A model generated the notes under the pieces. It saw only the letters and a program-made list of their open reading frames with translations, was not told the DNA's origin and made no database searches. DNA of 64,000 nucleotides from Phycisphaerales bacterium (GTDB lineage: Bacteria > Planctomycetota > Phycisphaerae > Phycisphaerales > UBA1924): the NCBI GenBank assembly GCA_013360675.1, contig JABWBB010000001.1, positions 1 to 64,000 of the forward strand. Direction: 5' to 3'. A program made the position numbers and the translations under genes. Below are positions 1 through 64,000 of this stretch, one piece after another (the first letter of the stretch is position 1; each line of letters opens with the position of its first letter).

Positions 1-3000
1 GGGCGGCGCCGGGCCTGCGCGGGGCGTTCGTGGTGGTGGCGCCCATAGCGGCGCTGATGCAACTGGTGCCCGCGCCGTCGCGGCTTGAATCGCTGGCCCG
101 GGATCTGCGCGCGGGCCAGCGGGTCAACCTGACCGACCTGGTGCACTGGCTGGGTGAGGCTGGCTATGACCGCGTCGAGAGCATCGAGGAGCCCGGGCAG
201 TTCGCCCTGCGCGGCGGGATCCTGGACGTCTTTCCCCCCTCGGCGGGTCGATCGGGCGAGGGGGTGCCCGCGCGGATTGACTTCTTCGGCGACGAGATCG
301 AACGCCTGCGCGAGATCGACCTCGACACCATGGGCTGCGACCGGGCGATCGAGACGCTGCTGATCACCGCCGCCACGCGCGACCCCGAATCGATCGCGCA
401 AGGCGTGAGTTTTCTTGATCTGCTCCCGGGCGACAGCGTGCCGGTGATCGCCGAGACGATGGAGGTGGTCGAGCAGGGGCGGGGCTACTTCGAGCGCGTG
501 ATCGACGACAAGGGGATCGTCGGCCCGCCCGCGGTGCTGGCGCGATTGGCGAAGTTTGACGCGATGGTCGAGGTGAATCAGTTCTCGGCCAGCCGCCCGG
601 GCGCGGGGGGCGTCGAGTTGCCCATCGAGACGCTGGCGTCGTTCGACCCCGACGTGAACGCGGCGATGGGGGAACTGGCCGCCCTGGGGGCCGAGGGCAT
701 GCGTGTGCTCGTCTGCTGTCAGAACGCGGGCGAGGCGTCGCGCTTTGGCGAGTTGCTCGAGGGGATCGACGCCGCGGCACGCGCGAACATCGCGCGCTTG
801 GACCTGTACCTGCACCGGGGCTTTGTGTGGCGGGGCTCGGCTGGGGCGGGAGCGGTCGCCTTCGTGCCCTATCACGAGTTGATCAACCGTTTCGCGGTGC
901 GACGCCGGATGGGGCGGGTGCGCTCGGCCCGCGCGATGGACACCTTCCTCGACATCGCGCCGGGGGATTATGTCGTGCACGCCGAGCACGGCATCGCGCG
1001 CTTCGACGCGCTGAAACTGATGACGCCGCGCGAGATCCCTGGGGCGACGCGTGCGGCGGCGGGGGAGCAGGAACAGGAGGAATACCTCGTCCTCGAGTTT
1101 GCGGGCAAGAGCCGTTTGTACGTGCCCGCGGTGCAGATCGACAAGGTGCAGAAATATGTGGGCGGGCACGGAGGCAGGCCGCCGTTGTCGACGCTGGGCG
1201 GGCAGAAGTGGAAGCGACAGAAGGAGCGGGTGGTCGAGAGCGTGCGTGATCTGGCGGCGGAGTTGCTCCGCGTGCGCGCTGCCCGCGAGCACATGCCCGG
1301 CGTGGCCTTCCCGGTGGATACGCCCTGGCAGCGCGAGTTCGAGGACGAGTTCCCCTATGAGGAGACCGAGGACCAAGTCGCGGCGCTGAGCGAGATCAAG
1401 AAAGACATGCAGGCCGCCCGCCCGATGGACCGCCTGATCTGCGGCGACGTGGGCTTTGGCAAGACCGAACTGGCGATCCGGGCGGCGTTCAAGGCGTGCG
1501 AGGCGGGGCGGCAGACGGCGGTGCTGGTGCCCACGACGCTCTTGGCCGAGCAGCACGAGCGGACATTTCGGGCGCGATTCGCGGGCTATCCCTTCCGCGT
1601 CGAGAGCCTGTCGCGGTTCAAGAGCGGACGCGAGGCGGTGGACATCTTGCGCGACCTGCGACAGGGCAAGGTCGATGTCGTGATCGGCACGCACCGCATT
1701 TTGTCCGAGGACGTGCGCTTCAAGGACCTGGGCCTGGTGGTGGTCGACGAGGAGCAGCGCTTCGGCGTCGAGCACAAGGAACGCCTGCTGCGCCTGCGGC
1801 TGACGGTCGATGTGCTCACGCTCTCGGCCACGCCCATCCCGCGCACGCTGCACCTGGCGCTGCTGGGCCTGCGCGACATCGCGAGCCTGACCACGGCCCC
1901 GCTGGACCGGCGAGCGATCGTGACCGAGGTGATCCCCTTCAACGAACGCCGCCTGCAGCAGGTCATCGCGCGTGAGCTGGCCCGCGAGGGTCAGGTCTTC
2001 TATGTGCACAACCGGGTGCACGACATTCGCAGTGTCGCCGACGACGTGCGCAAACTTGCGCCGGGGGCTCGCATCGTGGTGGGGCACGGGCAGATGACCC
2101 CGGGCGAGCTCGAAGAGGTGATGCTTGCCTTCATCCGGCGCGAGGCCGACATTCTCGTCAGCACGACGATCATCGAGTCGGGGATCGACATCCCCAGCGC
2201 GAACACGATGATCATCGACAACGCCGACCGCTTCGGCCTCGCTGAACTGCACCAGTTGCGAGGGCGCGTGGGACGCTCCAAGCACCGGGGCTATTGCTAC
2301 CTGCTTCTGCCCGAGGACCGCGCGGTGAAGGAGACGGCCCGCAAGCGCCTCAAGGCCATCGAGCAGTACTCGATGCTGGGCGCGGGGTTCAAGATCGCGA
2401 TGCGCGACCTCGAGATCCGCGGCGCGGGTAACATCCTGGGGGCCGAGCAGTCGGGGCACATCGCGGCGGTGGGGTACGAGATGTACTGCCGCCTGCTCGA
2501 GGGGAGCGTGCGCGAACTGCGCCAGGAGCCGGCCCCAGCGGTGTCGAGCGCGCTGAGCATCGAGATCGGCGTGGGGGGGCTGATCCCCCGGGCCTACATC
2601 GCCAGCGACCAGCGACGCCTCGAGGCGTATCGACGCCTGGCCACGGCCAGCGACGCGGCCCAACTCGAAGCCGCCCGCGTCGACCTGGTCGGAGCCTATG
2701 GCGAGCCCCCCAAGCCCACCCTGCGCCTGCTCGAACTGGCCCAGATCCGCGTGGTGGCGGGTTCGCTGGGCGTGCGGACGATCACCATCCGCGACAAGGA
2801 CGTGGTCTTCATCACCCCTCGCAGCGATGACCTGGCCAGGGTGCTCAACGCCAACGCCCCAAGCAGCGGGGGGAGCGTTCGTGTTCTGCCCCCCAAGCAC
2901 ACCGGGGGCGACATGGAGGTCTACCTCCGCCCCGGGGGTAAGGACATGCAGCCGCGGACGGTACTGGCGATCCTGCGTCGGCGGCTGGGGCTGACGCCCC

Positions 3001-3038
3001 TTGCGCGTGTCGATGCGGCGGGCCCGTCGAGCCGATGA
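1..3038 (+). CDS. mfd: Transcription-repair coupling factor Mfd (5' end outside window)
   Basis: ATP-dependent translocase that removes RNA polymerase stalled at DNA lesions and recruits UvrA for nucleotide excision repair. The frame is open to the window edge, so about 1011 residues are visible and roughly the first 100-150 of the usual ~1150 are missing. In order one sees the end of the UvrB-like module, a CarD-like RNA polymerase-interacting domain (DYVVHAEHGIARF), Walker A GDVGFGKTE, the DEEQ box in VVDEEQRFGVEHK, motif III TLSATPIPRTL, motif VI QLRGRVGRS, and the C-terminal TRCF domain. All helicase motifs look intact. phoU starts about 50 bp downstream with its own Shine-Dalgarno site. 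Confidence 0.97.
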   Translation, partial: AAPGLRGAFVVVAPIAALMQLVPAPSRLESLARDLRAGQRVNLTDLVHWLGEAGYDRVESIEEPGQFALRGGILDVFPPSAGRSGEGVPARIDFFGDEIERLREIDLDTMGCDRAIETLLITAATRDPESIAQGVSFLDLLPGDSVPVIAETMEVVEQGRGYFERVIDDKGIVGPPAVLARLAKFDAMVEVNQFSASRPGAGGVELPIETLASFDPDVNAAMGELAALGAEGMRVLVCCQNAGEASRFGELLEGIDAAARANIARLDLYLHRGFVWRGSAGAGAVAFVPYHELINRFAVRRRMGRVRSARAMDTFLDIAPGDYVVHAEHGIARFDALKLMTPREIPGATRAAAGEQEQEEYLVLEFAGKSRLYVPAVQIDKVQKYVGGHGGRPPLSTLGGQKWKRQKERVVESVRDLAAELLRVRAAREHMPGVAFPVDTPWQREFEDEFPYEETEDQVAALSEIKKDMQAARPMDRLICGDVGFGKTELAIRAAFKACEAGRQTAVLVPTTLLAEQHERTFRARFAGYPFRVESLSRFKSGREAVDILRDLRQGKVDVVIGTHRILSEDVRFKDLGLVVVDEEQRFGVEHKERLLRLRLTVDVLTLSATPIPRTLHLALLGLRDIASLTTAPLDRRAIVTEVIPFNERRLQQVIARELAREGQVFYVHNRVHDIRSVADDVRKLAPGARIVVGHGQMTPGELEEVMLAFIRREADILVSTTIIESGIDIPSANTMIIDNADRFGLAELHQLRGRVGRSKHRGYCYLLLPEDRAVKETARKRLKAIEQYSMLGAGFKIAMRDLEIRGAGNILGAEQSGHIAAVGYEMYCRLLEGSVRELRQEPAPAVSSALSIEIGVGGLIPRAYIASDQRRLEAYRRLATASDAAQLEAARVDLVGAYGEPPKPTLRLLELAQIRVVAGSLGVRTITIRDKDVVFITPRSDDLARVLNANAPSSGGSVRVLPPKHTGGDMEVYLRPGGKDMQPRTVLAILRRRLGLTPLARVDAAGPSSR

Positions 3039-3090
3039 TCCATCTACGATGCACCCGGCGGCGAGTTGCCGCCCGCCCATGGAGGGGTCG

Positions 3091-3828
3091 ATGTCGGACC
3101 AGAGCCAGCGTGACCAGCAGCCCGTGTTCACCGCCGACCGGCGCATCATCGCGCTCAAGCGTCGCCTCGTGCGCGAGGCGACGACGGCGATCGCGATGCT
3201 CGAAAAGGCTATCAACGCGCTCTGGACGCTGGACGTCACGGCGGCGGGCGAGGTCCGGCGCGAGGACGACCGCGTCGACAGCGAAGAGGTCGCCATCGAG
3301 CAGGAGACGCTCGAGATCCTCGCGCTGCACCACCCCTTCGCACGCGATTTTCGCGCCCTGGCGTTCATCATCAAGGTCAACGGCGATATCGAACGCAGCG
3401 CCGACCATGCCTGCTCGATCGCCAAGGTCACGATGCGGATCGCCGAGCACCGCCCGGGGCAGGGCCCTCCCAAGTGGCCCACGTCGCTGCGTGAACTGGG
3501 CGAACGCGTCCCGGTGATCTGCCACGAACTGGTGCGCTGCGTGCTCGATGAAGACATCGAGGGGGCGCGGCGGCTGGCGCTGGCCGACAAGGTGATCGAC
3601 CAACTCGACAAGCGACTCTTCGCCGAGGCGATCGAGATGGGCACGGGGGGCGATGCCAACGCGGTGGCCCTGTCGATGCACATCGCGCGGGTGGGGCGTG
3701 AACTCGAGCGGGTGGGCGACCTGCAGGTCAACATCGCCGAGGAACTCGTCTACCTGGGCACGGGGCAGATCGTGCGCCACCAGAAGCTCCACGCCGAGGC
3801 TCCCTCCAAACCCCCGTCTGCTCGCTAA
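3091..3828 (+). CDS. phoU: Phosphate signalling/transport regulator PhoU
   Basis: PhoU is a cytoplasmic helical-bundle protein linking the Pst phosphate transporter to the PhoR/PhoB two-component system. The 245-residue product has the two PhoU repeats; EVRREDDRVDSEEVAIEQE and FIIKVNGDIERSADHA in repeat 1 match the acidic metal-binding helices, and RVGRELERVGDLQVNIAEE is the counterpart in repeat 2. The ATG at 3091 is chosen because GGAGGGG lies 4-5 bases upstream and upstream in-frame codons do not resemble the family. No pst or pho regulator genes lie beside it, so phosphate control is inferred from the family only. Confidence 0.93.
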   Translation: MSDQSQRDQQPVFTADRRIIALKRRLVREATTAIAMLEKAINALWTLDVTAAGEVRREDDRVDSEEVAIEQETLEILALHHPFARDFRALAFIIKVNGDIERSADHACSIAKVTMRIAEHRPGQGPPKWPTSLRELGERVPVICHELVRCVLDEDIEGARRLALADKVIDQLDKRLFAEAIEMGTGGDANAVALSMHIARVGRELERVGDLQVNIAEELVYLGTGQIVRHQKLHAEAPSKPPSAR

Positions 3829-3850
3829 CGGGCGGCTTACCCTCGGACAC

Positions 3851-5320
3851 ATGAGCACGCTGATGCTGAGCGTTTCGGGCTGCCGGGGCGTGGTGGGCCA
3901 GACCCTCACGCCCGAGGTTGTCGCGCGTTTCGCGGGGGCCTATGCCTCGTTCCTGCGCGAGCGCATGGGGCAGGCCCCGAGCGTCGTGCTGGGGCGCGAT
4001 GGGCGAGCGGGCTCGTCGATGGTGCATCACGCGGCGATCGCCGGGCTTTTGGGCGCGGGGGCGCATGTGGTCGACCTGGGCGTCGCGTCGACCCCGACCA
4101 TCGCCGTCATGACCGATGAGATGAACCGTCGCCAGGGCGGGCACTGCGCGGGCATGGTGCTGACCGCCAGCCACAACCCCCAGGCCTGGAACGGGCTCAA
4201 GTGCCTGCTGGCCGAGGGGGGCTTGCATGGTTCGGCGGCGTGTGCACCGTCCGCAACGCTCGCGGCGGGGATCATCGAGCGGTTCAAAGCGGCAAACGTG
4301 GAGTGGCAGGGGTGGGAGGGCGTGGGGAGCGTCGATCGCGACGAGAGCGCGATCGAGACGCACGTCGACCGCGTCATGCGGGCGCTCGAGGACGCGGGGA
4401 TGTGTGCGCTGGCCGGGCGCCTGGGCGAGGGGTTCCGCGTGGCGCTCGACAGCGTGAATGGCGCGGGGGCCGCCGCCGGCCGCATGATGCTCGAGAGCCT
4501 GTCGGTCGATGAAGTCATGCACATGGGGGCTGGCGACGATGGCCTCTTCCCGCACCCGCCCGAACCCACGCGCGAGAACCTGGGCGGCGCGGGCGGGCTG
4601 TGCGACGCCGTGCGCGAGGGTGAGTGCGACATCGGCTTTGCGCAGGACCCCGACGCGGACCGCCTAGCGATCATCGATGAACAGGGGCGGTACATCGGCG
4701 AGGAATACACGTTGGCGTTGTCGGCGATGGCCCTGCTGGAGGGGATGAAGGCCGCGGGCACGCCGACCAAGGGCCTGGCGCTGGTGACGAACCTCTCGAC
4801 CAGCCGCATGATTGATGACATTGCCGCGCGGTTTGATGCCCGCGTGATCCGCACCCCCGTGGGCGAGGCGAACGTGGTCGAGGTGATGAAGCGCGAGGGA
4901 TCGCCGCTGGGTGGCGAGGGCAACGGCGGGACGATCTGGCCCCGCGTCACCTACGTGCGCGATTCGCTGGCCTCGATGGCGATGGTGCTGTGGCTCATGT
5001 CGCCGTTGGGTGGCGGTCGGGGCGAGCGACGGCGGCTGAGCGCGATCGTGGGGGAGTTGCCCTCGTACGCGATCGAGAAGCGCAAGGTGGACCTGCGTTC
5101 GAAGGATCAGGCCTCGGGCGCGGTCGAGGCGATCGCCAGGGCCTTTGCGAAGGAAAAGGTGGACCGCAGCGATGGCGTGTGGGTGGACTTTGCCTCGCGC
5201 CGCAGTTGGCTGCATGTGCGGGCGAGCAACACCGAGCCGATCATGCGCCTGATCGCCGAGGCCCCGACGAGTGCGCAGGCCAACGCTCTGCTGGACGAGG
5301 CGGCCAAGGTCATCGGGTAA
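3851..5320 (+). CDS. glmM: Phosphohexomutase (phosphoglucosamine/phosphomannomutase family)
   Basis: Alpha-D-phosphohexomutase that moves phosphate between C1 and C6 of a hexose through a phosphoserine; in most bacteria this copy makes glucosamine-1-phosphate for peptidoglycan and LPS. The 489-residue protein has the phosphoserine loop TASHNPQAWNG (Ser107), the metal loop DPDADRLAI, the sugar-specificity loop GGEGNGG and the phosphate-binding loop RASNTEPIMRL, in the normal order and length. Start at 3851 is set by family alignment; the open frame extends upstream into phoU. The substrate (glucosamine, mannose or glucose phosphate) cannot be read from sequence alone, so the symbol is provisional. 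Confidence 0.85.
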   Translation: MSTLMLSVSGCRGVVGQTLTPEVVARFAGAYASFLRERMGQAPSVVLGRDGRAGSSMVHHAAIAGLLGAGAHVVDLGVASTPTIAVMTDEMNRRQGGHCAGMVLTASHNPQAWNGLKCLLAEGGLHGSAACAPSATLAAGIIERFKAANVEWQGWEGVGSVDRDESAIETHVDRVMRALEDAGMCALAGRLGEGFRVALDSVNGAGAAAGRMMLESLSVDEVMHMGAGDDGLFPHPPEPTRENLGGAGGLCDAVREGECDIGFAQDPDADRLAIIDEQGRYIGEEYTLALSAMALLEGMKAAGTPTKGLALVTNLSTSRMIDDIAARFDARVIRTPVGEANVVEVMKREGSPLGGEGNGGTIWPRVTYVRDSLASMAMVLWLMSPLGGGRGERRRLSAIVGELPSYAIEKRKVDLRSKDQASGAVEAIARAFAKEKVDRSDGVWVDFASRRSWLHVRASNTEPIMRLIAEAPTSAQANALLDEAAKVIG

Positions 5321-5342
5321 GCCGCTAGACACGGCGTCGACA

Positions 5343-5418
5343 TGCAGCCCGAGCGTGAGCGAGGGCTTTCTTAGTCAATGAGCGAGCGAGCAGTGGGCCC
5401 TCCCTGACGGTCGGGCTG
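5343..5418 (+). repeat. Dispersed repeat, copy 1
   Basis: A ~76-bp element starts with ATGCAGCCCGAGCGTGAGCG and ends with CCCTCCCTGACGGTCGGGCTG. Its two ends are roughly inverted (CAGCCCGA...TCGGGCTG), so the transcript can fold. The same element occurs at 5599-5675 and, inverted, at 10980-11061. All three copies are intergenic. It is a miniature repeat with no coding capacity; the spacer 5321-5704 holds two copies plus the palindrome at 5454-5573 and no convincing gene. Confidence 0.75.
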
Positions 5419-5453
5419 TATGACGGTCGGGCTGAATGCTGAGCAAGCGCAAT

Positions 5454-5573
5454 CTGGGTGCCACGACCCACGGGCGGTCTGCCGCCCGTGCGTCGTGCAT
5501 TGTGCAGATGACCAAGTAAGCCGTCGACGCAGACACCACGCGCCGCGAAGACGCGTCGGGTGGTGGCACCCAG
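5454..5573. repeat. Nested palindromic element
   Basis: Outer 11-bp inverted repeat CTGGGTGCCAC (5454-5464) and GTGGCACCCAG (5563-5573) encloses an inner perfect 9-bp stem CACGGGCGG/CCGCCCGTG (5469-5477 and 5482-5490, loop TCTG). It sits between two copies of the dispersed repeat. Terminal inverted repeats round a 120-bp non-coding core resemble a MITE-like element, but no target-site duplication or transposase was found. Confidence 0.6.
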
Positions 5574-5598
5574 AATCGGAGTGGGCGCGGAGTGTGGC

Positions 5599-5675
5599 AT
5601 GCAGCCCGAGCGTGAGCGAGGGCTTTCATGGAATGCGAACGTAAGCGAAGAGGGCCCTCCCTGACGGTCGGGCTG
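5599..5675 (+). repeat. Dispersed repeat, copy 2
   Basis: Second copy of the element at 5343-5418, in the same orientation: ATGCAGCCCGAGCGTGAGCG at the left and CCCTCCCTGACGGTCGGGCTG at the right. Both ends are conserved and the middle ~25 bp differs. It lies just past the 3' end of the minus-strand gene ending at 5705, where it could act as a transcript-end hairpin. Confidence 0.75.
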
Positions 5676-5704
5676 CCTGTCAGGAAACTTGAGCTAGAAA
5701 CGAC

Positions 5705-5971
5705 CTACTCGTCGAGCAGATCGATGCGCGAGAACTGGTCGAGATTGACGACCACCAGTTCGCCGTCTTCCTTACGGAGGGTCAGGCGATCGAGCCAGAG
5801 TTTCTTGTCGCGGCTGTGGGCGTACCACGAGCCGGTCTTGGCCTGTTCGAAGCCGACGACCGTGCCCTCGACGACGCCCGTCGCCGTGCCCCCCTCGGGG
5901 CGGTCCAGGCGCATGATCTGCTGGGTGACGCGGACTCGCTTGCCGGGTGCGTAGGGAACGTCGATCGCCAT
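5705..5971 (-). CDS. Small conserved-looking protein of unknown function, SH3-like
   Basis: An 88-residue soluble protein without signal peptide or membrane segment. It alternates short hydrophobic strands with turns (GKRVRVTQQI, GVVEGTVVGFEQ, WLDRLTLRKEDGELVVVNLDQF), a pattern typical of a small SH3-like beta barrel. I do not recognise a named family. It is the last gene of the minus-strand run that begins at 9390, 47 bp behind fabF, so it is probably co-transcribed with the two ketosynthase genes. Nothing in the sequence assigns an enzymatic role. Confidence 0.65.
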   Translation of the reverse strand: MAIDVPYAPGKRVRVTQQIMRLDRPEGGTATGVVEGTVVGFEQAKTGSWYAHSRDKKLWLDRLTLRKEDGELVVVNLDQFSRIDLLDE

Positions 5972-6018
5972 GGCGCGATGGTAGCCGCCCGGGGGCTGGT
6001 TGTTTTGAGCGTGTGGGT

Positions 6019-7356
6019 TCAGGCCCGCCAGCGCCGGACGCAGATCGTGTCGTTCTGCCCGCCGAACCCGAACGAGTTGGAGAGGCAGACCTCGACCCCG
6101 CCCTGGGCGTTCACGTCGCGGGCCTGGTTAGGCACGTAGTCGAGATCGCAGTTGGGGTCGGGGTGGTGCAGGTTGATGGTCGGGGGGAGCCATCCCGTGC
6201 GGATCGCCTGCACGCAGGTGATGAGTTCGACCGCGCCAGCGGCCTGGATCAAGTGGCCCAGCATGCTCTTCACGCTGCTGAAGGGCACCTTCTGCGCGAG
6301 CGGGCCGAAGAGCCCCTTGACCGCGATCGATTCGATCCGGTCGTTCTCCTGCGTCCCCGTGCCGTGGGCCGAAATGTAATGCACTTGCGGGCGGCCGTCG
6401 GGTCCGGGCTCGCGCGGGTCGATGCCGGCCTGGCGGCAGGCCTGGGCCATCGCGGCGATCGCGCCTTTGCCCTCGGGCTGGATGTCGGTGATGCGAAATG
6501 CATCGGCCGAAGAACCAAATCCCGCCACCTCGCACAGGGGCGTCGCGCCCCGGGCCAGCGCATGCTCGAGCGATTCGAGCACGATGATGCCCGCCCCCTC
6601 GCCCATCACGAACCCGTCGCGCGTCGAATCGAACGGGCGGGCGGCGGTGTTGGGCGAGTCGTTGCGCTTTGACATCGCGGTCAGACGGATGAACCCGGTC
6701 ATGCCCAGCGGGTGGATCATGGTGTGCGTGCCGCCGGCGAACATCAGGTCCGCGTCGCCGCGCTTGATGATCTCGAAGGCTTCGCCCACGGCCTGGGTGC
6801 TCGCGGCGCACGCCGTCATGCAGTTGAAGGCCGGCCCACGGCAGCCGAACCGGTGCGCCAGGTGGCTCAGCGTGACGTTGGGCTCTTGCTCGATCTCGGT
6901 GTGCAGCGTCAGCCGTTCCTGGGCAGCCCTGGCCCAGGCGGCATCGTCGACGCGTGCGTTGGCCGCATCCCATCCCGCCAGGTTCGCGGCGACATAGTTG
7001 TCAAAGTCCAGCGTCCCCTCGCCCGCGCCCAGGTAGATGCCCATCCGCTCACGCGAGGACTTGGGTAACGGGTCAAGACCAGCCTGGTTCCATGCACGCT
7101 GAGCCGCGGCAAGCGCGAAGCGGCTGCTTGTCCCCGCGTGGGCGTGGGCTCTGGCGGCGTCGGGGCCGAGCACCGTGGCGAGATCGGGCACCTGCGATTG
7201 CGCCGCGAAGTTCGTCGCGAAGGTGCCCGCATCGAAGCGGGTGACCGGCTGGACCGCGCACTGGGCGCGGAGCAGGCGCTGCCACACCTGGTCGACGTCG
7301 TCGCCCAGCGGCGTCACCCAGCCCATGCCCGTGATGACCACCCGGCGCGTGCTCAT
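6019..7356 (-). CDS. fabF: Beta-ketoacyl-ACP synthase II (FabF family), intact active site
   Basis: Condensing enzyme joining malonyl-ACP to a growing acyl-ACP in type II fatty acid or polyketide synthesis. The 445-residue thiolase-fold protein has the full Cys-His-His set: Cys183 in MTACAASTQAVGEAF, His331 in SAHGTGTQEND, and Lys363/His368 in KSMLGHLIQAAGA, plus the C-terminal FGFGGQN loop. The start lies 6 bp after the GxxExxY gene stop, and a ketosynthase-like gene with a degraded active site lies two genes upstream, so this is the active partner of a ketosynthase pair. No ACP, ketoreductase or malonyl transferase gene is adjacent. Whether it serves primary fatty acid synthesis or a special lipid is open. 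Confidence 0.93.
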   Translation of the reverse strand: MSTRRVVITGMGWVTPLGDDVDQVWQRLLRAQCAVQPVTRFDAGTFATNFAAQSQVPDLATVLGPDAARAHAHAGTSSRFALAAAQRAWNQAGLDPLPKSSRERMGIYLGAGEGTLDFDNYVAANLAGWDAANARVDDAAWARAAQERLTLHTEIEQEPNVTLSHLAHRFGCRGPAFNCMTACAASTQAVGEAFEIIKRGDADLMFAGGTHTMIHPLGMTGFIRLTAMSKRNDSPNTAARPFDSTRDGFVMGEGAGIIVLESLEHALARGATPLCEVAGFGSSADAFRITDIQPEGKGAIAAMAQACRQAGIDPREPGPDGRPQVHYISAHGTGTQENDRIESIAVKGLFGPLAQKVPFSSVKSMLGHLIQAAGAVELITCVQAIRTGWLPPTINLHHPDPNCDLDYVPNQARDVNAQGGVEVCLSNSFGFGGQNDTICVRRWRA

Positions 7357-7362
7357 CCCTGG

Positions 7363-7953
7363 TCAGACCTGCGCATCGTAATCGTGGGTCGAGCCCGAGT
7401 CGTGATGCTCGTCGTCGCCCGTGCCGATGCCGTGCTCGGCGCTGAGCTTCTCGACGTTGAGCACGCGGACGAGCCCGTCCTTGAGCCGGCGCTCGGCAAA
7501 GTTGATGATGAGGCCAAGGTCGAGGTTGGCGGCCTTGAGCTGCGCCCGCAGCTGCAGACGCTCGTAAGTGCCGACCTCGCCCGGGCGGGCCATGATCTCG
7601 ACGAGGAACTTGTCCTCGACGAACATGTCGGCGACGGTCGTGCCGACGCTGCGGTCCTTGTACTTGATGTCGATGGCGTGCGAGGTCTTGAAGGGGACGC
7701 CCATGCCCTCGAGTTCCGCGCGGAGAGCCGCGGCGTAGGCGGCCTCGTCGAAGCCCGGGCCCATGGCCTTATGCACCTCGATCGACGCGCCGATGACCTT
7801 GCGCGAGGCTTCGGTCAGGTCCGCGGGGAGTTCGGAGAGGGGGATCCCGCGGCGTTCACCGCGCCCGCGTCCGCCGCCGCCGTGACCGCCGCCATGTCCG
7901 CCGTGCCGTCCACCGCCCCGGTTGTAGTCGCCGCGTGGGTATTCATTGTTCAT
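7363..7953 (-). CDS. GxxExxY protein (PDDEXK-like) with Gly/Arg/His-rich N-terminus
   Basis: GxxExxY proteins are a widespread family with a PD-(D/E)XK nuclease-like fold and no firmly known role. The signature GFDEAAY is at residues 67-73. The core DMFVEDKFLVEIM aligns with the family D...VED...VELK strand, but the catalytic-position lysine is Met121, so nuclease activity is doubtful. A low-complexity tail (residues ~9-37, GGGRHGGHGGGHGGGGRGRG) precedes the domain, and the 196-residue length exceeds the usual ~125-130. The ATG at 7953 is preferred over an upstream in-frame TTG because AGGAG lies 7 bases before it. It sits between two ketosynthase genes with 72- and 6-bp gaps, an odd place for this family. 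Confidence 0.85.
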   Translation of the reverse strand: MNNEYPRGDYNRGGGRHGGHGGGHGGGGRGRGERRGIPLSELPADLTEASRKVIGASIEVHKAMGPGFDEAAYAAALRAELEGMGVPFKTSHAIDIKYKDRSVGTTVADMFVEDKFLVEIMARPGEVGTYERLQLRAQLKAANLDLGLIINFAERRLKDGLVRVLNVEKLSAEHGIGTGDDEHHDSGSTHDYDAQV

Positions 7954-8025
7954 GGTCAAACTCCTGGTGAAGGGTGGGATGAGGACGACCCGCGCGCCAC
8001 AGCGCCCGCGTGCCGACAGACAAGC

Positions 8026-9390
8026 CTAGGACGCCGCCCGCCCCAGCACGAGTGCGGCGTTCTGCCCGCCCAGCGAACCCGAGCAGACCAGCACGTGCCG
8101 CAGCGGGGCCTGGCGGGTCGGCGAGGCATCCGCAGCCAGCCCGGGCGCGGGCTTTCCCGCGTGCAGGCGTGCGGGCAGCGTCTGTTCGCGCATGCACATT
8201 GCCGCCACGCCCAGATGCACGCCCCCGTTGCCCGCGGCGCATTCGCCGATCATCGGCGCGAGCGTCACCAAGGGGATCAACGCCAGGCGTTCGCCGAAAA
8301 CGTCGCGCAATGCACCAGCCTCGGCGGCGTCGGTCACGGGCACACCGCAGGCCTGCGGCACGATCGCGTCGATCTGATCGGCGCTCACGCCCGCATCATT
8401 CAGAGCCCGCTCGATGGCGAGCACCAGCCCGTCGTTGGGCGAGCCGTCGGGGAGGATGGCCAGCCCCGCGCCGCCCGAGTGGGCCGCCCCAAAGCCCAGC
8501 AGCGTGGCGTAGGGCGTGCGTCCGCGAGCCTTGGCCGACGCGGCTTCTTCGAGGATCAGGATTCCCGCCGCCTCGCCCAGCACGGTCCCCTTCGACGCCG
8601 CGTCGTACGGACGCATCACGCTCGAGGCGTCGTCGCTATCGCCCGTGTCGGCCAGGCGACCGGCCAGCCCCTGGCGCAGGAACCCCATGTGGTTGAGTTT
8701 GCTCTCGGCACTCCCGGCGAAGCAGATATCCGCCGCCCCGCGTTCGATGACGCGGGCCGACTCGCCCGCGCACAAGAGCCCGCTGGCCTCGGCGCAGGTG
8801 AGGGTATTGCTGGGCCCCTCGGCCCCGTGGATGATGGTGACATGACAGGCGAGCATGTTGGGCAGGTACTTGAGCATCCACAGCGGGGGGAGGTTGTTCA
8901 TCCCGCCGCTCGAATCGCCCCCCGTGCCCCAACGCCTGAGCGAGAATCCCCCGGCGTTGTCGCTGGTCCCCTCACCCCCGCACGAGCTGGCCAACGCGCT
9001 GCTGAGTTCGTCGGTCTCGGCGGCGATCAACCCCGCGCCGATGTGGCAGCCCACGCGTCCGGGCGGGTAGGTTGGCGTTGCCCCGCCCCCTTCGGCATGT
9101 TCGCGCGTGACGATCCCGGCGTCCTTGACGGCCAGATGCGCGGCGGCGACGGCCAACTCGGTGTCCTTGGCCATGACCTTGGTGGCCTTGCGATACGACT
9201 TGGGGACAAAGTCCCGCGCGGTAAACTCACGGACCTCGCCCGCCAGCGAGCAGGCAAAGGCCCCCGGTGCGATCCGCGTCGAGCGCTGCAGGCCCGACCT
9301 GCCCGCAACCAGCCCGGACCACGTCGGTTCGATCCCTACGCCAAGGCTTGTGATGCAGCCCACGCCCGTGATGACCACCCGTCGCTTCAT
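8026..9390 (-). CDS. Ketosynthase-like protein with degenerate active site (KS-beta/CLF-like)
   Basis: A 454-residue FabF-fold protein (N-terminal MKRRVVITGVGCITSLGVG, C-terminal GSLGGQNAALVLGR) that has lost most of the condensation machinery. The cysteine is kept (Cys199 in NTLTCAEASGL), but the first histidine of HGTxT is Gln346 (PQACGVPVTDAAE), the KSxxGH lysine is Ala378 and its histidine is Glu383 (APMIGECAAG). Residues ~96-165 carry an extra Gly-rich insertion. It heads the minus-strand operon that includes the intact FabF at 6019-7356. In type II polyketide systems an active KS pairs with an inactive chain-length factor, though there Cys rather than His is lost, so the analogy is partial. 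A non-condensing partner or regulatory role is inferred. Confidence 0.85.
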   Translation of the reverse strand: MKRRVVITGVGCITSLGVGIEPTWSGLVAGRSGLQRSTRIAPGAFACSLAGEVREFTARDFVPKSYRKATKVMAKDTELAVAAAHLAVKDAGIVTREHAEGGGATPTYPPGRVGCHIGAGLIAAETDELSSALASSCGGEGTSDNAGGFSLRRWGTGGDSSGGMNNLPPLWMLKYLPNMLACHVTIIHGAEGPSNTLTCAEASGLLCAGESARVIERGAADICFAGSAESKLNHMGFLRQGLAGRLADTGDSDDASSVMRPYDAASKGTVLGEAAGILILEEAASAKARGRTPYATLLGFGAAHSGGAGLAILPDGSPNDGLVLAIERALNDAGVSADQIDAIVPQACGVPVTDAAEAGALRDVFGERLALIPLVTLAPMIGECAAGNGGVHLGVAAMCMREQTLPARLHAGKPAPGLAADASPTRQAPLRHVLVCSGSLGGQNAALVLGRAAS

Positions 9391-9464
9391 GTGCCCCCGA
9401 TTCTAAGCCGCCTCTTTCGACCCCACGTGCGATCCGCCGAGCCCCTTTCCCAAGAAAGACCCCG

Positions 9465-10904
9465 ATGAACCACGCACTCGCCCACACCCTCCGGCGCCTG
9501 GTGCTGGTGCTGTCGCTGGTGATGGCACTCACGCCCCGCCCCGCCCACGCCCAGGACGATCACCAGGCGGTTGAACTGCCCGACACTCCCCCCGCCCGCC
9601 AGTTCGCCTGGGTGATGCAGGTCATCAACGGCGAACCCCTGGGCGACCCGCGCGAGCGTTTCTCCGATCGCTTCATCGAGGTCTACACCCTCCAGCGCAT
9701 CGAAACGCTGCTGACGGGCATGCGCGATCGCCTGTGGGACGGCGGGGCCGCCCGGATCGTCGAGGTGCGGCAATCGACCGATCTCTCGCTGGGCGTGGTC
9801 ATCGTGGGCGAGGGCTCACGCCGCGTGATGTCGGCCTTCCTGGTGCTCGACGATACCGACGCCCGGATCGCGGGGCTCACCTTCTCGCCCGCCATCGGCG
9901 CGGGCATGGGCGCGGCGGACTGGGACACGATGTCGGGCGAGATGGGCCAGCTCCACGGCGGCTCGACCTTCGGCTGCTATGAGATCGTCGCCGATCCCAC
10001 CAAGGCCGACGGCTCGCTGCGCCTGCGTCCGATCCACGAGTTTGCGCAGAACCGCCCGGTCAATATCGGCGCGGGAACGCTGGCGCTGGGCGTGCTGCGG
10101 GTGCTCGCCGAGCAGGCCGATCAGGGTCGATTGAGCTGGACGCAGGAGGTCGAAATTCGTGAGGAGCACAGGAGCGTGCCGCCCGGTGCGCTCGCGAATG
10201 CCAAGGCAGGGGTTTCGATGCGCGTCGCGGATCTGGCGCTGCGCATGATGCGCGACGCCGACAACACCGCGATGGATCACCTCATCGCGCTGGTGGGCAA
10301 GTCTCGCGTGGCTCAGGCCCTCGAACGCCACGGGCCCACGCGGCCGTTCCTCACCACCCGCCAGTATTTCGCGATGAAACTCGACGGCGATTCGATCCTG
10401 CTGGATCAGTATGCCCAGGCCGACGTCGAAGGGCGGCAGGACATCCTCGACGCCGAGGTCACGATGATGGCCCCCGACGTGATGAAGGCGGGGGCGTGGA
10501 AGCACCCGCGGAGTGTTGAGCGGATCGGATGGTTCGCCTCGGCCCGCGATCTCTGCCAGGACTGGCTGATCCTGCGTCAGATCGAGGCAAAGGAGGGAAT
10601 GCAGGATCTCTCCGCCGCGATGCGGGCGGCCAAGGGATTGGCGGTCGATCGCGAGATCTGGCCCGAGGTCTGCTTCCGCGGCGGGGCCGAACCGGGTGTG
10701 CAGTGCCTCACGATGCTGCTCAAGCGATCGGACGGACGCTGGTTCACCATCGCCACGGGGTGGAACGATCCCGAGAAGCCGCTCGAGCAGGAGCGCCTGG
10801 TTGAGTTGCTGCGCTCGGGCATCCGCATCCTCGAGGCCTTCGAGCCCGCGCCAAAGATCGAACCCGAACCCAAGCCCGAATCCGATCCCGGATCCGGCGG
10901 CTGA
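9465..10904 (+). CDS. Secreted class A beta-lactamase-fold protein, catalytic motifs lost
   Basis: A 479-residue exported protein (signal peptide ending near PAHAQ, residue 30). The C-terminal two thirds align with the serine hydrolase/LpqF-like branch of class A beta-lactamases: NIGAGTLALGVL sits where the GSxxK helix should be, then ADNTAMDHLI for SDN and FRGGAEPGV for KTG/KGS. All catalytic residues are altered: Ser to Ala203, Lys to Leu206, SDN Ser to Ala265, and KGS to RGGA (405-408). The N-terminal ~150 residues look like a DUF3887/NTF2-type module. It is therefore probably a binding or scaffold protein, not a hydrolase. It is divergent from the ketosynthase operon, with a 74-bp shared upstream region. 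The Pro/Glu-rich tail (PKIEPEPKPESDPG) is low complexity. Confidence 0.8.
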   Translation: MNHALAHTLRRLVLVLSLVMALTPRPAHAQDDHQAVELPDTPPARQFAWVMQVINGEPLGDPRERFSDRFIEVYTLQRIETLLTGMRDRLWDGGAARIVEVRQSTDLSLGVVIVGEGSRRVMSAFLVLDDTDARIAGLTFSPAIGAGMGAADWDTMSGEMGQLHGGSTFGCYEIVADPTKADGSLRLRPIHEFAQNRPVNIGAGTLALGVLRVLAEQADQGRLSWTQEVEIREEHRSVPPGALANAKAGVSMRVADLALRMMRDADNTAMDHLIALVGKSRVAQALERHGPTRPFLTTRQYFAMKLDGDSILLDQYAQADVEGRQDILDAEVTMMAPDVMKAGAWKHPRSVERIGWFASARDLCQDWLILRQIEAKEGMQDLSAAMRAAKGLAVDREIWPEVCFRGGAEPGVQCLTMLLKRSDGRWFTIATGWNDPEKPLEQERLVELLRSGIRILEAFEPAPKIEPEPKPESDPGSGG

Positions 10905-10979
10905 CTCACGCACGGGCCCGCATCGGCTACTCCGCGTGCCACCACACGCCACCCTCCTGTGGCGCGTTGACAACAGCAA

Positions 10980-11061
10980 GCAGCCCGACCGTCAGGGAGG
11001 GCTCTCTTCGCCTGCGTTGAATCGACAATAACGAAAGCCCTCGCTCACGATCGGGCTGCAT
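10980..11061 (-). repeat. Dispersed repeat, copy 3 (inverted)
   Basis: Read on the minus strand this is the same element as at 5343 and 5599: ATGCAGCCCGATCGTGAGCG at one end and CCCTCCCTGACGGTCGGGCTG at the other. It lies in the 218-bp gap between two convergent genes (ends at 10904 and 11123). The middle sequence differs from the other copies while both ends are conserved. Confidence 0.75.
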
Positions 11062-11122
11062 GTTGAAAAGCTCGTAGTGAGAAAGACCTGGCGGCCCTTC
11101 GACGTGCGACCGGGCTCCGCGT

Positions 11123-12226
11123 TTACACGTTGAACAGGAAGTGGCAGATGTCCCCGTCCTTCATCACGTAGTCGCGCCCTTCGGTGCGCAGGCGTCCCGC
11201 CTCGCGGATGGCCCGCTCGTTCTTGTACTGCGCAAGGTCATCGAGCGAATAGATCTCAGCCCGGATGAACCCGCGCTCGAAATCGGTGTGGATGACGCCC
11301 GCCCCCTGGGGCGCGGTCGCGCCGCACGAGACCGTCCACGCGCGGACTTCCTTGGGACCCGCCGTGAAGAAACTCTGAAGCCCCAGCAGGTGATACGCGG
11401 CCCGAGCGACGGCGGCGAGCGCCGGCTCCTTGAGCCCCAGCGCCTCGAGCATCTCGGTCCGCTCGGCGTCGGGCAGTTGCGACAGTTCGCTCTCGATGCG
11501 GGCGCACACGGGCACGACTTCAGACCCTTCCCCGGCGGCCAGTTCACGCACCGCCTTGCACGCGGCAGACTGCCCCTCGAGATCGTCCTCGTCCACGTTC
11601 ATCACATAGAGCACGCGCTTGGCGCTGATCATCCCCAGCATGCGCATCTGGCGCTGCTGCTCGGGGTCGTCGACCTTGAGCGATCGGGCGGGCTTGCCCG
11701 CGCTGAGATGGGGCTTGAGCTTCTTGAGCACCTCGAAGCGGGCGATCGATTCCTTGTCGCCGCTCTTGGCCGCCCGCTCGGCCTTGCCCAGCGCCCCGTC
11801 GATGGTCTCGAGGTCGGCGAGCATGAGTTCGGTGTTGATGACCTCGATGTCGCGCAGGGGGTCGACGCTGCCCGAGACGTGAAGCACTTCCTCGCCCCCC
11901 GGGGCCTTGGTGAAGCAGCGCACCACATGCAGAATGGCGTCGACCTCGCGGATGTGCGAGAGGAACTTGTTGCCCAGCCCCTCGCCCGCGCTGGCCCCCT
12001 TGACGATCCCCGCGATGTCCACCAGGCGCAGGGCCGCGGGCACGATCTTCTGCGTGGGGATGAACGACACGATGGTGTCCAGCCGCGGGTCGGGGATGGG
12101 CACCACCCCCACGTTGGGCTCGATGGTGGCGAACGGATAGTTCGCGGCCAGGGCGTTGGCCTTGGTCAGGGCGTTGAACAGAGTGCTCTTGCCGACGTTG
12201 GGCAGGCCGACGATTCCCGCGTCCAT
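11123..12226 (-). CDS. ychF: Ribosome-binding ATPase/GTPase YchF
   Basis: Universally conserved Obg-family P-loop NTPase that binds the ribosome and prefers ATP in characterised members. The 367-residue product begins [20 protein letters not shown], an N-terminal G1 loop; [10 protein letters not shown] is G3, NVDEDD lies in the coiled-coil/G4 region, and a C-terminal TGS domain ends the protein. The open frame continues ~100 codons upstream, but the ATG at 12226 is the family start and has GGAG about 9 bases before it. Length matches E. coli YchF (363). It is divergent from the lipoprotein gene at 12417. Confidence 0.96.
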
Positions 12227-12416
12227 GCTGCAATCTCCGCTTGGGGAAAGGGGGGGCGGATGGTAGGGTGGACTTGATCCCCGGGCCTTGATGGTGCCCC
12301 GCGGGCGTCGGCGTCGCGAAACACCCCGTTGCGTTTTCGCAACAGCGTCGGTCCCTTCGACCCGCCTCACGCCCCCGCAGCAGCATTGGCATGGGGGTTG
12401 TACCCGGGGTTCCCGT

Positions 12417-12899
12417 ATGTCCGCCCGCGGCAAGAGAGAGAGGATGTGGGCCCTCGCGGCCCTCATGGCCACCCTGGCGATGGGGATCGGCGCGTGCTCC
12501 GCGCCCGTCGCCCGTCGCCCGGGCGGCCCCTTCGTGGGCAATCTCGGCAGCGGGTCCGAGGCCCTCTTCCATGCGCCCCGCCTCGAAACCGCCCTCGCAC
12601 CGAACGACGAAGACTGGGAGACCTGGCGGAACGATTACCGCATGAACCGGGTCGCCGAGGCCGATCCGTACGATTCCCTCGCCTGGCCGAGCCACCCCCG
12701 CCCGAGCCTCTGGAACGTGCGGTATCTGCACCTGCCCACGTCGAGCAACACGCAGATCTGGTTCGAGGAACGCTCCGAACGCCGCCTCTACTACTACCAG
12801 GGGTACGGGCCGACCCATGGGTATGGGCCGTCCCACGGGTACAACGCCTATCAGGGGCGGGGGTACACCCCCGGGCATGGGCACCGCTACGGGCATTGA
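12417..12899 (+). CDS. Predicted lipoprotein with Tyr/Gly/His-rich tail
   Basis: A 160-residue protein with a short basic N-terminus, hydrophobic core ([15 protein letters not shown]) and lipobox-like IGAC at residues ~24-27. The middle (residues 40-110) is rich in Trp, Asp and Arg and has no family I recognise. The tail has degenerate repeats [13 protein letters not shown] and [12 protein letters not shown], possibly a metal-binding or wall-interacting stretch. Start at ATG 12417 is provisional; a second in-frame ATG at 12444 would also keep the signal. Function unknown. Confidence 0.6.
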
Positions 12900-12960
12900 A
12901 CCGGTGACGGGGTCAAGATTCCTCTTGCCCGGCGGGTCGGGCTCCCGATAATCCCCTCGC

Positions 12961-13437
12961 ATGAACTCGTCGCGGGCGGCGCTCCTCTTTGATCCGGGCT
13001 GGCTCTTCCTCATCGCGGGGATGGCGCTGCTCGGCGCGACCGTGCTGATCCCCGCCGGCGAGGATCTCGACGAAGCCCGCTGGCTGCGCGACCGGGCCCT
13101 GCGGGTCGAATCACACCGCCAGCAGCGTCTGACGCGCTATGAGGAATACTTCGCCGCCCTGCTCGAACGCGACCCCGCGCTGGTGCAGTCGCTGGCGGCG
13201 AGCCAGTTGAACCAGATCCCCGAGGGACAGGCCGCCATGCCCGGGTTCAGCCCCATGCGGGCGAGCGCGTCGGTCTTCCCCGCGCTCGAGCCCCCGGTGC
13301 TGAAACTCCCCGAGCGTGAGGTCGAGCGGTCGGCCCTTGCCAAACTGGCAACGGGCGAGCGGTCGCGGCTGTGGCTGATCGCCGCCGGTTCGCTCTGCGT
13401 GCTGGTGGGACTGCTGCCTACTTCCAAGGGCGAGTGA
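12961..13437 (+). CDS. Small two-helix membrane protein, unknown
   Basis: A 158-residue protein with a transmembrane helix near each end (WLFLIAGMALLGATVLI at ~14-30 and LWLIAAGSLCVLVGLL at ~138-153). Between them is a charged, partly coiled-coil segment (LDEARWLRDRALRVESHRQQRLTRYEEYFAALLERD), so the middle is likely a periplasmic or cytoplasmic hairpin. The layout recalls septum or secretion accessory proteins but there is no diagnostic motif. It ends 8 bp from the convergent glycosyltransferase gene. Function not assigned. Confidence 0.65.
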   Translation: MNSSRAALLFDPGWLFLIAGMALLGATVLIPAGEDLDEARWLRDRALRVESHRQQRLTRYEEYFAALLERDPALVQSLAASQLNQIPEGQAAMPGFSPMRASASVFPALEPPVLKLPEREVERSALAKLATGERSRLWLIAAGSLCVLVGLLPTSKGE

Positions 13438-13444
13438 GGAGAGT

Positions 13445-14713
13445 TCAGGCGCGGGTCATGGCGAGGGCCCGCGCGTAGACCTTTTCCAGTTCAGCCACCA
13501 TGGTCGTGTCGCTGAAGGCATGGCGGCAAAGGTCGCGCCCGCGCTGGGCCAGGGCTTGGCGATCCTGCGGGTTGGCGGCGCACCAGCGGATGGCTTCGCC
13601 CAGTTTCGCGATGTTGTTGGGCGCGACGAGGCGTCCGGTCTGCATGTCGATGCAGGCCTCGCCGGTGCCATCCACGTCGTAGGCGACGGGGCAGACGCCC
13701 GCGAGCAGGGCTTGGGGGACGGTGCGGGGCAGTCCCTCGCGGGTGCTGGGGTGGGCGAGCACATCCATGGCCCGCACCAGCCCGGCGACGCGCTCGGGCG
13801 GGACAAGGCCGGTGATCAGGATCTGAGGGTGTGGTTCGTGCGCACGATCGGGGCGATCGAGTTCGGCGACGCGCAGGCCAAGGTCCGAGCGGGCGCGGTG
13901 CACCAGCGAATCGCGTAGCCAGCCGTCGCCCACCCAGAGAAGTTTCCACGCCGAGTTGGCCTTGAGGTCGGCATGCAACGCGTGGAGCAGGTCCTCGTGC
14001 CCCTTGTGCTGGGCCAGGCGTGCGACGGTGCCCACGACGAAATCATGCTCACCCAGACCCAGCGCGGCCCGGATGCTTGCGCGGTCCTGGCCGGGGGCGG
14101 GTTCGAGGTAGGGTGCGGTTTCCATGCCCGATCGGACGGTGATGTATTGCTCGGGCGTGCCGATGCCACGCTCGAGAAACTGGCGGGTCATCGCATCGGC
14201 GACGCTGACGATGAGGTGGCAGCGACGAGCGGCGTAACGCTCGGCGAGTGTGTAGGCATGATTGAGCAGTCGCGTCTTGGCTCGGGCGAACGGGCCCCCC
14301 TCGATGGGCATGAAGGGCGGGCCGTGGATCGTGTGGACGACGCCGCAGGGGTGGCCCCGGGCGAGCGCCTTCCACGCCGCGGCCCTGCCAAGGATGCCCG
14401 CCTTGCTCGAGTGGGTGTGGACGATGTCGGGCTTGGTGCGTGCGATGAGGTCAAAGAGCTCGCCACGAGCGCGACAGTCTTTGATCGGGTTGATCTCGCG
14501 CACCAGCGACGCCACGACATGAGTGGTGATGGGCCGGTTGTCCGCCGTGCGGAACGCCGCGGCACGCTCAAGGAGCGAGCCCTCCGGGCCGTAGATAGGG
14601 CCGAAGGCGAGGTGAACCTCATGCCCGAGGCGGGCCTGGCCCTCGCAGGAGAGGAGGGTGTTTTCCTGCGAGCCGCCGAGGATGAGTCGTGTGGAGACGT
14701 GGAGGATGCGCAT
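13445..14713 (-). CDS. Glycosyltransferase family 4
   Basis: GT-B fold retaining glycosyltransferase, probably adding a sugar to a surface polysaccharide or lipid at the cytoplasmic face of the membrane. The N-terminus MRILHVSTRLILGGSQENT has the family's glycine-rich acceptor loop. VGTVARLAQHKGHEDLL is the nucleotide-sugar domain start, LVPPERVAGLVRAMDVLAHPSTREGLPRTVPQAL contains the donor-site E-x7-E region, and LVAPNN follows. The ATG at 14713 is chosen by family start; an ATG at 14746 is possible, and neither has a clear Shine-Dalgarno site. The specific sugar cannot be told. It stands alone without other polysaccharide genes next to it. Confidence 0.88.
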   Translation of the reverse strand: MRILHVSTRLILGGSQENTLLSCEGQARLGHEVHLAFGPIYGPEGSLLERAAAFRTADNRPITTHVVASLVREINPIKDCRARGELFDLIARTKPDIVHTHSSKAGILGRAAAWKALARGHPCGVVHTIHGPPFMPIEGGPFARAKTRLLNHAYTLAERYAARRCHLIVSVADAMTRQFLERGIGTPEQYITVRSGMETAPYLEPAPGQDRASIRAALGLGEHDFVVGTVARLAQHKGHEDLLHALHADLKANSAWKLLWVGDGWLRDSLVHRARSDLGLRVAELDRPDRAHEPHPQILITGLVPPERVAGLVRAMDVLAHPSTREGLPRTVPQALLAGVCPVAYDVDGTGEACIDMQTGRLVAPNNIAKLGEAIRWCAANPQDRQALAQRGRDLCRHAFSDTTMVAELEKVYARALAMTRA

Positions 14714-14842
14714 GCGACGAGCCAGAGCGTACCGGGGCTGGTTCATCGGCGGCGAGAGTGGCGGTGTGATCATGAAAACGGTGGCCCCGCGTGGAAACAT
14801 GAGGCATGGTGAAGCGAGGGCATTCGCCCCGGAGGCTTTCGC

Positions 14843-15397
14843 ATGCGCAAGGGGTGGTTCATCGGAGCGGCGTTCATGGGCGTGCTGACCACGGGTCAGG
14901 CCGCGCTGGCGCACATCATCGAGTACAACTTCGTGCTCAACTCGCCGCAGGTGGTGCCGGGCGTGATCTCACCCGCGTGGGGCGAGGGATACATGGCGTA
15001 CAACCACCATACGGTCTTCTTCTCGATGACGATCGACCTGCACGGGATCTTTGTCGAGGACCTCGCCGCCTCGGGCCCCAACGCCACGCCGATCCACATG
15101 CATCTGGCGCCGCGCGGCGAGAATGGCCCGATTGTTGTCGACCTTGGGTTGTGGGGGACCTTTACGCCGACCGCGGACGGCAGCCGTTTCTCTATCGCCT
15201 CGGCCTTCCTCGGCGGACAGCAGGGGGACGAGATCTTCAGCGACTGGTTCCAGGTGCAGACCGCGCTCTTCAACGAGCGGATTTATGTCGATGTCCACAC
15301 GGCTCAGTTCCCGGGTGGACAGGTGCGTGGCCAGATCCCAACGCCCGCCACAGGCCTGGCGCTGCTGGGGCTGCTCGCGCTGCGCCGCCGTCGTTGA
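14843..15397 (+). CDS. Secreted CHRD-domain protein with PEP-CTERM-like tail
   Basis: A 184-residue exported protein: signal peptide MRKGWFIGAAFMGVLTTGQAALA, a CHRD-like beta domain (YNFVLNSPQVVP..., IHMHLAPRGENGPIVVDL, FNERIYVDVHTAQFPGGQVRGQI) and the C-terminal tail TPATGLALLGLLALRRRR. CHRD domains occur in chordin and many bacterial secreted proteins, with no known bacterial function. The tail is a hydrophobic helix followed by Arg, as in PEP-CTERM/exosortase-type substrates of Phycisphaerae; it probably tethers the protein before sorting. No exosortase gene is in the window. Confidence 0.82.
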   Translation: MRKGWFIGAAFMGVLTTGQAALAHIIEYNFVLNSPQVVPGVISPAWGEGYMAYNHHTVFFSMTIDLHGIFVEDLAASGPNATPIHMHLAPRGENGPIVVDLGLWGTFTPTADGSRFSIASAFLGGQQGDEIFSDWFQVQTALFNERIYVDVHTAQFPGGQVRGQIPTPATGLALLGLLALRRRR

Positions 15398-15428
15398 GCC
15401 GTGGGCGCTGATTCGCGCTGCTGAATGA

Positions 15429-16235
15429 TCAGAACTTCTTGTGCGTGGCGCGGCCTTCGGGGGCGCGCACACCCAAAATCGCCCGGGCCAGGTCGAGATC
15501 GCGCGGCCGCGTGATCTTGATGTTCAGCGCGTCCCCCTCAACCACGACGACCTTGTGCCCGAGTCGCTCGACCAGCGAGGCGTCGTCGGTGCTCGTCAGA
15601 TCGGACTGTGCATACGCCCGCACGAGCAGATCGCGCGCGAAGACCTGGGGAGTCTGGACCTGGATCAACCCAGTACGGTCGAGGGTCTCACGCACGATGC
15701 GCAGGCGGGTGGGTTGCTCCTGCACGCCAAGGATGCCGGCCAGGGGGTCGAGGTCCTGCGCGGGGGCGTCGGTGTCCATGGCGCGCTTGATGGTGTCGGT
15801 TGTGTCCACCGCGGGGACCGCTGCCCCGTGACGCGCGGCGGCCTGAACCACGCGTGCAACGAGTGCGGGGGGTGTGCACGGGCGGGCCGCGTCATGGATG
15901 GCGACGTGCGTGGAATCGGCGGGGACGAGGGCCAGGGCGTTGCGGATGGTCTCCCAGCGGTGCGTCACCCCGCCGCGGCAGATCTTCGCCCCCAGCAGCG
16001 ACAACCGGTCGGCGTGGTGCTCGCAGAAGGCGGCGTAGGTCTCTTCGTCGGCGGGACCGGCGACGATGATCGGTCCCACGTTTACGTCGTCGAGGTCGAG
16101 CTTGGTGAAGAGCTCGACCGTGCGCTGCAGCACCGGCCTGCCGCCCAGATCTTCTTCGAGTTTCGAACGGATGCCCCCGCTCTGGGTGTAGCGACGGGAC
16201 GAGCCGGCGGCGGCGAGGATGACGGCAAGCTTCAT
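15429..16235 (-). CDS. ispD: 2-C-methyl-D-erythritol 4-phosphate cytidylyltransferase
   Basis: Third step of the MEP isoprenoid pathway: CTP plus MEP gives CDP-ME and pyrophosphate. The 268-residue protein has the CTP-binding loop LAAAGSSRRYTQSGGIRSK with the conserved Arg/Lys pair, the AIHDAARPCTPPALV motif and QTPQVFARDLL near the C-terminus. An insertion around residues 135-170 (TIKRAMDTDAPAQDLDPLAGILGVQEQ) makes it longer than E. coli IspD (236). The ATG at 16235 is chosen from the family start, with GGGAG about 7-8 bases upstream. No ispF is adjacent. Confidence 0.92.
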   Translation of the reverse strand: MKLAVILAAAGSSRRYTQSGGIRSKLEEDLGGRPVLQRTVELFTKLDLDDVNVGPIIVAGPADEETYAAFCEHHADRLSLLGAKICRGGVTHRWETIRNALALVPADSTHVAIHDAARPCTPPALVARVVQAAARHGAAVPAVDTTDTIKRAMDTDAPAQDLDPLAGILGVQEQPTRLRIVRETLDRTGLIQVQTPQVFARDLLVRAYAQSDLTSTDDASLVERLGHKVVVVEGDALNIKITRPRDLDLARAILGVRAPEGRATHKKF

Positions 16236-16337
16236 CGGGTTGCTCCCACTCAATCGTGCTCGAACATACGCCCGAGAACCCATCGCTCCCCGGTGGCTGA
16301 GCGTAGTGATGAAACGAAGATCATTCACAGCCGGGGT

Positions 16338-16366
16338 TTACCCGTGCGGTGTTAGTGCCTACAATC
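16338..16366 (+). promoter_or_regulatory. Sigma-70-type promoter for DUF11 lipoprotein gene
   Basis: TTTACC (16338-16343), 17-bp spacer, TACAAT (16361-16366). This is one of the best -35/-10 matches in the window and points to the lipoprotein gene at 16523, giving a leader of about 150 nt. Confidence 0.6.
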
Positions 16367-16467
16367 CGCTGACGTACATGATGCCAGCCCGCATTCGTGT
16401 TTGAGGAGGCATCAGGTGTCGTGACAGTACATGACTCTGGCTCTTGGTAGGGGCGGAGTGGTTTTCA

Positions 16468-16496
16468 AGGGGTAACGCCGCGGGTGCGGCTCCCCT
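16468..16496 (+). other. Hairpin in 5' leader of DUF11 lipoprotein gene
   Basis: AGGGG (16468-16472) pairs with CCCCT (16492-16496), and inside it GCCGC pairs with GCGGC (16477-16481, 16486-16490) round a GGGT loop. It lies between the promoter and the GGAGG site before the ATG at 16523. It may stabilise the message; no known riboswitch is recognised. Confidence 0.5.
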
Positions 16497-16522
16497 CTAG
16501 GTAGGCAACAGACGGAGGACAC

Positions 16523-18115
16523 ATGAAAGCATTCATGACAATGACGGCGGCTGCTCTTCTGGCCACGTCCATGCTGGGCTGCGAGCAATCGGCCAAGCGG
16601 ACGGGCGGGGGTAGCCAGAACTACGTGACCGGCTATGAGGGCGTTCACAAGCCAGCACCTTCAAAGGTCGAGGCGGCCAAGCCGGCTCCGGTCAAGACCG
16701 AACCGGCCCGTCCGGCCCCGGTCGTGACTCCCGGCGCCGTTGGGGTGTACTACCCCACGGGACGCCAGGTGGATGCGGTCCTGTTCATCGAGCGGATGTT
16801 CCCGGGCGAGGTCGCCGTGGGCCAGGCGTTCGATTACATGATCCGCGCGACGAACGTCTCGGGGATCGCGGTCGATGATGTGATCATCGATGAGATGCTC
16901 CCCGCGGGCTTCAAGATGAGCGGGTCGGACCCGAAGGGGACGGCGGGGGCGGGCAACCTGCTCTCGTTCAACCTGGGTCGCCTGAACCCCGGCGAGAGCC
17001 GCACGATCAAGATCAGCGGCGCGGCCGAGAACGTTGGCGCGGTGCAGAGCTGCGCGACGGCGAGCTACACGATCCCCGTGTGCCAGAACATCCCGGTGGT
17101 GCAGCCGGCGCTGACGATCACCAAGGCGGCCCCCGCCGAGGTGATGATCTGCGACATGATCCCGGTCACGATCGTCGTGACGAACAACGGGACGGGCATC
17201 GCCAAGAACGTGAAGGTGAGCGACGCGCTTCCCGCGGGCCTGACGGCCAACGGGAGCGGGACGGTCAACTTCGACGCGGGCAGCCTGAGCGCGGGCCAGA
17301 GCCGCGAGTTCAAGTTTGACGCCAAGGCCGCCAAGACGGGCTCGTACAACAACGTCGCGAAGGCGACGGCGGACGGCTCGCTGAGCGCCGAGAGCAAGGC
17401 GACCACGACCAAGGTCGTGCAGCCCGTGCTGACGCTCGAGATGGAATGCCCGCCCACGGGGCTCATCCTGCGTGACTACACCTTCAAGGTGACGGTGTGC
17501 AACAAGGGCGACGCGGTCGCCGCGGGCACCACCGTGACCGCCAACCTGCCCACGGGCACGGTCTTCGTCAGCGCCGACGGCGGCGGGACGGCGACGGGCA
17601 ACGTCGTGGCCTGGAACGTGGGCAACCTGGGCATCAACGCCTGCAAGACCTACACCTTCAGCGTCCGCGCCAACAATGCGGGTGATCTGCCGGCCAGCGC
17701 GAGCGCGTCGGCGACGTGCGCCGCGGCGGTCAGCGCCAACTGCGCTTCGCGTGCGGTGGGCGTGCCGGACATCGGCACGGGCCTCGAGGATGACGACGGC
17801 GTCGTCCTGGTCGGCCAGAACCACGTCTTCCGTTATGTCGTCAAGAACCAGGGCCAGGTTGACCTGACCAACGTGGCGATGTCGGTCAGCATGGATGACG
17901 GGCTGGCCTATGTGGGCACCAACTTCGCCGGCGGCGCCAAGGCCGAGGGCGGGAAGGTGACCTGGAAGATCGGCACCCTCAAGCCCGGCCAGGAGATCAA
18001 GTTCACCTTCACGGCCAAGGGCAACGCCGAGGGCCAGTTCGTGGTCCGGGCGGAGACGACCTCCGATCAGACCAAGCTTGTCCGCAACGACGAGCAGGTC
18101 CACTACGTGAAGTAA
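16523..18115 (+). CDS. DUF11-repeat lipoprotein (OmcB-like envelope protein)
   Basis: A 530-residue lipoprotein: signal MKAFMTMTAAALLATSMLGC with lipobox MLGC (Cys20), a Lys/Ala/Pro-rich linker (residues ~45-75), then about four DUF11-type beta-sandwich modules (starting near residues 80, 195, 300 and 415). Each has the typical N-x-G...DxLPxG...FxxGxLxxGxSxxFxF pattern, e.g. VTNNGTGIAKNVKVSDALPAG. Paired cysteines occur between modules. DUF11 modules build the cysteine-rich OmcB of Chlamydia, a related phylum, so an outer-envelope structural role is plausible. It has its own strong promoter, a GGAGG site 5 bases before ATG, and an intrinsic terminator, so it is probably a highly expressed single gene. 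Confidence 0.85.
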   Translation: MKAFMTMTAAALLATSMLGCEQSAKRTGGGSQNYVTGYEGVHKPAPSKVEAAKPAPVKTEPARPAPVVTPGAVGVYYPTGRQVDAVLFIERMFPGEVAVGQAFDYMIRATNVSGIAVDDVIIDEMLPAGFKMSGSDPKGTAGAGNLLSFNLGRLNPGESRTIKISGAAENVGAVQSCATASYTIPVCQNIPVVQPALTITKAAPAEVMICDMIPVTIVVTNNGTGIAKNVKVSDALPAGLTANGSGTVNFDAGSLSAGQSREFKFDAKAAKTGSYNNVAKATADGSLSAESKATTTKVVQPVLTLEMECPPTGLILRDYTFKVTVCNKGDAVAAGTTVTANLPTGTVFVSADGGGTATGNVVAWNVGNLGINACKTYTFSVRANNAGDLPASASASATCAAAVSANCASRAVGVPDIGTGLEDDDGVVLVGQNHVFRYVVKNQGQVDLTNVAMSVSMDDGLAYVGTNFAGGAKAEGGKVTWKIGTLKPGQEIKFTFTAKGNAEGQFVVRAETTSDQTKLVRNDEQVHYVK

Positions 18116-18146
18116 CCCGGTTCTTGAACCGGATCTGAGATCGATC

Positions 18147-18181
18147 GCCGGGCCCCTTCGCGGGGGCCCGGCTTTCTTTTT
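18147..18181 (+). terminator. Intrinsic terminator after DUF11 lipoprotein gene
   Basis: GC-rich stem GCCGGGCCCC/GGGGCCCGGC with a short TTCG-type loop (18147-18172), followed by TTTCTTTTT. It ends the lipoprotein transcript and separates it from tmRNA. Confidence 0.85.
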
Positions 18182-18233
18182 GCGCGAACCCCGCGGGCGC
18201 GGAAGCGCTAGAATGAAGCGTCTTTGACAACCG

Positions 18234-18584
18234 GGGGCCGATCTGGATTCGACCGGTCAGATCCGTTGCGTTTGTGGCGCGTCGAGGAGCATGCAGGCCT
18301 CGTAAAAAGCATGCAAAACATTAACTGCCGAGCGTAACTACGCTCTCGCGGCCTGATATCAGGCCGTGCAGCCCCTGTCACACGCCTGCTAAGGCGGGGG
18401 CTGAAGACAGCAGGCTGGCAGAGATCCGCCGTCCGCGGGGGTCACACTGCGAGACAACACCGGGGACTTGTCCGAAGGGGAGGGTGTCGTGCCCCGCTTC
18501 AAGGACGAGAACAAATGCACGACTACACGCGTAGAGGCGGCGCATCGACTGTTCGGGACGGGGGTTCAAGTCCCCCCGGCTCCA
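18234..18584 (+). ncRNA. ssrA: tmRNA (transfer-messenger RNA)
   Basis: Rescues stalled ribosomes and tags the nascent peptide for proteolysis, with SmpB. The 5' GGGGCCGATCTGGATTCGAC and 3' GGTTCAAGTCC...CGGCTCCA form the tRNA-like half; the acceptor stem is GGGGCCG with CGGCTCC (one G-U pair), and CCA is not encoded. The resume codon is GCC at 18327, preceded by TTAACT, which resembles the usual TTAGTC context. The tag reads AERNYALAA and ends at TGA 18354-18356. One-piece layout, ~351 nt. A -10-like TAGAAT lies at 18209-18214. smpB is not in the window. Confidence 0.95.
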
Positions 18585-18627
18585 TTGCCTAATTGCACCA
18601 GCGACACACTGTGGGGTGGGGGGTTCC

Positions 18628-18858
18628 ATGCCTTCATCGCTCAAGTCGGTTGTTCTGACCTCTGCAGAAGAGAAAGTACTGATCGAGTTGTATGTGCCGT
18701 GTCCGTTAACCTGCGATGAACTTCCGTTTACTGACGAGTTTGATGCCTTGCACGCAGAATTCTGCGTACGTACGGGACGGACGCTGACCCGCTGGCAGGT
18801 GTGGCGGGCACTGATAAACCTCAGAAAACGGAATACGCTTCCTCGCAAGGGGCGATAG
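18628..18858 (+). CDS. Small basic protein of unknown function, lower GC
   Basis: A 76-residue protein starting 44 bp after the tmRNA 3' end. The C-terminal half RTGRTLTRWQVWRALINLRKRNTLPRKGR is basic and helical and could be a small winged-helix or DNA-binding module; the N-terminal half is acidic. I do not recognise a family. Its base composition is lower than the surroundings (32 G/C of 60 at 18721-18780). The ATG at 18628 has a G-rich stretch just upstream. tmRNA 3' ends are classic integration sites, so it may be a remnant of acquired DNA, but no integrase or repeated att sequence is seen. Confidence 0.55.
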   Translation: MPSSLKSVVLTSAEEKVLIELYVPCPLTCDELPFTDEFDALHAEFCVRTGRTLTRWQVWRALINLRKRNTLPRKGR

Positions 18859-19016
18859 TCCATCGGCATCGATTATGGTTGCCGATGCGATGCGAATCCC
18901 ACGCCGAATCATTCCCACTTCATCGAACGATCTGTTGTCACGCACTGGCTAAAAGCCGGGCTGGTTGCAGCGCGGTGGCGTAGTCGTGCAAGACCACGAT
19001 CTATTAAGATACCCCC

Positions 19017-19685
19017 ATGACACTCAAGGACGTCCTTGCCCAACTCGAAGCGCTCGGCACCGAAAAGATGCGCGCGCAGAACACCCGACACGGCGCCAAG
19101 GGCGCCCAGTTCGGCGTCAAGCGCGGCGATCTCAAGGCCTTGGCCAAGAAGATCAAGGCCAATCACCCGCTGGCCCTGGCCCTCTGGGACACCCAGAACA
19201 TCGACGCGCAGTTCCTCGCCACGCTTCTGCTCAAGCCCGCGGAACTTTCCGCCAAGGAGATGGACCGCCTGGTGCGCACGGCAACCTTCGTGGAATTGGC
19301 CGACTGGCTCATCGCCTATGTGGTGAAGCTGCACACGGAGCATGAAGCCCTGCGCCTGAAGTGGATGGCCGACGATCACCCGATGGCGGCCCGGGCGGGG
19401 TGGAGCCTGACGGCGAGCCGCGTCGCCAAGAGCCCGGAGGGGCTTGATCTCGTCGCGCTTCTCGATCGCATCGAGGCCGAGATGGGCACTGCCCCCACCG
19501 AGACCCAGTGGACCATGAACAGCACGCTCGCGGCGATCGGCATCCACTTCCCCAAGCACCGCAAGCGTGCCCACGCCATCGGCGAGTCGTTGGGTGTCTA
19601 CCGCGATTACCCCTGCTCTAAGGGGTGCACCTCGCCCTTCGCACCGATCTGGATCAACGAGATGGTGAAGCGGCAGGGCGGCTGA
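19017..19685 (+). CDS. DNA alkylation repair protein, AlkD-like HEAT-repeat family
   Basis: A 222-residue all-helical protein of the DNA alkylation repair (AlkC/AlkD-like) family. The N-terminal GAKGAQFGVKRGDLKALAKKIKANH is the conserved 'G...fGV....LR.lak.i...h' block; helical pairs follow (LALALWDTQNIDAQFLATLLL, ELADWLIAYVVK, EALRLKWMADDHPMAARAGW). In characterised AlkD these repeats cradle DNA and excise N3/N7-alkyl purines without base flipping. The C-terminal CSKGCTSPFAPIWI differs from AlkD and is typical of the uncharacterised branch, so exact activity is uncertain. Monocistronic. Confidence 0.82.
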   Translation: MTLKDVLAQLEALGTEKMRAQNTRHGAKGAQFGVKRGDLKALAKKIKANHPLALALWDTQNIDAQFLATLLLKPAELSAKEMDRLVRTATFVELADWLIAYVVKLHTEHEALRLKWMADDHPMAARAGWSLTASRVAKSPEGLDLVALLDRIEAEMGTAPTETQWTMNSTLAAIGIHFPKHRKRAHAIGESLGVYRDYPCSKGCTSPFAPIWINEMVKRQGG

Positions 19686-19933
19686 TCGGCCTGCAAGTGC
19701 CCGCTCTGGGCCTCTTGACACCGGCAATCGCCAGATTGGGCCCTGGGGTAGGGGTTGTGCGCCTGGCGGTCATTGGCCGTAAGTCATTGCCATTTCATGA
19801 CATGGTGCGGCGGGAGCCTTGGCCCTCCGGTATCGGCCTTTTCAGAAGGTCTGATAAGTGCTTTGGGGATGTGATCGCTGGCGTCAGATCGTCAGACTAC
19901 CCAATGAAGATGTGGAAGTAGGAGTATTTTCCC

Positions 19934-19961
19934 TTGACCAGCCCCTGCCGTTCTCTACACT
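19934..19961 (+). promoter_or_regulatory. Sigma-70-type promoter for PEP-CTERM-like protein gene
   Basis: TTGACC (19934-19939), 16-bp spacer, TACACT (19956-19961), 54 bp before the ATG at 20016, which has AGGAGGAG five bases upstream. The rest of the 330-bp gap 19686-20015 shows no gene, repeat or hairpin that I can support. Confidence 0.6.
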
Positions 19962-20015
19962 GTGGGTGAGAGACAAGAACCGCCTTTTCCGGGGCGGGAA
20001 CTAGGAGGAGTTGGT

Positions 20016-20636
20016 ATGTTAAAGGTTTTCGCATGCGCTTCGGCGCTCGCGGCGGCAGCAGCAGCTTCCGGCGGCGTTGTCAGTTTCGAGATCTTCGAGA
20101 ACGCTGGCGGTGTCAATACCGCTCCGGTCAACGTCGGGGTCACCCTGACCGACATGGGTGGAACCATCCACTTCACGTTCACGAACTCGAGCTCGATCAA
20201 CGCCATCATCACCAGCGTGTATCTCGAGGTCCCGAGTCTGTCGGTGGGTTCGCTCAGCGGCGGCACGGTCTTCGCGATGTCGTCCGGGGTGAACATGGTT
20301 CCGCCGCCCAGCCCGGCGAACCCGGCGGGCTCGATCGACGGGTATGACACCGTCTGGGGCGGGACGCTCTTCGGTGCCGCGAGAGTTGGCTCCGTGCACA
20401 ACGGCATCAATCCGGGCGAGTGGATCACGCTGTCGCTGACGGCTTCGGGTGGCGCGACGGCGGCGTCGGTTCAGGCCGCCCTGGCCAGCCGCGACGAAAT
20501 GCGCATCGCCATGCACATCCAGAACGTGGGGCCCAACGGCGAGAACAGCATCTGGGGCGTGAATGTGCCGACGCCCGGCTCGCTGGCCCTGGCCGGGCTG
20601 GGCGGGTTGATTGTGGTCGGTCGTCGCCGCCGCTGA
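20016..20636 (+). CDS. Secreted protein with PEP-CTERM-like sorting tail
   Basis: A 206-residue exported protein: signal MLKVFACASALAAAAAASGG, a beta-rich domain (VSFEIFENAGG, IHFTFTNSSSINAIITSVYLEVP) and the tail VPTPGSLALAGLGGLIVVG followed by RRRR. The tail has the PEP-CTERM-like Pro, hydrophobic helix and Arg cluster common on Phycisphaerae extracellular proteins. The domain is of the type found in many planctomycete and cyanobacterial PEP-CTERM proteins of unknown function. The ATG at 20016 is supported by AGGAGGAG 5 bases upstream, a promoter at 19934 and a terminator at 20672, so it is a strong single-gene unit. Confidence 0.85.
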   Translation: MLKVFACASALAAAAAASGGVVSFEIFENAGGVNTAPVNVGVTLTDMGGTIHFTFTNSSSINAIITSVYLEVPSLSVGSLSGGTVFAMSSGVNMVPPPSPANPAGSIDGYDTVWGGTLFGAARVGSVHNGINPGEWITLSLTASGGATAASVQAALASRDEMRIAMHIQNVGPNGENSIWGVNVPTPGSLALAGLGGLIVVGRRRR

Positions 20637-20671
20637 GCGAAGACGCCAACACAAGGATTGATTGAACACAT

Positions 20672-20705
20672 ACACCCCGGCCCAGCGCCGGGGTGTATTC
20701 TTTTG
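20672..20705 (+). terminator. Intrinsic terminator after PEP-CTERM-like gene
   Basis: Perfect 9-bp stem ACACCCCGG/CCGGGGTGT (20672-20680, 20688-20696) followed by ATTCTTTTG. Confidence 0.8.
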
Positions 20706-20828
20706 CGTCCCGCCAACACGCCCGCAAGGACTGATCGGGTTCGAATGGGGTGGGGGCATACGGCGGTTTGTGGAACCGTCGTCCGGCGCCGGCGTCGGAG
20801 GATTGAGTCGACGTCACAGGAGTTCGCC

Positions 20829-22145
20829 ATGCGCTTGGTCATCACCGCGATCGCACTGTCGGCCTGCATTCTGAACACGGCGGGCGTGATGGCCCAGCCC
20901 TCCAAGCCGCGGCAGCCGGGCGCAACGCAGCCGGGGGCGAAGGCGCCAACACGACCTGTGCGGGCGGACAAGAAGGCGCAGGACCTGCTCAAGGCCGCGG
21001 GCGACGCGATGGCGTTGGTCGATTCGTTCGCCTACCGGGCGAGCCTGGCGGGCGAGGGAGACGTGATGGACTCGACGCCGCGCTATGGCGCGGATGTGGT
21101 GGCATCGCGGGCCGAGGCGGGCGGCTGGCGCCTGTACGTGAAGGGCGAGGTCACTCCTGCGGGCGCGAAGAAGCAGGAGTTCGAGATCGGCTTCGACGGG
21201 GTGACGGCCCGGTCGATCCGGCACGAGCAGCAGGAGGTCGTCGAGAAATCATTCACCGACATGGGCGACCTGCCCACGTTCTTCGCCAGCCAGCAGGCTC
21301 GGCCCGTGGTGGCGTGGGAGTTGATCGGTGAGAAACCCTTTGCGTCGCTGGGGGCGCGGGCGTCGTACGAGGGCGTGAAGACGATCGATGGCGAATCGCT
21401 CGATGTGGTCTTTGTCGCGGGTGAGGGAGAGAACGCCGCGGGGGGCGATCGATTCTTCTTCGGGCTCGACAAGCTGCCCCGGCGCATCGAGCAGGTTCCC
21501 GACACGGCCAAGGACGGGATGCGCGTGCTGACGCTGGCCTCGGTACGGACCAACGCGGATGCGCCGCGTGTGACGTATGCACTGCCGATCCCCGATGAGT
21601 ATCGCGTGCGGATCCAGCCCCGGACGCCCAGCACGCCGCGCGAGCCCTCGGCCCGCACACCCAACAGGCCCGAGCAGCCGGGCAAGCCCAAGGCGGCGTC
21701 GAACGGGCTGCTCGAGGTGGGGACGGACGCGCCCGACTGGACGTTCAAGGACCCCACGGGGAAGGAGCACACGCTCTCGGCGTATAAGGGCAAGGTGGTG
21801 GTGATGGATTTCTGGGCGGTCTGGTGCGGGCCGTGCAAGGCGTCGATGCCCAGCGTGCAGCGCCTGCACAAGAAGTATGAAAAGAGCGGGAAGGTGGCGG
21901 TCTTCGGGATGAACGTGTGGGAGCGTCCGACGAACGATCCGGCCAAGTTCATGCGCGACAGCGGCTACAGCTACGGGCTGCTGCTCAACGCCGACGACGC
22001 GGCGGGGGCGTACAAAGTCCGCGGCATCCCGGCGTTTTACGTGATCGGGCCCGACGGCAAGATTCTCTGGAACGCGGTGGGCCACAGCCCCAGCCACGAG
22101 AAAGAGATCAGCGAGGTCATCGACACGGCGCTCAACACCCGCTGA
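20829..22145 (+). CDS. Exported TlpA/ResA-type thioredoxin protein with LolA-like N-domain
   Basis: A 438-residue exported protein (signal to ~MAQ, residue 22). Residues ~45-265 resemble the LolA-like/DUF2092 beta fold seen in planctomycete secreted proteins (DSFAYRASLAGEGD, FEIGFDGVTARSI, DRFFFGLDKLPRRIEQV). After a Pro-rich linker (265-290), residues ~293-438 are a TlpA-like thioredoxin domain with WCGPC at 332-336 and the cis-Pro loop VRGIPAFYVIGPDGKI. It probably acts as a periplasmic thiol-disulfide reductase, as in cytochrome c or other Cys-protein maturation. The ATG at 20829 has AGGAG seven bases upstream. Joining a LolA-like sensor to a redox domain recurs in planctomycetes, but its substrate is unknown. 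Confidence 0.85.
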   Translation: MRLVITAIALSACILNTAGVMAQPSKPRQPGATQPGAKAPTRPVRADKKAQDLLKAAGDAMALVDSFAYRASLAGEGDVMDSTPRYGADVVASRAEAGGWRLYVKGEVTPAGAKKQEFEIGFDGVTARSIRHEQQEVVEKSFTDMGDLPTFFASQQARPVVAWELIGEKPFASLGARASYEGVKTIDGESLDVVFVAGEGENAAGGDRFFFGLDKLPRRIEQVPDTAKDGMRVLTLASVRTNADAPRVTYALPIPDEYRVRIQPRTPSTPREPSARTPNRPEQPGKPKAASNGLLEVGTDAPDWTFKDPTGKEHTLSAYKGKVVVMDFWAVWCGPCKASMPSVQRLHKKYEKSGKVAVFGMNVWERPTNDPAKFMRDSGYSYGLLLNADDAAGAYKVRGIPAFYVIGPDGKILWNAVGHSPSHEKEISEVIDTALNTR

Positions 22146-22184
22146 GTTGCAATGAAAATATGCCACGCCGAGGTGAAACGCCGT

Positions 22185-23789
22185 TCACTCGGGCAGGTCC
22201 GCGCTCACGTCGAATCGCGTGAAGGCGACGACGATCAGGCGGAGGAGGATGAGGTCGATCGCGAAGAGCGCGATCACGCCGCCCAGGCCCGCCGCGTTGA
22301 TCGATGTCGTGATGAACTTCGTGAGGAGGGCGACCAGGAATGCCGCCCCGGCGCCGATGCCGATCGCGCTGAAGCGGGCGAGCGAGAGGAGCATCCTGCG
22401 CCCCGAGACGGCCATGGCGTCGTTGCCGGGCTTGCCCTGGCGCTCGGGCCAGAGCAGGAATGAAAGGTTCTCGATGGCGACGATGAGGAGCGCGACGACG
22501 GGCACGCCGGGCGCGATCCAGGGGTAGGCCTGGATCGCGTCGCGCCCGCTGGGGAGCGACGCGCAAATCCCGAGGAAGAGGAGTGTGGCGATGGCGACGG
22601 GCGTGAAGAGTTCCGCCGCCACTAGCGCGAAGGGGCGCAGGGGGAGCGACTTGAGGAGTTCGAGATGATCGAGTTCGGCGCGGAAGTCGAAGCGGAAGAG
22701 CGTGGGGATGAGGAAGAGCCCCCAGGCCATGAAGATGGGGAAGACATTGCGCATGATCGCCTCGCTCTTGTCGGGGGCGATCAGCGAAGGGGCGATGAAG
22801 ACCGCGGGGATGAGGAGCATGATCAGCAGGTGGGTGCGCGAGCCGCGTAAGGCCGCGAGCGTCTGCCGACCGACGATGACGCTCGCCGGGCCAAGGAAGG
22901 GAAGGCGCACCAGGCGGCGTGAGCGGGCCTGTCCGGTGAGTTTCACCTTTCCCTGCAGGCGTTCGAGGCGCTGGGCGCGTTTGCGGCTGGCCTCGAGCAT
23001 GACCTCCTCGCAGTTGCGATCGAGAGCGAAAACGCTCAGCAGCATGGCGAGCGGGAGGATCGAGGCCATCGCCCCCCCGATGAGTGCATCCGACACTGAC
23101 GCCGCGCCAAAGACGAGTTCGAGCGGTCGCAGGGGGAGAAGCATCGCCCGGACGGCGGGGGCGTCCTTCATCGCGAGCAGTTCCTCGATCGGCGGGGCCT
23201 GGGGCGCGAGCGCCCACCACGCCGCGACGCCCACGATGATCAGCAGGCCGATGATCACGGCTTTCCGGGTGGTGGTGTAGAGCCTCGCCGCCACGCCCTG
23301 CCGGACGAGCGCGATGACCATGGCGCCCATGTTGACATGGGCCAGCAGGAGGAACGCGCCCAGCGCCGAGAGCACGTAGGTGTGGGCGAAGGTGCGCAGG
23401 AAGATGCCGAAGATGAGCCCGCCGGCGAGTGTTCCCAGCAGCGTGCCCAGCAGGCGATAGGCGAGGAGTTGCCGTCGCGTGAAGGGGCCGGGGAAGAGTT
23501 GATCGACCTCGGCGGGTGTGAACGCCAGGACCTGATCGGTGTTGTTCCCGAGCAGGCCCAGCAGCAGCAGGCCCAGGGTGATGATCGAGATCCACGAGGC
23601 GTCGAGCGGTTCGCCGGTGCGCGCGCCAAAGGCGAACGAGAGCGCCACGGTGCCCAGCCAGAGCGCCATCATGGTCAGGCCCAGGATGCTCATGACCAGC
23701 CGCCGCGTCGAGCGCCCGGAGAAGATCCGGCGCACGCGGGCGACGCGGAGCTTCACGAAGAGTTTGACCAGCGCGGGGTGGAGGAGCAC
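22185..23789 (-). CDS. ABC transporter permease (putative ABC exporter)
   Basis: A 534-residue multi-pass membrane protein of the putative ABC exporter type, with about 12 hydrophobic segments arranged in two groups (e.g. ILGLTMMALWLGTVALSFAFG near the N-terminus and VVALLIVAIENLSFLLW late). Between them are cytoplasmic helices, including a basic coiled stretch (LEASRKRAQRLERLQGKVKLTGQARSRRLVRL). It begins with a GTG four bp after the ATPase stop, so the two are translationally linked; the longer reading with an N-terminal extension overlaps the ATPase and is rejected. Substrate unknown; such pairs often export peptides or lipids. Confidence 0.82.
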   Translation of the reverse strand: MLLHPALVKLFVKLRVARVRRIFSGRSTRRLVMSILGLTMMALWLGTVALSFAFGARTGEPLDASWISIITLGLLLLGLLGNNTDQVLAFTPAEVDQLFPGPFTRRQLLAYRLLGTLLGTLAGGLIFGIFLRTFAHTYVLSALGAFLLLAHVNMGAMVIALVRQGVAARLYTTTRKAVIIGLLIIVGVAAWWALAPQAPPIEELLAMKDAPAVRAMLLPLRPLELVFGAASVSDALIGGAMASILPLAMLLSVFALDRNCEEVMLEASRKRAQRLERLQGKVKLTGQARSRRLVRLPFLGPASVIVGRQTLAALRGSRTHLLIMLLIPAVFIAPSLIAPDKSEAIMRNVFPIFMAWGLFLIPTLFRFDFRAELDHLELLKSLPLRPFALVAAELFTPVAIATLLFLGICASLPSGRDAIQAYPWIAPGVPVVALLIVAIENLSFLLWPERQGKPGNDAMAVSGRRMLLSLARFSAIGIGAGAAFLVALLTKFITTSINAAGLGGVIALFAIDLILLRLIVVAFTRFDVSADLPE

Positions 23790-23793
23790 GGCG

Positions 23794-24582
23794 TTATTCC
23801 GCCCCGGCCTGCGTGGGAGTGGTGGGGGGCGCGGGCGTGGGTGCAGGGCCCTCGGTCGCGCTGAAGAAGACATCTTCGAGGCTGGCATCGCTCTGGGCGG
23901 CGTAGGCCTGGCGGGCCTGGGCCACGTCGCCGCGGAAGACCAACCGCCCCTGTGAGAGGATGAGCAGCGAGGCGCACAGGTCTTCGACCAGGGCGAGCAG
24001 GTGCGAACTGATGATGATCCCGGCGCCCGCGTTGGCGCGTTCGCGGATGATCTGCTTCATGGTGCGGATGCCGCGCGGGTCGAGCCCGGTCAGCGGTTCG
24101 TCGAGCATGATGAGCGTGGGGTTGTGGAGGAGGGCGGCGCAGACGGCGGCCTTCTGGCGCATGCCGCGTGAGAGATCGCTGGCATATTTGTCGGCGTGGT
24201 CGCGCATCTCGAAGCGGTCGAGGAGGGCGTCGGCCTTGGGCTCCCAGGCGTCCACCTCGTAGGCCCCGGCGAAGAAGGCCAGGTGCTCGCGCACGGTCAG
24301 GGCATCGAAGAGGTGGGGGTCGTCGGGGACATAGGCGAGCCGCTTTTTGGCGTCGACGGGCTTTGCGCGGACGTCGAACCCGCCGACGAAAATCTGCCCT
24401 TGGGTGGGGGGGATCACGCCGGCGATGCAGCGCATGGTGGTGGTTTTGCCCGCGCCGTTGGGCCCGACCAGGGCGAGGATCTCGCCCGGGTGGAGAGAGA
24501 AGGAGAGATCGGCGACGGCGATGGTCGTGTGGTAGGACTTGGTGAAGCCGCGGACGTCGAGGATGGGCGCGGGATCGGGCAT
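23794..24582 (-). CDS. ABC transporter ATP-binding protein
   Basis: A 262-residue ATPase that powers the permease encoded just downstream. Walker A is VGPNGAGKTTT, the Q-loop falls in LAYVPDDPHLFDALT, the signature is DLSRGMRQKAAVCAAL, Walker B is PTLIMLDEPLTGLD, and the H-loop is IIISSHLLALVED. The signature LSRGMRQK is of the DrrA/Gld/CcmA exporter type. ATG 24582 is taken as start; the frame can extend 6 codons upstream. The C-terminus is Pro/Thr-rich (GPAPTPAPPTTPTQ) and ends next to the permease GTG start. Confidence 0.93.
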   Translation of the reverse strand: MPDPAPILDVRGFTKSYHTTIAVADLSFSLHPGEILALVGPNGAGKTTTMRCIAGVIPPTQGQIFVGGFDVRAKPVDAKKRLAYVPDDPHLFDALTVREHLAFFAGAYEVDAWEPKADALLDRFEMRDHADKYASDLSRGMRQKAAVCAALLHNPTLIMLDEPLTGLDPRGIRTMKQIIRERANAGAGIIISSHLLALVEDLCASLLILSQGRLVFRGDVAQARQAYAAQSDASLEDVFFSATEGPAPTPAPPTTPTQAGAE

Positions 24583-24656
24583 GGGGGTAGGGTACGACAC
24601 GAGCGCCGCGCGTGAATCACGGGACTGAACGTGCCGTTCATGGGTACGCTCGGAGT

Positions 24657-25436
24657 ATGCACCAGCCCTTCACCGCATTCTGGCACTGGCTGCTCGCCCG
24701 TCGCTGGCGGGCGGCGACGCTCTACCTGCTGACGCTGGGCATCTTCGCCTATGCCCTCTCTGCGCCTGTCGCCTGGTACATCAACGAGGGGCTCAATGTC
24801 CAGGGGAAGGACACCGGGGTGACGTCGGTCCTGCTGGCGCTGGTCGTGGTGGCGCTGCACGCGGTCTTTCTGCTGCCGATCTATCGCCCCGGGGACGGGC
24901 GGTCGCGCGGGCTGGGGGGCAGCATCGCCGTCGGGTCGCTGCTCATCGGTGTGATGCTCGGGTTGTTGGTACTCGCGATCGGGCAACTGGTCTATTCCTA
25001 TGGCGGGTACGACCCGGGGGTGCGCGGGGCGTGGATCGGCGTCGGGGCGGCGGTGTTCGTGGGATGGATTGCGGGCCTTTTTCTCGTCACGGCGTTTGTG
25101 CGCACGGGGCGGCGCGAGAACGTGCTGGCGCGGCTGTCGGCGCGACTCTTCGTGGGGACCATTCTTGAAGCCGCGGCGATCATCCCGATGGACGCGATGG
25201 TGCGGCGGAAGGAAGACTGTGTCTGCACGACGGGGACGTACATGGCGCTGGTGGGGTGCGCGGTGATCGGGGTGTTTACCCTGGGGCCCGCGGTGATTCT
25301 GCCGTTGTTGGCGCGAAGGCGGCGTCGGTGGTACGCGGGCCAGTGCGAGGTCTGCGGGTATGACATGACGCGCACCCCCAAGGCCGAGCGATGTCCCGAG
25401 TGCGGGTCGGGGTGGCGGGCCCGTGCGCCCGGGTGA
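24657..25436 (+). CDS. Membrane protein with C-terminal zinc ribbon
   Basis: A 259-residue protein with about five transmembrane helices (e.g. LYLLTLGIFAYALSAPVAWYI, LLIGVMLGLLVLAIGQLVYSY, VGCAVIGVFTLGPAVILPLL). It ends in a CxxC-CxxC zinc ribbon CEVCGYDMTRTPKAERCPECG, typical of many uncharacterised Phycisphaerae membrane proteins. No transport or enzymatic motif is visible. The ATG at 24657 follows GGAG with almost no spacing, so the true start may differ. It is divergent from the ABC exporter pair with a short shared promoter region. Confidence 0.72.
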   Translation: MHQPFTAFWHWLLARRWRAATLYLLTLGIFAYALSAPVAWYINEGLNVQGKDTGVTSVLLALVVVALHAVFLLPIYRPGDGRSRGLGGSIAVGSLLIGVMLGLLVLAIGQLVYSYGGYDPGVRGAWIGVGAAVFVGWIAGLFLVTAFVRTGRRENVLARLSARLFVGTILEAAAIIPMDAMVRRKEDCVCTTGTYMALVGCAVIGVFTLGPAVILPLLARRRRRWYAGQCEVCGYDMTRTPKAERCPECGSGWRARAPG

Positions 25437-25473
25437 AGGAAGCCGGCGGTCCTACGCTTGGGGCGATTGGCCG

Positions 25474-25547
25474 GGGCGGGTAGCTCAACCGGCTAGAGCG
25501 CTCGCCTTACACGCGAGAGGTTCGGGGTTCGAATCCCCGCCTGCCCA
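25474..25547 (+). tRNA. tRNA-Val (anticodon TAC)
   Basis: 74-nt cloverleaf: acceptor GGGCGGG/CCTGCCC with one G-U pair, D-arm TAGCTCAACCGGCTAGAGC, anticodon arm CTCGC-CTTACAC-GCGAG (anticodon TAC at 25508-25510), T-arm with GTTCGAATCC. Discriminator A at 25547; CCA not encoded. Confidence 0.96.
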
Positions 25548-25615
25548 TTAGATTTGAAGAGATTGCTTGCCCGCGGGCAAGGCCTTAGTAACGTCGCCCC
25601 AGGGAAGTGGAGTTG

Positions 25616-25710
25616 GTGTAGGGGCAGGCGGGCCGCCTGCCCCACGAGATGGGGTAGGGGCGGATGGAGTCTGCTGGCGAGCCGCCTGTCCTGCGAGAGA
25701 AGCGTTGTCC
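25616..25710. repeat. Palindrome and degenerate tandem copy upstream of waaA
   Basis: GGGGCAGGCGG and CCGCCTGCCCC form a perfect 11-bp stem with a 1-base centre at 25621-25643. About 32 bp further on a decayed copy follows (GTAGGGGCGGATGG...GAGCCGCCTGTCCTGCGAGAG). Both copies begin GTAGGGGC and end with a Cys-codon-like TGCGAG/CACGAG border. It lies between tRNA-Val and waaA. It could be a relict mobile repeat or a processing hairpin. Confidence 0.55.
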
Positions 25711-25730
25711 GCGATGGAACTTCGGGCCCG

Positions 25731-26981
25731 ATGAACCATCTCGATCTCCTCTATATCCCCGCGGCGATCGTGATGGCCCCCCTCTGGGCCCGCAAGAAGA
25801 GGCACGGCTGGCATGAGCGCTTCGGCAAGATCGCGACGCTGCCGCCCCGGCGCGAGGGGACTCGGGCGCGGCTATTGCTTCACGCGGTCTCGGTGGGCGA
25901 GGCGAACGCGCTGCGTCACCTGGTGCCGCTGCTGACGCGAGAGTTCGACGTGGTGGTGAGCGCGTCGACGGACACGGGGCTGGCGCGGGCACGGGCGTTG
26001 TATGAGGGCGCGTGCCACGTGGTGCGGTATCCGGTGGATTTGTCATGGTGCGTGGCGCGGTTCTTGAACGCGGTGCAACCCGACGCCGTGGGGCTGGTTG
26101 AACTGGAGGTGTGGCCCAACTTCGTCCGCGCGTGCCAGGGCCGCGGCGTGCCCGTCGCGGTGATCAACGGGCGGTTGAGCGAGCGGTCGTTCCGCGGCTA
26201 TCGGAGGATCCGCGCGTTCATCGGGCCCACGTTCGGGCGATTGACGATCGCCGGCGTGCAGGACGAGGCGTACGCGGCCAGGTTCGAGGCCATGGGCGTG
26301 GCACGCGAACGCATCCGCGTGACGGGCTCGATGAAGTGGGACGCGGCGACGATCGCCGACGAGGTGCCCGGGGCCGCGGACCTGGCGCGGGTGCTGGGGA
26401 TTGATCGAACCAAGCCGCTGGTGGTGGCGGGGAGCACCGGGCCCGATGACGCGGGGGGTGAGGAGGCCCTGTTGCATGCGGCCTGTCCTCCGGGCGTACA
26501 ACTTTTGTGCGCCCCGCGCAAGCCCGAGCGGTTTGACGAGGCGGCGCGGGCGATGCCCGGCTGCGTGCGCCGGTCTGCGTGTTCACCTGAACGCCCGGCG
26601 GCCTCGGGGGCCGAACGGTTCTTGCTCGATTCGATCGGAGAGTTGAGACAGGCCTACAGCCTGGCGGATGTGGTGGTGGTGGGGCGGTCGTTCGGGGCGT
26701 TGTATGGTTCGGACCCGATCGAGCCCGTCGCGCTGGGCAAGCCGACGGTCATCGGGCCCGCGGTGAAAGATTTTCTGGGGGTGGTCGAGACCCTCGAACG
26801 GGGCAACGGCATCGTGCGCGCCACCCGGGAAACCCTGAGCGGCACGCTGGCGAGGTTGCTGTCGGACGCGGGTAAGAGGAGAGAGATCGCCGCGCGTGGT
26901 CGAGCGTCCATCCGTCAGGAGCAAGGGGCGAGCGAGCGTACGGCAACGTTACTGGGTGAATTGGTCGAGGGTTGCGGCTGA
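25731..26981 (+). CDS. waaA: 3-deoxy-D-manno-octulosonic acid transferase (Kdo transferase)
   Basis: Transfers Kdo from CMP-Kdo to lipid IVA at the inner membrane, a step of LPS core assembly. The 416-residue protein starts with a membrane-anchor segment (LLYIPAAIVMAPLWARKK) and has the family blocks LLLHAVSVGEANALRHLVPLL, the WaaA signature VELEVWPNFVRACQGRGVPVAVINGRLS, GSMKWDA and the GT-B donor region FLLDSIGELRQAYSLADVVVVGRSF. Its presence argues for a lipid A-containing outer membrane. The ATG at 25731 is chosen by family alignment; earlier in-frame codons run into the repeat. Confidence 0.93.
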   Translation: MNHLDLLYIPAAIVMAPLWARKKRHGWHERFGKIATLPPRREGTRARLLLHAVSVGEANALRHLVPLLTREFDVVVSASTDTGLARARALYEGACHVVRYPVDLSWCVARFLNAVQPDAVGLVELEVWPNFVRACQGRGVPVAVINGRLSERSFRGYRRIRAFIGPTFGRLTIAGVQDEAYAARFEAMGVARERIRVTGSMKWDAATIADEVPGAADLARVLGIDRTKPLVVAGSTGPDDAGGEEALLHAACPPGVQLLCAPRKPERFDEAARAMPGCVRRSACSPERPAASGAERFLLDSIGELRQAYSLADVVVVGRSFGALYGSDPIEPVALGKPTVIGPAVKDFLGVVETLERGNGIVRATRETLSGTLARLLSDAGKRREIAARGRASIRQEQGASERTATLLGELVEGCG

Positions 26982-27239
26982 GGGGAATCCCGGGCGGACA
27001 GGTTCGGGATTGGTGTGGGTAACAGGAGGAGTGGAGGGGGGGACTTGAGCGCGGGAAGGATTTCGGGGATGATGTGCAACAGGTTGGTGCGGGGGTCGTA
27101 GGCTAAGAGGGCCTGCGGGGCCCGGAACGACGAGGACGCGGCGCCTTAGTCGGCGTGCGACCGCGAGTTCTGCCCGCGCCAAGCCGCAAGGTTGATGTTC
27201 GTATGGCCGCTGCTGTAAGCAGCGATTTGGAGTTTCGCG

Positions 27240-30200
27240 ATGCCGACTCTTCGTAGCATGCTCGACACCGCCACCAGGATCCTCCGCGCTTCGGGCGGCA
27301 CATTGCCGGTTGAAGCGTTCGAGGCGCTCGAGCCGCGTGCGTTGCTCTCGGCCGAGTTGCCGGCGGGCGCGCAGTGGATGGACTGGGGCAATGAACGGGC
27401 CGCGGTTCGCGAGGGGGCGTGGGTGCTGACGCTCGACGGCGAGCGCAACAGCCAGCAGCGGGTGGAATCCCTGACGCAGCAGATCGCCGGGCGGCTTGGC
27501 ATCACTGCGTCGAACATCACTCGAATTGGCGACGGTCGTTACGCGACATTCACGACGAGCGACGTGGTGTCGTTTGATTCGGCGCAGTGGGCCGTTTCGC
27601 GGGTGAGCGGTGTTCGGTGGATCGAGCCCAGCCGCGAGTATCAGCTGCACCGCCTGCCCAACGACGACCGCTTCTCCGAGCAGTGGCAGCTGCTCAACAA
27701 CGGGCAGATCATCGGCGGGGTGTTCGGGACGGCGGGCGCCGACGTGAGCGCCGAGCAGGCCTGGGACATCACCATCGGCTCGCGCAGCGTGGTGATCGCG
27801 GTGATCGACTCGGGCGTGGATATCACGCACCCGGATCTCCTGCAGAACATCTACGTGAACCCGGGCGAGATCCCCGGCAACGGCATCGACGACGACGGAA
27901 ACGGATACATCGACGACGTCAACGGCTTCGACTTTGGCGAGCAGGACAACAACCCGGCCGACTTGCTGGGACACGGCACGCTGGTGGCGGGCACCATCGG
28001 CGCGGTGGGCAACAACGGCACGGGTGTGGCGGGTGTGGCGTGGAATGTCTCGCTGCTCCCGCTCAAGATCGCCGACGCCACGGGCGGGCTGTCAACCCCC
28101 GCCATCATCGGTGCGCACGATTACGCCACGATGATGCGCAACCGCGGCGTGAACATCGTCGCGAGCAATAACAGCTACGGCGGGTTCGCCAACGCCTTCT
28201 ACGCCAACGCTCCGCAGGGCTTCGTCGCCGAGCGTGACGCCATCGAGCGGTTCATCAACTCGGGCGGTGCGTTCGTGGCGGCGGCGGGAAACAACGCCTT
28301 CGACAACGACAACCCCGGCGGCACGTTCTTCCCCTCGTCGTACAACATCCCGGGCGTGATCTCGGTCGCCGCCTCGGACAACAACGACGGCATGGCGGTG
28401 TTCAGCAACTACGGCGTGCAGACCGTCGACCTCGCCGCCCCGGGCGTGCAGGTCTTCACGACCGCGATGGGCGGCGGGTACCAGGCGGTGAACGGGACGA
28501 GCTTCTCGTCGCCGATGGTCGCGGGCGCCATCGCCCTGCTCAAGACCATCAAGCCCAGCGCGTCGCCCGTGGAGCTGCGCGAGGCGCTGATCAACAGCGT
28601 CGATCGGCTCCCGGCCTTCCAGAACAAGGTGCGTTCGGGCGGGCGCATGAACGTGGCCCGAGCACTCGAGATGATCGGCATCGAGGGGCCCGCGGTCTCC
28701 TTCATCAACCCCGGCCCGGTGACGGGCCAGCTCGATCCCTCCACCAACACGCCCATCAACTCGATCCGCGTGAACTTCACCAAGGACATCGACGCCACGC
28801 TCCTCTCGACCGCTGGCGTGACGCTCCGCGGCAACGGCGTGGACAATGTCTTTGGCAATGGCGACGATAACGTCGTCACCATCGCGTCGATCGCGGCGGT
28901 TTCGGGCAACCCCCGCGCGGTGAACATCGGCCTCAATCTCACCGGCTTTGCCCTGCAGCGGCTGCCCATCGATCAATACCGCCTCACGCTGGTCAACACG
29001 GCCTTCCGCGATACGGCGGGCAACCGTCTCAACGGCAACCAGACCACGGGTTCCGACCACGTCTATGACTTCGAGGTCCGCTCGACCACGGGCGAGAACG
29101 AACCCAACGACACCATCGCCCAGGCCACCCCCGTCGTCTTCGATGCCTCGGGCCAGGCCCGCTTCACCGGTGCCACCGTCGGCAACGGGCTCTTCGGCAA
29201 CCTCGACGTGGATCTCTACCGCGTGAACCTGTCGCGCGGCGGGCAGATCACCGCCGAGACCTTCGCCCAGCGTCTGGCCATCCCCTCATCGCTCGACAGC
29301 GTCCTGCGGCTCTTCGACGCCAGCGGCGCCGAGATTGCCCGCAACGACCAGACCAGCGGCAACGATTCGTTCATCGACTTCTTCGTCCCCACGGGCGGGT
29401 TCTACTACATCGGCGTCTCGGGCTTTGGCAATGCGAACTACAACCCGGCCCTGGGCGGGAGCGGTGCCAGCCAGTCGCTGGGTGTGTATGACCTGCGTGT
29501 CACCATCCAGCTCTCGCGCGACGACGCACGCTCGTACAACTCGACGGCCAACGGGCTGCCCGGCCAACCGTCCCTCCCGGTGCCGATCCCCTTCACCGCG
29601 CCGCCCAACGGCGTGGATACTTCGGGCGTCACCACCTCGTCGATCGTCGTCACCGACACGCGCGAGATCCTCGACGTCAACGTGCGCTTCAACCTGCAGC
29701 ACGATTTCGACGGCGACCTGCGCATCAGCCTGATCTCGCCTCAGGGCACCGAGGTGATCATGGTCGACCGGCGCGGCGGCGCGGGCGACAACTTCGGCGT
29801 GCCGACCTCGCCCTTCACGCAGAACACCATCATCGACGATGAGGCCACGACCCCCATCTCGGCGGGCACCGCCCCCTTCGTCGGCTCGTATCGCCCGGAC
29901 AACGCGCTCAGCGCCTTCGACGGGCAGCGCGCCAACGGCACGTGGACCCTGCGTATCGTCGATACCACGCCGCTCAACTTCGGCAGCCTCAACTACTGGG
30001 TCATTGAGTTCGTTCTGCAGAACGACATCTTCGGGCCCTTTGAGTCCAACGACACGCTCGTGACGGCCAAGGATCTGCAGGAGATCAACGGCTCGGGCAC
30101 GGCGACACGCACGGCGTTCATCGGCGACGGCGGCTTTGGCAACCTCGACCGCGACATCTTCCGCTTTGTCGCCGACTCGGGCACCTCGCTGGTGGCTTCG

Positions 30201-32666
30201 GTCACGTCGGCGGGCGCACTCAACACGGCGCTGCGGCTGTTCAACGCCTCGGGCGGCGAGGTCTTCCTCAGCAACCCTGAATCTTCGAACAACGCGCAGA
30301 TCACGTATGTCTTCGCCACGGGCGGCACGTTCTACCTCGCGATCTCCGAGGCCTCGAACATCGCGTACAACCCCGGCGCCGTCAACGACGGCACGGGCAT
30401 CCCCGCCGTCACGACGGGCAACTACACACTGAATGTGACGCTGGCCCCGGGCGTGAGCGACGCCGCGACAACCCTCAGCGGCAATCCCATCTCCGTGGCC
30501 ATCGGCAGCGACGGGAACCTCGGCACGGGGGCCGGCGGAACCCGCCTGAGCTACAACGGCATCGAGTTCCTGTCGGGCCGCACCGATTTCTTCGGCGCTG
30601 GCTTTGGCGGGTATGCCTTCACGAACGGCACGATCGATCAGCTCCCTGTGTCGCTGACTTCCTCGGGCGATACGTACAACAACCGCCTGTCGGTCAAGGG
30701 CAGTTTCCGCGGGCTGAGCCTCGAGCGGACGCTTTCCTACGGCGTGAATGATTCGTTCGCCGTGATCGACGTCTACCTGCGCAACACCACCACCAGCACC
30801 ATGGCGGGCCTGAGCTGGATGGAAGCCTTCAACCCCGACCCGGGCATGGCGCTGCTCGACAACTCGCGTGCGACGCGCAACGACGTGGACAACACGCGTC
30901 CAATGGCCTCGGCCCGTTACGTCACCAACGTCTTCCCGCAGGGGCTTACCGTAGCGCTCGCGGGCGTGCCCACCGATGCCCGGGCCAAGGCCGGCGTCCT
31001 CTCCACGACCCAGAGCGTGCGCGACCCCGCCCAGCTCCTCGGGCTCATCAACGGCGGCGGGCTTGATCCCGACGGCACGACCTCGGACAGCTTCCTGACC
31101 CTCGCGTATGACCTTGGTGATCTCGACGCGGGCGCCGCGACCAACTTCCGCTACTTCATCTTCTTCGGCACCTCATCGGGAGCGGTCGACACGCTCTATC
31201 AGGCCGTGCAGGACGGCACGGGCGCGGGGCACCTCACGGCGAACTCCGCCGCCCCGTTGGACGAGGCGCTGCAGACGGGCGGGGCTCCGGCCTCGGCGCC
31301 GACGCTGCCCTATCGCCAGTACTACCCCGAAGGGTTCTTCGGCGACAACATCTACACCTTCATCCCCATCGCCAACCCCAACGACCAGGCCACGCGCGTG
31401 GTCGTCATCGCCCGTTACGAAACGGGCGCACGCGATCAGATCGTGGGCGAGCTCACCATCGCGGCCAACAGCCGCAGCGGTCTGACGATTACCACGCCCG
31501 AGCTCTTCCAGGGCGGCGGTGCGCTGGCGGGTCGTCCCAACACGCCCTACGCCCTCGAGGTTCGGGCCGAGCGACCTGTCGCCGCGATGTTCAGCCACTA
31601 CGACCTGGCCCTGCTCGACGGCTATCGCGCCGCACTGGGCGAGTCGTTCACCACCCGCGTCGACACCCGTTGGACCTTCGGCAAGGTCACCAAGGGCAGC
31701 GGCAACACCCAGTTCATCCTCTTCTACAACACCACCAGCCAGACCCAGAAGGTCACCGCCTGGTTCTATCCGACCAGCGGCGGCACACCCATCCGGGCCG
31801 AGTTCACCAGCCCTGGCCTCGAAGGCCTCGAGGGCTTCCGTCGCGGCGGCTTTGCCATCAATGATGTGCAGGGCCTGAGCAACGGCGATTACGGCGTGGT
31901 TGTCGAGTGTGCCGTTCCTATCGTTGCTTCGCTCTCTTCCTACAACCCCACCGCGCGGACCGCCGAGGGCGTCATCGGCAACAGCGGGCTAGGCACCACC
32001 ACCGGTATCATCCCCGAGGGGCAGTTTGGCCTCAATGGCACGAGCGAGAGCATCGGCATCCTGAATGCCAACTCCTCGTCCGCGCAGGTCATCTTCTCGT
32101 TCCTCTTCTCGAACGGGAGCGCGTACCGCCACGCCGAGACGGTCGCCGCGAATTCTTCCAAGACTCTCAACGTGGGGTCGCTCCCCGACTTCCCGCAGGG
32201 GACGGCGTACGGCGTCTTCTTCGAGTCCAACGTCGCCGTCGCGGTCAACGCCCAGGCGCCGATCTTCAACGACGGCGTGTCGACCGCGCAGGGCGACCGG
32301 GCCTACACGCTCTGGGGCTTTGGTGAGGGCTTCCGTCCGGGCGACAACTCGGGCCACCCAGGCGTGCCCGAGTACCTGCGCCTCTACAACCCCAGCCCCA
32401 CCGATACGGTTGTCGAGATCACCATCACCTACGACGGCGTTCCCGGCAGCGACGTCTTCCGTCGCACGCTGCCCGCGCGGCGCGTGACCGAGCTCAACCT
32501 CGACCAGTTCGTGGTGGGCAACCGCCGCCTGAGCAACCAGTGGTACGGCACCTTCATCAAGGCCCCGACGCCGATCGTCGCCTACTTCGCCCACTGGGAT
32601 AAGTCCTTCCCGGGCGCCTTCGGCACGCTGGGCACGCCGCTGGGCAACAACCTGTCGGTCACCTGA
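27240..32666 (+). CDS. Giant secreted subtilisin-like protease with LEPR-XLL motif
   Basis: 1808 residues. An N-terminal FEALEPRALLSAELP is the LEPR-XLL motif of planctomycete exported proteins. A propeptide-like region precedes the S8 peptidase domain, with Asp190 (VIAVIDSGVDITHPD), His245 (GHGTLVAGTIGA), AAGNN and Ser421 (NGTSFSSPMVAGA): the triad is complete. Then come a Big/bacterial Ig-like domain, a PPC domain (~619-755, ENEPNDTIAQA), a P/proprotein convertase domain (~800-927, HDFDGDLRISLISPQGTEV), a second PPC domain (~930-1078), a ~280-residue beta region, and four similar C-terminal modules starting near residues 1369, 1491, 1604 and 1711 (IPIANPNDQATRVVVI, ILFYNTTSQTQKVTAW, GILNANSSSAQVIFSF, LRLYNPSPTDTVVEIT). 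No dockerin or sorting tail is seen. It probably works outside the cell. Confidence 0.93.
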   Translation: MPTLRSMLDTATRILRASGGTLPVEAFEALEPRALLSAELPAGAQWMDWGNERAAVREGAWVLTLDGERNSQQRVESLTQQIAGRLGITASNITRIGDGRYATFTTSDVVSFDSAQWAVSRVSGVRWIEPSREYQLHRLPNDDRFSEQWQLLNNGQIIGGVFGTAGADVSAEQAWDITIGSRSVVIAVIDSGVDITHPDLLQNIYVNPGEIPGNGIDDDGNGYIDDVNGFDFGEQDNNPADLLGHGTLVAGTIGAVGNNGTGVAGVAWNVSLLPLKIADATGGLSTPAIIGAHDYATMMRNRGVNIVASNNSYGGFANAFYANAPQGFVAERDAIERFINSGGAFVAAAGNNAFDNDNPGGTFFPSSYNIPGVISVAASDNNDGMAVFSNYGVQTVDLAAPGVQVFTTAMGGGYQAVNGTSFSSPMVAGAIALLKTIKPSASPVELREALINSVDRLPAFQNKVRSGGRMNVARALEMIGIEGPAVSFINPGPVTGQLDPSTNTPINSIRVNFTKDIDATLLSTAGVTLRGNGVDNVFGNGDDNVVTIASIAAVSGNPRAVNIGLNLTGFALQRLPIDQYRLTLVNTAFRDTAGNRLNGNQTTGSDHVYDFEVRSTTGENEPNDTIAQATPVVFDASGQARFTGATVGNGLFGNLDVDLYRVNLSRGGQITAETFAQRLAIPSSLDSVLRLFDASGAEIARNDQTSGNDSFIDFFVPTGGFYYIGVSGFGNANYNPALGGSGASQSLGVYDLRVTIQLSRDDARSYNSTANGLPGQPSLPVPIPFTAPPNGVDTSGVTTSSIVVTDTREILDVNVRFNLQHDFDGDLRISLISPQGTEVIMVDRRGGAGDNFGVPTSPFTQNTIIDDEATTPISAGTAPFVGSYRPDNALSAFDGQRANGTWTLRIVDTTPLNFGSLNYWVIEFVLQNDIFGPFESNDTLVTAKDLQEINGSGTATRTAFIGDGGFGNLDRDIFRFVADSGTSLVASVTSAGALNTALRLFNASGGEVFLSNPESSNNAQITYVFATGGTFYLAISEASNIAYNPGAVNDGTGIPAVTTGNYTLNVTLAPGVSDAATTLSGNPISVAIGSDGNLGTGAGGTRLSYNGIEFLSGRTDFFGAGFGGYAFTNGTIDQLPVSLTSSGDTYNNRLSVKGSFRGLSLERTLSYGVNDSFAVIDVYLRNTTTSTMAGLSWMEAFNPDPGMALLDNSRATRNDVDNTRPMASARYVTNVFPQGLTVALAGVPTDARAKAGVLSTTQSVRDPAQLLGLINGGGLDPDGTTSDSFLTLAYDLGDLDAGAATNFRYFIFFGTSSGAVDTLYQAVQDGTGAGHLTANSAAPLDEALQTGGAPASAPTLPYRQYYPEGFFGDNIYTFIPIANPNDQATRVVVIARYETGARDQIVGELTIAANSRSGLTITTPELFQGGGALAGRPNTPYALEVRAERPVAAMFSHYDLALLDGYRAALGESFTTRVDTRWTFGKVTKGSGNTQFILFYNTTSQTQKVTAWFYPTSGGTPIRAEFTSPGLEGLEGFRRGGFAINDVQGLSNGDYGVVVECAVPIVASLSSYNPTARTAEGVIGNSGLGTTTGIIPEGQFGLNGTSESIGILNANSSSAQVIFSFLFSNGSAYRHAETVAANSSKTLNVGSLPDFPQGTAYGVFFESNVAVAVNAQAPIFNDGVSTAQGDRAYTLWGFGEGFRPGDNSGHPGVPEYLRLYNPSPTDTVVEITITYDGVPGSDVFRRTLPARRVTELNLDQFVVGNRRLSNQWYGTFIKAPTPIVAYFAHWDKSFPGAFGTLGTPLGNNLSVT

Positions 32667-32694
32667 TCCTGCCTATTCCCGCGTCACACCTAAG

Positions 32695-32725
32695 CCCCGG
32701 GGCACGCCGTGCCTCGGGGTTTTTC
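32695..32725 (+). terminator. Intrinsic terminator after subtilase gene
   Basis: Stem CCCCGGGGCAC (32695-32705) and GTGCCTCGGGG (32709-32719) with one mismatch, followed by TTTTT and CG. Confidence 0.82.
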
Positions 32726-32802
32726 GTTGATCTCATTCGCCCGGGCCAGAGAGGCGACCGGGGGCCTTGTCTATGATCGGGACTGGCGCACAGGCGCCGG
32801 CC

Positions 32803-32875
32803 GAGGGCGTAGCTCAGTTGGTAGAGCAGCGGCCTTTTAAGCCGTAGGTCCAGGGTTCGAGTCCCTGCGCCCTCA
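32803..32875 (+). tRNA. tRNA-Lys (anticodon TTT)
   Basis: 73-nt cloverleaf: acceptor GAGGGCG/CGCCCTC, D-arm TAGCTCAGTTGGTAGAGC, anticodon arm GCGGC-CTTTTAA-GCCGT (anticodon TTT), T-arm with GGTTCGAGTCC, discriminator A at 32875. CCA not encoded. A -10-like TATGAT is at 32772. Confidence 0.96.
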
Positions 32876-32921
32876 TTCAGAGTCGAGGCCCGATGCACGG
32901 GAGTAGTGCTCAAGCGGAGGG

Positions 32922-35900
32922 ATGATTTCGAGCGTGACCCGTGTCCTGCACGCGAACTGGTGCAACGCCCACCTGCACCTCTGGTGCGAGATGGCCCCGG
33001 GTGCGCCCACGGGCGAGCAGAGCCCCGCCGACCGTTTCGACCCTGCGCCGTTCCTGCCGGAATGGATGCACGAGCACGCGGCGTCGTGGTCGAGAGGCAC
33101 GCTCAAGGTCATGCTTCCCTCGATCGCTGGGATGACAATCCCCAGCCCCGCGATGGCTCACATCCTGGGCGTGGGCACGCAGGCCGAGGAAGGCGCCGAG
33201 CCCGTGACGCTTCGATTGGTCGAGGCGCCCAGCGTGGCGGTGCCCGGAGCCTTTGTTCTGGCCGTGCTCGAGGGCATCGCCGAGGGAGTGATGGCGTCGG
33301 GCGATGAGGAGGACGATACTCGGGCGATCGTGCTCGGCGCCTCATTCGAGTATTTCGCCCAGGCGTCACGCCTGGCCTGCTCGCTGCTGGCCCAGCAGCG
33401 GTTCGTGCCCATGCTGGTGCAGAACCTCTCGGGTGAGTTGAGCGCCTCGTGGCGGCCATGGATGAGCGATGAGGCCACGGCCTCGCGCGTGCGGGCGCTG
33501 GTCGAGGCGATGCCCCCTTCGGCCCGTGCGGGCGTGGACGAGCGACAGCACGATGCCTGGCAGATCACCGAAGACTTCATCAGCACCTGCGCCGATGCGC
33601 TCTGCCGCGATGCGCTCGAACGGGCCTCGTTCCGTGATTCGATCGACGGGCGCGATCCGTCGTCCGACCCGCACGTGGCGTGGCTGACGGGCCTGCTCGC
33701 GCAGGACACCAGCGTGCCCGCGTCGATCGGCCAGCGCCCCGAGTTGACCAAGCGTGTCCGCGCGTGGATCGGCCTGCTCGAAGAGCGCGGCGTCAGTTCC
33801 GCGTGGCGGATGCTCCTCCGTCTCGACGAGCCCGTTGAGGGGAATACCCCCGACGCGCAGGCCACGTGGCGGCTTGTCTTCCAGCTCCAGAGTGTTGATC
33901 GCCCCGAACTGGTGGTTGACTCCGACGACCTGTGGATGCTCTCGACCGATTCGGTCACCATCCAGGGGCGGCGTCTGGACCGCCCGCAGGAGCTGCTGCT
34001 CGCTGAGATTGCGCGGGCGTCGCGCCTGTACCCGCGACTCGAAGCCGCCCTCGATGAACGCGAGCCGCGCAACATCACGCTCGACACCAAGCGGGCGTAC
34101 GAGTTTTTACGTGAGATCCGCCCGATCCTGGTCGAGCAGGGCTTCGGCGTCGCCGTGCCTCCCTGGTGGGACTCGCCCATGGCCCGCCTGGGCGCCAAGC
34201 TGCGCCTGGATGCGGGCGATCTCGATCCCTTCGCGCCCACGGCGGCGGCGAGCGCGGCGGCCAAATCGAGCATGGGCCTGGGCGCGCTCGTCCGTTATCA
34301 GTGGGAGATCTCCGTCGGCGACACCACGCTCTCGCTGGCCGAGTTCGAACAACTCGCCGCCCGCAAAAGCCCGCTGGTGCGCATCAATGGGCGCTGGGTC
34401 GAGGTTCGCCCCGAAGACGTCGAGACGGCGATCCGCTTCATCCGCGAGAACCCGGGCGGGGACATCGGGCTGGGTGAGGCGATCCGCATGGCCTACGCCG
34501 TCGACCCGCGCGACACGGGCTTGCCGGTGGTGGGGCTCGAGGCGACGGGGTGGCTGGGCTCGTTCCTGCGGGGTGAGGCCGAGACACGCTCGCTCGACTT
34601 TGTGCAGGCCCCGCCGACGTTCCACGGGCAGTTGCGTCCCTACCAGGTGCGGGGTCTGTCGTGGCTGGTCTTCCAGGAACGCCTGGGCTTTGGCGCGTGC
34701 TTGGCCGACGACATGGGCCTGGGCAAGACGGTGCAGTTGCTCGCGCTGCTGGCGTTTGAGCGTCACGAAATCCCCGTCGACCATCCGGCCTTCCCTGCGC
34801 CCACGCTCCTGCTGGTGCCCATGTCGGTGGTGGGCAACTGGGTGCACGAGACACGCCGCTTCTGCCCGAGCCTGCGGGTGCTGGTGCACCACGGCCCCGA
34901 GCGGGCGCTGGGGGAAGAACTCGTCAAGAAGGTTCAGGCAAGCGACCTTGTCATCACGACCTACGCCCTGGCCACCCGCGACCGCGACAACCTGAGCCAG
35001 GCCCGGTGGCACCGCGTGGTGCTCGACGAGGCGCAGTACATCAAGAACCCGGTGGCCAAGCAGAGCCAAGCCGCCCGCTCATTCGATGCGCCCCATCGCG
35101 TGGCGCTGACGGGCACGCCGGTGGAGAACCGCCTGGCCGAACTCTGGTCGATCATGGACTTCCTCAACCCGAGCTACCTGGGTACGTCGGGGTCGTTCCG
35201 CCAGCGGTTCGCGGTGCCCATCGAGCGCTATCGCGACAAGTTGCGGGCCGAGCAGTTGCGTGCACTCATCCGCCCGTTCCTGCTGCGCCGACTCAAGACC
35301 GATCCCTTCGTGGTAGCCGACCTTCCCGAGAAGGTGGAGACCAAGGAGTTCGGGCACCTCACGGGCGAGCAGGCCTCGCTCTACGACGCGTGCGTCAAGC
35401 GGATGCTCAGCGACGTGGATCACGCCGAGGGGATGCAGCGCCGCGGGCTGGTCCTGGCGGGGCTGGTCAAGCTCAAGCAGATCTGCAACCACCCCGCGCT
35501 GGCGCAGGCCGAAGAAATGGGCCTCTCGACGCCGCCCGATCCGGCCCGTTCGGGCAAATGCGTCCGCCTCATCGAGATGCTCGAGCAGGTGCTGGCCGAG
35601 GGGGACAAGGCCCTGGTCTTCACCCAGTTTCGCACGATGGGCGACCTGCTCGCCCCCATGCTGCGCCATCACCTGGGGGCCGATGTGCTCTTCCTCCACG
35701 GCGGCACCACGCAGCCCCAGCGCCAGAACATCATCGACACCTTCCAGCGCAGCGGCGGGCCGCCGATCCTCATCCTCTCGCTTAAGGCCGGCGGCGTGGG
35801 CTTGAACCTGACCGCGGCGACGCACGTCTTCCATTTCGATCGCTGGTGGAACCCCGCCGTCGAGAACCAGGCGACCGACCGGGCCTACCGCATCGGGCAG

Positions 35901-36095
35901 ACGCGCACGGTGCAGGTGCACAAGTTCGTGGTGGGGGGGACGCTCGAGGAGCGCATCGATCAGATGATCGAGAGCAAGACCGAACTGGCCGAGAACATCA
36001 TCGGTTCGGGCGAGGCGTGGCTGAGCGAACTCTCGACCGACCAGTTGCGCGACATCCTGACGCTGCGCAACGACGCGGTCGAGGATGAGGTCTGA
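32922..36095 (+). CDS. SNF2-family DNA-dependent ATPase/helicase
   Basis: 1057-residue Swi2/Snf2 ATPase, a dsDNA translocase thought to remodel protein-DNA complexes; bacterial members (HelZ/HepA-like) are linked to transcription and repair. The N-terminal ~560 residues match the bacterial SNF2-associated region (LARASRLYPRLEAALDE, FGVAVPPWW, LVRINGRWVEV). Motif I is ADDMGLGKTVQLLAL (~600), II is DEAQYIKN (~700), III is LTGTPVENRLAELWSIMDFL, and V/VI are LSLKAGGVGLNLTAATHVFHFDRWWNPAVENQATDRAYRIGQ (two joined segments, ~945-990). All motifs are intact. GGAGG sits only one base from ATG 32922, so GTG 32934 is a possible start. The SWIM zinc-finger partner gene often seen upstream is absent; tRNA-Lys lies there instead. 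Confidence 0.95.
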   Translation: MISSVTRVLHANWCNAHLHLWCEMAPGAPTGEQSPADRFDPAPFLPEWMHEHAASWSRGTLKVMLPSIAGMTIPSPAMAHILGVGTQAEEGAEPVTLRLVEAPSVAVPGAFVLAVLEGIAEGVMASGDEEDDTRAIVLGASFEYFAQASRLACSLLAQQRFVPMLVQNLSGELSASWRPWMSDEATASRVRALVEAMPPSARAGVDERQHDAWQITEDFISTCADALCRDALERASFRDSIDGRDPSSDPHVAWLTGLLAQDTSVPASIGQRPELTKRVRAWIGLLEERGVSSAWRMLLRLDEPVEGNTPDAQATWRLVFQLQSVDRPELVVDSDDLWMLSTDSVTIQGRRLDRPQELLLAEIARASRLYPRLEAALDEREPRNITLDTKRAYEFLREIRPILVEQGFGVAVPPWWDSPMARLGAKLRLDAGDLDPFAPTAAASAAAKSSMGLGALVRYQWEISVGDTTLSLAEFEQLAARKSPLVRINGRWVEVRPEDVETAIRFIRENPGGDIGLGEAIRMAYAVDPRDTGLPVVGLEATGWLGSFLRGEAETRSLDFVQAPPTFHGQLRPYQVRGLSWLVFQERLGFGACLADDMGLGKTVQLLALLAFERHEIPVDHPAFPAPTLLLVPMSVVGNWVHETRRFCPSLRVLVHHGPERALGEELVKKVQASDLVITTYALATRDRDNLSQARWHRVVLDEAQYIKNPVAKQSQAARSFDAPHRVALTGTPVENRLAELWSIMDFLNPSYLGTSGSFRQRFAVPIERYRDKLRAEQLRALIRPFLLRRLKTDPFVVADLPEKVETKEFGHLTGEQASLYDACVKRMLSDVDHAEGMQRRGLVLAGLVKLKQICNHPALAQAEEMGLSTPPDPARSGKCVRLIEMLEQVLAEGDKALVFTQFRTMGDLLAPMLRHHLGADVLFLHGGTTQPQRQNIIDTFQRSGGPPILILSLKAGGVGLNLTAATHVFHFDRWWNPAVENQATDRAYRIGQTRTVQVHKFVVGGTLEERIDQMIESKTELAENIIGSGEAWLSELSTDQLRDILTLRNDAVEDEV

Positions 36096-36281
36096 GCGAA
36101 CGCCCCGTATTGGGGGTGTACTGACGGCACCAAACGCTTGGGATTCCATGGCCTGGAGGGACTGCCTTGGCAGTTAACCTCAAGAATCACAAGCCCATAG
36201 CGCGGCAGTTCGTCAGCCGGTGCATATGAAAATGCATCAACGAAAATATTTATCCACAACCATGATAATGCCTTGAACTCA

Positions 36282-36298
36282 GGGGGGGGGGGGGGGGG
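36282..36298 (+). repeat. Run of 17 G just upstream of a start codon
   Basis: A homopolymer of 17 G (36282-36298), then AG and TCTACTCTT before ATG 36310. Its 3' end overlaps the expected Shine-Dalgarno position. The preceding ~70 bp (36225-36280) is AT-rich for this genome and has a perfect TTATCCACA at 36250-36258. Slipped-strand changes in such tracts are a known phase-variation mechanism in other bacteria. No gene lies in 36096-36309. Confidence 0.8.
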
Positions 36299-36309
36299 AG
36301 TCTACTCTT

Positions 36310-37422
36310 ATGTGGGTACGCCTCCTCTGTGCAGTGATCGTCCTCGGGTTTATCACTGCTGGGCAAGCAGCCGGCCAGGAGAAGACCTTCGACGCCTGGT
36401 GGCGGGGGATGGTCGAAACCGCAAAGGACATCCCATGCGGCGACCGTCCCTTCCGTGTGAAATGGCGCGTGGTGGACGCGCGGTCTCCCTCGCCGCAGGA
36501 AATCGATGCGCTGCGACGGAGCATCGCAGGCCACCCCGAGCACCCCGACCGGACGCTCCTCGCGCAACTCGAGAACATCACAGCCGGCAAGCCATTCTGG
36601 GTTGAGAAGCAGTTCTGGATCCGCGGGTCGCAGTTCAGGCGGAGCGACAATGACTCCAGAGGAGATGGGCATGGGAACGACTGCGCCCTGGGCGACGGCG
36701 TAGCCTGGTCACTCAACGCGCGCGAGTTGGTCGTCATGAGTGATACTAAACTGGCGCCGGGTTATCCGCTCGATGCTGAACTGAGCATCCTCAAGCCCGA
36801 GTTCGGCACACTCATGACTGGGGGGCTTTCCTACTTCCGGCGTTATCTCGATCACGTGAGGCCCGCGCTCACGTCCGACACCACGTGGGATGCGAGCGGG
36901 ACCGCCGCGTTTGATGGGGACGTCTTTGAGGTTCGCATCAAGGGCACATGGAACCCGGGCGAAGGCTGGGGCACTGTGGAAGAGGCTTCCTCGCACGTTC
37001 CCGCGTCGCCGACGCCGAACGGATGGATGTTTCGCAGCGCACATTGGGTTCCCAACGCGATCCTGGGGCGTCCCGCGGCGAAGGCGGTCACGCAGTTCGA
37101 CGCCTCTGGTAAGCCCGAACGTCGCATGGAACTGATCGAGTACGAACCGATCGATGATGCCCGCTTCGAGCAGATCATCGCGCTCCCGAAGTTGAACGAG
37201 CCGGATCCAATCCGTGGGGCGTTGACGTTTTCATCCGTCACCGACTATCGGCCCGGCAAACCCCTGCAAAGACTCATCAATCCTGAAGGACAAGAGACTA
37301 CTCGCGTTCTGCCCGACCCGCTGGATCGTCCATCCCGTAACTGGTTGCGGTACACCGGGTGGTTGACCGCTGGCGCGATTGTGGTTGTGTTGGTTTTCAT
37401 CCGTCTTAAACGAGGCAAGTAA
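36310..37422 (+). CDS. Exported, C-terminally anchored protein of unknown function
   Basis: A 370-residue protein: signal peptide MWVRLLCAVIVLGFITAGQAAG, a large periplasmic/extracellular part, and a C-terminal helix WLTAGAIVVVLVFIRLKRGK with positive stop-transfer residues, so it is anchored with the body outside. Only two Cys are in the body (IPCGDRP and NDCALGD). The middle alternates strands such as LVVMSDTKLAPGYPL and VFEVRIKGTWNPG, recalling LolA-like or DUF2092 secreted planctomycete proteins, without a clear match. It is the first gene of a low-GC three-gene cassette (31 G/C of 60 at 36301-36360) and starts 11 bp after a 17-G tract. The next gene is 16 bp on. Confidence 0.75.
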   Translation: MWVRLLCAVIVLGFITAGQAAGQEKTFDAWWRGMVETAKDIPCGDRPFRVKWRVVDARSPSPQEIDALRRSIAGHPEHPDRTLLAQLENITAGKPFWVEKQFWIRGSQFRRSDNDSRGDGHGNDCALGDGVAWSLNARELVVMSDTKLAPGYPLDAELSILKPEFGTLMTGGLSYFRRYLDHVRPALTSDTTWDASGTAAFDGDVFEVRIKGTWNPGEGWGTVEEASSHVPASPTPNGWMFRSAHWVPNAILGRPAAKAVTQFDASGKPERRMELIEYEPIDDARFEQIIALPKLNEPDPIRGALTFSSVTDYRPGKPLQRLINPEGQETTRVLPDPLDRPSRNWLRYTGWLTAGAIVVVLVFIRLKRGK

Positions 37423-37438
37423 GAAAAAGGATCATCCG

Positions 37439-37807
37439 ATGAGTACGAAAGGCCGTGGATTCATTGTGATCATGACACTCGTATCAGCATCTTCGGCCGC
37501 GATCAGCGGAACGGTGTGCTGGATTGATGGCAAGGCCAAGTGCTGCGACAAGGTGAGCAATCCTCCGAACCTGACTCGTATGTGTGGGGGTGGGCTCTGT
37601 GCCGATCGAGTCGTATTGAATCCCTCGATCGACTTTGCAATCAGCGTACCTCCACCGGAGGGACAGAAGACGACTCAGTCGCTCCCGCTTGAGACGTGCG
37701 AGTATTGGTTCCGTTACTGTCAAGGAGACAACTGCTTAGAGGTACCCAGTTCTTCGGTGTATTACTGTTCACCATCTCAATCAAGCGGGGATAGCTGCGC
37801 AGAATAA
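37439..37807 (+). CDS. Small secreted cysteine-rich protein
   Basis: A 122-residue protein with a signal peptide (GFIVIMTLVSASSAA, cleavage near AAIS) and a mature part holding 10 cysteines (one CC pair, others near CGGGLC, ETCEYWFRYC, DNCLEV, VYYC and DSC). An even Cys number in a short secreted protein suggests several disulfides. I recognise no family. The ATG at 37439 has AAGG about 8 bases upstream. It lies 7 bp before the MauE-pseudopilin fusion gene. In methylamine operons MauE and MauD are needed to fold the disulfide-rich small subunit of methylamine dehydrogenase, so this protein may be a substrate of the neighbour (inference). Confidence 0.75.
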   Translation: MSTKGRGFIVIMTLVSASSAAISGTVCWIDGKAKCCDKVSNPPNLTRMCGGGLCADRVVLNPSIDFAISVPPPEGQKTTQSLPLETCEYWFRYCQGDNCLEVPSSSVYYCSPSQSSGDSCAE

Positions 37808-37814
37808 CCGGGAC

Positions 37815-39092
37815 ATGATCACGATGAACCGGTGGCACGTCATCGCAACAGGATTATGCGGCATTGCGGTATCAGTGGTTGCTCTGTCTGGCTTGAGCAA
37901 GCTTCTTGATCTGGGGGAGTTCGCCAGGCAGATTCGTGCTTGGGGCATATTTTCAGAGCCGCTGGTCGCTGCCCTTGTTGCACTGGTTCCCGCCATTGAG
38001 ACGGGCACGGCGGGATTGTGGCTGATCGGAATCGCGCGTCGTCGGGTCACATTGGTGCTGATCGGTATGGTTGTATCGATGACACTTGTGATGGCTGCTG
38101 TTTGGCTTTTCCATGAACCACCGAGCAACTGCGGCTGCTTTGGTGTGTTGGGTGAATGGCTGCGCGTCTCGACGGGATTCCCAGCCGCGATGACTCGAAA
38201 CGCCGCCCTTCTCGGCGCACTCACAATGGGCCTCATCGTGAAGGACCGACGGTCCTGCCCTAAGCATGCCGAGATTTCATTGAATGCCGGAGTATTACGC
38301 ACTACGAGGGGTGGCTGCTCCAATGAGGGCCACGGATTCACGCTCATCGAGACGGTGCTGGTGATCGCGCTGGTGGGGGTGCTGATTGTGCTGCTAACCC
38401 CGTCCCTACGGGGTGTTCGAAGGGCGGGCGACGACGCTGGCGCCGCGGCGCACCTGCGCTCGCACGCCTCGGTCTTCGCCATGTACGCGAGTGATCACAA
38501 GCAACTCCTCCCCAACTTCTTCAACCCCAAGGCCGACGTGTTCATTCTCCGCTGCCCGTCGCGCGGCATCGCGGTCCCCGTGCGCTACTTCGAGGTGTCG
38601 TATTCGTGGGGCGTCGGGCTCGCCGACGGGTACTACGAAGGGAACCCCGCGCACCCGAGTTTTTATTCACCTGCTGCCCGGGGCGGGCGATGGTCAGGCG
38701 GGTTTCTTTCTTCCTATCAATACGCCTGCGTCTTTCTCGCCGACCCCGACTACTGGGATCCGCGCCGATCGCGGCTCGAGCCCGAGCAGCTCCGCGCCGT
38801 GCGCATCGATGAGGTTCTCTTTCCCTCCTCCAAGACCCTGCACGTCAACCGTGATCGTGTGGCGAGGGATGGCGATGACGCGCGACGCAGCGGGCGAGAG
38901 TTACCCCTTCTGCCCGATCTGCAGGCGTCGTTCATCGACGGGCACGCCGAGATTGTGAAGGGTGATCGCCAGAACCGGGACTCCATGGGCTGCTGGCGCC
39001 GTGGCAGCACGGGGCCATGGGGCATCCATACCTTTCCAAACCCGCATCTGACCCACACCCTGTCAGGTGCCCACGGACGCGACATCCGATAG
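37815..39092 (+). CDS. MauE/DoxX-like membrane protein fused to a prepilin-type pseudopilin
   Basis: 425 residues in two unlike halves. Residues 1-145 have four hydrophobic helices and the MauE/DoxX-type NCGCFG motif (105-110), as in membrane proteins that pass reducing equivalents for periplasmic disulfide chemistry. Residues ~172-425 are a type II/IV pseudopilin: GHGFTLIETVLVIALVGVLIVLL with cleavage expected after Gly174 and Glu179 at position +5, then a globular part with ASFIDGHAEIV (the H-x9-DG-like ending common in planctomycetes). The frame is continuous with no ATG or GTG between the halves; only a TTG near 38280 could restart. GC rises sharply at the joint (31/60 at 38041-38100 versus 46/60 at 38401-38460). 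A recent gene fusion is inferred. Confidence 0.85.
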   Translation: MITMNRWHVIATGLCGIAVSVVALSGLSKLLDLGEFARQIRAWGIFSEPLVAALVALVPAIETGTAGLWLIGIARRRVTLVLIGMVVSMTLVMAAVWLFHEPPSNCGCFGVLGEWLRVSTGFPAAMTRNAALLGALTMGLIVKDRRSCPKHAEISLNAGVLRTTRGGCSNEGHGFTLIETVLVIALVGVLIVLLTPSLRGVRRAGDDAGAAAHLRSHASVFAMYASDHKQLLPNFFNPKADVFILRCPSRGIAVPVRYFEVSYSWGVGLADGYYEGNPAHPSFYSPAARGGRWSGGFLSSYQYACVFLADPDYWDPRRSRLEPEQLRAVRIDEVLFPSSKTLHVNRDRVARDGDDARRSGRELPLLPDLQASFIDGHAEIVKGDRQNRDSMGCWRRGSTGPWGIHTFPNPHLTHTLSGAHGRDIR

Positions 39093-39106
39093 GCAATCGG
39101 CGTCGT

Positions 39107-40513
39107 TCAGCGCCTCGCCGCGCGCGTGTCGAGCGCTTTCTGATACGTCCCCACGCAGGCCTTCGCCGCGGCCTCCCACGAGAGGTTGTGCAGTTCCAGC
39201 CCCGCGTTGGCGCGGAGGGTCTGGCCCAGCGCGGGGCGCGTCAGCACCGCGACGATCTTGTTCGCCATCTCCTGCGTGTCCCAGAAGTCAACCTTCAGGA
39301 CGTGACGCAGCACCTCGCTCGCGCCGCTCGTGCGGCTGACGATCACCGGCACGTCATGATCGATCGCCTCGAGCGCCGCCAGCCCGAAGGGCTCGCTCAC
39401 GCTGGGCATCACGAAACACTCGGCCATCGAATAGACGCGGTCCACCTCGGCCTCGCTCAAGAAGCCCGTGAAGAGCACGTGCTTGCCGATGCCCATCTGG
39501 TTGGCCATGGTGGCCATCTTCAGCATCATGTCGCCGCTGCCCGCCAGGACGAACTTGACGTCCTTGACCTTTTCCAGCACGCGCTGAGCCGCGGCGATGA
39601 AGTACTCGGGCCCCTTCTGGCTCGTCAGCCTTCCGACAAAGAGCACGATGCGATCCGAGCCCTTGGGTATCGCGGATGCACGCTGGGATCCGCGATCCAC
39701 GCCGTTGTACACCACGTCTACCACCGCGGGCGAGACCCCGTACTTGCGCACGAGGACGCCCCGCGTGAGCTGGCTCACCGCCACCACGCGATCCGCCGCG
39801 TGAACGCCCTCGCGTTCGATGTCGCTGATCCGCTGATTGATCCCGCCTGGTGAGCGGTCGAACTCGGTCGAGTGGACGTGGGCGATCAGCGGCTTGCCGG
39901 AGACCTGCGCGAGCGCAGCCCCGGCGGGGAACGTGGGCCAGTCGTGGGCGTGGATCACATCGAACTTCTCGCGACGAGCCATCGAGACGACCAGACGCAT
40001 GTAGCGCTCGGTCTCATCCGCGACATCCTCGAAGGCGTAAACCCCGGCCCCGTCGTCCGGAGCGGCCTCGAGCGCCACGCCCGACAGGAGCGGATCGAGC
40101 ACCACCGGGCTCTCTTCCTGTGAAGACGAAATGCCAGAGCGGGCCTGGCCCGTGTCGTCATTGGCCTTGGCACTGGCGCCGATCTCCCCCACGGTGACAA
40201 GCCGCATCGAGCCCGCGGGTGCGCCCCCGCCGTATGGGCTGGCGATCCGCGAAGGGACCGTGAGGAAACTGGCGAAGCGAAATCCAACTCTTCCACGCTG
40301 TGAAAGAGACTGGCCTGTAGGAAGGCCAAACTCACGCGGCGTCGGCGCGGGGGTCGCCCCCGAAGCGCCGTGTGAACCTGCGGGCGGACGGGGAAGCACG
40401 AAGGTGACCTCGTGTCCGAGGTGGTCGAGCGCGCGGGTCAGCCCGTGACAGGCGACCCCAAGGCCGCCCGCGATCCGGGGAGGAAACTCCCAGCCGAGCA
40501 TCAGGACGCGCAC
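39107..40513 (-). CDS. Glycosyltransferase family 4 (glycogen synthase-like)
   Basis: 468-residue GT-B glycosyltransferase. MRVLMLGWEFPPRIAGGLGVACHGLTRAL is the starch/glycogen-synthase-like N-terminal block with the KxGG-type acceptor/donor loop (IAGGLG). FDVIHAHDWPTFPAGAALAQ, VLFVGRLTSQKGPEYFIAAAQ and VMPSVSEPFGLAALEAIDHDVPVIVSRTSGASEVL (two segments) are the donor-site blocks. An extra ~90-residue low-complexity stretch lies at residues ~45-140. Similar genes act in glycogen or trehalose-type alpha-glucan synthesis or polysaccharide assembly. It is convergent with the MauE-pilin gene, 14 bp apart. Confidence 0.9.
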   Translation of the reverse strand: MRVLMLGWEFPPRIAGGLGVACHGLTRALDHLGHEVTFVLPRPPAGSHGASGATPAPTPREFGLPTGQSLSQRGRVGFRFASFLTVPSRIASPYGGGAPAGSMRLVTVGEIGASAKANDDTGQARSGISSSQEESPVVLDPLLSGVALEAAPDDGAGVYAFEDVADETERYMRLVVSMARREKFDVIHAHDWPTFPAGAALAQVSGKPLIAHVHSTEFDRSPGGINQRISDIEREGVHAADRVVAVSQLTRGVLVRKYGVSPAVVDVVYNGVDRGSQRASAIPKGSDRIVLFVGRLTSQKGPEYFIAAAQRVLEKVKDVKFVLAGSGDMMLKMATMANQMGIGKHVLFTGFLSEAEVDRVYSMAECFVMPSVSEPFGLAALEAIDHDVPVIVSRTSGASEVLRHVLKVDFWDTQEMANKIVAVLTRPALGQTLRANAGLELHNLSWEAAAKACVGTYQKALDTRAARR

Positions 40514-40647
40514 GAGTCACCCCCGCGGCGTGGGCTCGCCTTTGCTACGCCGGTGATGGCTTGAATCCTGACACGCACGTCCGGTAACCCCCTGATTCGG
40601 CAACGCTGGCGGGTGGTCGCCCCGTTCTGGGCGGCCACGCCCTGGCC

Positions 40648-41118
40648 TTAGTCTTCTTTTTCTTCCATGTCTCCCAAGCGACGGAAGCAGGCCTCATAGG
40701 CCAGCAACATGCCTGCTGCGAGAGCCACGGCGTCCTCGTTACCAGGCCCCGTGAACGGCAAGGGCGATCGGAATGTGTACAGCTTGTCCTCGCTGCGGAA
40801 GTGCTCGACAGGCAAGGCGGCGGGGGGGAGCCCCAGTTCCACCAGTTCCTCGTCGAGCAGGTCCGGAAGCTTGTCGCCCGTATGAACAAGGTCCTGCTCG
40901 ATCGACTGGCTCAGCCAACGGTCGGGCGTCACCAGCTCGACCCACAGCCGCCCGGACTCGGGGCGCAGGCGGTACCAGGCCGGAGCGGCGGCGTTCTTGG
41001 CCGAGCACGAGAGCCCAGCATTGCCAAGTTCGATCTGGGCGAATACACCCGCGGCGCGCGCACGATCGGCGACAGTGCGGACGAGAACGTCAAAAATCGC
41101 TGATTGAACGTCGGGCAT
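40648..41118 (-). CDS. Uncharacterised soluble protein
   Basis: A 156-residue protein without signal or membrane segment. The N-terminal helix (QSAIFDVLVRTVADRARAAG) is followed by strands with Trp/Tyr (AWYRLRPESGRLWVELVTPDRWLSQSIEQDL) and an Asp/Glu-rich acidic middle and tail (DMEEKED at the C-terminus). The acid/aromatic pattern suggests a small alpha/beta fold; I cannot name a family. It is downstream of no other gene on its strand within 400 bp and upstream of the glycosyltransferase. Confidence 0.65.
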   Translation of the reverse strand: MPDVQSAIFDVLVRTVADRARAAGVFAQIELGNAGLSCSAKNAAAPAWYRLRPESGRLWVELVTPDRWLSQSIEQDLVHTGDKLPDLLDEELVELGLPPAALPVEHFRSEDKLYTFRSPLPFTGPGNEDAVALAAGMLLAYEACFRRLGDMEEKED

Positions 41119-41292
41119 CGTCGCGGTCGTTTCCTTGGATCATCGGCGGGGGATTCCCCGCGGGGGAGCGAGCCTCCATCGAGGGGACCCCCTTGGGACC
41201 AAGGATAGGAACGTAAGGAGCGGGTTGATGGCGGTCTGGTTCACTTCGGGGCTGGTGGGGCGTATATTTCGGCGTTGGTGACGGTCACACCC

Positions 41293-41376
41293 GCCCAGGT
41301 GGCGAAACTGGCAGACGCACTACCTTGAGGTGGTAGCGCCCGCAAGGGCTTGGAGGTTCAAATCCTCTCCTGGGCA
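41293..41376 (+). tRNA. tRNA-Leu (anticodon GAG)
   Basis: 84-nt class II tRNA: acceptor GCCCAGG/CCTGGGC, D-arm TGGCGAAACTGGCAGACGC, anticodon arm CTACC-TTGAGGT-GGTAG (anticodon GAG), long variable arm GCCCGCAAGGGC, T-arm GGTTCAAATCC, discriminator A at 41376. CCA not encoded. An intrinsic terminator follows. Confidence 0.95.
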
Positions 41377-41380
41377 TTGC

Positions 41381-41420
41381 CGGGCTCGGCGTTGAAAGAC
41401 GCCGGGCCCGTGTCATTTTT
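41381..41420 (+). terminator. Intrinsic terminator after tRNA-Leu
   Basis: 12-bp stem CGGGCTCGGCGT (41381-41392) and ACGCCGGGCCCG (41399-41410), one mismatch, then TGTCATTTTT. Confidence 0.82.
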
Positions 41421-41533
41421 GTCGGATCCTCGACCCCCGGTCAGGGGGGACCGCCCACCAGTTGCAGTGAAGCCTTTGAATCGACCCGCCGATACCACAG
41501 TGGCTGATCCAAACATCGGCCGGAAAGGCCACC

Positions 41534-42634
41534 GTGCGGGTTCTCGTTGTCGACGATTCCGCGCTCATGCGCAAGGTGCTGTCGAGCATTATCGGCGGCA
41601 TTCCGGGCGCGGTGATCGTGGGCACGGCGTATGACGGGCGCGACGGGCTCTCCAAAATCAGGTCGTTGCGCCCCGACATCGTGACGCTGGACATCGAGAT
41701 GCCCCATCTCGACGGCATGGGGGTGCTGCAGGAACTCCGCCTGCTTCCCGTCGCCGAGCGGCCCGCGGTGCTCATCTGCTCGACGCTCACGAGCGCGGGC
41801 AGCCACGCCGCACTCAAGGCGTTGCGACTTGGCGCGTCGGACGTCATCCTCAAGGATCCGCACTCGTTGGGCGCCGGCGGAGACGCGGCCAAGGTTGACC
41901 TGACGGGCAAGATCAAGGCGCTCTATGAATCCAAGCATCGGTGCCCGGCGACGAGCGCACCCCGCGCGTCGGTGGCGACGCCCGGCAGCCACGCCTCGCC
42001 TCCCCGGACGATCGATCTCTCGGGCAAGGCGATTGAGGTGATTTTGATTGGTTCGAGCACGGGTGGACCGCCGGTGCTCGAGCAGATTCTCATGGCGCTG
42101 CCCGCGGACCTGCCCATGCCGGTGGTGGTGGCGCAGCACATGCCCCGGATGTTCACCAAGAGCATAAGCGAGCGGCTGGACGAGGAATGCGCCCTGTCGG
42201 TGGTGCACGCCGAGCATGAGATGCCGCTGCTGCCGGGGAGCGTGTACATCACGCCCGGTGGGTTGCACTCGCGCATCAAGCCCAATGCCAAGGGGCGTGC
42301 CACGCTGATCGTGGCGGAGGATCCCAAGGGCGCGTTGTACAAACCCAGCGTGGACGAACTGCTCGCGTCGGGGGCGGCGTTGGGGCCCAGGGCCCTGGGC
42401 ATTGTGCTGACGGGGATGGGCGCGGACGGCGCCATCGGAGCCAAGGCGATGCACGCCAGCAAGGGCATCGTGATCGCTCAAGACGCCGAGAGTTGCGTGG
42501 TGTATGGCATGCCCCGCGCCGTGGTCGAGGCGGGCGCGGCATCGGCGCAGCTCACGCCGCCACAGATCTGCGCGGCGGTTCGACAACTGGCCCCCTTCGG
42601 ACAGGGGAGGCCGTCGAGCCAGTCGGCGGCCTGA
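41534..42634 (+). CDS. cheB: Chemotaxis protein-glutamate methylesterase CheB
   Basis: Removes methyl groups from glutamates on chemoreceptors when phosphorylated by CheA. The 366-residue protein has an N-terminal receiver domain (VVDDSALMRK, phospho-Asp53 in TLDIEMP, Lys107 in LKDP) and a C-terminal methylesterase with the catalytic triad Ser175 (IGSSTGGP), His202 (AQHMPRMF) and Asp298 (TGMGADG). All are present. It starts with GTG at 41534, with GGAAAGG a few bases upstream. The next genes are chemotaxis remnants, and no cheA, cheR or receptor is in the window, so its partner genes may lie elsewhere. Confidence 0.96.
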   Translation: MRVLVVDDSALMRKVLSSIIGGIPGAVIVGTAYDGRDGLSKIRSLRPDIVTLDIEMPHLDGMGVLQELRLLPVAERPAVLICSTLTSAGSHAALKALRLGASDVILKDPHSLGAGGDAAKVDLTGKIKALYESKHRCPATSAPRASVATPGSHASPPRTIDLSGKAIEVILIGSSTGGPPVLEQILMALPADLPMPVVVAQHMPRMFTKSISERLDEECALSVVHAEHEMPLLPGSVYITPGGLHSRIKPNAKGRATLIVAEDPKGALYKPSVDELLASGAALGPRALGIVLTGMGADGAIGAKAMHASKGIVIAQDAESCVVYGMPRAVVEAGAASAQLTPPQICAAVRQLAPFGQGRPSSQSAA

Positions 42635-42796
42635 GACCTCGCTGCAGCCTCTGCATCACCACGAATCCGTTTCTAGACATGAAGCCTGCACAAATGCGGG
42701 TCGATACTCGATCACGTCGGAACCCACGTCGCATCCGTGTGTGAGGCGAGTGTCTTCGGCGATCTGCGATTCTGGAGACCGACCATAACCAGCACA

Positions 42797-43096
42797 ATGA
42801 CACAAGTGAAACCGTCTTTACAGAAGGCGAGTATCTCCGCCGCGTGAAGCTGGACGCAGGTTCAGTTGGTGACGCTCGGCGGGGCCAATGAGGAGTTCGC
42901 CGTGGAGATCCTGGCGGTCCCCGGAGATCAACCGGATGATGGAGCTCACACGAGTGCCCCAGAGCCAGGCGGAGGTCGAGGGCGTGATCAACCTGCGCGG
43001 GAAGATCATGCCGGTGGTGGACCTTCGCAGGCGATTCGGCATGCCGCGGGCGTGCACAACGAATCGAACCGGATCATCGTGATCGAGGTTGACTAG
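42797..43096 (+). pseudogene. cheW: Decayed cheW (coupling protein) with premature stop and two frameshifts
   Basis: CheW couples receptors to CheA. Its conserved core is visible but split: [21 protein letters not shown] is read in one frame from 42848, then [41 protein letters not shown] in the next frame, and [12 protein letters not shown] back in the first frame. A TGA stop in the first frame is at 42845-42847. The shifts fall near the four-C run 42919-42922 (one extra C) and near 43046-43052 (one missing base). A TAG stop follows EVD at 43094. The C-terminal half of CheW is missing. Sequencing error in one spot is possible, but three lesions plus the lost half favour a real pseudogene. 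Confidence 0.75.
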
Positions 43097-43099
43097 CGC

Positions 43100-43261
43100 G
43101 TGAACGAGGGCAAGCGCCGCATCGCCGGACCCAGCGATGTCCCGTGCATCGTGATCCCCATCAAGACCGACTGTGGCGATCTGTTCATCGAGGTTGCGAT
43201 CCAGGAACGGGAGAACTCGGAGGGCGCCGCCCAGGCGTCGACCAGGTCCGCTGGGAACTAA
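43100..43261 (+). pseudogene. C-terminal remnant resembling CheX/CheC-type phosphatase
   Basis: A 53-codon frame beginning at GTG reads GKRRIAGPSDVPCIVIPIKTDCGDLFIEVAIQE. This resembles the final strands of CheX-family phosphatases, which end with a proline-rich turn and a 'vPf.t..G.f.ieV' pair of strands. No N-terminal catalytic helix (E-x2-N) is present, so it is a fragment. It is in the same frame as the first cheW frame, directly after its TAG, which suggests an internal deletion joining cheW to cheX. The family call rests on one motif. Confidence 0.45.
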
Positions 43262-43292
43262 GACCCCTCGCGAATCACAGAGGTGCACGATC

Positions 43293-43733
43293 ATGCGAAT
43301 TCTCCTTGTGGACGATTCAAAGACCATGCGGAACATCCAGAAGGCGGTGCTGGCCCAGTTGGGATACACCGAGATCCTCGAGGCCTGCGATGGTCAGGAC
43401 GCCCTCTCCAAGGCGCCGTCCTACAAGCCCGACCTGATGCTGGTTGACTGGAACATGCCCAACATGGACGGGCTGACCTTCGTCAAGACCTGGCGTCAGA
43501 CGAACAAGACCATGCCCATCATCATGGTGACGACCGAGTCGGAAAAGTCTCGCGTCATCGAGGCCATCAAGGCGGGCGTCAACAACTACGTCGTCAAGCC
43601 CTTCACGCCAGACCTGCTCAGCCAGCGGATCCGCGAGACCCTCGCCAAGATGCAGGGCGCCGCGACTCCCGCGGCCAGAGTTCGGGGGCCGCTGGCAGCA
43701 CCCCCTCCGGGGGTGCTAGGCTCACGGTCGTAG
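43293..43733 (+). CDS. cheY: CheY-type response regulator
   Basis: Single-domain response regulator of the CheY family, 146 residues. Asp7/Asp8 (VDDSKTMR), phospho-Asp52 (LVDWNMPNMDG), Thr80/81 (IIMVTTESEK) and Lys102 (NNYVVKPFTP) are all present. After the receiver ends near residue 121 (RETLAKMQG) there is an unusual ~25-residue Ala/Pro/Arg tail (RVRGPLAAPPPGVLGSRS). DNA coding for that tail contains a perfect 9-bp hairpin (43697-43717). Flanking cheB and cheW/cheX remnants imply a chemotaxis or motility role. Confidence 0.92.
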   Translation: MRILLVDDSKTMRNIQKAVLAQLGYTEILEACDGQDALSKAPSYKPDLMLVDWNMPNMDGLTFVKTWRQTNKTMPIIMVTTESEKSRVIEAIKAGVNNYVVKPFTPDLLSQRIRETLAKMQGAATPAARVRGPLAAPPPGVLGSRS

Positions 43734-43837
43734 AAGCGGGCTTGCCCGATGGCGGCCTGCTGCAACCCTCGGCCTGTCCCGGGGGTAGTCCTAGCGGGTG
43801 CGGCGCGTGCCGTTCACGCCAGGGCTGCGACGCGACC

Positions 43838-45190
43838 ATGAGCATGCGAACCGACGTCATCACACGTTGCTGGCTCTTGCTGGGATTGGCGTCCTGCTGC
43901 GCGCTGGCGCAGCCCTCACCCGAAACGCCCGGGTCACCCGCCACCGACCCAAACCCGGCGCCCCCCGCGCACGCGGAAACTCCGCTTCCCCAACCACCCG
44001 AAGCGGCTCCCGTTCCGGAAGCGACAGTTCCAGCGCCCATCACGACCGATGTGGAAGTCGAGATCCGCCTACGCGGAGGACGCCCGATCGAGGGCATGCT
44101 CGTCGAGCGCACCGCCACGCGTGTGACGATCCGTGTCGCGGGCATCGAGACGTCTTTTCCCGCCGACCAAGTCGAGGGCGTCATCTTTCTGCCCCCCGTC
44201 GAGGTCCGTTACGAGCAACTTCGGCGCGTCACGCCCGATGACGACGTGCCGGGCATCATCAGCCTTGCGCGATGGCTCATCGCCCGCGACCGCTATGACC
44301 TGGCTCAGGCCGAGCTGGGGCGCGCCATCAAGGCCGATCCCGAGCATCCCACCGTGCGAGAACTCTCGCGCGTGGTCGAAGAGCACCTCAAACTTCCCGT
44401 AGGGCGTCCGCGTTTCCCCGGCGGAACCGAGCGGGAGCGGCCGGTCCCACCCCGGGTCGAAAAATTCGAGTTCCCGGTGCTGACCGCCGACCAGATCAAC
44501 CTGATCCGAGTCTACGAGGTGGATCTGGCCGATCCGCCCCGGATGTCGATCTCACGCGACGTGATCTTGCGGTTCATGGATGCCTACGCCGGGCAGAAGT
44601 CAGTCCCCGCCAATCGCGAAGGCCGCGACGCCTTTCTCCTGCTGCCCAAGCCTCGGATTCTCGAAACGATCTTCGAGGTTCAGGCCCGGGAGTTCTACGG
44701 CGAGGTCAAAATCCAGGAACATCCGCGGGCGATGCGTCTCTTCCGTGCGAATGTCCAGCAGACATGGCTGACGAACGCCTGCGCAACGACCCAATGCCAC
44801 GGCGGAGAACAGGCCGGGCGACTCTGGCTCACCAATAAAGCCGCCACCTCAGACGCCTCGACCTATACCAACTTTCTGATCCTCGAACGGTTCCGGCTCA
44901 GCGACGGGCTGCCGCTCATCGATTACACCCAGCCCGCCCGTTCCGCACTTCTCCAATACGGGCTGCCACGCGATCAGGCGCTCTTCGATCACCCGCCCGT
45001 GGAAGGGTTGGGGCGGCCCAAGTGGCGTCCTGTCTTCACCGGGGAGAAGGACCCGCGATTCCAGGCGGCGATGGAGTGGATCAACGCGATGTACCGCCCC
45101 CGCCCTGAGTACCCGATCGAGTACCAACCACCCGTCCCCGGGGCAACCCGCGCCGGGGGTGGCGAGGGTGGCGAGCCGGCCCCCCGGTGA
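43838..45190 (+). CDS. Exported protein with possible CX4CH heme-binding motif
   Basis: 450-residue protein with signal peptide (LLLGLASCCALAQ; LASC could be a lipobox) and a Pro-rich linker (residues 24-68). Residues ~70-120 look like a planctomycete LSm/SH3-like strand module (VEVEIRLRGGRPIEGMLVERTATRVTIRV), residues 135-185 a TPR-like helix pair (LARWLIARDRYDLAQAELGRAIKADPEHP), and ~310-420 contains NACATTQCHGGEQAGRLWL. C315-x4-C320-H321 is a rare CX4CH pattern; c-type heme usually uses CXXCH. No other CXXCH or distal Met is clear, so heme binding is uncertain. It follows cheY after a 104-bp gap with no obvious Shine-Dalgarno site. Confidence 0.7.
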   Translation: MSMRTDVITRCWLLLGLASCCALAQPSPETPGSPATDPNPAPPAHAETPLPQPPEAAPVPEATVPAPITTDVEVEIRLRGGRPIEGMLVERTATRVTIRVAGIETSFPADQVEGVIFLPPVEVRYEQLRRVTPDDDVPGIISLARWLIARDRYDLAQAELGRAIKADPEHPTVRELSRVVEEHLKLPVGRPRFPGGTERERPVPPRVEKFEFPVLTADQINLIRVYEVDLADPPRMSISRDVILRFMDAYAGQKSVPANREGRDAFLLLPKPRILETIFEVQAREFYGEVKIQEHPRAMRLFRANVQQTWLTNACATTQCHGGEQAGRLWLTNKAATSDASTYTNFLILERFRLSDGLPLIDYTQPARSALLQYGLPRDQALFDHPPVEGLGRPKWRPVFTGEKDPRFQAAMEWINAMYRPRPEYPIEYQPPVPGATRAGGGEGGEPAPR

Positions 45191-45293
45191 CCAGGCCCTC
45201 GGGCGCGACGGGTCGGGGCGTGTTCTGCTAGGATGAATCTCCCCATGATGGGGTTTGACGTGCCGGGCGAACCGGCGCGGGAGGTCGATGGCG

Positions 45294-47204
45294 ATGCGTG
45301 AGCGTGACGTGCTGACGGCGCGGCGGGTTGTCCGTGCCGCGGGTTTGATCCTCGGTGTTCTGACGCTGGTCGGTTGCGACCGCGAATCCGACGCGGCCAA
45401 GGCCGTTCGCTCCGGTGCGACCGAACTGGTGGCAACGACGGGAGGCGGCGCGGCTCCGGCCTCGCCCAGCGTGCGTGACGCCACCTTCAAGAGCGTCTCC
45501 TCCAAGGTGACCACCCCGGCGACGGAATCGTCGGGGAGCGAGCAGGCCGCGGCGTTGCTGCTCCTTTCTGAATCGCAGTTCGGGCAGGCCGCCGCCCCGG
45601 CCCAGGCGATCGTCGAGGCGGAGCGCAAAGCCCGATCGGCGATGGCCACGATCGGCACGCTGCTTGATCTGTGGAGCACCCACAGCGCGGTGGCCGACGT
45701 TGCCGAGTCCTTCGATCCTTCCGCGCGATTGAGCGAGATTGCCAAGGCCAAGGAAGAGATCGACGCCCAGGCCGCTCAGGCGGGTGTCGAACAGCAGCAG
45801 ATCGAGGCCCGCGTCAACGCCCTGCGGACGCAGGCGGGGGAGAAGCTCCAGGCCGCCGCCTCACGCCAGGCGGAGTATGAGGCGATCATGGCCCGGGCGC
45901 TGCGTGTCAGCGCGACCCAGGCGGCGGAACTTGTTCGTGAAGCCAACGCGATTCGTCGCCAGGGCGATGCATTGCGGCTTGCGGGCGAAACGATCAACGC
46001 CGACGCGGACGCGATCGCCCCGCTGATCGAGGAGGCCCAGCTTCGTGTGGCGCAGTTGCGCAATCAGAAGGCCGACCTTGAACGACAGGAGGCCGAGCTT
46101 CGTCAACGCCGGGAAGCGGCGCAGCAGCGGGCGAGCGAGGCCCGGACCGCCGCCACCGTGGCGGCCAACCAGCTCGACGAGTATGTGACCGCGTTGAACA
46201 ACTATCGCGACGAGGCGAAGGACGCGTACAGCCGCGCGGTGGAGCTGTACGGGAAGAGCGCGTCGACCGCGCAGCGGGCCAACAGCGATTCGCCCGCGAT
46301 GGCGCGGATGGCGCAGGGAGGCGCTCAGCACGCGCTCGCGCAGCTCCACGTGCAGCGGGCGCAGGACCTGAAGGTCTACGCGACGTTGCTGGAGACGATC
46401 GGCAACGCGAACCCCAAGGCCCCGGCGGTGCAGCCGCCGCTGCCTTACGCGTCGAAGTATGCCCAGGCCGGCAAGGCCGCACGGGAGGAGGCGGCGGAGA
46501 TGCTCGCCGCCGCGGCCGCTGCGTATGACAACGCCAAGACCGCATTCGAGAGCGTGCGTGCGCAGGGCGAGACGAAGGATCGCCTGACCGCGCTTGGCGC
46601 CGCCCTCGAACGGGCGAAGGAAAAGGCCGAGGGCAAGGGCCTCGACGAAGCCGCTGCCGCACGCGTGGGAGATGCGGCCCTGGCCGAGACGATCAACAAC
46701 ATTCTGGTGGCCTCGCGCGAGAGGCGCAATGCCGACGTCATCGGGTACATGCATCTGCCCACGCCTGAGGTGAAGAACCTGATGGAGGCTGTCGTCCGCC
46801 TCGATGAGGCCTGCCTGAGCAAGCTCGGCAAGCGCTTCCAGGAAATCGCGGCCAGCGGGATGCCCATGGGCTCGATGGGCGGAGGTTTTGACGCCGGCGC
46901 GCTGGGCAACCTCACGCTCGACGCGATGAACGTCACGATCACCGGGGGGAGCGCCACCGCCACGGCCGAGGGGCTGCCCACGCCTCTCGAGTTCGTGAAG
47001 GTCGACGGCACCTGGAAGCTCAAGATCCCCGGGGGCGAGATGATGGCCATGGCCGGGCCCATGCTCGGGCCGATTGGCGGGGTCATGGACGAACTGGCCG
47101 CCGCGGTGAGCGACGGTTCCATCACCACCGGCGAAGATCTCATGCAGCGTTTCCAGACGCGCCTGCAGGAGGTCATGATGAACTCGATGCAGGGCGAGAA
47201 GTAA
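45294..47204 (+). CDS. Large coiled-coil lipoprotein of unknown function
   Basis: 636-residue predicted lipoprotein: a basic N-terminus, hydrophobic AAGLILGVLTLVGC with lipobox LVGC, then long helices. Residues ~150-310 are strongly coiled-coil (IEEAQLRVAQLRNQKADLERQEAELRQRREAAQQRASEARTA), and a second helical region runs 330-470. The C-terminal ~130 residues hold Met/Gly-rich turns (GMPMGSMGGG) and a strand-rich end (EFVKVDGTWKLKIPGGE). This suggests a rod anchored in a membrane, perhaps bridging the envelope. ATG 45294 is 9 bases from GAGG; ATG 45288 is 3 bases away and less likely. Single gene. Confidence 0.75.
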   Translation: MRERDVLTARRVVRAAGLILGVLTLVGCDRESDAAKAVRSGATELVATTGGGAAPASPSVRDATFKSVSSKVTTPATESSGSEQAAALLLLSESQFGQAAAPAQAIVEAERKARSAMATIGTLLDLWSTHSAVADVAESFDPSARLSEIAKAKEEIDAQAAQAGVEQQQIEARVNALRTQAGEKLQAAASRQAEYEAIMARALRVSATQAAELVREANAIRRQGDALRLAGETINADADAIAPLIEEAQLRVAQLRNQKADLERQEAELRQRREAAQQRASEARTAATVAANQLDEYVTALNNYRDEAKDAYSRAVELYGKSASTAQRANSDSPAMARMAQGGAQHALAQLHVQRAQDLKVYATLLETIGNANPKAPAVQPPLPYASKYAQAGKAAREEAAEMLAAAAAAYDNAKTAFESVRAQGETKDRLTALGAALERAKEKAEGKGLDEAAAARVGDAALAETINNILVASRERRNADVIGYMHLPTPEVKNLMEAVVRLDEACLSKLGKRFQEIAASGMPMGSMGGGFDAGALGNLTLDAMNVTITGGSATATAEGLPTPLEFVKVDGTWKLKIPGGEMMAMAGPMLGPIGGVMDELAAAVSDGSITTGEDLMQRFQTRLQEVMMNSMQGEK

Positions 47205-47270
47205 GCCGGGGTTCATCCCCGGGCCCACGCCTTGGCGTGAGGCCGCCGGGGTCAGAGCCAGGAACGAGCG

Positions 47271-48254
47271 ATGTCCGAAGAGGTGCAAGCCATCGAGGCG
47301 ACCCCATTGACCCGCGGCATTCCGGTCCTGCCCGATGTGCGCATGCACCTGCATACCCCCGCTTCGCCGGGCGTCGGGGTCATCGTCTCCAATGAGCGAT
47401 GCACGGCTTCGGCCAAGGCCGCGGCGTTTGTGCGTCACATCGTCATCGATATGTCCCGCACCGCGCTGGCGGGGTCATTCGTCAGCGGGCAGTCGTTCGG
47501 GGTTCTTCCACCGGGAATCGACGCCAAGGGGCGTCCGCATCAGTTGCGGCTGTATTCCATCGCCTCGCCCACGCGCGGGGAGGATGGGCAAGGTCTGCAT
47601 CTCGCCACGACGGTCAAACGCACCATCGAAGAACTCCCCGACACGCACCGGCTGTATCTGGGGGTGGCCTCGAACTATCTGTGCGACCTCCAGCCCGGCG
47701 ACGAGATCAAGGTCACCGGGCCCAACGGCAAGCGCTTCGTGCTTCCGGTGGATCACGGCGCCCACGACTACCTCTTCATGGCCACGGGCACGGGCATTGC
47801 TCCTTTCCGCGGGATGGTGCTCGACCTGCTGGCGCAGGACTCTCCTTCGCGCATCACGCTGGTCATGGGCTCGCCCTACGCCAGCGATCTGATCTATCAC
47901 CACGAGTTTCTCGCCCTCCAGGAGCGTCACCCACGCTTCCGCTACCTGCCCGCGATCTCGCGTGAGCGCCAAGCCGACGCTTCACCTCCCATGTATGTCC
48001 ACGATCACCTGGTCCGTTCGCGCGACCTGCTCATCCCCATGCTCGAATCCGAGCGCACGCTGATCTATGTCTGCGGCATCGCGGGCATGGAACTGGGGTT
48101 GCTGCAGAAGCTGGCCCGCTGCCTGCCCCCGTCGGCGCTCGAGCAATACCTGACCGCCGACGCCCAGACCCTGGGCGAGGTGGACACCTGGACCCGCCGC
48201 ATGCTGCACAAGCAGGTCAAGCCCACGCGACGGGTGTTCCTGGAGGTGTATTAA
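47271..48254 (+). CDS. Ferredoxin-NADP reductase-type flavoprotein
   Basis: FAD-dependent reductase of the plant-type FNR superfamily, 327 residues, moving electrons between NADPH and ferredoxin or flavodoxin. FAD-binding RLYSIASPT, GVASNYLCDL (here the FAD C-terminal strand), the NADP-binding block MATGTGIAPFRGM, the adenine-ribose loop YVCGIAGMELGLL and C-terminal aromatic Tyr327 (FLEVY) are in the standard order. A terminal aromatic next to the flavin is typical of FNR. The first ~45 residues lie before the flavin domain and have no match. Alone in its transcript. The cognate ferredoxin is not in the window. Confidence 0.9.
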   Translation: MSEEVQAIEATPLTRGIPVLPDVRMHLHTPASPGVGVIVSNERCTASAKAAAFVRHIVIDMSRTALAGSFVSGQSFGVLPPGIDAKGRPHQLRLYSIASPTRGEDGQGLHLATTVKRTIEELPDTHRLYLGVASNYLCDLQPGDEIKVTGPNGKRFVLPVDHGAHDYLFMATGTGIAPFRGMVLDLLAQDSPSRITLVMGSPYASDLIYHHEFLALQERHPRFRYLPAISRERQADASPPMYVHDHLVRSRDLLIPMLESERTLIYVCGIAGMELGLLQKLARCLPPSALEQYLTADAQTLGEVDTWTRRMLHKQVKPTRRVFLEVY

Positions 48255-48425
48255 GGTGCTCCGCATGAGCCAACAACCCGAGTTCATCGCCCGAAGGTTC
48301 GGGTGTGCCGAGTTGACCCGAAGGGCTCGTGTTGATACGTTGCCCCGCCCTAGACCCTCGCGAGCGGGTTTGGTATCTGCTTGGGGCTGGGGGCCCGTGG
48401 AGGGCGTTGAGGAAGGGACCGCGCG

Positions 48426-49616
48426 TTGAACGAGTCCACACCGAGGTCATGGGGGTTTGGGCGAGCCGTCGGCGTGGCGCTGGCGGGATTGCTGGCGCTG
48501 GCCACAGGCGTGCACGCCCAGTCCGCGCGGATCGCGCCCGCCACGATCACGTCGGATGTCATCACCCCTGAGCAGGACCAGGAAATCGACCGCTTCGTGG
48601 GCGAGCATGCGCCCAAGCTTCGATCGGACGATCCGCGCGATGTGCGCGATGCGCGGCGTGCACTGCTCGAACCGCTGGGCGGCTCGTCGGTGAAGGTCGC
48701 CTTCCGCCTGAAGTATGCCGAACGGCTGATGCCCGAACTGGCGCGGCTGATCGACGACCCCGCGGTCAAGGACAACCCCGTGGCCCAGGCCCGGGCGATT
48801 GCGGCGCTGGTGATCGCGGGCGATCTGGCCACGCGTGAATCGGTGACGGCGTTGATGGGGGCGCTGAGCGCTTCGCGCGACGACATCCGGCACCAGGCGG
48901 CGTACGGCATTCGGCGCGTCTTCGAAGCGCTCTCCGCCGCCCAGCCCGCAACGGACATCAACACATGCATGCAGGCGGTGCGGGCGCTGCGCGACCGCAT
49001 GACGCAGGAAAAGAACGACCTGGTGCTCGATGCGATCGCCAACGCACTGCTGGCGGGGGGCACGGTCGAGGCCGCAAACTATGACACGCTGCGTCCCGAG
49101 GCGATCAAGGCCCTCTCGCAGGGCGTGCAGACGATCGTCCGACGCACCGAGGCCCGTGCGGATGATCGTGCGGTGCTGAACCTGCTGCTGCGGGCCTCGG
49201 CCGTGCGCGATGTGATCGCCCGTTCCCGCTCGCGGATGCCCGCCGATGCCCTGATCGAGGCGGGGGCCATCGGTGGCGATCTGGTGGGCTTCTGTGTCCG
49301 TGCAGCACGGGCCGAGCGGATTCCCATGGGCGAGATCGATCCGACGAAGATTTCCCCCGGCGCGGATGTGCCGCTGCGTGAACTTTTCGCCCAGACCTCG
49401 CAGGCGGGGGAGACCTTGATTCTTTTCGTGGGTCAGCAGTCGGGCACGCCCGGCTTTGATGCCACGCCGCTCAACCTTGGGGCACGCCTGCGCACCGGCA
49501 CCAAGCAAGGGGACGCGACGTTCATCACCGACGCAGGACGCCTGATCGGGCCCCAGGGGACGCTGACCCGTCCGCCTTACTCGCTCAGCCCCGATCGCTT
49601 CGCCGGTGGGCGCTGA
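48426..49616 (+). CDS. Exported HEAT-repeat-like protein
   Basis: 396 residues with a signal peptide (VGVALAGLLALATGVHAQ). The body is helical with degenerate HEAT/armadillo-like repeats, e.g. RLKYAERLMPELARLIDDPAVKDNPVAQARAIAALVIAGD, LATRESVTALMGALSASRDD and DNDLVLDAIANALL-type pairs (residues ~50-270). The last ~120 residues hold a Ser/Thr-Gly-rich region and an atypical end (LTRPPYSLSPDRFAGGR). The start is a TTG at 48426 with GGAAGGGA about 7 bases upstream; a GTG some 15 codons later is possible. Extracytoplasmic scaffold role inferred, no enzyme motif. Confidence 0.7.
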   Translation: MNESTPRSWGFGRAVGVALAGLLALATGVHAQSARIAPATITSDVITPEQDQEIDRFVGEHAPKLRSDDPRDVRDARRALLEPLGGSSVKVAFRLKYAERLMPELARLIDDPAVKDNPVAQARAIAALVIAGDLATRESVTALMGALSASRDDIRHQAAYGIRRVFEALSAAQPATDINTCMQAVRALRDRMTQEKNDLVLDAIANALLAGGTVEAANYDTLRPEAIKALSQGVQTIVRRTEARADDRAVLNLLLRASAVRDVIARSRSRMPADALIEAGAIGGDLVGFCVRAARAERIPMGEIDPTKISPGADVPLRELFAQTSQAGETLILFVGQQSGTPGFDATPLNLGARLRTGTKQGDATFITDAGRLIGPQGTLTRPPYSLSPDRFAGGR

Positions 49617-49652
49617 TCGTTCACAAGGGCGTCGCGGTATCCTGACTCCAGC

Positions 49653-51527
49653 ATGATGCGGTTGATCCTTGTTGTGGGGGCGGTGGTCCTCTTGGGCTTG
49701 CTGAGCATGGCCGGCCCGGCCGCACAGCCGCGCGCGGACTTTGTCTTCATCAACCGCGGCGACGTCACGACGCTCGATCTCGCGCTCGTCTCGTTCATGC
49801 AGGACCAGCGCGTCGCCCGTCTGCTCTACGAGGGATTGACCCGCCAGGACGTGTTCAGCAAGGCTCACGCGCCCGTGCCGGGCGTGGCGCTGCGATGGGA
49901 TGTCTCGGACGATCAGCGCGTCTATACGTTCCACCTGCGCGATGACGCCCGCTGGTCCAATGGCGATTCGGTCACCGCGGGTCACTTTGTCTGGTCGTGG
50001 CGGCGCTCGATGCTCCCGGACTACGCCGGCGACTATTCCTCCAAGCTGTATCTGATTCGTGGGGCCGAGGCCTTCGCCCGGTGGCGCCATCGCCGACTCG
50101 CCGAATTCGCCGCTCGAGCCGATGTAACGGGCGACGCACGGCACGACGCCGCCATGGCGTTGTGGCGTGAGACGCTCGAGGCCTTCGACCAGATGGTGGG
50201 CGTGCGGGCGGTTGATGATCGCACACTCGTGGTCGAACTCGAGCGCCCCACGCCCTACTTCATCGACCTCACCAGTTTTCCGATCTATTTCCCCATGTAT
50301 GAGCCGCTCGTGAGTGCGTATGAACGCGTCGATCCGCAGACGGCGCGGCTGCGCTCGCGCCCGGACTGGACGAAGCCCCCCGCGCTCATCACCAACGGCC
50401 CGTTCCGCCTCGTCACGTGGGATTTCAAGCGGGAGATGCGCCTTGAAGCCAACACGCATTGGCATGGGAGAGATCGCCTGGCGATCTCTTCGGTCGCGAT
50501 GCCCACGATCGAAGAGCCCAACGCGCAGGTGCTGGCCTATGTCACGGGCGCGGTGGATTACGTGACCGACGTGCTGCCCGCGTATCGGGGCGACATGATC
50601 GCCGCCAAGAACGCCTTCTACAACGAGCACAAGGATCTCGTCGCTTCGCTGCGCCGCGAGGGCCTCGACAGCGTCGAGATCGACCGGCGCCTGCCGCCCG
50701 ATCCGCGGGCGCACATCCATGCCATGCCCGCGTTTGGCACGTATTTCTACAACTTCAACTGCCGCCCGACGCTGGGCGATGGGCGTCCCAACCCCTTCGC
50801 CGACGCGCGGGTGCGACGGGCCTTTGCGCTCGCCGTGGATCGCGAGGCGATCAGCGCGGGCGTGCGCCGTATCGGCGAGCCCGCCGCCGCCACGCTGATT
50901 CCCCCCGGCTCCATCGCGGGGTACGCATCACCCGCGGGGCTGCGCACCGACCCCGACGCGGCCCGGGCGCTGCTCGCACAGGCGGGCTTCCCGCAGGGGC
51001 GCGGGCTGCCCACGATCGAGATTCTCTTCAGCCCCGACGGCGGGCACGACCTGATCGCTCAGTCGATCGCCCGCGACTGGACCCGCGAACTAGGCGTCGA
51101 CGTGGCGCTGCGCACCCGCGAGACCAAGGTCTTCCGCGAAGATCTCAAGAGCGGGCGATACATGGTCTGCCGCTCCGGCTGGTTCGGCGACTACGGCGAC
51201 CCCACGACCTTCCTCGACATCAACCGCACGGGCGAGGGGCACAACGACCGGGGGTATGCCAACCCCGCCTACGACGCGCTGCTCGATGCCGCTCAGAATG
51301 AAACGGATACGTCCGCACGCCTGGCGATTCTTTCCCGTGCCGAGGCGATGATCGTGGAGGAAGAGCTCCCCCTGTTCCCGATCTTTCACTACGCCCAGAT
51401 CTACCTCTTCGATGCACACCGAGTCAGCGGCATCACGCCCCACCCGCGCCAGGTGCAATACCTTGATCTCGTCGACATGCTCGGCGACGGCGTCGGCCCC
51501 GATGTCCCCAAAACCATGCGACCCTGA
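49653..51527 (+). CDS. oppA: Oligopeptide-type ABC transporter substrate-binding protein
   Basis: Periplasmic receptor of the family 5 extracellular solute-binding proteins (OppA/DppA/MppA), which capture peptides and nickel chelates. Signal peptide MMRLILVVGAVVLLGLLSMAGPAAQ, then RADFVFINRGDVTTLDLAL (the ligand-pocket entry), SFMQDQRVARLLYEGL, VYTFHLRDDARWSNGDSVTAGHFVWSWRR (the family core), AYRRDPFADARVRRAFALAVDRE-type block and a C-terminal RAEAMIVEEELPLFPIF. The 624-residue length is above the E. coli OppA (543). No lipobox is seen. The oppB-like permease starts 6 bp after the stop. Confidence 0.93.
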   Translation: MMRLILVVGAVVLLGLLSMAGPAAQPRADFVFINRGDVTTLDLALVSFMQDQRVARLLYEGLTRQDVFSKAHAPVPGVALRWDVSDDQRVYTFHLRDDARWSNGDSVTAGHFVWSWRRSMLPDYAGDYSSKLYLIRGAEAFARWRHRRLAEFAARADVTGDARHDAAMALWRETLEAFDQMVGVRAVDDRTLVVELERPTPYFIDLTSFPIYFPMYEPLVSAYERVDPQTARLRSRPDWTKPPALITNGPFRLVTWDFKREMRLEANTHWHGRDRLAISSVAMPTIEEPNAQVLAYVTGAVDYVTDVLPAYRGDMIAAKNAFYNEHKDLVASLRREGLDSVEIDRRLPPDPRAHIHAMPAFGTYFYNFNCRPTLGDGRPNPFADARVRRAFALAVDREAISAGVRRIGEPAAATLIPPGSIAGYASPAGLRTDPDAARALLAQAGFPQGRGLPTIEILFSPDGGHDLIAQSIARDWTRELGVDVALRTRETKVFREDLKSGRYMVCRSGWFGDYGDPTTFLDINRTGEGHNDRGYANPAYDALLDAAQNETDTSARLAILSRAEAMIVEEELPLFPIFHYAQIYLFDAHRVSGITPHPRQVQYLDLVDMLGDGVGPDVPKTMRP

Positions 51528-51533
51528 CACCCG

Positions 51534-52541
51534 ATGCTCACCCTGATCGCACGACGACTGCTGCAACTCCCGCTGGTGCTGGCGGCGGTCTTCGCGCTCA
51601 CGCTCACGCTCGCGTGGGCGATCCCGGGCAATCCGCTCGACAACCCCGACGGGCGACGCCCGCCGCCCGAGGTTCAGGCCGCGTTGCTGGCCCAATACCG
51701 CCTCGACAGCTTCTGGAGTTTCGCCTCGTCTTACGCGGCCCGGGCCTCGGGGACGGCGTATGCGTGGGACGCGATGACGGGTGAACTGGCCCGTGAGGCG
51801 GCGCACGCGGCTGGCCTGGGGCAGGCCCCTCCCATGCGGCGTGTCTTCGACCTTGGCCCGTCGCTGCAGTACCGCGACCGGGCGGTCAACGAGATCATCG
51901 GGGCCGCGATGCCCGTGTCGATCACGCTGGGCTTGGCGGCGATCGGAATCGCGCTGGTGGTGGGATTGACCGCGGGCGTGATCGGCGCGGTGCGCCCGGG
52001 CACGCTCGCCGATCATGTCACGCTCGGTGTGGCGCTCATCGGAATCAGCCTGCCCACCTTCGTTACGGCGACGCTCCTGGCCCTGGTCTTCTGCGTCTGG
52101 CTTGCGTGGTTCCCTGTCGGCGGGTGGGGGGGTGTGCGCCCGATGGTCATGCCGGCGTTGGCGCTGAGCCTGCCCTTCGCCGCGTATATCGCCCGCCTGA
52201 CGCGCATGGGCATGATCGAGCAGCTTGGGGCTGATTACATCCGCACCGCGCGGGCCAAGGGGCTGCCCGAATCGCGGGTGATCCTGCGTCACGCGCTCAA
52301 GAACGCGTTCCTGCCGGTGCTGAGTTACCTGGGCCCGGCCAGCGCAATGGCGATGACGGGCAGTTTCGTTGTCGAACGCGTCTTCAGCGTGCCGGGCATG
52401 GGCCAGCACTTCGTCAGCGCGGTGCAGAACAAGGACCTGTTCCTGATCATCGGCGTCGTGCTCGTCTTTTCGACGATGCTCATCCTGCTCAACCTGCTGG
52501 TCGACGTGCTCTATCGCTGGGTCGATCCCCGCATCGAGTGA
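51534..52541 (+). CDS. oppB: Oligopeptide-type ABC transporter permease (OppB/DppB family)
   Basis: 335-residue inner-membrane permease with six hydrophobic segments. The binding-protein-dependent transport signature is in EQLGADYIRTARAKGLPESRVILRHALKNAFLP, which contains the EAA loop that contacts the ATPase. An extra ~50-residue loop (residues 30-95) lies after helix 1. It is 6 bp from the oppA stop. No oppC, oppD or oppF follows; a convergent esterase gene begins 16 bp later. A transporter needs a second permease and ATPases, so these must be encoded elsewhere or the set is incomplete. Confidence 0.93.
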   Translation: MLTLIARRLLQLPLVLAAVFALTLTLAWAIPGNPLDNPDGRRPPPEVQAALLAQYRLDSFWSFASSYAARASGTAYAWDAMTGELAREAAHAAGLGQAPPMRRVFDLGPSLQYRDRAVNEIIGAAMPVSITLGLAAIGIALVVGLTAGVIGAVRPGTLADHVTLGVALIGISLPTFVTATLLALVFCVWLAWFPVGGWGGVRPMVMPALALSLPFAAYIARLTRMGMIEQLGADYIRTARAKGLPESRVILRHALKNAFLPVLSYLGPASAMAMTGSFVVERVFSVPGMGQHFVSAVQNKDLFLIIGVVLVFSTMLILLNLLVDVLYRWVDPRIE

Positions 52542-52557
52542 AACTCACTGGCAGACT

Positions 52558-53946
52558 CTACTTGGCGGTTGGCGCGGCCTGCTCGGGCGGGAAGAGGAAC
52601 GTCAGGGCGCTCGCCAGGCGAGACGCCCACGCCGCCTCGTTGTGACCAGCCTGCGGGTCGATCTCGAGCAGACGCCGATCATGGCCCAGCCCCGCATCGG
52701 CCAGGCGCTTGTCGAGCATGCGGGCGGTGTCGGCCCACGCCGCATTGCGGGCTTCGTCGTTGCCCGCCTCGCGTCCGCCCGCGCCGATGAACGCCCTCGC
52801 GGGCCAACGCTTCGAGCGGTCGAGCAGGGCCGTGAAGCCCTCGCTGAGCGCCGTCTGCGGCGGGAGGCTCTCGGCCAGCAAGAGCCCGAAGGCCTCGGGC
52901 GCCTGCACCGCCGCGTAGACGCTGATCGCTCCGCCCAGGCTCGACCCGCCCACGCCCGTGTGCTCGGCCCCGGTCTCGACGCGATAGGTTCGCTCCACGC
53001 GCGGCATCACCTCGCCGATCAACCACGAGAGGTGCCGATCGCCGCGGGACTCGACCACCTGTCCTTGGAACTTCAACTCGACCTGAGGCGGGAGATATTC
53101 ATGGATGCGATTGGCCATGCCGTGCGGCAGGCCGACGACGATCATCGGGCGCACCAGCCCGGCCTCGATCAGGCGGGTGGCGGTTTCATCGAATCGCCAT
53201 TCCCCCGGCGCCCCGCCACGCCGATCGAACAGGTTCTGCCCGTCGTGCATGTAGAGCACGGGGTAGCGACGCTGCGCATTCTCGGGGGCGTCATAGCCGG
53301 GCGGCAGCCAGACGAGCAGTTCACGCTCGTCTCCGCTCGCCGAGGGCATGGTGATGCGATCGATGCGACCGACCACCTGCTCGACCTGATCGGCCCAGCC
53401 CTGCACGGTGAACTCGAACTCGGGAACCTCGCCCGCCCAGACTTGAGCGCTGGAGATCTCGGGGAGTGTGCGATTCGGGATGTCGATGCCCCCTGGGCCA
53501 ACCTCGACGTTCTGCCAAGTGCCACGTGTGAACTTGAACTCGTAGCGAGCAACATTGGGCTTGAGCACGTGGAGACGCCAGCGACCGTCGGGCAGTTGGG
53601 TCAGTTGCTGCCCCGCCACGCCTGGGTCCCATCGCGTGGCGTTGGTCGCGACGAAGACTGACGAATCGGTGTCGGTCTTGGCTGCAGTCGCCACCGTGAC
53701 GACGAGGGCGAATCCCTGATCGAGTGTTTCGGGGCGGATCAGGGCTGCCTGTTCTGAACGCTTGCCAAGGCCCAGCGATTCGCCCAGGGCGTTGGCGCCG
53801 CCGGTCTGACCGGCCCCGGCGCCGACGGCGGGCGGACGGATCGGAGGCGGGTTCTGGAGCGATGCCGCGATCGCCCAGACCAGGATGACGATGACCGCCA
53901 CCGGCACCAGGAGGAAGATCGTCAGCCCGACATTCTGTCGCCTCAT
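52558..53946 (-). CDS. Membrane-anchored esterase (esterase D/enterochelin esterase family)
   Basis: 462-residue protein with an N-terminal anchor helix (VGLTIFLLVPVAVIVILVWAIAA), a Gly/Pro-rich linker, and residues ~80-165 resembling a CBM20/48-type beta domain (FALVVTVATAAKTD, GRWRLHVLKPNVARYEFKF, IDIPNRTLPEI). Residues ~185-460 are an alpha/beta-hydrolase of the esterase D family: RYPVLYMHDGQNLF, nucleophile Ser336 (GGSSLGGA), a probable Asp in the PARAFIGAGGREAGND loop and His in DPQAGHNEAAW. The starch-binding-like domain hints at a carbohydrate ester substrate, inferred only. It converges with oppB. Confidence 0.85.
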   Translation of the reverse strand: MRRQNVGLTIFLLVPVAVIVILVWAIAASLQNPPPIRPPAVGAGAGQTGGANALGESLGLGKRSEQAALIRPETLDQGFALVVTVATAAKTDTDSSVFVATNATRWDPGVAGQQLTQLPDGRWRLHVLKPNVARYEFKFTRGTWQNVEVGPGGIDIPNRTLPEISSAQVWAGEVPEFEFTVQGWADQVEQVVGRIDRITMPSASGDERELLVWLPPGYDAPENAQRRYPVLYMHDGQNLFDRRGGAPGEWRFDETATRLIEAGLVRPMIVVGLPHGMANRIHEYLPPQVELKFQGQVVESRGDRHLSWLIGEVMPRVERTYRVETGAEHTGVGGSSLGGAISVYAAVQAPEAFGLLLAESLPPQTALSEGFTALLDRSKRWPARAFIGAGGREAGNDEARNAAWADTARMLDKRLADAGLGHDRRLLEIDPQAGHNEAAWASRLASALTFLFPPEQAAPTAK

Positions 53947-54083
53947 GGATGTCCTCGTCGTGCAGTCTCACCTAGTCATGCGGGATCGACGGATGGTAGC
54001 GAAGCCCGCGCGGAGCGCCGCCTCGCTTGCGTGGCAGTTACGCGGGCGATCATCAACGCTGACATTCCTGCCGGCCTTGCGGC

Positions 54084-54716
54084 TCAGCGGGCCTTGGAAA
54101 AGAGTTCGCCAACCTTGGTCCAGTTGACGACGTTCCACCAGGCGGTGATGTAGTCCGCGCGACGGTTCTGGTACTTCAGGTAATAGCCGTGCTCCCAGAC
54201 GTCCAGGCCCAGGATGGGTGTTCCCTCGCACCCGGCGATGGCCTTGCCCATGAGCGGGTTGTCCTGGTTCGGCGTCGAGCAGATCTCGAGCTTCCCGGCG
54301 TTGACCACGAGCCAGGCCCAACCCGAGCCAAATCGCCCGGTGCCCGCCCCTGCGAACTTTTCCTTGAAGGCGTCGAACGATCCGAAGGCGGCATTGATGG
54401 CCTCGCCCAGCGGGCCCGTGGGAGCACCCCCGCCGCCCTTGCCCGCGGGGGCCATGATCGACCAGAAGAGCGAGTGGTTGACGTGTCCGCCCGCGTTGTT
54501 GCGCACGGCCCCACGCTTGTCATCCGGCACGCCCGCGAGGTTCTTGATGACCTCCTCGGCGGACTTCTCAGCCAAGGGAGTCCCGGCCAGTGCGTTATTG
54601 GCATTGGTCACGTAGGCCTGGTGGTGCTTGCCGTGATGGATCTGCATGGTCTGGGTATCGATGTGGGGCTCGAGGGCCTCGAAGGGATAGGGCAGAGTGG
54701 GAAGGGTGAATGCCAT
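54084..54716 (-). CDS. sodA: Superoxide dismutase, Mn-type
   Basis: Converts superoxide to H2O2 and O2. The 210-residue protein has four metal ligands: His27 or His28 in [11 protein letters not shown], His81 in [13 protein letters not shown], Asp172 and His176 in [12 protein letters not shown]. Gly76/77 and Gln151 (NQDNP) favour manganese, as in MnSOD, over iron. No signal peptide. AGGAGA lies 7 bases before ATG 54716. The leader carries a 6-bp stem (54752-54757 with 54763-54768). Nothing nearby suggests oxidative-stress regulation. The residue set predicts Mn, but cambialistic use is possible. Confidence 0.97.
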
Positions 54717-54864
54717 GGTGGTTCTCCTTGGGTTGAGTTGAAAGTAGGGGAGGCGGGTGTCTCCCGCCGGTTATTTCCCCTTGAGTAACTCTAGGATGCC
54801 TAACATCGTGCGAACTTATCGGTCGTGAGGGTGTGAATCAGGTGTTGAAAAAGTAGGCCGCGCC

Positions 54865-54893
54865 TTGGCAACTAGGCCGATTTCTGCTATTGT
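54865..54893 (+). promoter_or_regulatory. Sigma-70-type promoter upstream of the sigma factor gene
   Basis: TTGGCA (54865-54870), 17-bp spacer, TATTGT (54888-54893). It points to the sigma factor gene, whose preferred start at 55407 is about 500 nt away, so the leader would be unusually long. I see no gene I trust in 54894-55406. Confidence 0.55.
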
Positions 54894-55406
54894 CGCGGCT
54901 CGGCACAGGAAGATTCTTTGCCGGGACTGGACGTTGAGGCTACTCGGACGTAGCCCGTGAATCAACGCCGAGGCGTACAAGGGAGTATTGGCGGGGTCCG
55001 CACGGCCGCGGATTGGGTCGGGTTCGGTACTTTACGCCCGCGTGTGAAAGCGGCGTGTTTGGCGAACCAGATGGGGTTTGCGACGGTACAGAAGCAGACG
55101 ACCTGGTCGAGCGTGATGGTGGGGGTTGAAAACTGGTGTTGAGCGGGCCTCGCGTCGAGCGTTGCCTGTAATCTGGTGACGGGGCGTGGGCGAAGGTTCG
55201 CGACCCGGGGTTGATGAATCGGCGGAGTGGCCGGGGGCAAAGGCTGAACATTGACGGCTTTTCGAGAAGCAGGGAACGAAACGAGCGCATGTGCGCCTCG
55301 AATGAATGAGAAGATCGACGAGCGAACGGCCGCGGGAGGCGCGGCGAAGCAGGAGACGACGGCACGCACGCCGTCGTCGGAAGCCGGGGGAACCAGGGAG
55401 GGCCCT

Positions 55407-56585
55407 ATGTCGGCTTCGAGAAAGGCAAGGACAGCGATGCGGGATTCGAGCATGACCAAGCGAACCGTCAGCCCCAGCGAGCAGATCCGTCGGCGCAACC
55501 GCGCCGGGCTGGTCGGGCGTGAGGCGACCCCTGAAACGACCAAGGGTCGCCGGGCGGTGGTGCGTCAACTTTCGGCCGAGGACGAGCGTCTTCTGGCGCA
55601 GATCATGTCGCAGGAGCAGGACTTCATCCCCAGCCCCGTGTTCGAGGAATCGGGTGCGGAGGAGGCGATCTACTCCGAGGGCAAGGATATTCCCCTGCCC
55701 GATACGACCTGGTACCACCCGGTGATGGACGACCTCTCGACCACCTCGCGCACGCGCACGGTGAAGAGCGCGCAGCAGGTGATCCTGACGGGCGCGCAGG
55801 AGAAGGTGCTGTTCCACAAGTTCAACTTCGCACGCTTCAAGATCAACCAGATCCAGAAGGACGTGTGGGCGAGCGAGACCAAGCAGCCCATGTCGGAGCA
55901 GGCGCAGGAGATCCTGCGCTGGTACCGCGTGGCGGACCTGATCCGCGAGCAGATCGCCGAGACGAACCTCGCGCTGGTGCTGGCGATGGCCAAGCGCACG
56001 CGCATGAGCGAGGTCGACTTCGCCGACCTCGTGAGCGAGGGGAACATGGCGCTGCTCCGCGCGGTCGACAAGTTCGACGCGGGTCGCGGGTACAAGTTCA
56101 GCACCTACGCCTGCCGGGCAATCCTCAAGGCCTTCAGCCGCCAGGGGATGAAGCTGAGCAAGTATCGCCAGCGGTTCCCCACGGATTTCGACCCCAAGCT
56201 CGAGAAGAGCAACTTCCTCGAGACGCGTCGTGCGACCTTCGAGAAGGACGCGGCGGAGGAGGTCAAGCGGATCGTCCTCGAGAACCGCGCCGATCTGACC
56301 GACGTCGAGCGCACGGTCATCGAGCACCGCTTCGGGCTCGAGACTGTCGAGACCGAGAAGCCCATGACCCTCGAGCAGGTGGGCCAGATCATCGGCGTCA
56401 CGAAGGAACGCGTGCGCCAGATCCAGAATAAGGCCATGGAGAAGATCCGCCTGCAGCTCGAAGCGCACTTCCTGGGCAACCGCGAGGCGCTCGAGGAGCA
56501 GCAGAAGGCGCTCGAGGCGCTCAACGCTCAGGCCCCGGCCCAGGCGCCGCAGGCCAAGCTCCAGGAATCGCTCTCGCTCAACTGA
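55407..56585 (+). CDS. Sigma-70 family sigma factor (primary-type)
   Basis: RNA polymerase sigma subunit that selects promoters. The 392-residue protein lacks a large non-conserved region 1.1 but has region 2 (DFADLVSEGNMALLRAVDKFDAGRGYKFSTYACRAILKAF, with the -10-binding RAILKAF) near residues 204-245 and region 4 with an HTH (LEQVGQIIGVTKERVRQIQNKAMEKIR) near 320-345. The ERVRQIQ recognition helix is typical of group 1/2 sigma factors. ATG 55407 follows GGGAGG by about 5 bases; earlier in-frame ATGs have no Shine-Dalgarno site. It is shorter than E. coli RpoD (613), so the housekeeping role is inferred. A terminator follows. Confidence 0.9.
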   Translation: MSASRKARTAMRDSSMTKRTVSPSEQIRRRNRAGLVGREATPETTKGRRAVVRQLSAEDERLLAQIMSQEQDFIPSPVFEESGAEEAIYSEGKDIPLPDTTWYHPVMDDLSTTSRTRTVKSAQQVILTGAQEKVLFHKFNFARFKINQIQKDVWASETKQPMSEQAQEILRWYRVADLIREQIAETNLALVLAMAKRTRMSEVDFADLVSEGNMALLRAVDKFDAGRGYKFSTYACRAILKAFSRQGMKLSKYRQRFPTDFDPKLEKSNFLETRRATFEKDAAEEVKRIVLENRADLTDVERTVIEHRFGLETVETEKPMTLEQVGQIIGVTKERVRQIQNKAMEKIRLQLEAHFLGNREALEEQQKALEALNAQAPAQAPQAKLQESLSLN

Positions 56586-56614
56586 GCGACGTGTTACATC
56601 TAGCCTTTCCCTCG

Positions 56615-56646
56615 CGGCCCGGCATGCACGCCGGGCCGTTTTCTTT
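56615..56646 (+). terminator. Intrinsic terminator after sigma factor gene
   Basis: Perfect 9-bp stem CGGCCCGGC (56615-56623) and GCCGGGCCG (56630-56638), loop ATGCAC, then TTTTCTTT. It separates the sigma gene from rlmN. Confidence 0.88.
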
Positions 56647-56654
56647 GGGCCAGG

Positions 56655-57902
56655 ATGCCGCGGGTATCGGGCCTGAGACGAGGGGCCAGCGGGAGGCTGG
56701 CAAGGGCCCGGCGCACCTACGATCGACGCGTGATCGAGGATTCGCACATCCCCGCCAGCCAATCGCTGATTCCGGATCCGCTGGGCACGCCCAGCGCCGA
56801 GTTTGTCGCGGCGGCATCGGGCCAGGTCCGCGTTGGGCGGCTGGGTGGACGCGATGGCGCCCTGGCGGCGTACCGGGCTGTCTTCCGTGAGAACCGACGC
56901 GACATCGAGGGCGTCCGCGTCGAGGTCGCACCCATCGTCAAGATGCAGCGCGAGGACTCTCCCGAGGGCGAGGTAATCAAGTTCGTGCAGCGGCTCAGCT
57001 CCGGGCGTGCCGCCCCCGCGCTGGCCAATCGCCCCCTCGACATCGAGAGCGTGCTGATCCCCATGATCGGGAGCAAGCGGCAACTCGCGTACACGCTGTG
57101 CGTCTCGAGCCAGGTGGGGTGCGCGATGAACTGCGGGTTCTGCGAGACGGCCCAGATGGGGCTGGTGCGTTCGCTGACCCCCGCCGAGATCGTGGGGCAG
57201 TGGTTCGCCGCCACGCATGAAGTGGGCATCCGCCCGTCGAACATCGTCTTCATGGGGATGGGCGAACCGCTAGACAACTACGACGCGGTGGTGCGAGCGA
57301 TCGGCGTGCTGATCGATCACAACGGCCCGCACGTGCCGGCGAGCAAGGTCACGGTCTCGACCGTGGGGCGTGTGGACGGGATCCGCAAACTCGCCGAGCA
57401 GGTGCGAGCGCCCGGCTGGCACCGGCTGGGGCTGGCCTTCTCGCTCAACGCGCCCAACGACGAGGTACGCTCCACGCTGATGCCGGTGAACAAGCGATGG
57501 AACCTTGACGCGGTGCGGCGAGAACTGCTCGCCTGGCCACGATATGCGGGCAACAAGTTGTGCATCGAGTATGTGCTGATCCCCGGGGTGAACGATTCGG
57601 AGGAGCACGCGGCCCAGGTGGCCGAGTTCATCCGGCCCTTCGGGCTGATTGAGGGAGATCGGATCTCTGGTTCGAAACTCTTTGCGGTGCTCAACCTGAT
57701 CCCGTACAACCCCAGGCGCGAATCGCCCTGGCCCGCGCCCAGCGAGGCACAGGTCGAACAGTTCCTCGGTTGGCTGGTGGGGCACGGCGTCTTTGCGAAG
57801 CGGCGGCGCACCAAGGGACGGCAGATGATGGGCGCGTGCGGGCAGCTGGGCACGCCCGAGATCCGAGGGCGCCGCCCCGTCATGCCGACGATCTCTGCAT
57901 GA
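56655..57902 (+). CDS. rlmN: RlmN/Cfr-family 23S rRNA adenine-C2 methyltransferase
   Basis: Radical SAM enzyme that methylates A2503 of 23S rRNA (RlmN, also tRNA A37 in E. coli) at C2; Cfr relatives methylate C8. The 4Fe-4S motif CAMNCGFC (C156, C160, C163) and the second catalytic Cys395 in ACGQLG are present, so the ping-pong methyl-transfer chemistry is intact. VFMGMGEPLDNYDAVVRAI is the GGEP-like SAM block. The N-terminal region is more divergent than in E. coli RlmN. ATG 56655 lies only 8 bp from the terminator; GTG 56730 is an alternative. The ATP-grasp gene overlaps its stop by 4 bp (ATGA), so the two are co-translated. Confidence 0.93.
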   Translation: MPRVSGLRRGASGRLARARRTYDRRVIEDSHIPASQSLIPDPLGTPSAEFVAAASGQVRVGRLGGRDGALAAYRAVFRENRRDIEGVRVEVAPIVKMQREDSPEGEVIKFVQRLSSGRAAPALANRPLDIESVLIPMIGSKRQLAYTLCVSSQVGCAMNCGFCETAQMGLVRSLTPAEIVGQWFAATHEVGIRPSNIVFMGMGEPLDNYDAVVRAIGVLIDHNGPHVPASKVTVSTVGRVDGIRKLAEQVRAPGWHRLGLAFSLNAPNDEVRSTLMPVNKRWNLDAVRRELLAWPRYAGNKLCIEYVLIPGVNDSEEHAAQVAEFIRPFGLIEGDRISGSKLFAVLNLIPYNPRRESPWPAPSEAQVEQFLGWLVGHGVFAKRRRTKGRQMMGACGQLGTPEIRGRRPVMPTISA

Positions 57903-59005
57903 ACTCGCGAGACTCAGCGGTGGAGCCTTCGTTCGCCGCTGGGGAGGCATCGGGTCGCTTTCATCACGAGTATTGGCCCGCGTGGCTGCTCTATCTCCCC
58001 TTGGTGCCGTATCTCGCGTGGCTGGCGTTGCGCTACGGCGGGCTGAGCACGCCCACATGCGTGAACCCCGGGATCGAAGCCGGCGGCGGCTTTGTGGGCG
58101 AGCGCAAGAGCAAGATCATGCGTGCCCTGGGAGGCGGCCCGCGCGTGCTCGCATCGGCCCTGATCGAGGCCCAAGAGGATCCTGCAGAACGAGCCGCACG
58201 CGTGGAACATTTTGCTACAGCAAGCGCGGGCGGGTTTCCAGTGATTCTCAAGCCCGACGTAGGGCAGCGCGGCTTTGCGGTGCGTCGTGTCGGATCAGAG
58301 GCCGAAGCGCGGGCGTACTTTGCCACGATGCGGGCCGACGCCCTTGTGCAGGTCTATCACCCCGGGCCGTACGAGATCGGCGTGGTCTGGGCACGGAGCA
58401 CGCCCGAACCGGTGGACGGGAGCGTGGGGTTCCTCTACTCGGTGACACGCAAAGAGTTCCCCGTCATTGTGGGGGACGGATGCCGCACACTGAAGCAACT
58501 CATTCTCTCGCATCCGCGGTATCGGCGCCAGGCGAGGGTCTTTCTCGCACGACTTGGCGAGGCATGCGAGCGCGTGCCGCATGCAGGCGAGCAAGTCTCG
58601 CTGGGGCTGGCGGGGAATCACTGCCAGGGCGCGCTCTTCCGAGATGGTTCGGATCTCATCACCCCCGCGTTGGAAAAGGCCATCGACGAGCTCGCGGCCT
58701 CGTTCGCGGGCGGGCTCGATTACGGGCGGTTTGATCTCCGCTATGCGGACGAAGGGGAGCTTCGTCGGGGCGTGGGGTTCGGAGTGGTCGAACTCAACGG
58801 GAGCACGGGCGAGCCGACGGCGATGTATGACCCACGCCGCGGGCTGGCCTTTGCCTATGGGCTGCTCTTTGGGCAATGGCGGCTGCTGTTCCGGCTGGGT
58901 GCGCGGCGACGCGCCTCGGGCGCCAGGCCGACGAGCGTGCGATCGCTTGTGCGTGCGTGGCGCGCACACATCGCGGAGCGGTCGGGCAGCGCGGTATCGG
59001 ATTAG
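57899..59005 (+). CDS. ATP-grasp domain protein (carboxylate-amine/thiol ligase-like)
   Basis: 368-residue protein with an ATP-grasp fold, i.e. a ligase that activates a carboxylate by phosphorylation. GGFPVILKPDVGQRGFAVRRVGS (~109-131) is the grasp lysine/Gly loop, LVQVYHPGPYEIGVVWARS the next strand, and DYGRFDLRYADEGE...GVGFGVVELNGSTGEP the metal-binding acid/Asn end (E and N in VELNGS). The first ~60 residues carry a hydrophobic stretch (PAWLLYLPLVPYLAWLALRYGG), so it may sit at a membrane. It overlaps rlmN by 4 bp. It could work on a peptide, lipid or sugar; the sequence does not say. Confidence 0.82.
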   Translation: MNSRDSAVEPSFAAGEASGRFHHEYWPAWLLYLPLVPYLAWLALRYGGLSTPTCVNPGIEAGGGFVGERKSKIMRALGGGPRVLASALIEAQEDPAERAARVEHFATASAGGFPVILKPDVGQRGFAVRRVGSEAEARAYFATMRADALVQVYHPGPYEIGVVWARSTPEPVDGSVGFLYSVTRKEFPVIVGDGCRTLKQLILSHPRYRRQARVFLARLGEACERVPHAGEQVSLGLAGNHCQGALFRDGSDLITPALEKAIDELAASFAGGLDYGRFDLRYADEGELRRGVGFGVVELNGSTGEPTAMYDPRRGLAFAYGLLFGQWRLLFRLGARRRASGARPTSVRSLVRAWRAHIAERSGSAVSD

Positions 59006-59013
59006 CGGGGGAC

Positions 59014-60246
59014 TCAGGCAGCAAGCCGACGCAGGGCGGTCTGGACCCGCGCCAACACCTCGGGAGTGGGGCGTTCCACACCCAGCGCTTCGCAGAGCGT
59101 GCGCGCGGTTTCCTCCGCGGTGCGGAAGCGGTGCGCGAGCAGTCGCTTCCCTGCCGAATCGTACAGATAGGCAACCCCGGTGCCGTCGTCGGCCCGGTGA
59201 AGTTCGATCGACGACTGCCCGATCGTGAGGCGATCGCCCGCCGCGGCGACTTCGGCGCGGAAGGCGGATTCGATGGTGGAATCAACCGCCGAACTCAGCG
59301 CCACGTGCACGGATTCGGCGAGCTTCGCCATGTCGGTCACGCTCTGGGCCATGTCGCTGAAGAGGTCGATGGCCAGTTCATACTCGCCCCGCGCGGTGGT
59401 GATGAGGCGCGACAGCTCCTGCTCAGAGATGCCCAGGATCTTCCGGCCCGTGATCGCGGCAGGATTGACGGGCATCGTTTCATCGAGTTTCTTCCCCGGG
59501 CAGATGTTCAGTTCGACGATGCCCGCGACGAAGGCGATGCGGTGCAATCGCTGGGGCAGATCGACCTGGCCGTTGCTCGCGGGGCGCGTGTGATGCCAGT
59601 CGAGCGGCTTGGCCAGCAGATCGGGAAATCGCCACCGCTTGGCGAGGACGGCGATGATGTCGACGTGGGTGAACGGAAAGAGCTCCATCTCGCGGCGAAG
59701 GAGCGTGGCGGGACATGGTGTCGATTCAAAGAGTTCGACATAACTGTCACCATGGAAGCGCGCCATGAGCGGGATGCCCGCGTCGAGCATCAGCCCCGTA
59801 ATGAAGGCCTCGGGCACCAACCCGGGCGCCGTGATGCGTGCCGCCGAGCAGGCCAGGCATGCGCGGAAGATCGACTGTCCCCAGACCTGGCGGGCTATGC
59901 CTTCCACCCCTGACACGCCCGCGGCGCGGCTGAGGTGGAAGCCCAGCGCGATCGCCTTGAGCCGCTCGAGGCCCATCACCAGGCACGCGCGATCCAGGTT
60001 GGTCACCGGCTTGCGCTGCGCAAAGAAGGCCGAGTTGGCCAGCCTCATCACGCGAGCCGACACGGCCGGATCGTTGCGGAGCACCTTGGCCCAGTCCTGC
60101 AGCTCGGACATGGCGTTCCCGGCCAGTGACAAGAGCCGCATGGCGACCTCGGGCTGGCTGGCGATTCCCACCCCATCGAGGCGACGGTTGAGCTGCTCGC
60201 GGACCGAATCAATTTCTGATGCGGAGAGTTCGGCGCGTGGTTTCAT
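59014..60246 (-). CDS. HDOD-domain protein
   Basis: 410-residue protein with an HDOD domain (residues ~15-240), a helical HD-like fold that lacks the nuclease-phosphohydrolase metal ligands and is used in signalling. The opening RRLDGVGIASQPEVAMRLLSLAGNAMSELQDWAKVLRNDPAVSARVMRLANSAFF matches the family N-terminus, and GMLDAGIPLMARFHGDSY is the conserved 'GLLHDIG' position with Asp/Gly kept. The C-terminal ~170 residues form a separate helical and strand-rich part (IESAFRAEVAAAGDRLTIGQSSIELHRADDGTGVAYLYDSAGKRLLAHRF). HDOD proteins often link to two-component or chemotaxis signalling, but nothing here pins a partner. Confidence 0.88.
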   Translation of the reverse strand: MKPRAELSASEIDSVREQLNRRLDGVGIASQPEVAMRLLSLAGNAMSELQDWAKVLRNDPAVSARVMRLANSAFFAQRKPVTNLDRACLVMGLERLKAIALGFHLSRAAGVSGVEGIARQVWGQSIFRACLACSAARITAPGLVPEAFITGLMLDAGIPLMARFHGDSYVELFESTPCPATLLRREMELFPFTHVDIIAVLAKRWRFPDLLAKPLDWHHTRPASNGQVDLPQRLHRIAFVAGIVELNICPGKKLDETMPVNPAAITGRKILGISEQELSRLITTARGEYELAIDLFSDMAQSVTDMAKLAESVHVALSSAVDSTIESAFRAEVAAAGDRLTIGQSSIELHRADDGTGVAYLYDSAGKRLLAHRFRTAEETARTLCEALGVERPTPEVLARVQTALRRLAA

Positions 60247-60356
60247 CGTGTGGCATCCGTGGGGACGTTAACCCATCGACTGACCATGCGTACGGCGTGA
60301 GTGCAGTGCCTGAGGTTGCTTCAGGACTGAGGATTTCGCGTGTCGACCGGCGCTGG

Positions 60357-61595
60357 TTATTCGACCAGGAAGAGCGGACGACGCAGCACCACCCGGTCCT
60401 GGATCGCGCCCCCCTCGCCCGAGAGCAGGTCGATCCGAAGGGCGGTGCCGGCGGGCGTGCCCGCGGCGTGCAACACGAGATTGAGGTCGACGCTGGCACG
60501 CTGGGCATGGAGTCGTTCTCGGGCGATCTCCCTGGCGGGGGCATCGCCCGTCACGACCGAGACCACGATCTCGCAGTCGCCGTAGAGGCGCGCATCGATG
60601 GGCAGTTCCGCGATGGTCGCCAGTTTGCGAGCGCCCGCGGGGAGGTTCCATTGAACGCGCATGGGGCCGGGGATCTCGATGTCCGCCGCCGAGAGCGGGG
60701 CGGTGCGAGTGTTGCCGATCGCGGGGGGCGGGGTCCAGCGACGGGTAGATGAGCCCTCGAGCAGATGGGCCTCGAGGCTTGCCAGCGCCCGCAGGCGTGA
60801 GGTATCAAGCGAAACCGCGCGGACGTCACTGGCGGGGATGTTCGTCGCCACGCCGCCCGATTCACGTCTCAGAGTGGAAACCAGGTCCGCCACGCCCCCG
60901 GCCCGGACACGCACGGTATCGACCGCGGCGATCGTGCCGTCGTAGGTCCAGACGCGGGCGCCGCTGGCGGGGCTCACGACATTGGCGAACTCGACGCTGG
61001 TGACGCGGTCGATGGGTACGTCGATGGCCTTTCCCTGGGAGTCAATGCGGACGCTGTCGCGCACCGCGCTGACATACCCCTCGATGCGATCGCCGTTGAC
61101 CAGCAGCACCACGTCGGCGGGAGAACCGGTCCGCACGACCTCGGCGGATGCGTTGGACTTGAGCACCAGACTCTCCACCTCATCGAGGCGGACGCGGATT
61201 TTGGACCAGAGGCGGCTGTCCCACTCGAGTTGCTCGCCGTCGCCCCCGGCGAGGGTCCCGGGAAGGACCTGCCCATCAACGGTGCGGAGCCAGCCCGATT
61301 CAAGTCGCTGCGCCGTCTCGCGTCGGCGCTGGGTGTCGAGCCCCACAGGCGGGGGAACGATCGCCAGCACATCGCGACGGGAGATCGAGAGCGGGCGTCC
61401 GAACTCGTCGCGCACCTGCACGGCCTCATCGCTCATCGAGACCAGCCGGATCGAGCGGGAGGTAAGCTCTCGGTCGATCAAGACCCGGGGCTGGTCCGCG
61501 GTGGGCGGCTCATGCCCGGTCACCACATCCGTCACGCCCAGGAGGAGGAGTGTCGCAGACACGAGGAAGGTTGTGCGATCTGTGCGGTGTATCAC
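60357..61595 (-). CDS. Exported beta-rich protein with LSm-like repeats
   Basis: 412 residues starting with GTG at 61595, whose codon overlaps the upstream stop (GTGA). N-terminal signal (TTFLVSATLLLLGVTDVVTGH). The body has repeated short strand units such as LESGWLRTVDGQVLPGTLAGGDG, VVLLVNGDRIEGYVSAVRDSVRI, RVWTYDGTIAAVDTVRVRAGG and a late sandwich with GDCEIVVSVVTGDAPAREI, the planctomycete 'L.dG..l.G.....' pattern. The reading frame of 545 residues that continues upstream is a non-coding overlap with the next gene. It is the last gene of the coupled operon from 64000. Function unknown. Confidence 0.72.
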   Translation of the reverse strand: MIHRTDRTTFLVSATLLLLGVTDVVTGHEPPTADQPRVLIDRELTSRSIRLVSMSDEAVQVRDEFGRPLSISRRDVLAIVPPPVGLDTQRRRETAQRLESGWLRTVDGQVLPGTLAGGDGEQLEWDSRLWSKIRVRLDEVESLVLKSNASAEVVRTGSPADVVLLVNGDRIEGYVSAVRDSVRIDSQGKAIDVPIDRVTSVEFANVVSPASGARVWTYDGTIAAVDTVRVRAGGVADLVSTLRRESGGVATNIPASDVRAVSLDTSRLRALASLEAHLLEGSSTRRWTPPPAIGNTRTAPLSAADIEIPGPMRVQWNLPAGARKLATIAELPIDARLYGDCEIVVSVVTGDAPAREIARERLHAQRASVDLNLVLHAAGTPAGTALRIDLLSGEGGAIQDRVVLRRPLFLVE

Positions 61596-62677
61596 TTCTG
61601 GAAGATCGGCAGATATCGCTTGGGCATTTGCAGGATGATCAGACTCATGGCAGATGCATATTCGGACCCATGGCTGGGATCGTTCCAGGCCCCGTTCTCC
61701 CCCTGGTCCGATATCAACTGACCCCGCAGCGCGGGCCACCAGCGGGCCCACGAGTCTCCCCCCGCCAAGAACATCGCCTGGACCGCGTAGTAGTGCCCAT
61801 AGTGGTAATGGATGGCCTGCATGTCCATCCGTCCGGGCATCGCAGTGGCGAAGAGGTACTTCATGCCCGAATCGATTGCGCGGTCTTCGTAGATGCCCGC
61901 GTAGTAGAGGCTGGCGATCCCCGCCGCTGTGCGAGGCCAGGCGCTGGGGCCGGCCACCAGCTGATACCTGAACCCGCCGTCGGGGTTCTGGCATGACCGG
62001 GCGTACTGCACGGCCTTGTCGATGACGTCTTTCGAGACTTCGAGCCCGGCGTTGCGTGCCGAGCGCAGCGCCATGATTTGGCAGATGGTCACGCTGAGAT
62101 CGGCGTCGAAGGGGACCGGGTTGTACCGCCAGCCGCCTTCTTCATTCTGTGACTGTTCGATGAGGCGCACCGCGCGGACCAGGGCCTGGTGTGTGCGCGA
62201 TGCCAATGCGGTGTCGGGTCCACCCTGCGTCATGCCGTAGACCTCGCCCAGGAAAAGCGTGGCGAACCCGTGCCCGTACATGGGGCTGTTGGCCGAATCG
62301 GTGGCGACGAGCCCACTCTCGTTGCACTGATCAAGCACGTAGTTGAGGCCGCGCTGGACCTGCTCGGCGTAGGGCCCGCGTCCGGGCATGTTCCCGTCGG
62401 CCATAAAGGCCAGGCACGCCAGCGAGGTGACGGCGACGCTCCGCCCGAACTGCCCCTCGCCAAAGGCGCCATTGGGTTGCTGGGTGCGGGCCAGCGCGGC
62501 GAGCCCTCGCGTCACCGCGCGATCGAGCTGGGGCGTGATCTCGCCCTCGGCGGGGTTGTTCACCGCCGAGATGGGCTTGACGACACTCGCCTCGGGCGCA
62601 GACGGTGCGGCCTCGGGCTGTGGCGCCCGCTGAGCGTGGCCGGCCAAGATCATGGCGATCGCCGCGGCATGGATCAT
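61592..62677 (-). CDS. Exported prenyltransferase/squalene-cyclase-fold repeat protein
   Basis: 361-residue exported protein (signal MIHAAAIAMILAGHA) built of alpha-alpha barrel repeats of the squalene-hopene cyclase/prenyltransferase type: GLAALARTQQPNGAFG, FATLFLGEVYGM, RLIEQSQNEEGGWRYNPVPFDADLSVTICQIMALRSARNAGL, YARSCQNPDGGFRYQ and LISDQGENGAWNDP. These QW-like repeats are common in planctomycete secreted proteins that are not cyclases; the DXDD catalytic motif of squalene-hopene cyclase is not evident (DADLSVT occurs, but without the acidic set). It overlaps the GTG of the next gene and the stop of the previous gene (ATGA) by 4 bp, so it is translationally coupled. Confidence 0.88.
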   Translation of the reverse strand: MIHAAAIAMILAGHAQRAPQPEAAPSAPEASVVKPISAVNNPAEGEITPQLDRAVTRGLAALARTQQPNGAFGEGQFGRSVAVTSLACLAFMADGNMPGRGPYAEQVQRGLNYVLDQCNESGLVATDSANSPMYGHGFATLFLGEVYGMTQGGPDTALASRTHQALVRAVRLIEQSQNEEGGWRYNPVPFDADLSVTICQIMALRSARNAGLEVSKDVIDKAVQYARSCQNPDGGFRYQLVAGPSAWPRTAAGIASLYYAGIYEDRAIDSGMKYLFATAMPGRMDMQAIHYHYGHYYAVQAMFLAGGDSWARWWPALRGQLISDQGENGAWNDPSHGSEYASAMSLIILQMPKRYLPIFQK

Positions 62678-63366
62678 CGGGGACGCTCCGGGCCTGCCTG
62701 CTGCTCGGCCAGGCGCTTGTAATACTCCTCGGTCATGCCCCGGTACACCGAGCTGAAGCGGTCGCTCCAGCCCTGCATCAGCGCATCACGCACGTGCGCG
62801 GGCAGATTGCCCCACGCCGCGGATGAACCCGGGAGCGCGGGCTTGAGCGTGCCGTCGACGCGGGCGGGGCCGTCGCCACGGTTTTCGCCGGATCCCTCAC
62901 CCTGGGCGGCCTGCTGCTGTTGCTGCGATTGGGCGCCTTGCTGCTGTTGTTGCCCGTCGGGCTGGCCCTGGTTCTGTTTGGAGGACGAAGACTTGGACTT
63001 GCTCTGCTGGCGGCGTGCATCGGCGATCAACTGATCGAGTTTGCGCAGCACGTCTTCCTGCACACGCTGGGTGTCGATGCCCGCGTCTTTACGTTCGAGG
63101 CGAAGAGCGGCTTCGGACATGAGCTCGACCGCCGCCTGAAAACCCGCCGCGACCTGCCCGGGCGAGAGGGCTCGATCAAGGTCGGCATCCCGGGGCGATT
63201 CACCCTCGGGCTTGGGGGTCTCGGGCTTTTTGATTCCCAGCAGTTCGTCGAGCGTGGGCTCGGGCTGTGTCGAAGGTGGCGGGGTGGGTTGGGGCGCGGG
63301 CTGCGACGCGGGCTGAATCAGCGCCGCCAAAACGCTGAGCAGGCCCAAGGTGAGGGGCGTCATCAT
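62674..63366 (-). CDS. Exported Gln/Ser-rich low-complexity protein
   Basis: 230-residue protein with a signal peptide (MMTPLTLGLLSVLAALI) and a Pro/Thr-rich linker (QPAPQPTPPPSTQPEP). A helical part (LSPGQVAAGFQAAVELMSEAALRLERK...VQEDVLRKLDQLIADARRQQ, residues ~70-125) precedes a Gln-rich low-complexity segment (QQQQQGAQSQQQQQ) at ~145-165, then a short helical tail (GWSDRFSSVYRGMTEEYYKRL). Overlap with its neighbours is 4 bp on both sides. It is most likely a membrane-associated or wall-associated scaffold in the same complex as the genes before and after it. Confidence 0.7.
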   Translation of the reverse strand: MMTPLTLGLLSVLAALIQPASQPAPQPTPPPSTQPEPTLDELLGIKKPETPKPEGESPRDADLDRALSPGQVAAGFQAAVELMSEAALRLERKDAGIDTQRVQEDVLRKLDQLIADARRQQSKSKSSSSKQNQGQPDGQQQQQGAQSQQQQQAAQGEGSGENRGDGPARVDGTLKPALPGSSAAWGNLPAHVRDALMQGWSDRFSSVYRGMTEEYYKRLAEQQAGPERPR

Positions 63367-64000
63367 GGCGTAGGCTCCTCCATCTGGGGCTCCTCCGCCT
63401 CGGGTTCTTCTGAACCGGGGCGGGGCGCGCTCGGAGTCATCCGCTGCATCAGTTCATCCCCCCGGCGGCTGAGTTCGCGCTGCAGGTTCGCGATCTCGTC
63501 GATCTGGCTTGCGTCGGGGCGTTCGCCCAGGTCGCGCGTGCGGACGACGGCTTCCTCCTGCATCATGCGCAGTAGTTTGAGCTCGGCGAGAGGGGGGATC
63601 AGCCCGTTCCCGCTCTGTCCGCCGCCTCCCCCTTCGCCACCACCGCCCTCTTCGGCGTCGCGGAACTGATCCTTCTGCTGTTGATCCTGTCGGAGGGCCT
63701 CGAGCAGTGAACGAAGCAGCCGCGCGACGGTCTGCTGATCGCGTCCCACACTGGCGGCGGCCCGACCCTCGCGCAGCACGCCGGCGGCACGTGCCGCAGC
63801 GTGATCGAGGCGGGTATGGGCGAAATCGAACAGCCCGCTCTCGCTCAGTTCGCTGGTCTGCTCGCGCAGGCGTGTCATGCGGGCGCGAAGGTCGTCCTGG
63901 CGGTCGCCCAGCGCGCGGGCATCGGCTCGATCTTTGCGCGACAGCTCACGCTCGAGCAACGGGGCGGTCTCGCCGATGATCGCGGCCTGGAGTTCAAGGG
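63363..64000 (-). CDS. Coiled-coil protein of the same operon (5' end outside window)
   Basis: At least 212 residues are encoded, open to the window edge in frame, so the start is beyond 64000. The visible N-terminal part reads LELQAAIIGETAPLLERELSRKDRADARAL. It is mostly helical with coiled-coil heptads (EREL, RLREQTSELSESGLFDFAHTRLDHAAARAAG, LLRSLLEALRQDQQQKDQF), a Gly/Glu-rich break (EEGGGGEGGGGGQSG) and an acidic Pro-rich C-terminus (EEPEAEEPQMEEP). The stop overlaps the next gene start (ATGA). In planctomycetes such DUF4175-like coiled-coil proteins sit downstream of MoxR/VWA genes; that context lies outside this window and is only inferred. Confidence 0.75.
   Translation of the reverse strand, partial: LELQAAIIGETAPLLERELSRKDRADARALGDRQDDLRARMTRLREQTSELSESGLFDFAHTRLDHAAARAAGVLREGRAAASVGRDQQTVARLLRSLLEALRQDQQQKDQFRDAEEGGGGEGGGGGQSGNGLIPPLAELKLLRMMQEEAVVRTRDLGERPDASQIDEIANLQRELSRRGDELMQRMTPSAPRPGSEEPEAEEPQMEEPTP

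Follow-up and report, generated by a model that had tools for sequence, protein, structure and literature searches.

A three-gene cassette containing a MauE-pseudopilin fusion

The window (the whole stretch of DNA analysed, 64,000 nucleotides) contains at 37815-39092 a frame, gene C, that is open for 425 codons and ends in TAG; the five remaining frames across the same interval have 7-15 stops each. A sequence-only reading of this DNA had described the frame as an uninterrupted fusion of a MauE/DoxX-like redox module and a pseudopilin, with NCGCFG at residues 105-110 and GHGFTLIE at residues 172-179. The open frame and the profile matches given below agree with this description, and both motifs lie exactly where it placed them. 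It missed genes A and B, which precede gene C, and their poly-G promoter. The order of the cassette is A-B-C (Table 1), and its flanks are an SNF2 helicase gene and, on the opposite strand, a glycosyltransferase gene, which limit the cassette to three genes.

Table 1. Features of the cassette and its promoter, with positions in the window.
Feature	Position	Strand	Basis
-35-like box TTGAAC	36273..36278	+	sequence; TTGACA in many relatives
Poly-G tract, 17 nt, promoter spacer, candidate phase-variation tract	36282..36298	+	sequence, relatives
-10-like box GAGTCT, 6 nt before gene A ATG	36298..36303	+	inferred; TANNNT-N6-ATG in relatives
Alternative -10-like box TACTCT	36303-36308	+	sequence
Gene A, 370 aa, signal peptide, C-terminal TM helix 344-369, basic tail	36310..37422	+	sequence, model
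Gene B, 122 aa, signal peptide, 10 Cys in mature part	37439..37807	+	sequence, alignment
Gene C, MauE::pseudopilin fusion, 425 aa	37815..39092	+	sequence, Pfam, alignment, AlphaFold2
MauE/DoxX-like four-helix module, residues 1-142	37815..38240	+	Pfam, alignment, AlphaFold2
NCGCFG, residues 105-110, CxC on predicted periplasmic side	38127..38144	+	alignment, charge counts
Linker, hydrophilic and basic, residues 143-171, predicted cytoplasmic	38241..38327	+	model, charge counts
Prepilin peptidase recognition GHG/FTLIE, residues 172-179, predicted cut Gly174/Phe175	38328..38351	+	NCBIfam, alignment
Mature pseudopilin, residues 175-425	38337..39089	+	alignment, model

Domains, fold and predicted topology of gene C

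Residues 13-141 of gene C matched Pfam MauE (PF07291) at 3e-16, with 60.3 bits as compared with a gathering score of 27; paralogues in the same genome scored 76.7 and 28.6 bits. The prepilin signal (residues 173-194) was above the cut-off of NCBIfam TIGR02532 and gave a weak match in Pfam (PF07963, 0.013), under the cut-off. Against the GspG equivalog TIGR01710 gene C reached 19.3 bits of the 88.85 needed, and it was far under the cut-off of the NCBIfam ComGC profile.

An AlphaFold2 model of gene C, made from a 28-sequence alignment, had a mean pLDDT of 82.7 and reproduced the four-helix module and pilin helix of the sequence-only reading. The MauE part had helices at 6-31, 48-71, 75-99 and 109-141; residues 157-173 formed a disordered linker, and the long helix of the pilin spanned 177-227. 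Foldseek with the entire fusion as query returned no significant match. In a VIA structure comparison, which hardly covered the pilin part, residues 4-145 gave NACHO/TMEM35A as the best structural match (Z 12.5, rmsd 2.3, 119 residues).

Mean net charges were +1.1 for the N-terminus, -1.0 for loop 1-2, +1.9 for loop 2-3, +0.1 for the CxC loop and +3.3 for the linker. By the positive-inside rule, the CxC is predicted to be periplasmic and the linker and prepilin leader cytoplasmic. Prepilin peptidases cut on the cytoplasmic side, and with the linker and leader in this predicted location a cut after Gly174 would part MauE from the pilin, which fits the cleavage previously proposed. The source genome encodes a prepilin peptidase (contig C8) and many secretion ATPases. 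Gene C resembles the T2S/T4P pseudopilins (TIGR02532; GspG, ComGC) in its prepilin signal, Glu5, long N-terminal helix and genomic peptidase and ATPases, but differs from them in having a polytopic redox module and linker in place of a short leader.

The fusion recurs in one family of genomes

A search of 60 relatives yielded many fusions, of which 33 fused relatives were aligned, and ~17 further fusions turned up with gene A. MauE and pilin were joined in one frame in >30 other frames from >20 genera of the host family, so that the two domains seen in one chain at this locus have numerous homologues of the same layout. Named hosts include Phycisphaerales and Phycisphaerae metagenome genomes and Phycisphaeraceae bacterium H1_PLA1. 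The source genome itself has five fusion copies: besides gene C, three more one-frame fusions (one on C58, two on C81) and a fifth on C2, in which both Pfam domains exceed their cut-offs.

Lys29, Glu62, Cys108 and Glu179 (Glu5 of the mature pilin) were invariant in 28 aligned fusions, and Cys106 was absent from one of them. An HTxxGxxGRD motif at the pilin C-terminus was kept among gene C relatives. Two apparent frameshifts, in the pilin of L061 and in the MauE part of L057 (9207-9701), are sequencing errors or mark decaying copies. The cassette was also seen in two metagenome genomes labelled Cyanobacteria, Leptolyngbya (L094, L097), and these labels look wrong.

In 14 of the 33 fused relatives the linker has no in-frame ATG, GTG or TTG (L040, L043, L044, L049, L053, L056, L058, L060, L063, L064, L067, L069, L071 and L075), and these relatives must therefore make one chain. 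This rules out an internal start as a general rule. In the window, the one close internal start in the linker is a TTG that lies in frame at 38280 and precedes Gly174 by 18 codons. The possible start near 38280 raised in the sequence-only reading thus has a codon to match, and an extra internal-start product is possible for gene C, but the notion does not extend to those relatives.

That an assembly artefact or a chance read-through joined two genes is scarcely credible. The genome is a draft and relatives have split versions, but >30 fused frames occur in other genomes or paralogues, some of them with start-free linkers, and for the family a sequencing join can be rejected.

Fused and split halves

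In many relatives the halves are two adjoining genes, of which the second has a short prepilin leader of the usual kind. Among 96 cassettes, found via the fusion or gene A, 46 were fused, 37 had adjacent genes and 13 lacked MauE; about 40 of these 96 loci were selected by their match to the fused protein, which inflates the share of fusions. The halves are not, as the sequence-only reading had allowed that they might be, always separate in close relatives.

In a tree of both halves, split rows fell in several places, requiring at least six changes, three of them forced by well-supported branches. On a pilin tree of 93 rows the fused state must have changed at least eight times. In the tree of both halves the deep divergent clade was all fused and the main clade was mixed, indicating an old or recurrent fusion in the family and not a recent import into the source genome. 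The divergent fused clade comprises L046, L047, L076, L077 and the second copy of L041; a neighbouring gene of ~300 aa fails the gene A profile there, and most of its members have a Cys-rich gene of ~90-150 aa.

The GC counts at the joint (31/60 at 38041-38100 and 46/60 at 38401-38460) were exact as first reported. The view that they mark the joining of an imported redox gene to a native pilin gene in this genome is not supported: the MauE and pilin halves of 33 relatives differed in GC in either direction or showed no step, and fused and split rows are interleaved on the trees. The pilin-MauE link is often one of adjacency only, and judged by these gene orders the fusion per se is dispensable. 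The repeated switching between a single chain and two neighbouring genes offers a natural experiment on the importance of physical linkage.

Elsewhere in the phylum MauE stands alone or is joined to thioredoxin- or rhodanese-like domains in the proteins that we read by eye. The MauE-thioredoxin fusions among them (L084, L089) have no cleavage site, and the residue at -1 of the prepilin signal is Ala rather than Gly in 9 of 28 aligned fusions. Both points would suit a chain that is never cut, in which the pilin helix is a fifth transmembrane anchor that keeps the globular domain at the membrane and MauE oxidises B there. We regard this as quite unlikely, since all 28 sequences combine Gly (19) or Ala (9) at -1 with Glu5, and split relatives have their ordinary short leaders at this position.

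Genes A and B, and the linkage of MauE to a Cys-rich gene

Genes A and B belong to families missing from Pfam and NCBIfam: gene A had no match in either library and gene B none above cut-off. The AlphaFold2 model of gene A (pLDDT 89.9) was LolA/LolB/RseB-like over residues ~25-315, with Foldseek matches from 4e-7 (prob 1.0) and VIA matches of Z up to 10.6 over 220 residues (rmsd 6.8). Gene A is accordingly predicted to share the fold of the LolA/LolB/RseB superfamily. It differs from LolA/LolB and RseB/MucB in its C-terminal membrane anchor, its place in a pilin cassette and the lack of a sequence family match. Its homologues lie upstream of most fused or split pairs; among 301 sampled genomes of the order, 52 from the host family and one from another family had them.

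The kin of gene B are secreted proteins of ~125 residues that keep about nine Cys columns in 38 aligned sequences, three of these columns being present in 37-38 of 38. A Cys-rich partner had been envisaged for the fusion, and gene B adjoins it. A frame with at least six Cys between A and MauE was present in 82 of 83 MauE cassettes as compared with 3 of 13 without MauE (Fisher 3e-10, ignoring kinship). The sole MauE locus without such a frame was L163, and one of the three MauE-less loci with a Cys-rich frame (L123) is doubtful. In the ten remaining MauE-less loci 26-130 nt separate A from the start of the pilin, so that B and MauE are absent together; the distance in the doubtful L123 is 178 nt. 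The pilin tree held three independent contrasts in MauE presence on well-supported branches, too few for significance.

Of the 87 MauE modules scored, 85 had the CxC, and a truncated frame accounts for one of the exceptions. One CxC cysteine is lost in L063 and both are lost in L208, the C2 copy, and a Cys-rich gene is present beside each. A perfect link between the CxC and the Cys-rich gene is thereby broken. At L208 (G000:C2:19500-27500) the Cys-rich gene upstream of the fusion is small and encodes a secreted protein with 11 Cys. A further source-genome operon, L209 (G000:C73:205000-213500, ~211 kb on the contig that holds the window), encodes a pilin, a 13-Cys secreted protein, a TM-anchored protein and a separate MauE, in another order.

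No DsbB or VKOR match was found in the source genome, where control searches were positive, which removes both as candidates for a general oxidase; a DsbA-like protein is present. MauE has a part in methylamine dehydrogenase maturation, where disulfide formation by MauE has been speculated (PMC7794033). That role, the lack of DsbB and VKOR and the DsbA-like domains together point to MauE as a putative dedicated oxidase of B.

A poly-G tract in the predicted promoter of gene A

Upstream of gene A the sequence reads TTGAAC-TCA-G17-AGTCT-ACTCTT-ATG, in which the final G overlaps the -10-like box, the tract length comes from a draft assembly and the -35- and -10-like boxes are imperfect. All other G/C runs in the 64-kb window are of 7 at most. 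The source genome has six poly-G tracts of at least 10 G, of which five lie upstream of such pilin operons. The sixth (L210, G000:C76:23500-31000, tract at ~1881) is the sole one without a pilin operon; judged by eye, it precedes an IS200-type transposase gene and has no clear promoter boxes. The L208 fusion stands behind a TTGACA-TA-G18 promoter, and the L209 operon has a poly-G13 promoter.

A G/C run of at least 7 occurred within 260 bp upstream of A in 48 of 92 cassettes as compared with 206 of 3894 background stretches. The strict arrangement TTGACA..poly-G/C..TANNNT was found at 27 of the 48 tracts upstream of A and at 15 of 231 other tracts. In these 27 promoters the spacers were mostly 15-21, and the ATG often followed 6-7 nt past the -10 box. 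L065 and L120 differ in tract length (G9 vs G6) within upstream DNA that is 92% identical; L073 and L139 have similar boxes without a tract. The arrangement resembles that of slipped-strand phase variation and suggests phase-variable expression of the cassette. If so, it would point to phase variation of a planctomycete pilin-type surface system, on which we found no paper in the literature searched.

Proposed function of the cassette

We put at about even the chance that the product of the cassette is a disulfide-rich protein, displayed or exported via a pseudopilus, with MauE as the oxidase of B. Slippage in the poly-G spacer would alter the -35/-10 distance and so act as an on/off switch for the cassette in individual cells. 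B would be exported by Sec with its cysteines reduced, and C would be inserted as one polytopic chain. The periplasmic CxC of MauE would then oxidise B, directly or via a thioredoxin-fold carrier, and pass the electrons to the membrane. Cleavage after Gly174 on the cytoplasmic side by prepilin peptidase would free the mature pilin at the place where MauE works, the fusion having ensured equal numbers and a common place for the two until then. The pilin would enter a pseudopilus by which folded B is carried or pushed outward, and the anchored, LolA-like A may serve B or the pilin in the periplasm as a chaperone or receptor. If this is true, gene C would be the first described prepilin, in the literature and libraries searched, with a complete redox membrane module as its leader, and disulfide formation would be tied to pseudopilus biogenesis. 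The broader picture, of a hitherto undescribed multi-copy, phase-variable surface system of Phycisphaerales in which each copy carries a different disulfide-locked Cys-rich protein, a dedicated oxidase as removable leader of the pseudopilin that displays or expels this protein, and a LolA-like tethered periplasmic receptor, is tentative and somewhat on the doubtful side.

Several observations weigh against the reading of MauE as oxidase with a pseudopilus: two modules without an intact CxC stand beside a Cys-rich gene, relatives with split halves dispense with the fusion, one MauE locus has no Cys-rich frame and three MauE-less loci (one doubtful) have one, and the cassette appears to encode no oxidising thioredoxin partner. 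The main rival to an oxidase coupled to a pseudopilus is that MauE serves the pilin as assembly chaperone or membrane scaffold and is not a thiol oxidase, the fusion holding both together until cleavage. This is consistent with the two copies that lack an intact CxC and with the match of the module to NACHO (TMEM35A), a human receptor-assembly factor to which it is alike in its DoxX-like predicted fold, although NACHO is eukaryotic and has no pilin fusion. We consider a chaperone unlikely given the near-universal CxC and the company that MauE keeps with the Cys-rich gene, ten pilins of the same family lacking both.

B might instead be a Cys-rich metal binder that MauE/DoxX protects or loads, a role suggested for DoxX in bufferin clusters; DoxX genes have been found with Cys-rich bufferin precursors (PMC12452194). 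Such metal or ligand handling seems very unlikely: no MNIO-type gene was recognised in the cassette or adjoining it, and the strong linkage is instead to a pilin and a LolA-like protein.

The module is like MauE (PF07291) of the methylamine utilisation (mau) cluster in Pfam homology above cut-off, four helices and a CxC, and in both cases MauE lies beside a small secreted Cys-rich protein. Unlike in the mau cluster, MauE is here fused to a prepilin, no thioredoxin-like (MauD-like) or MauA-like gene was recognised in the cassette, Pfam does not match gene B to MauA, and A and the pilin have no mau counterpart. By these comparisons the module resembles MauE, but what surrounds it is not a mau cluster. 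Known kinds exist for every component; the one-chain arrangement, previously put forward as undescribed, was indeed absent from the literature and libraries searched, as was its combination with A, B and a tract promoter.

For the promoter, the nearest likeness is to Bordetella fim2, fim3 and fimX, pilus subunit genes whose promoters contain a C-stretch that alters transcription (PMC1891110). A promoter with a homopolymeric G/C tract, ahead of pilus-type genes, is common to both, but the Bordetella fimbriae are unrelated and their promoters activator-dependent, whereas here the tract lies between the -35- and -10-like boxes and switching is inferred. Phase-variable pilins may be wider than the A-B-C cassette. 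Contig 1 of genome G036 has 69 poly-G tracts of at least 10, several of them at most 300 bp ahead of pilin genes that stand alone; among the matches listed, 7 of 12 linked a tract to a pilin by eye.
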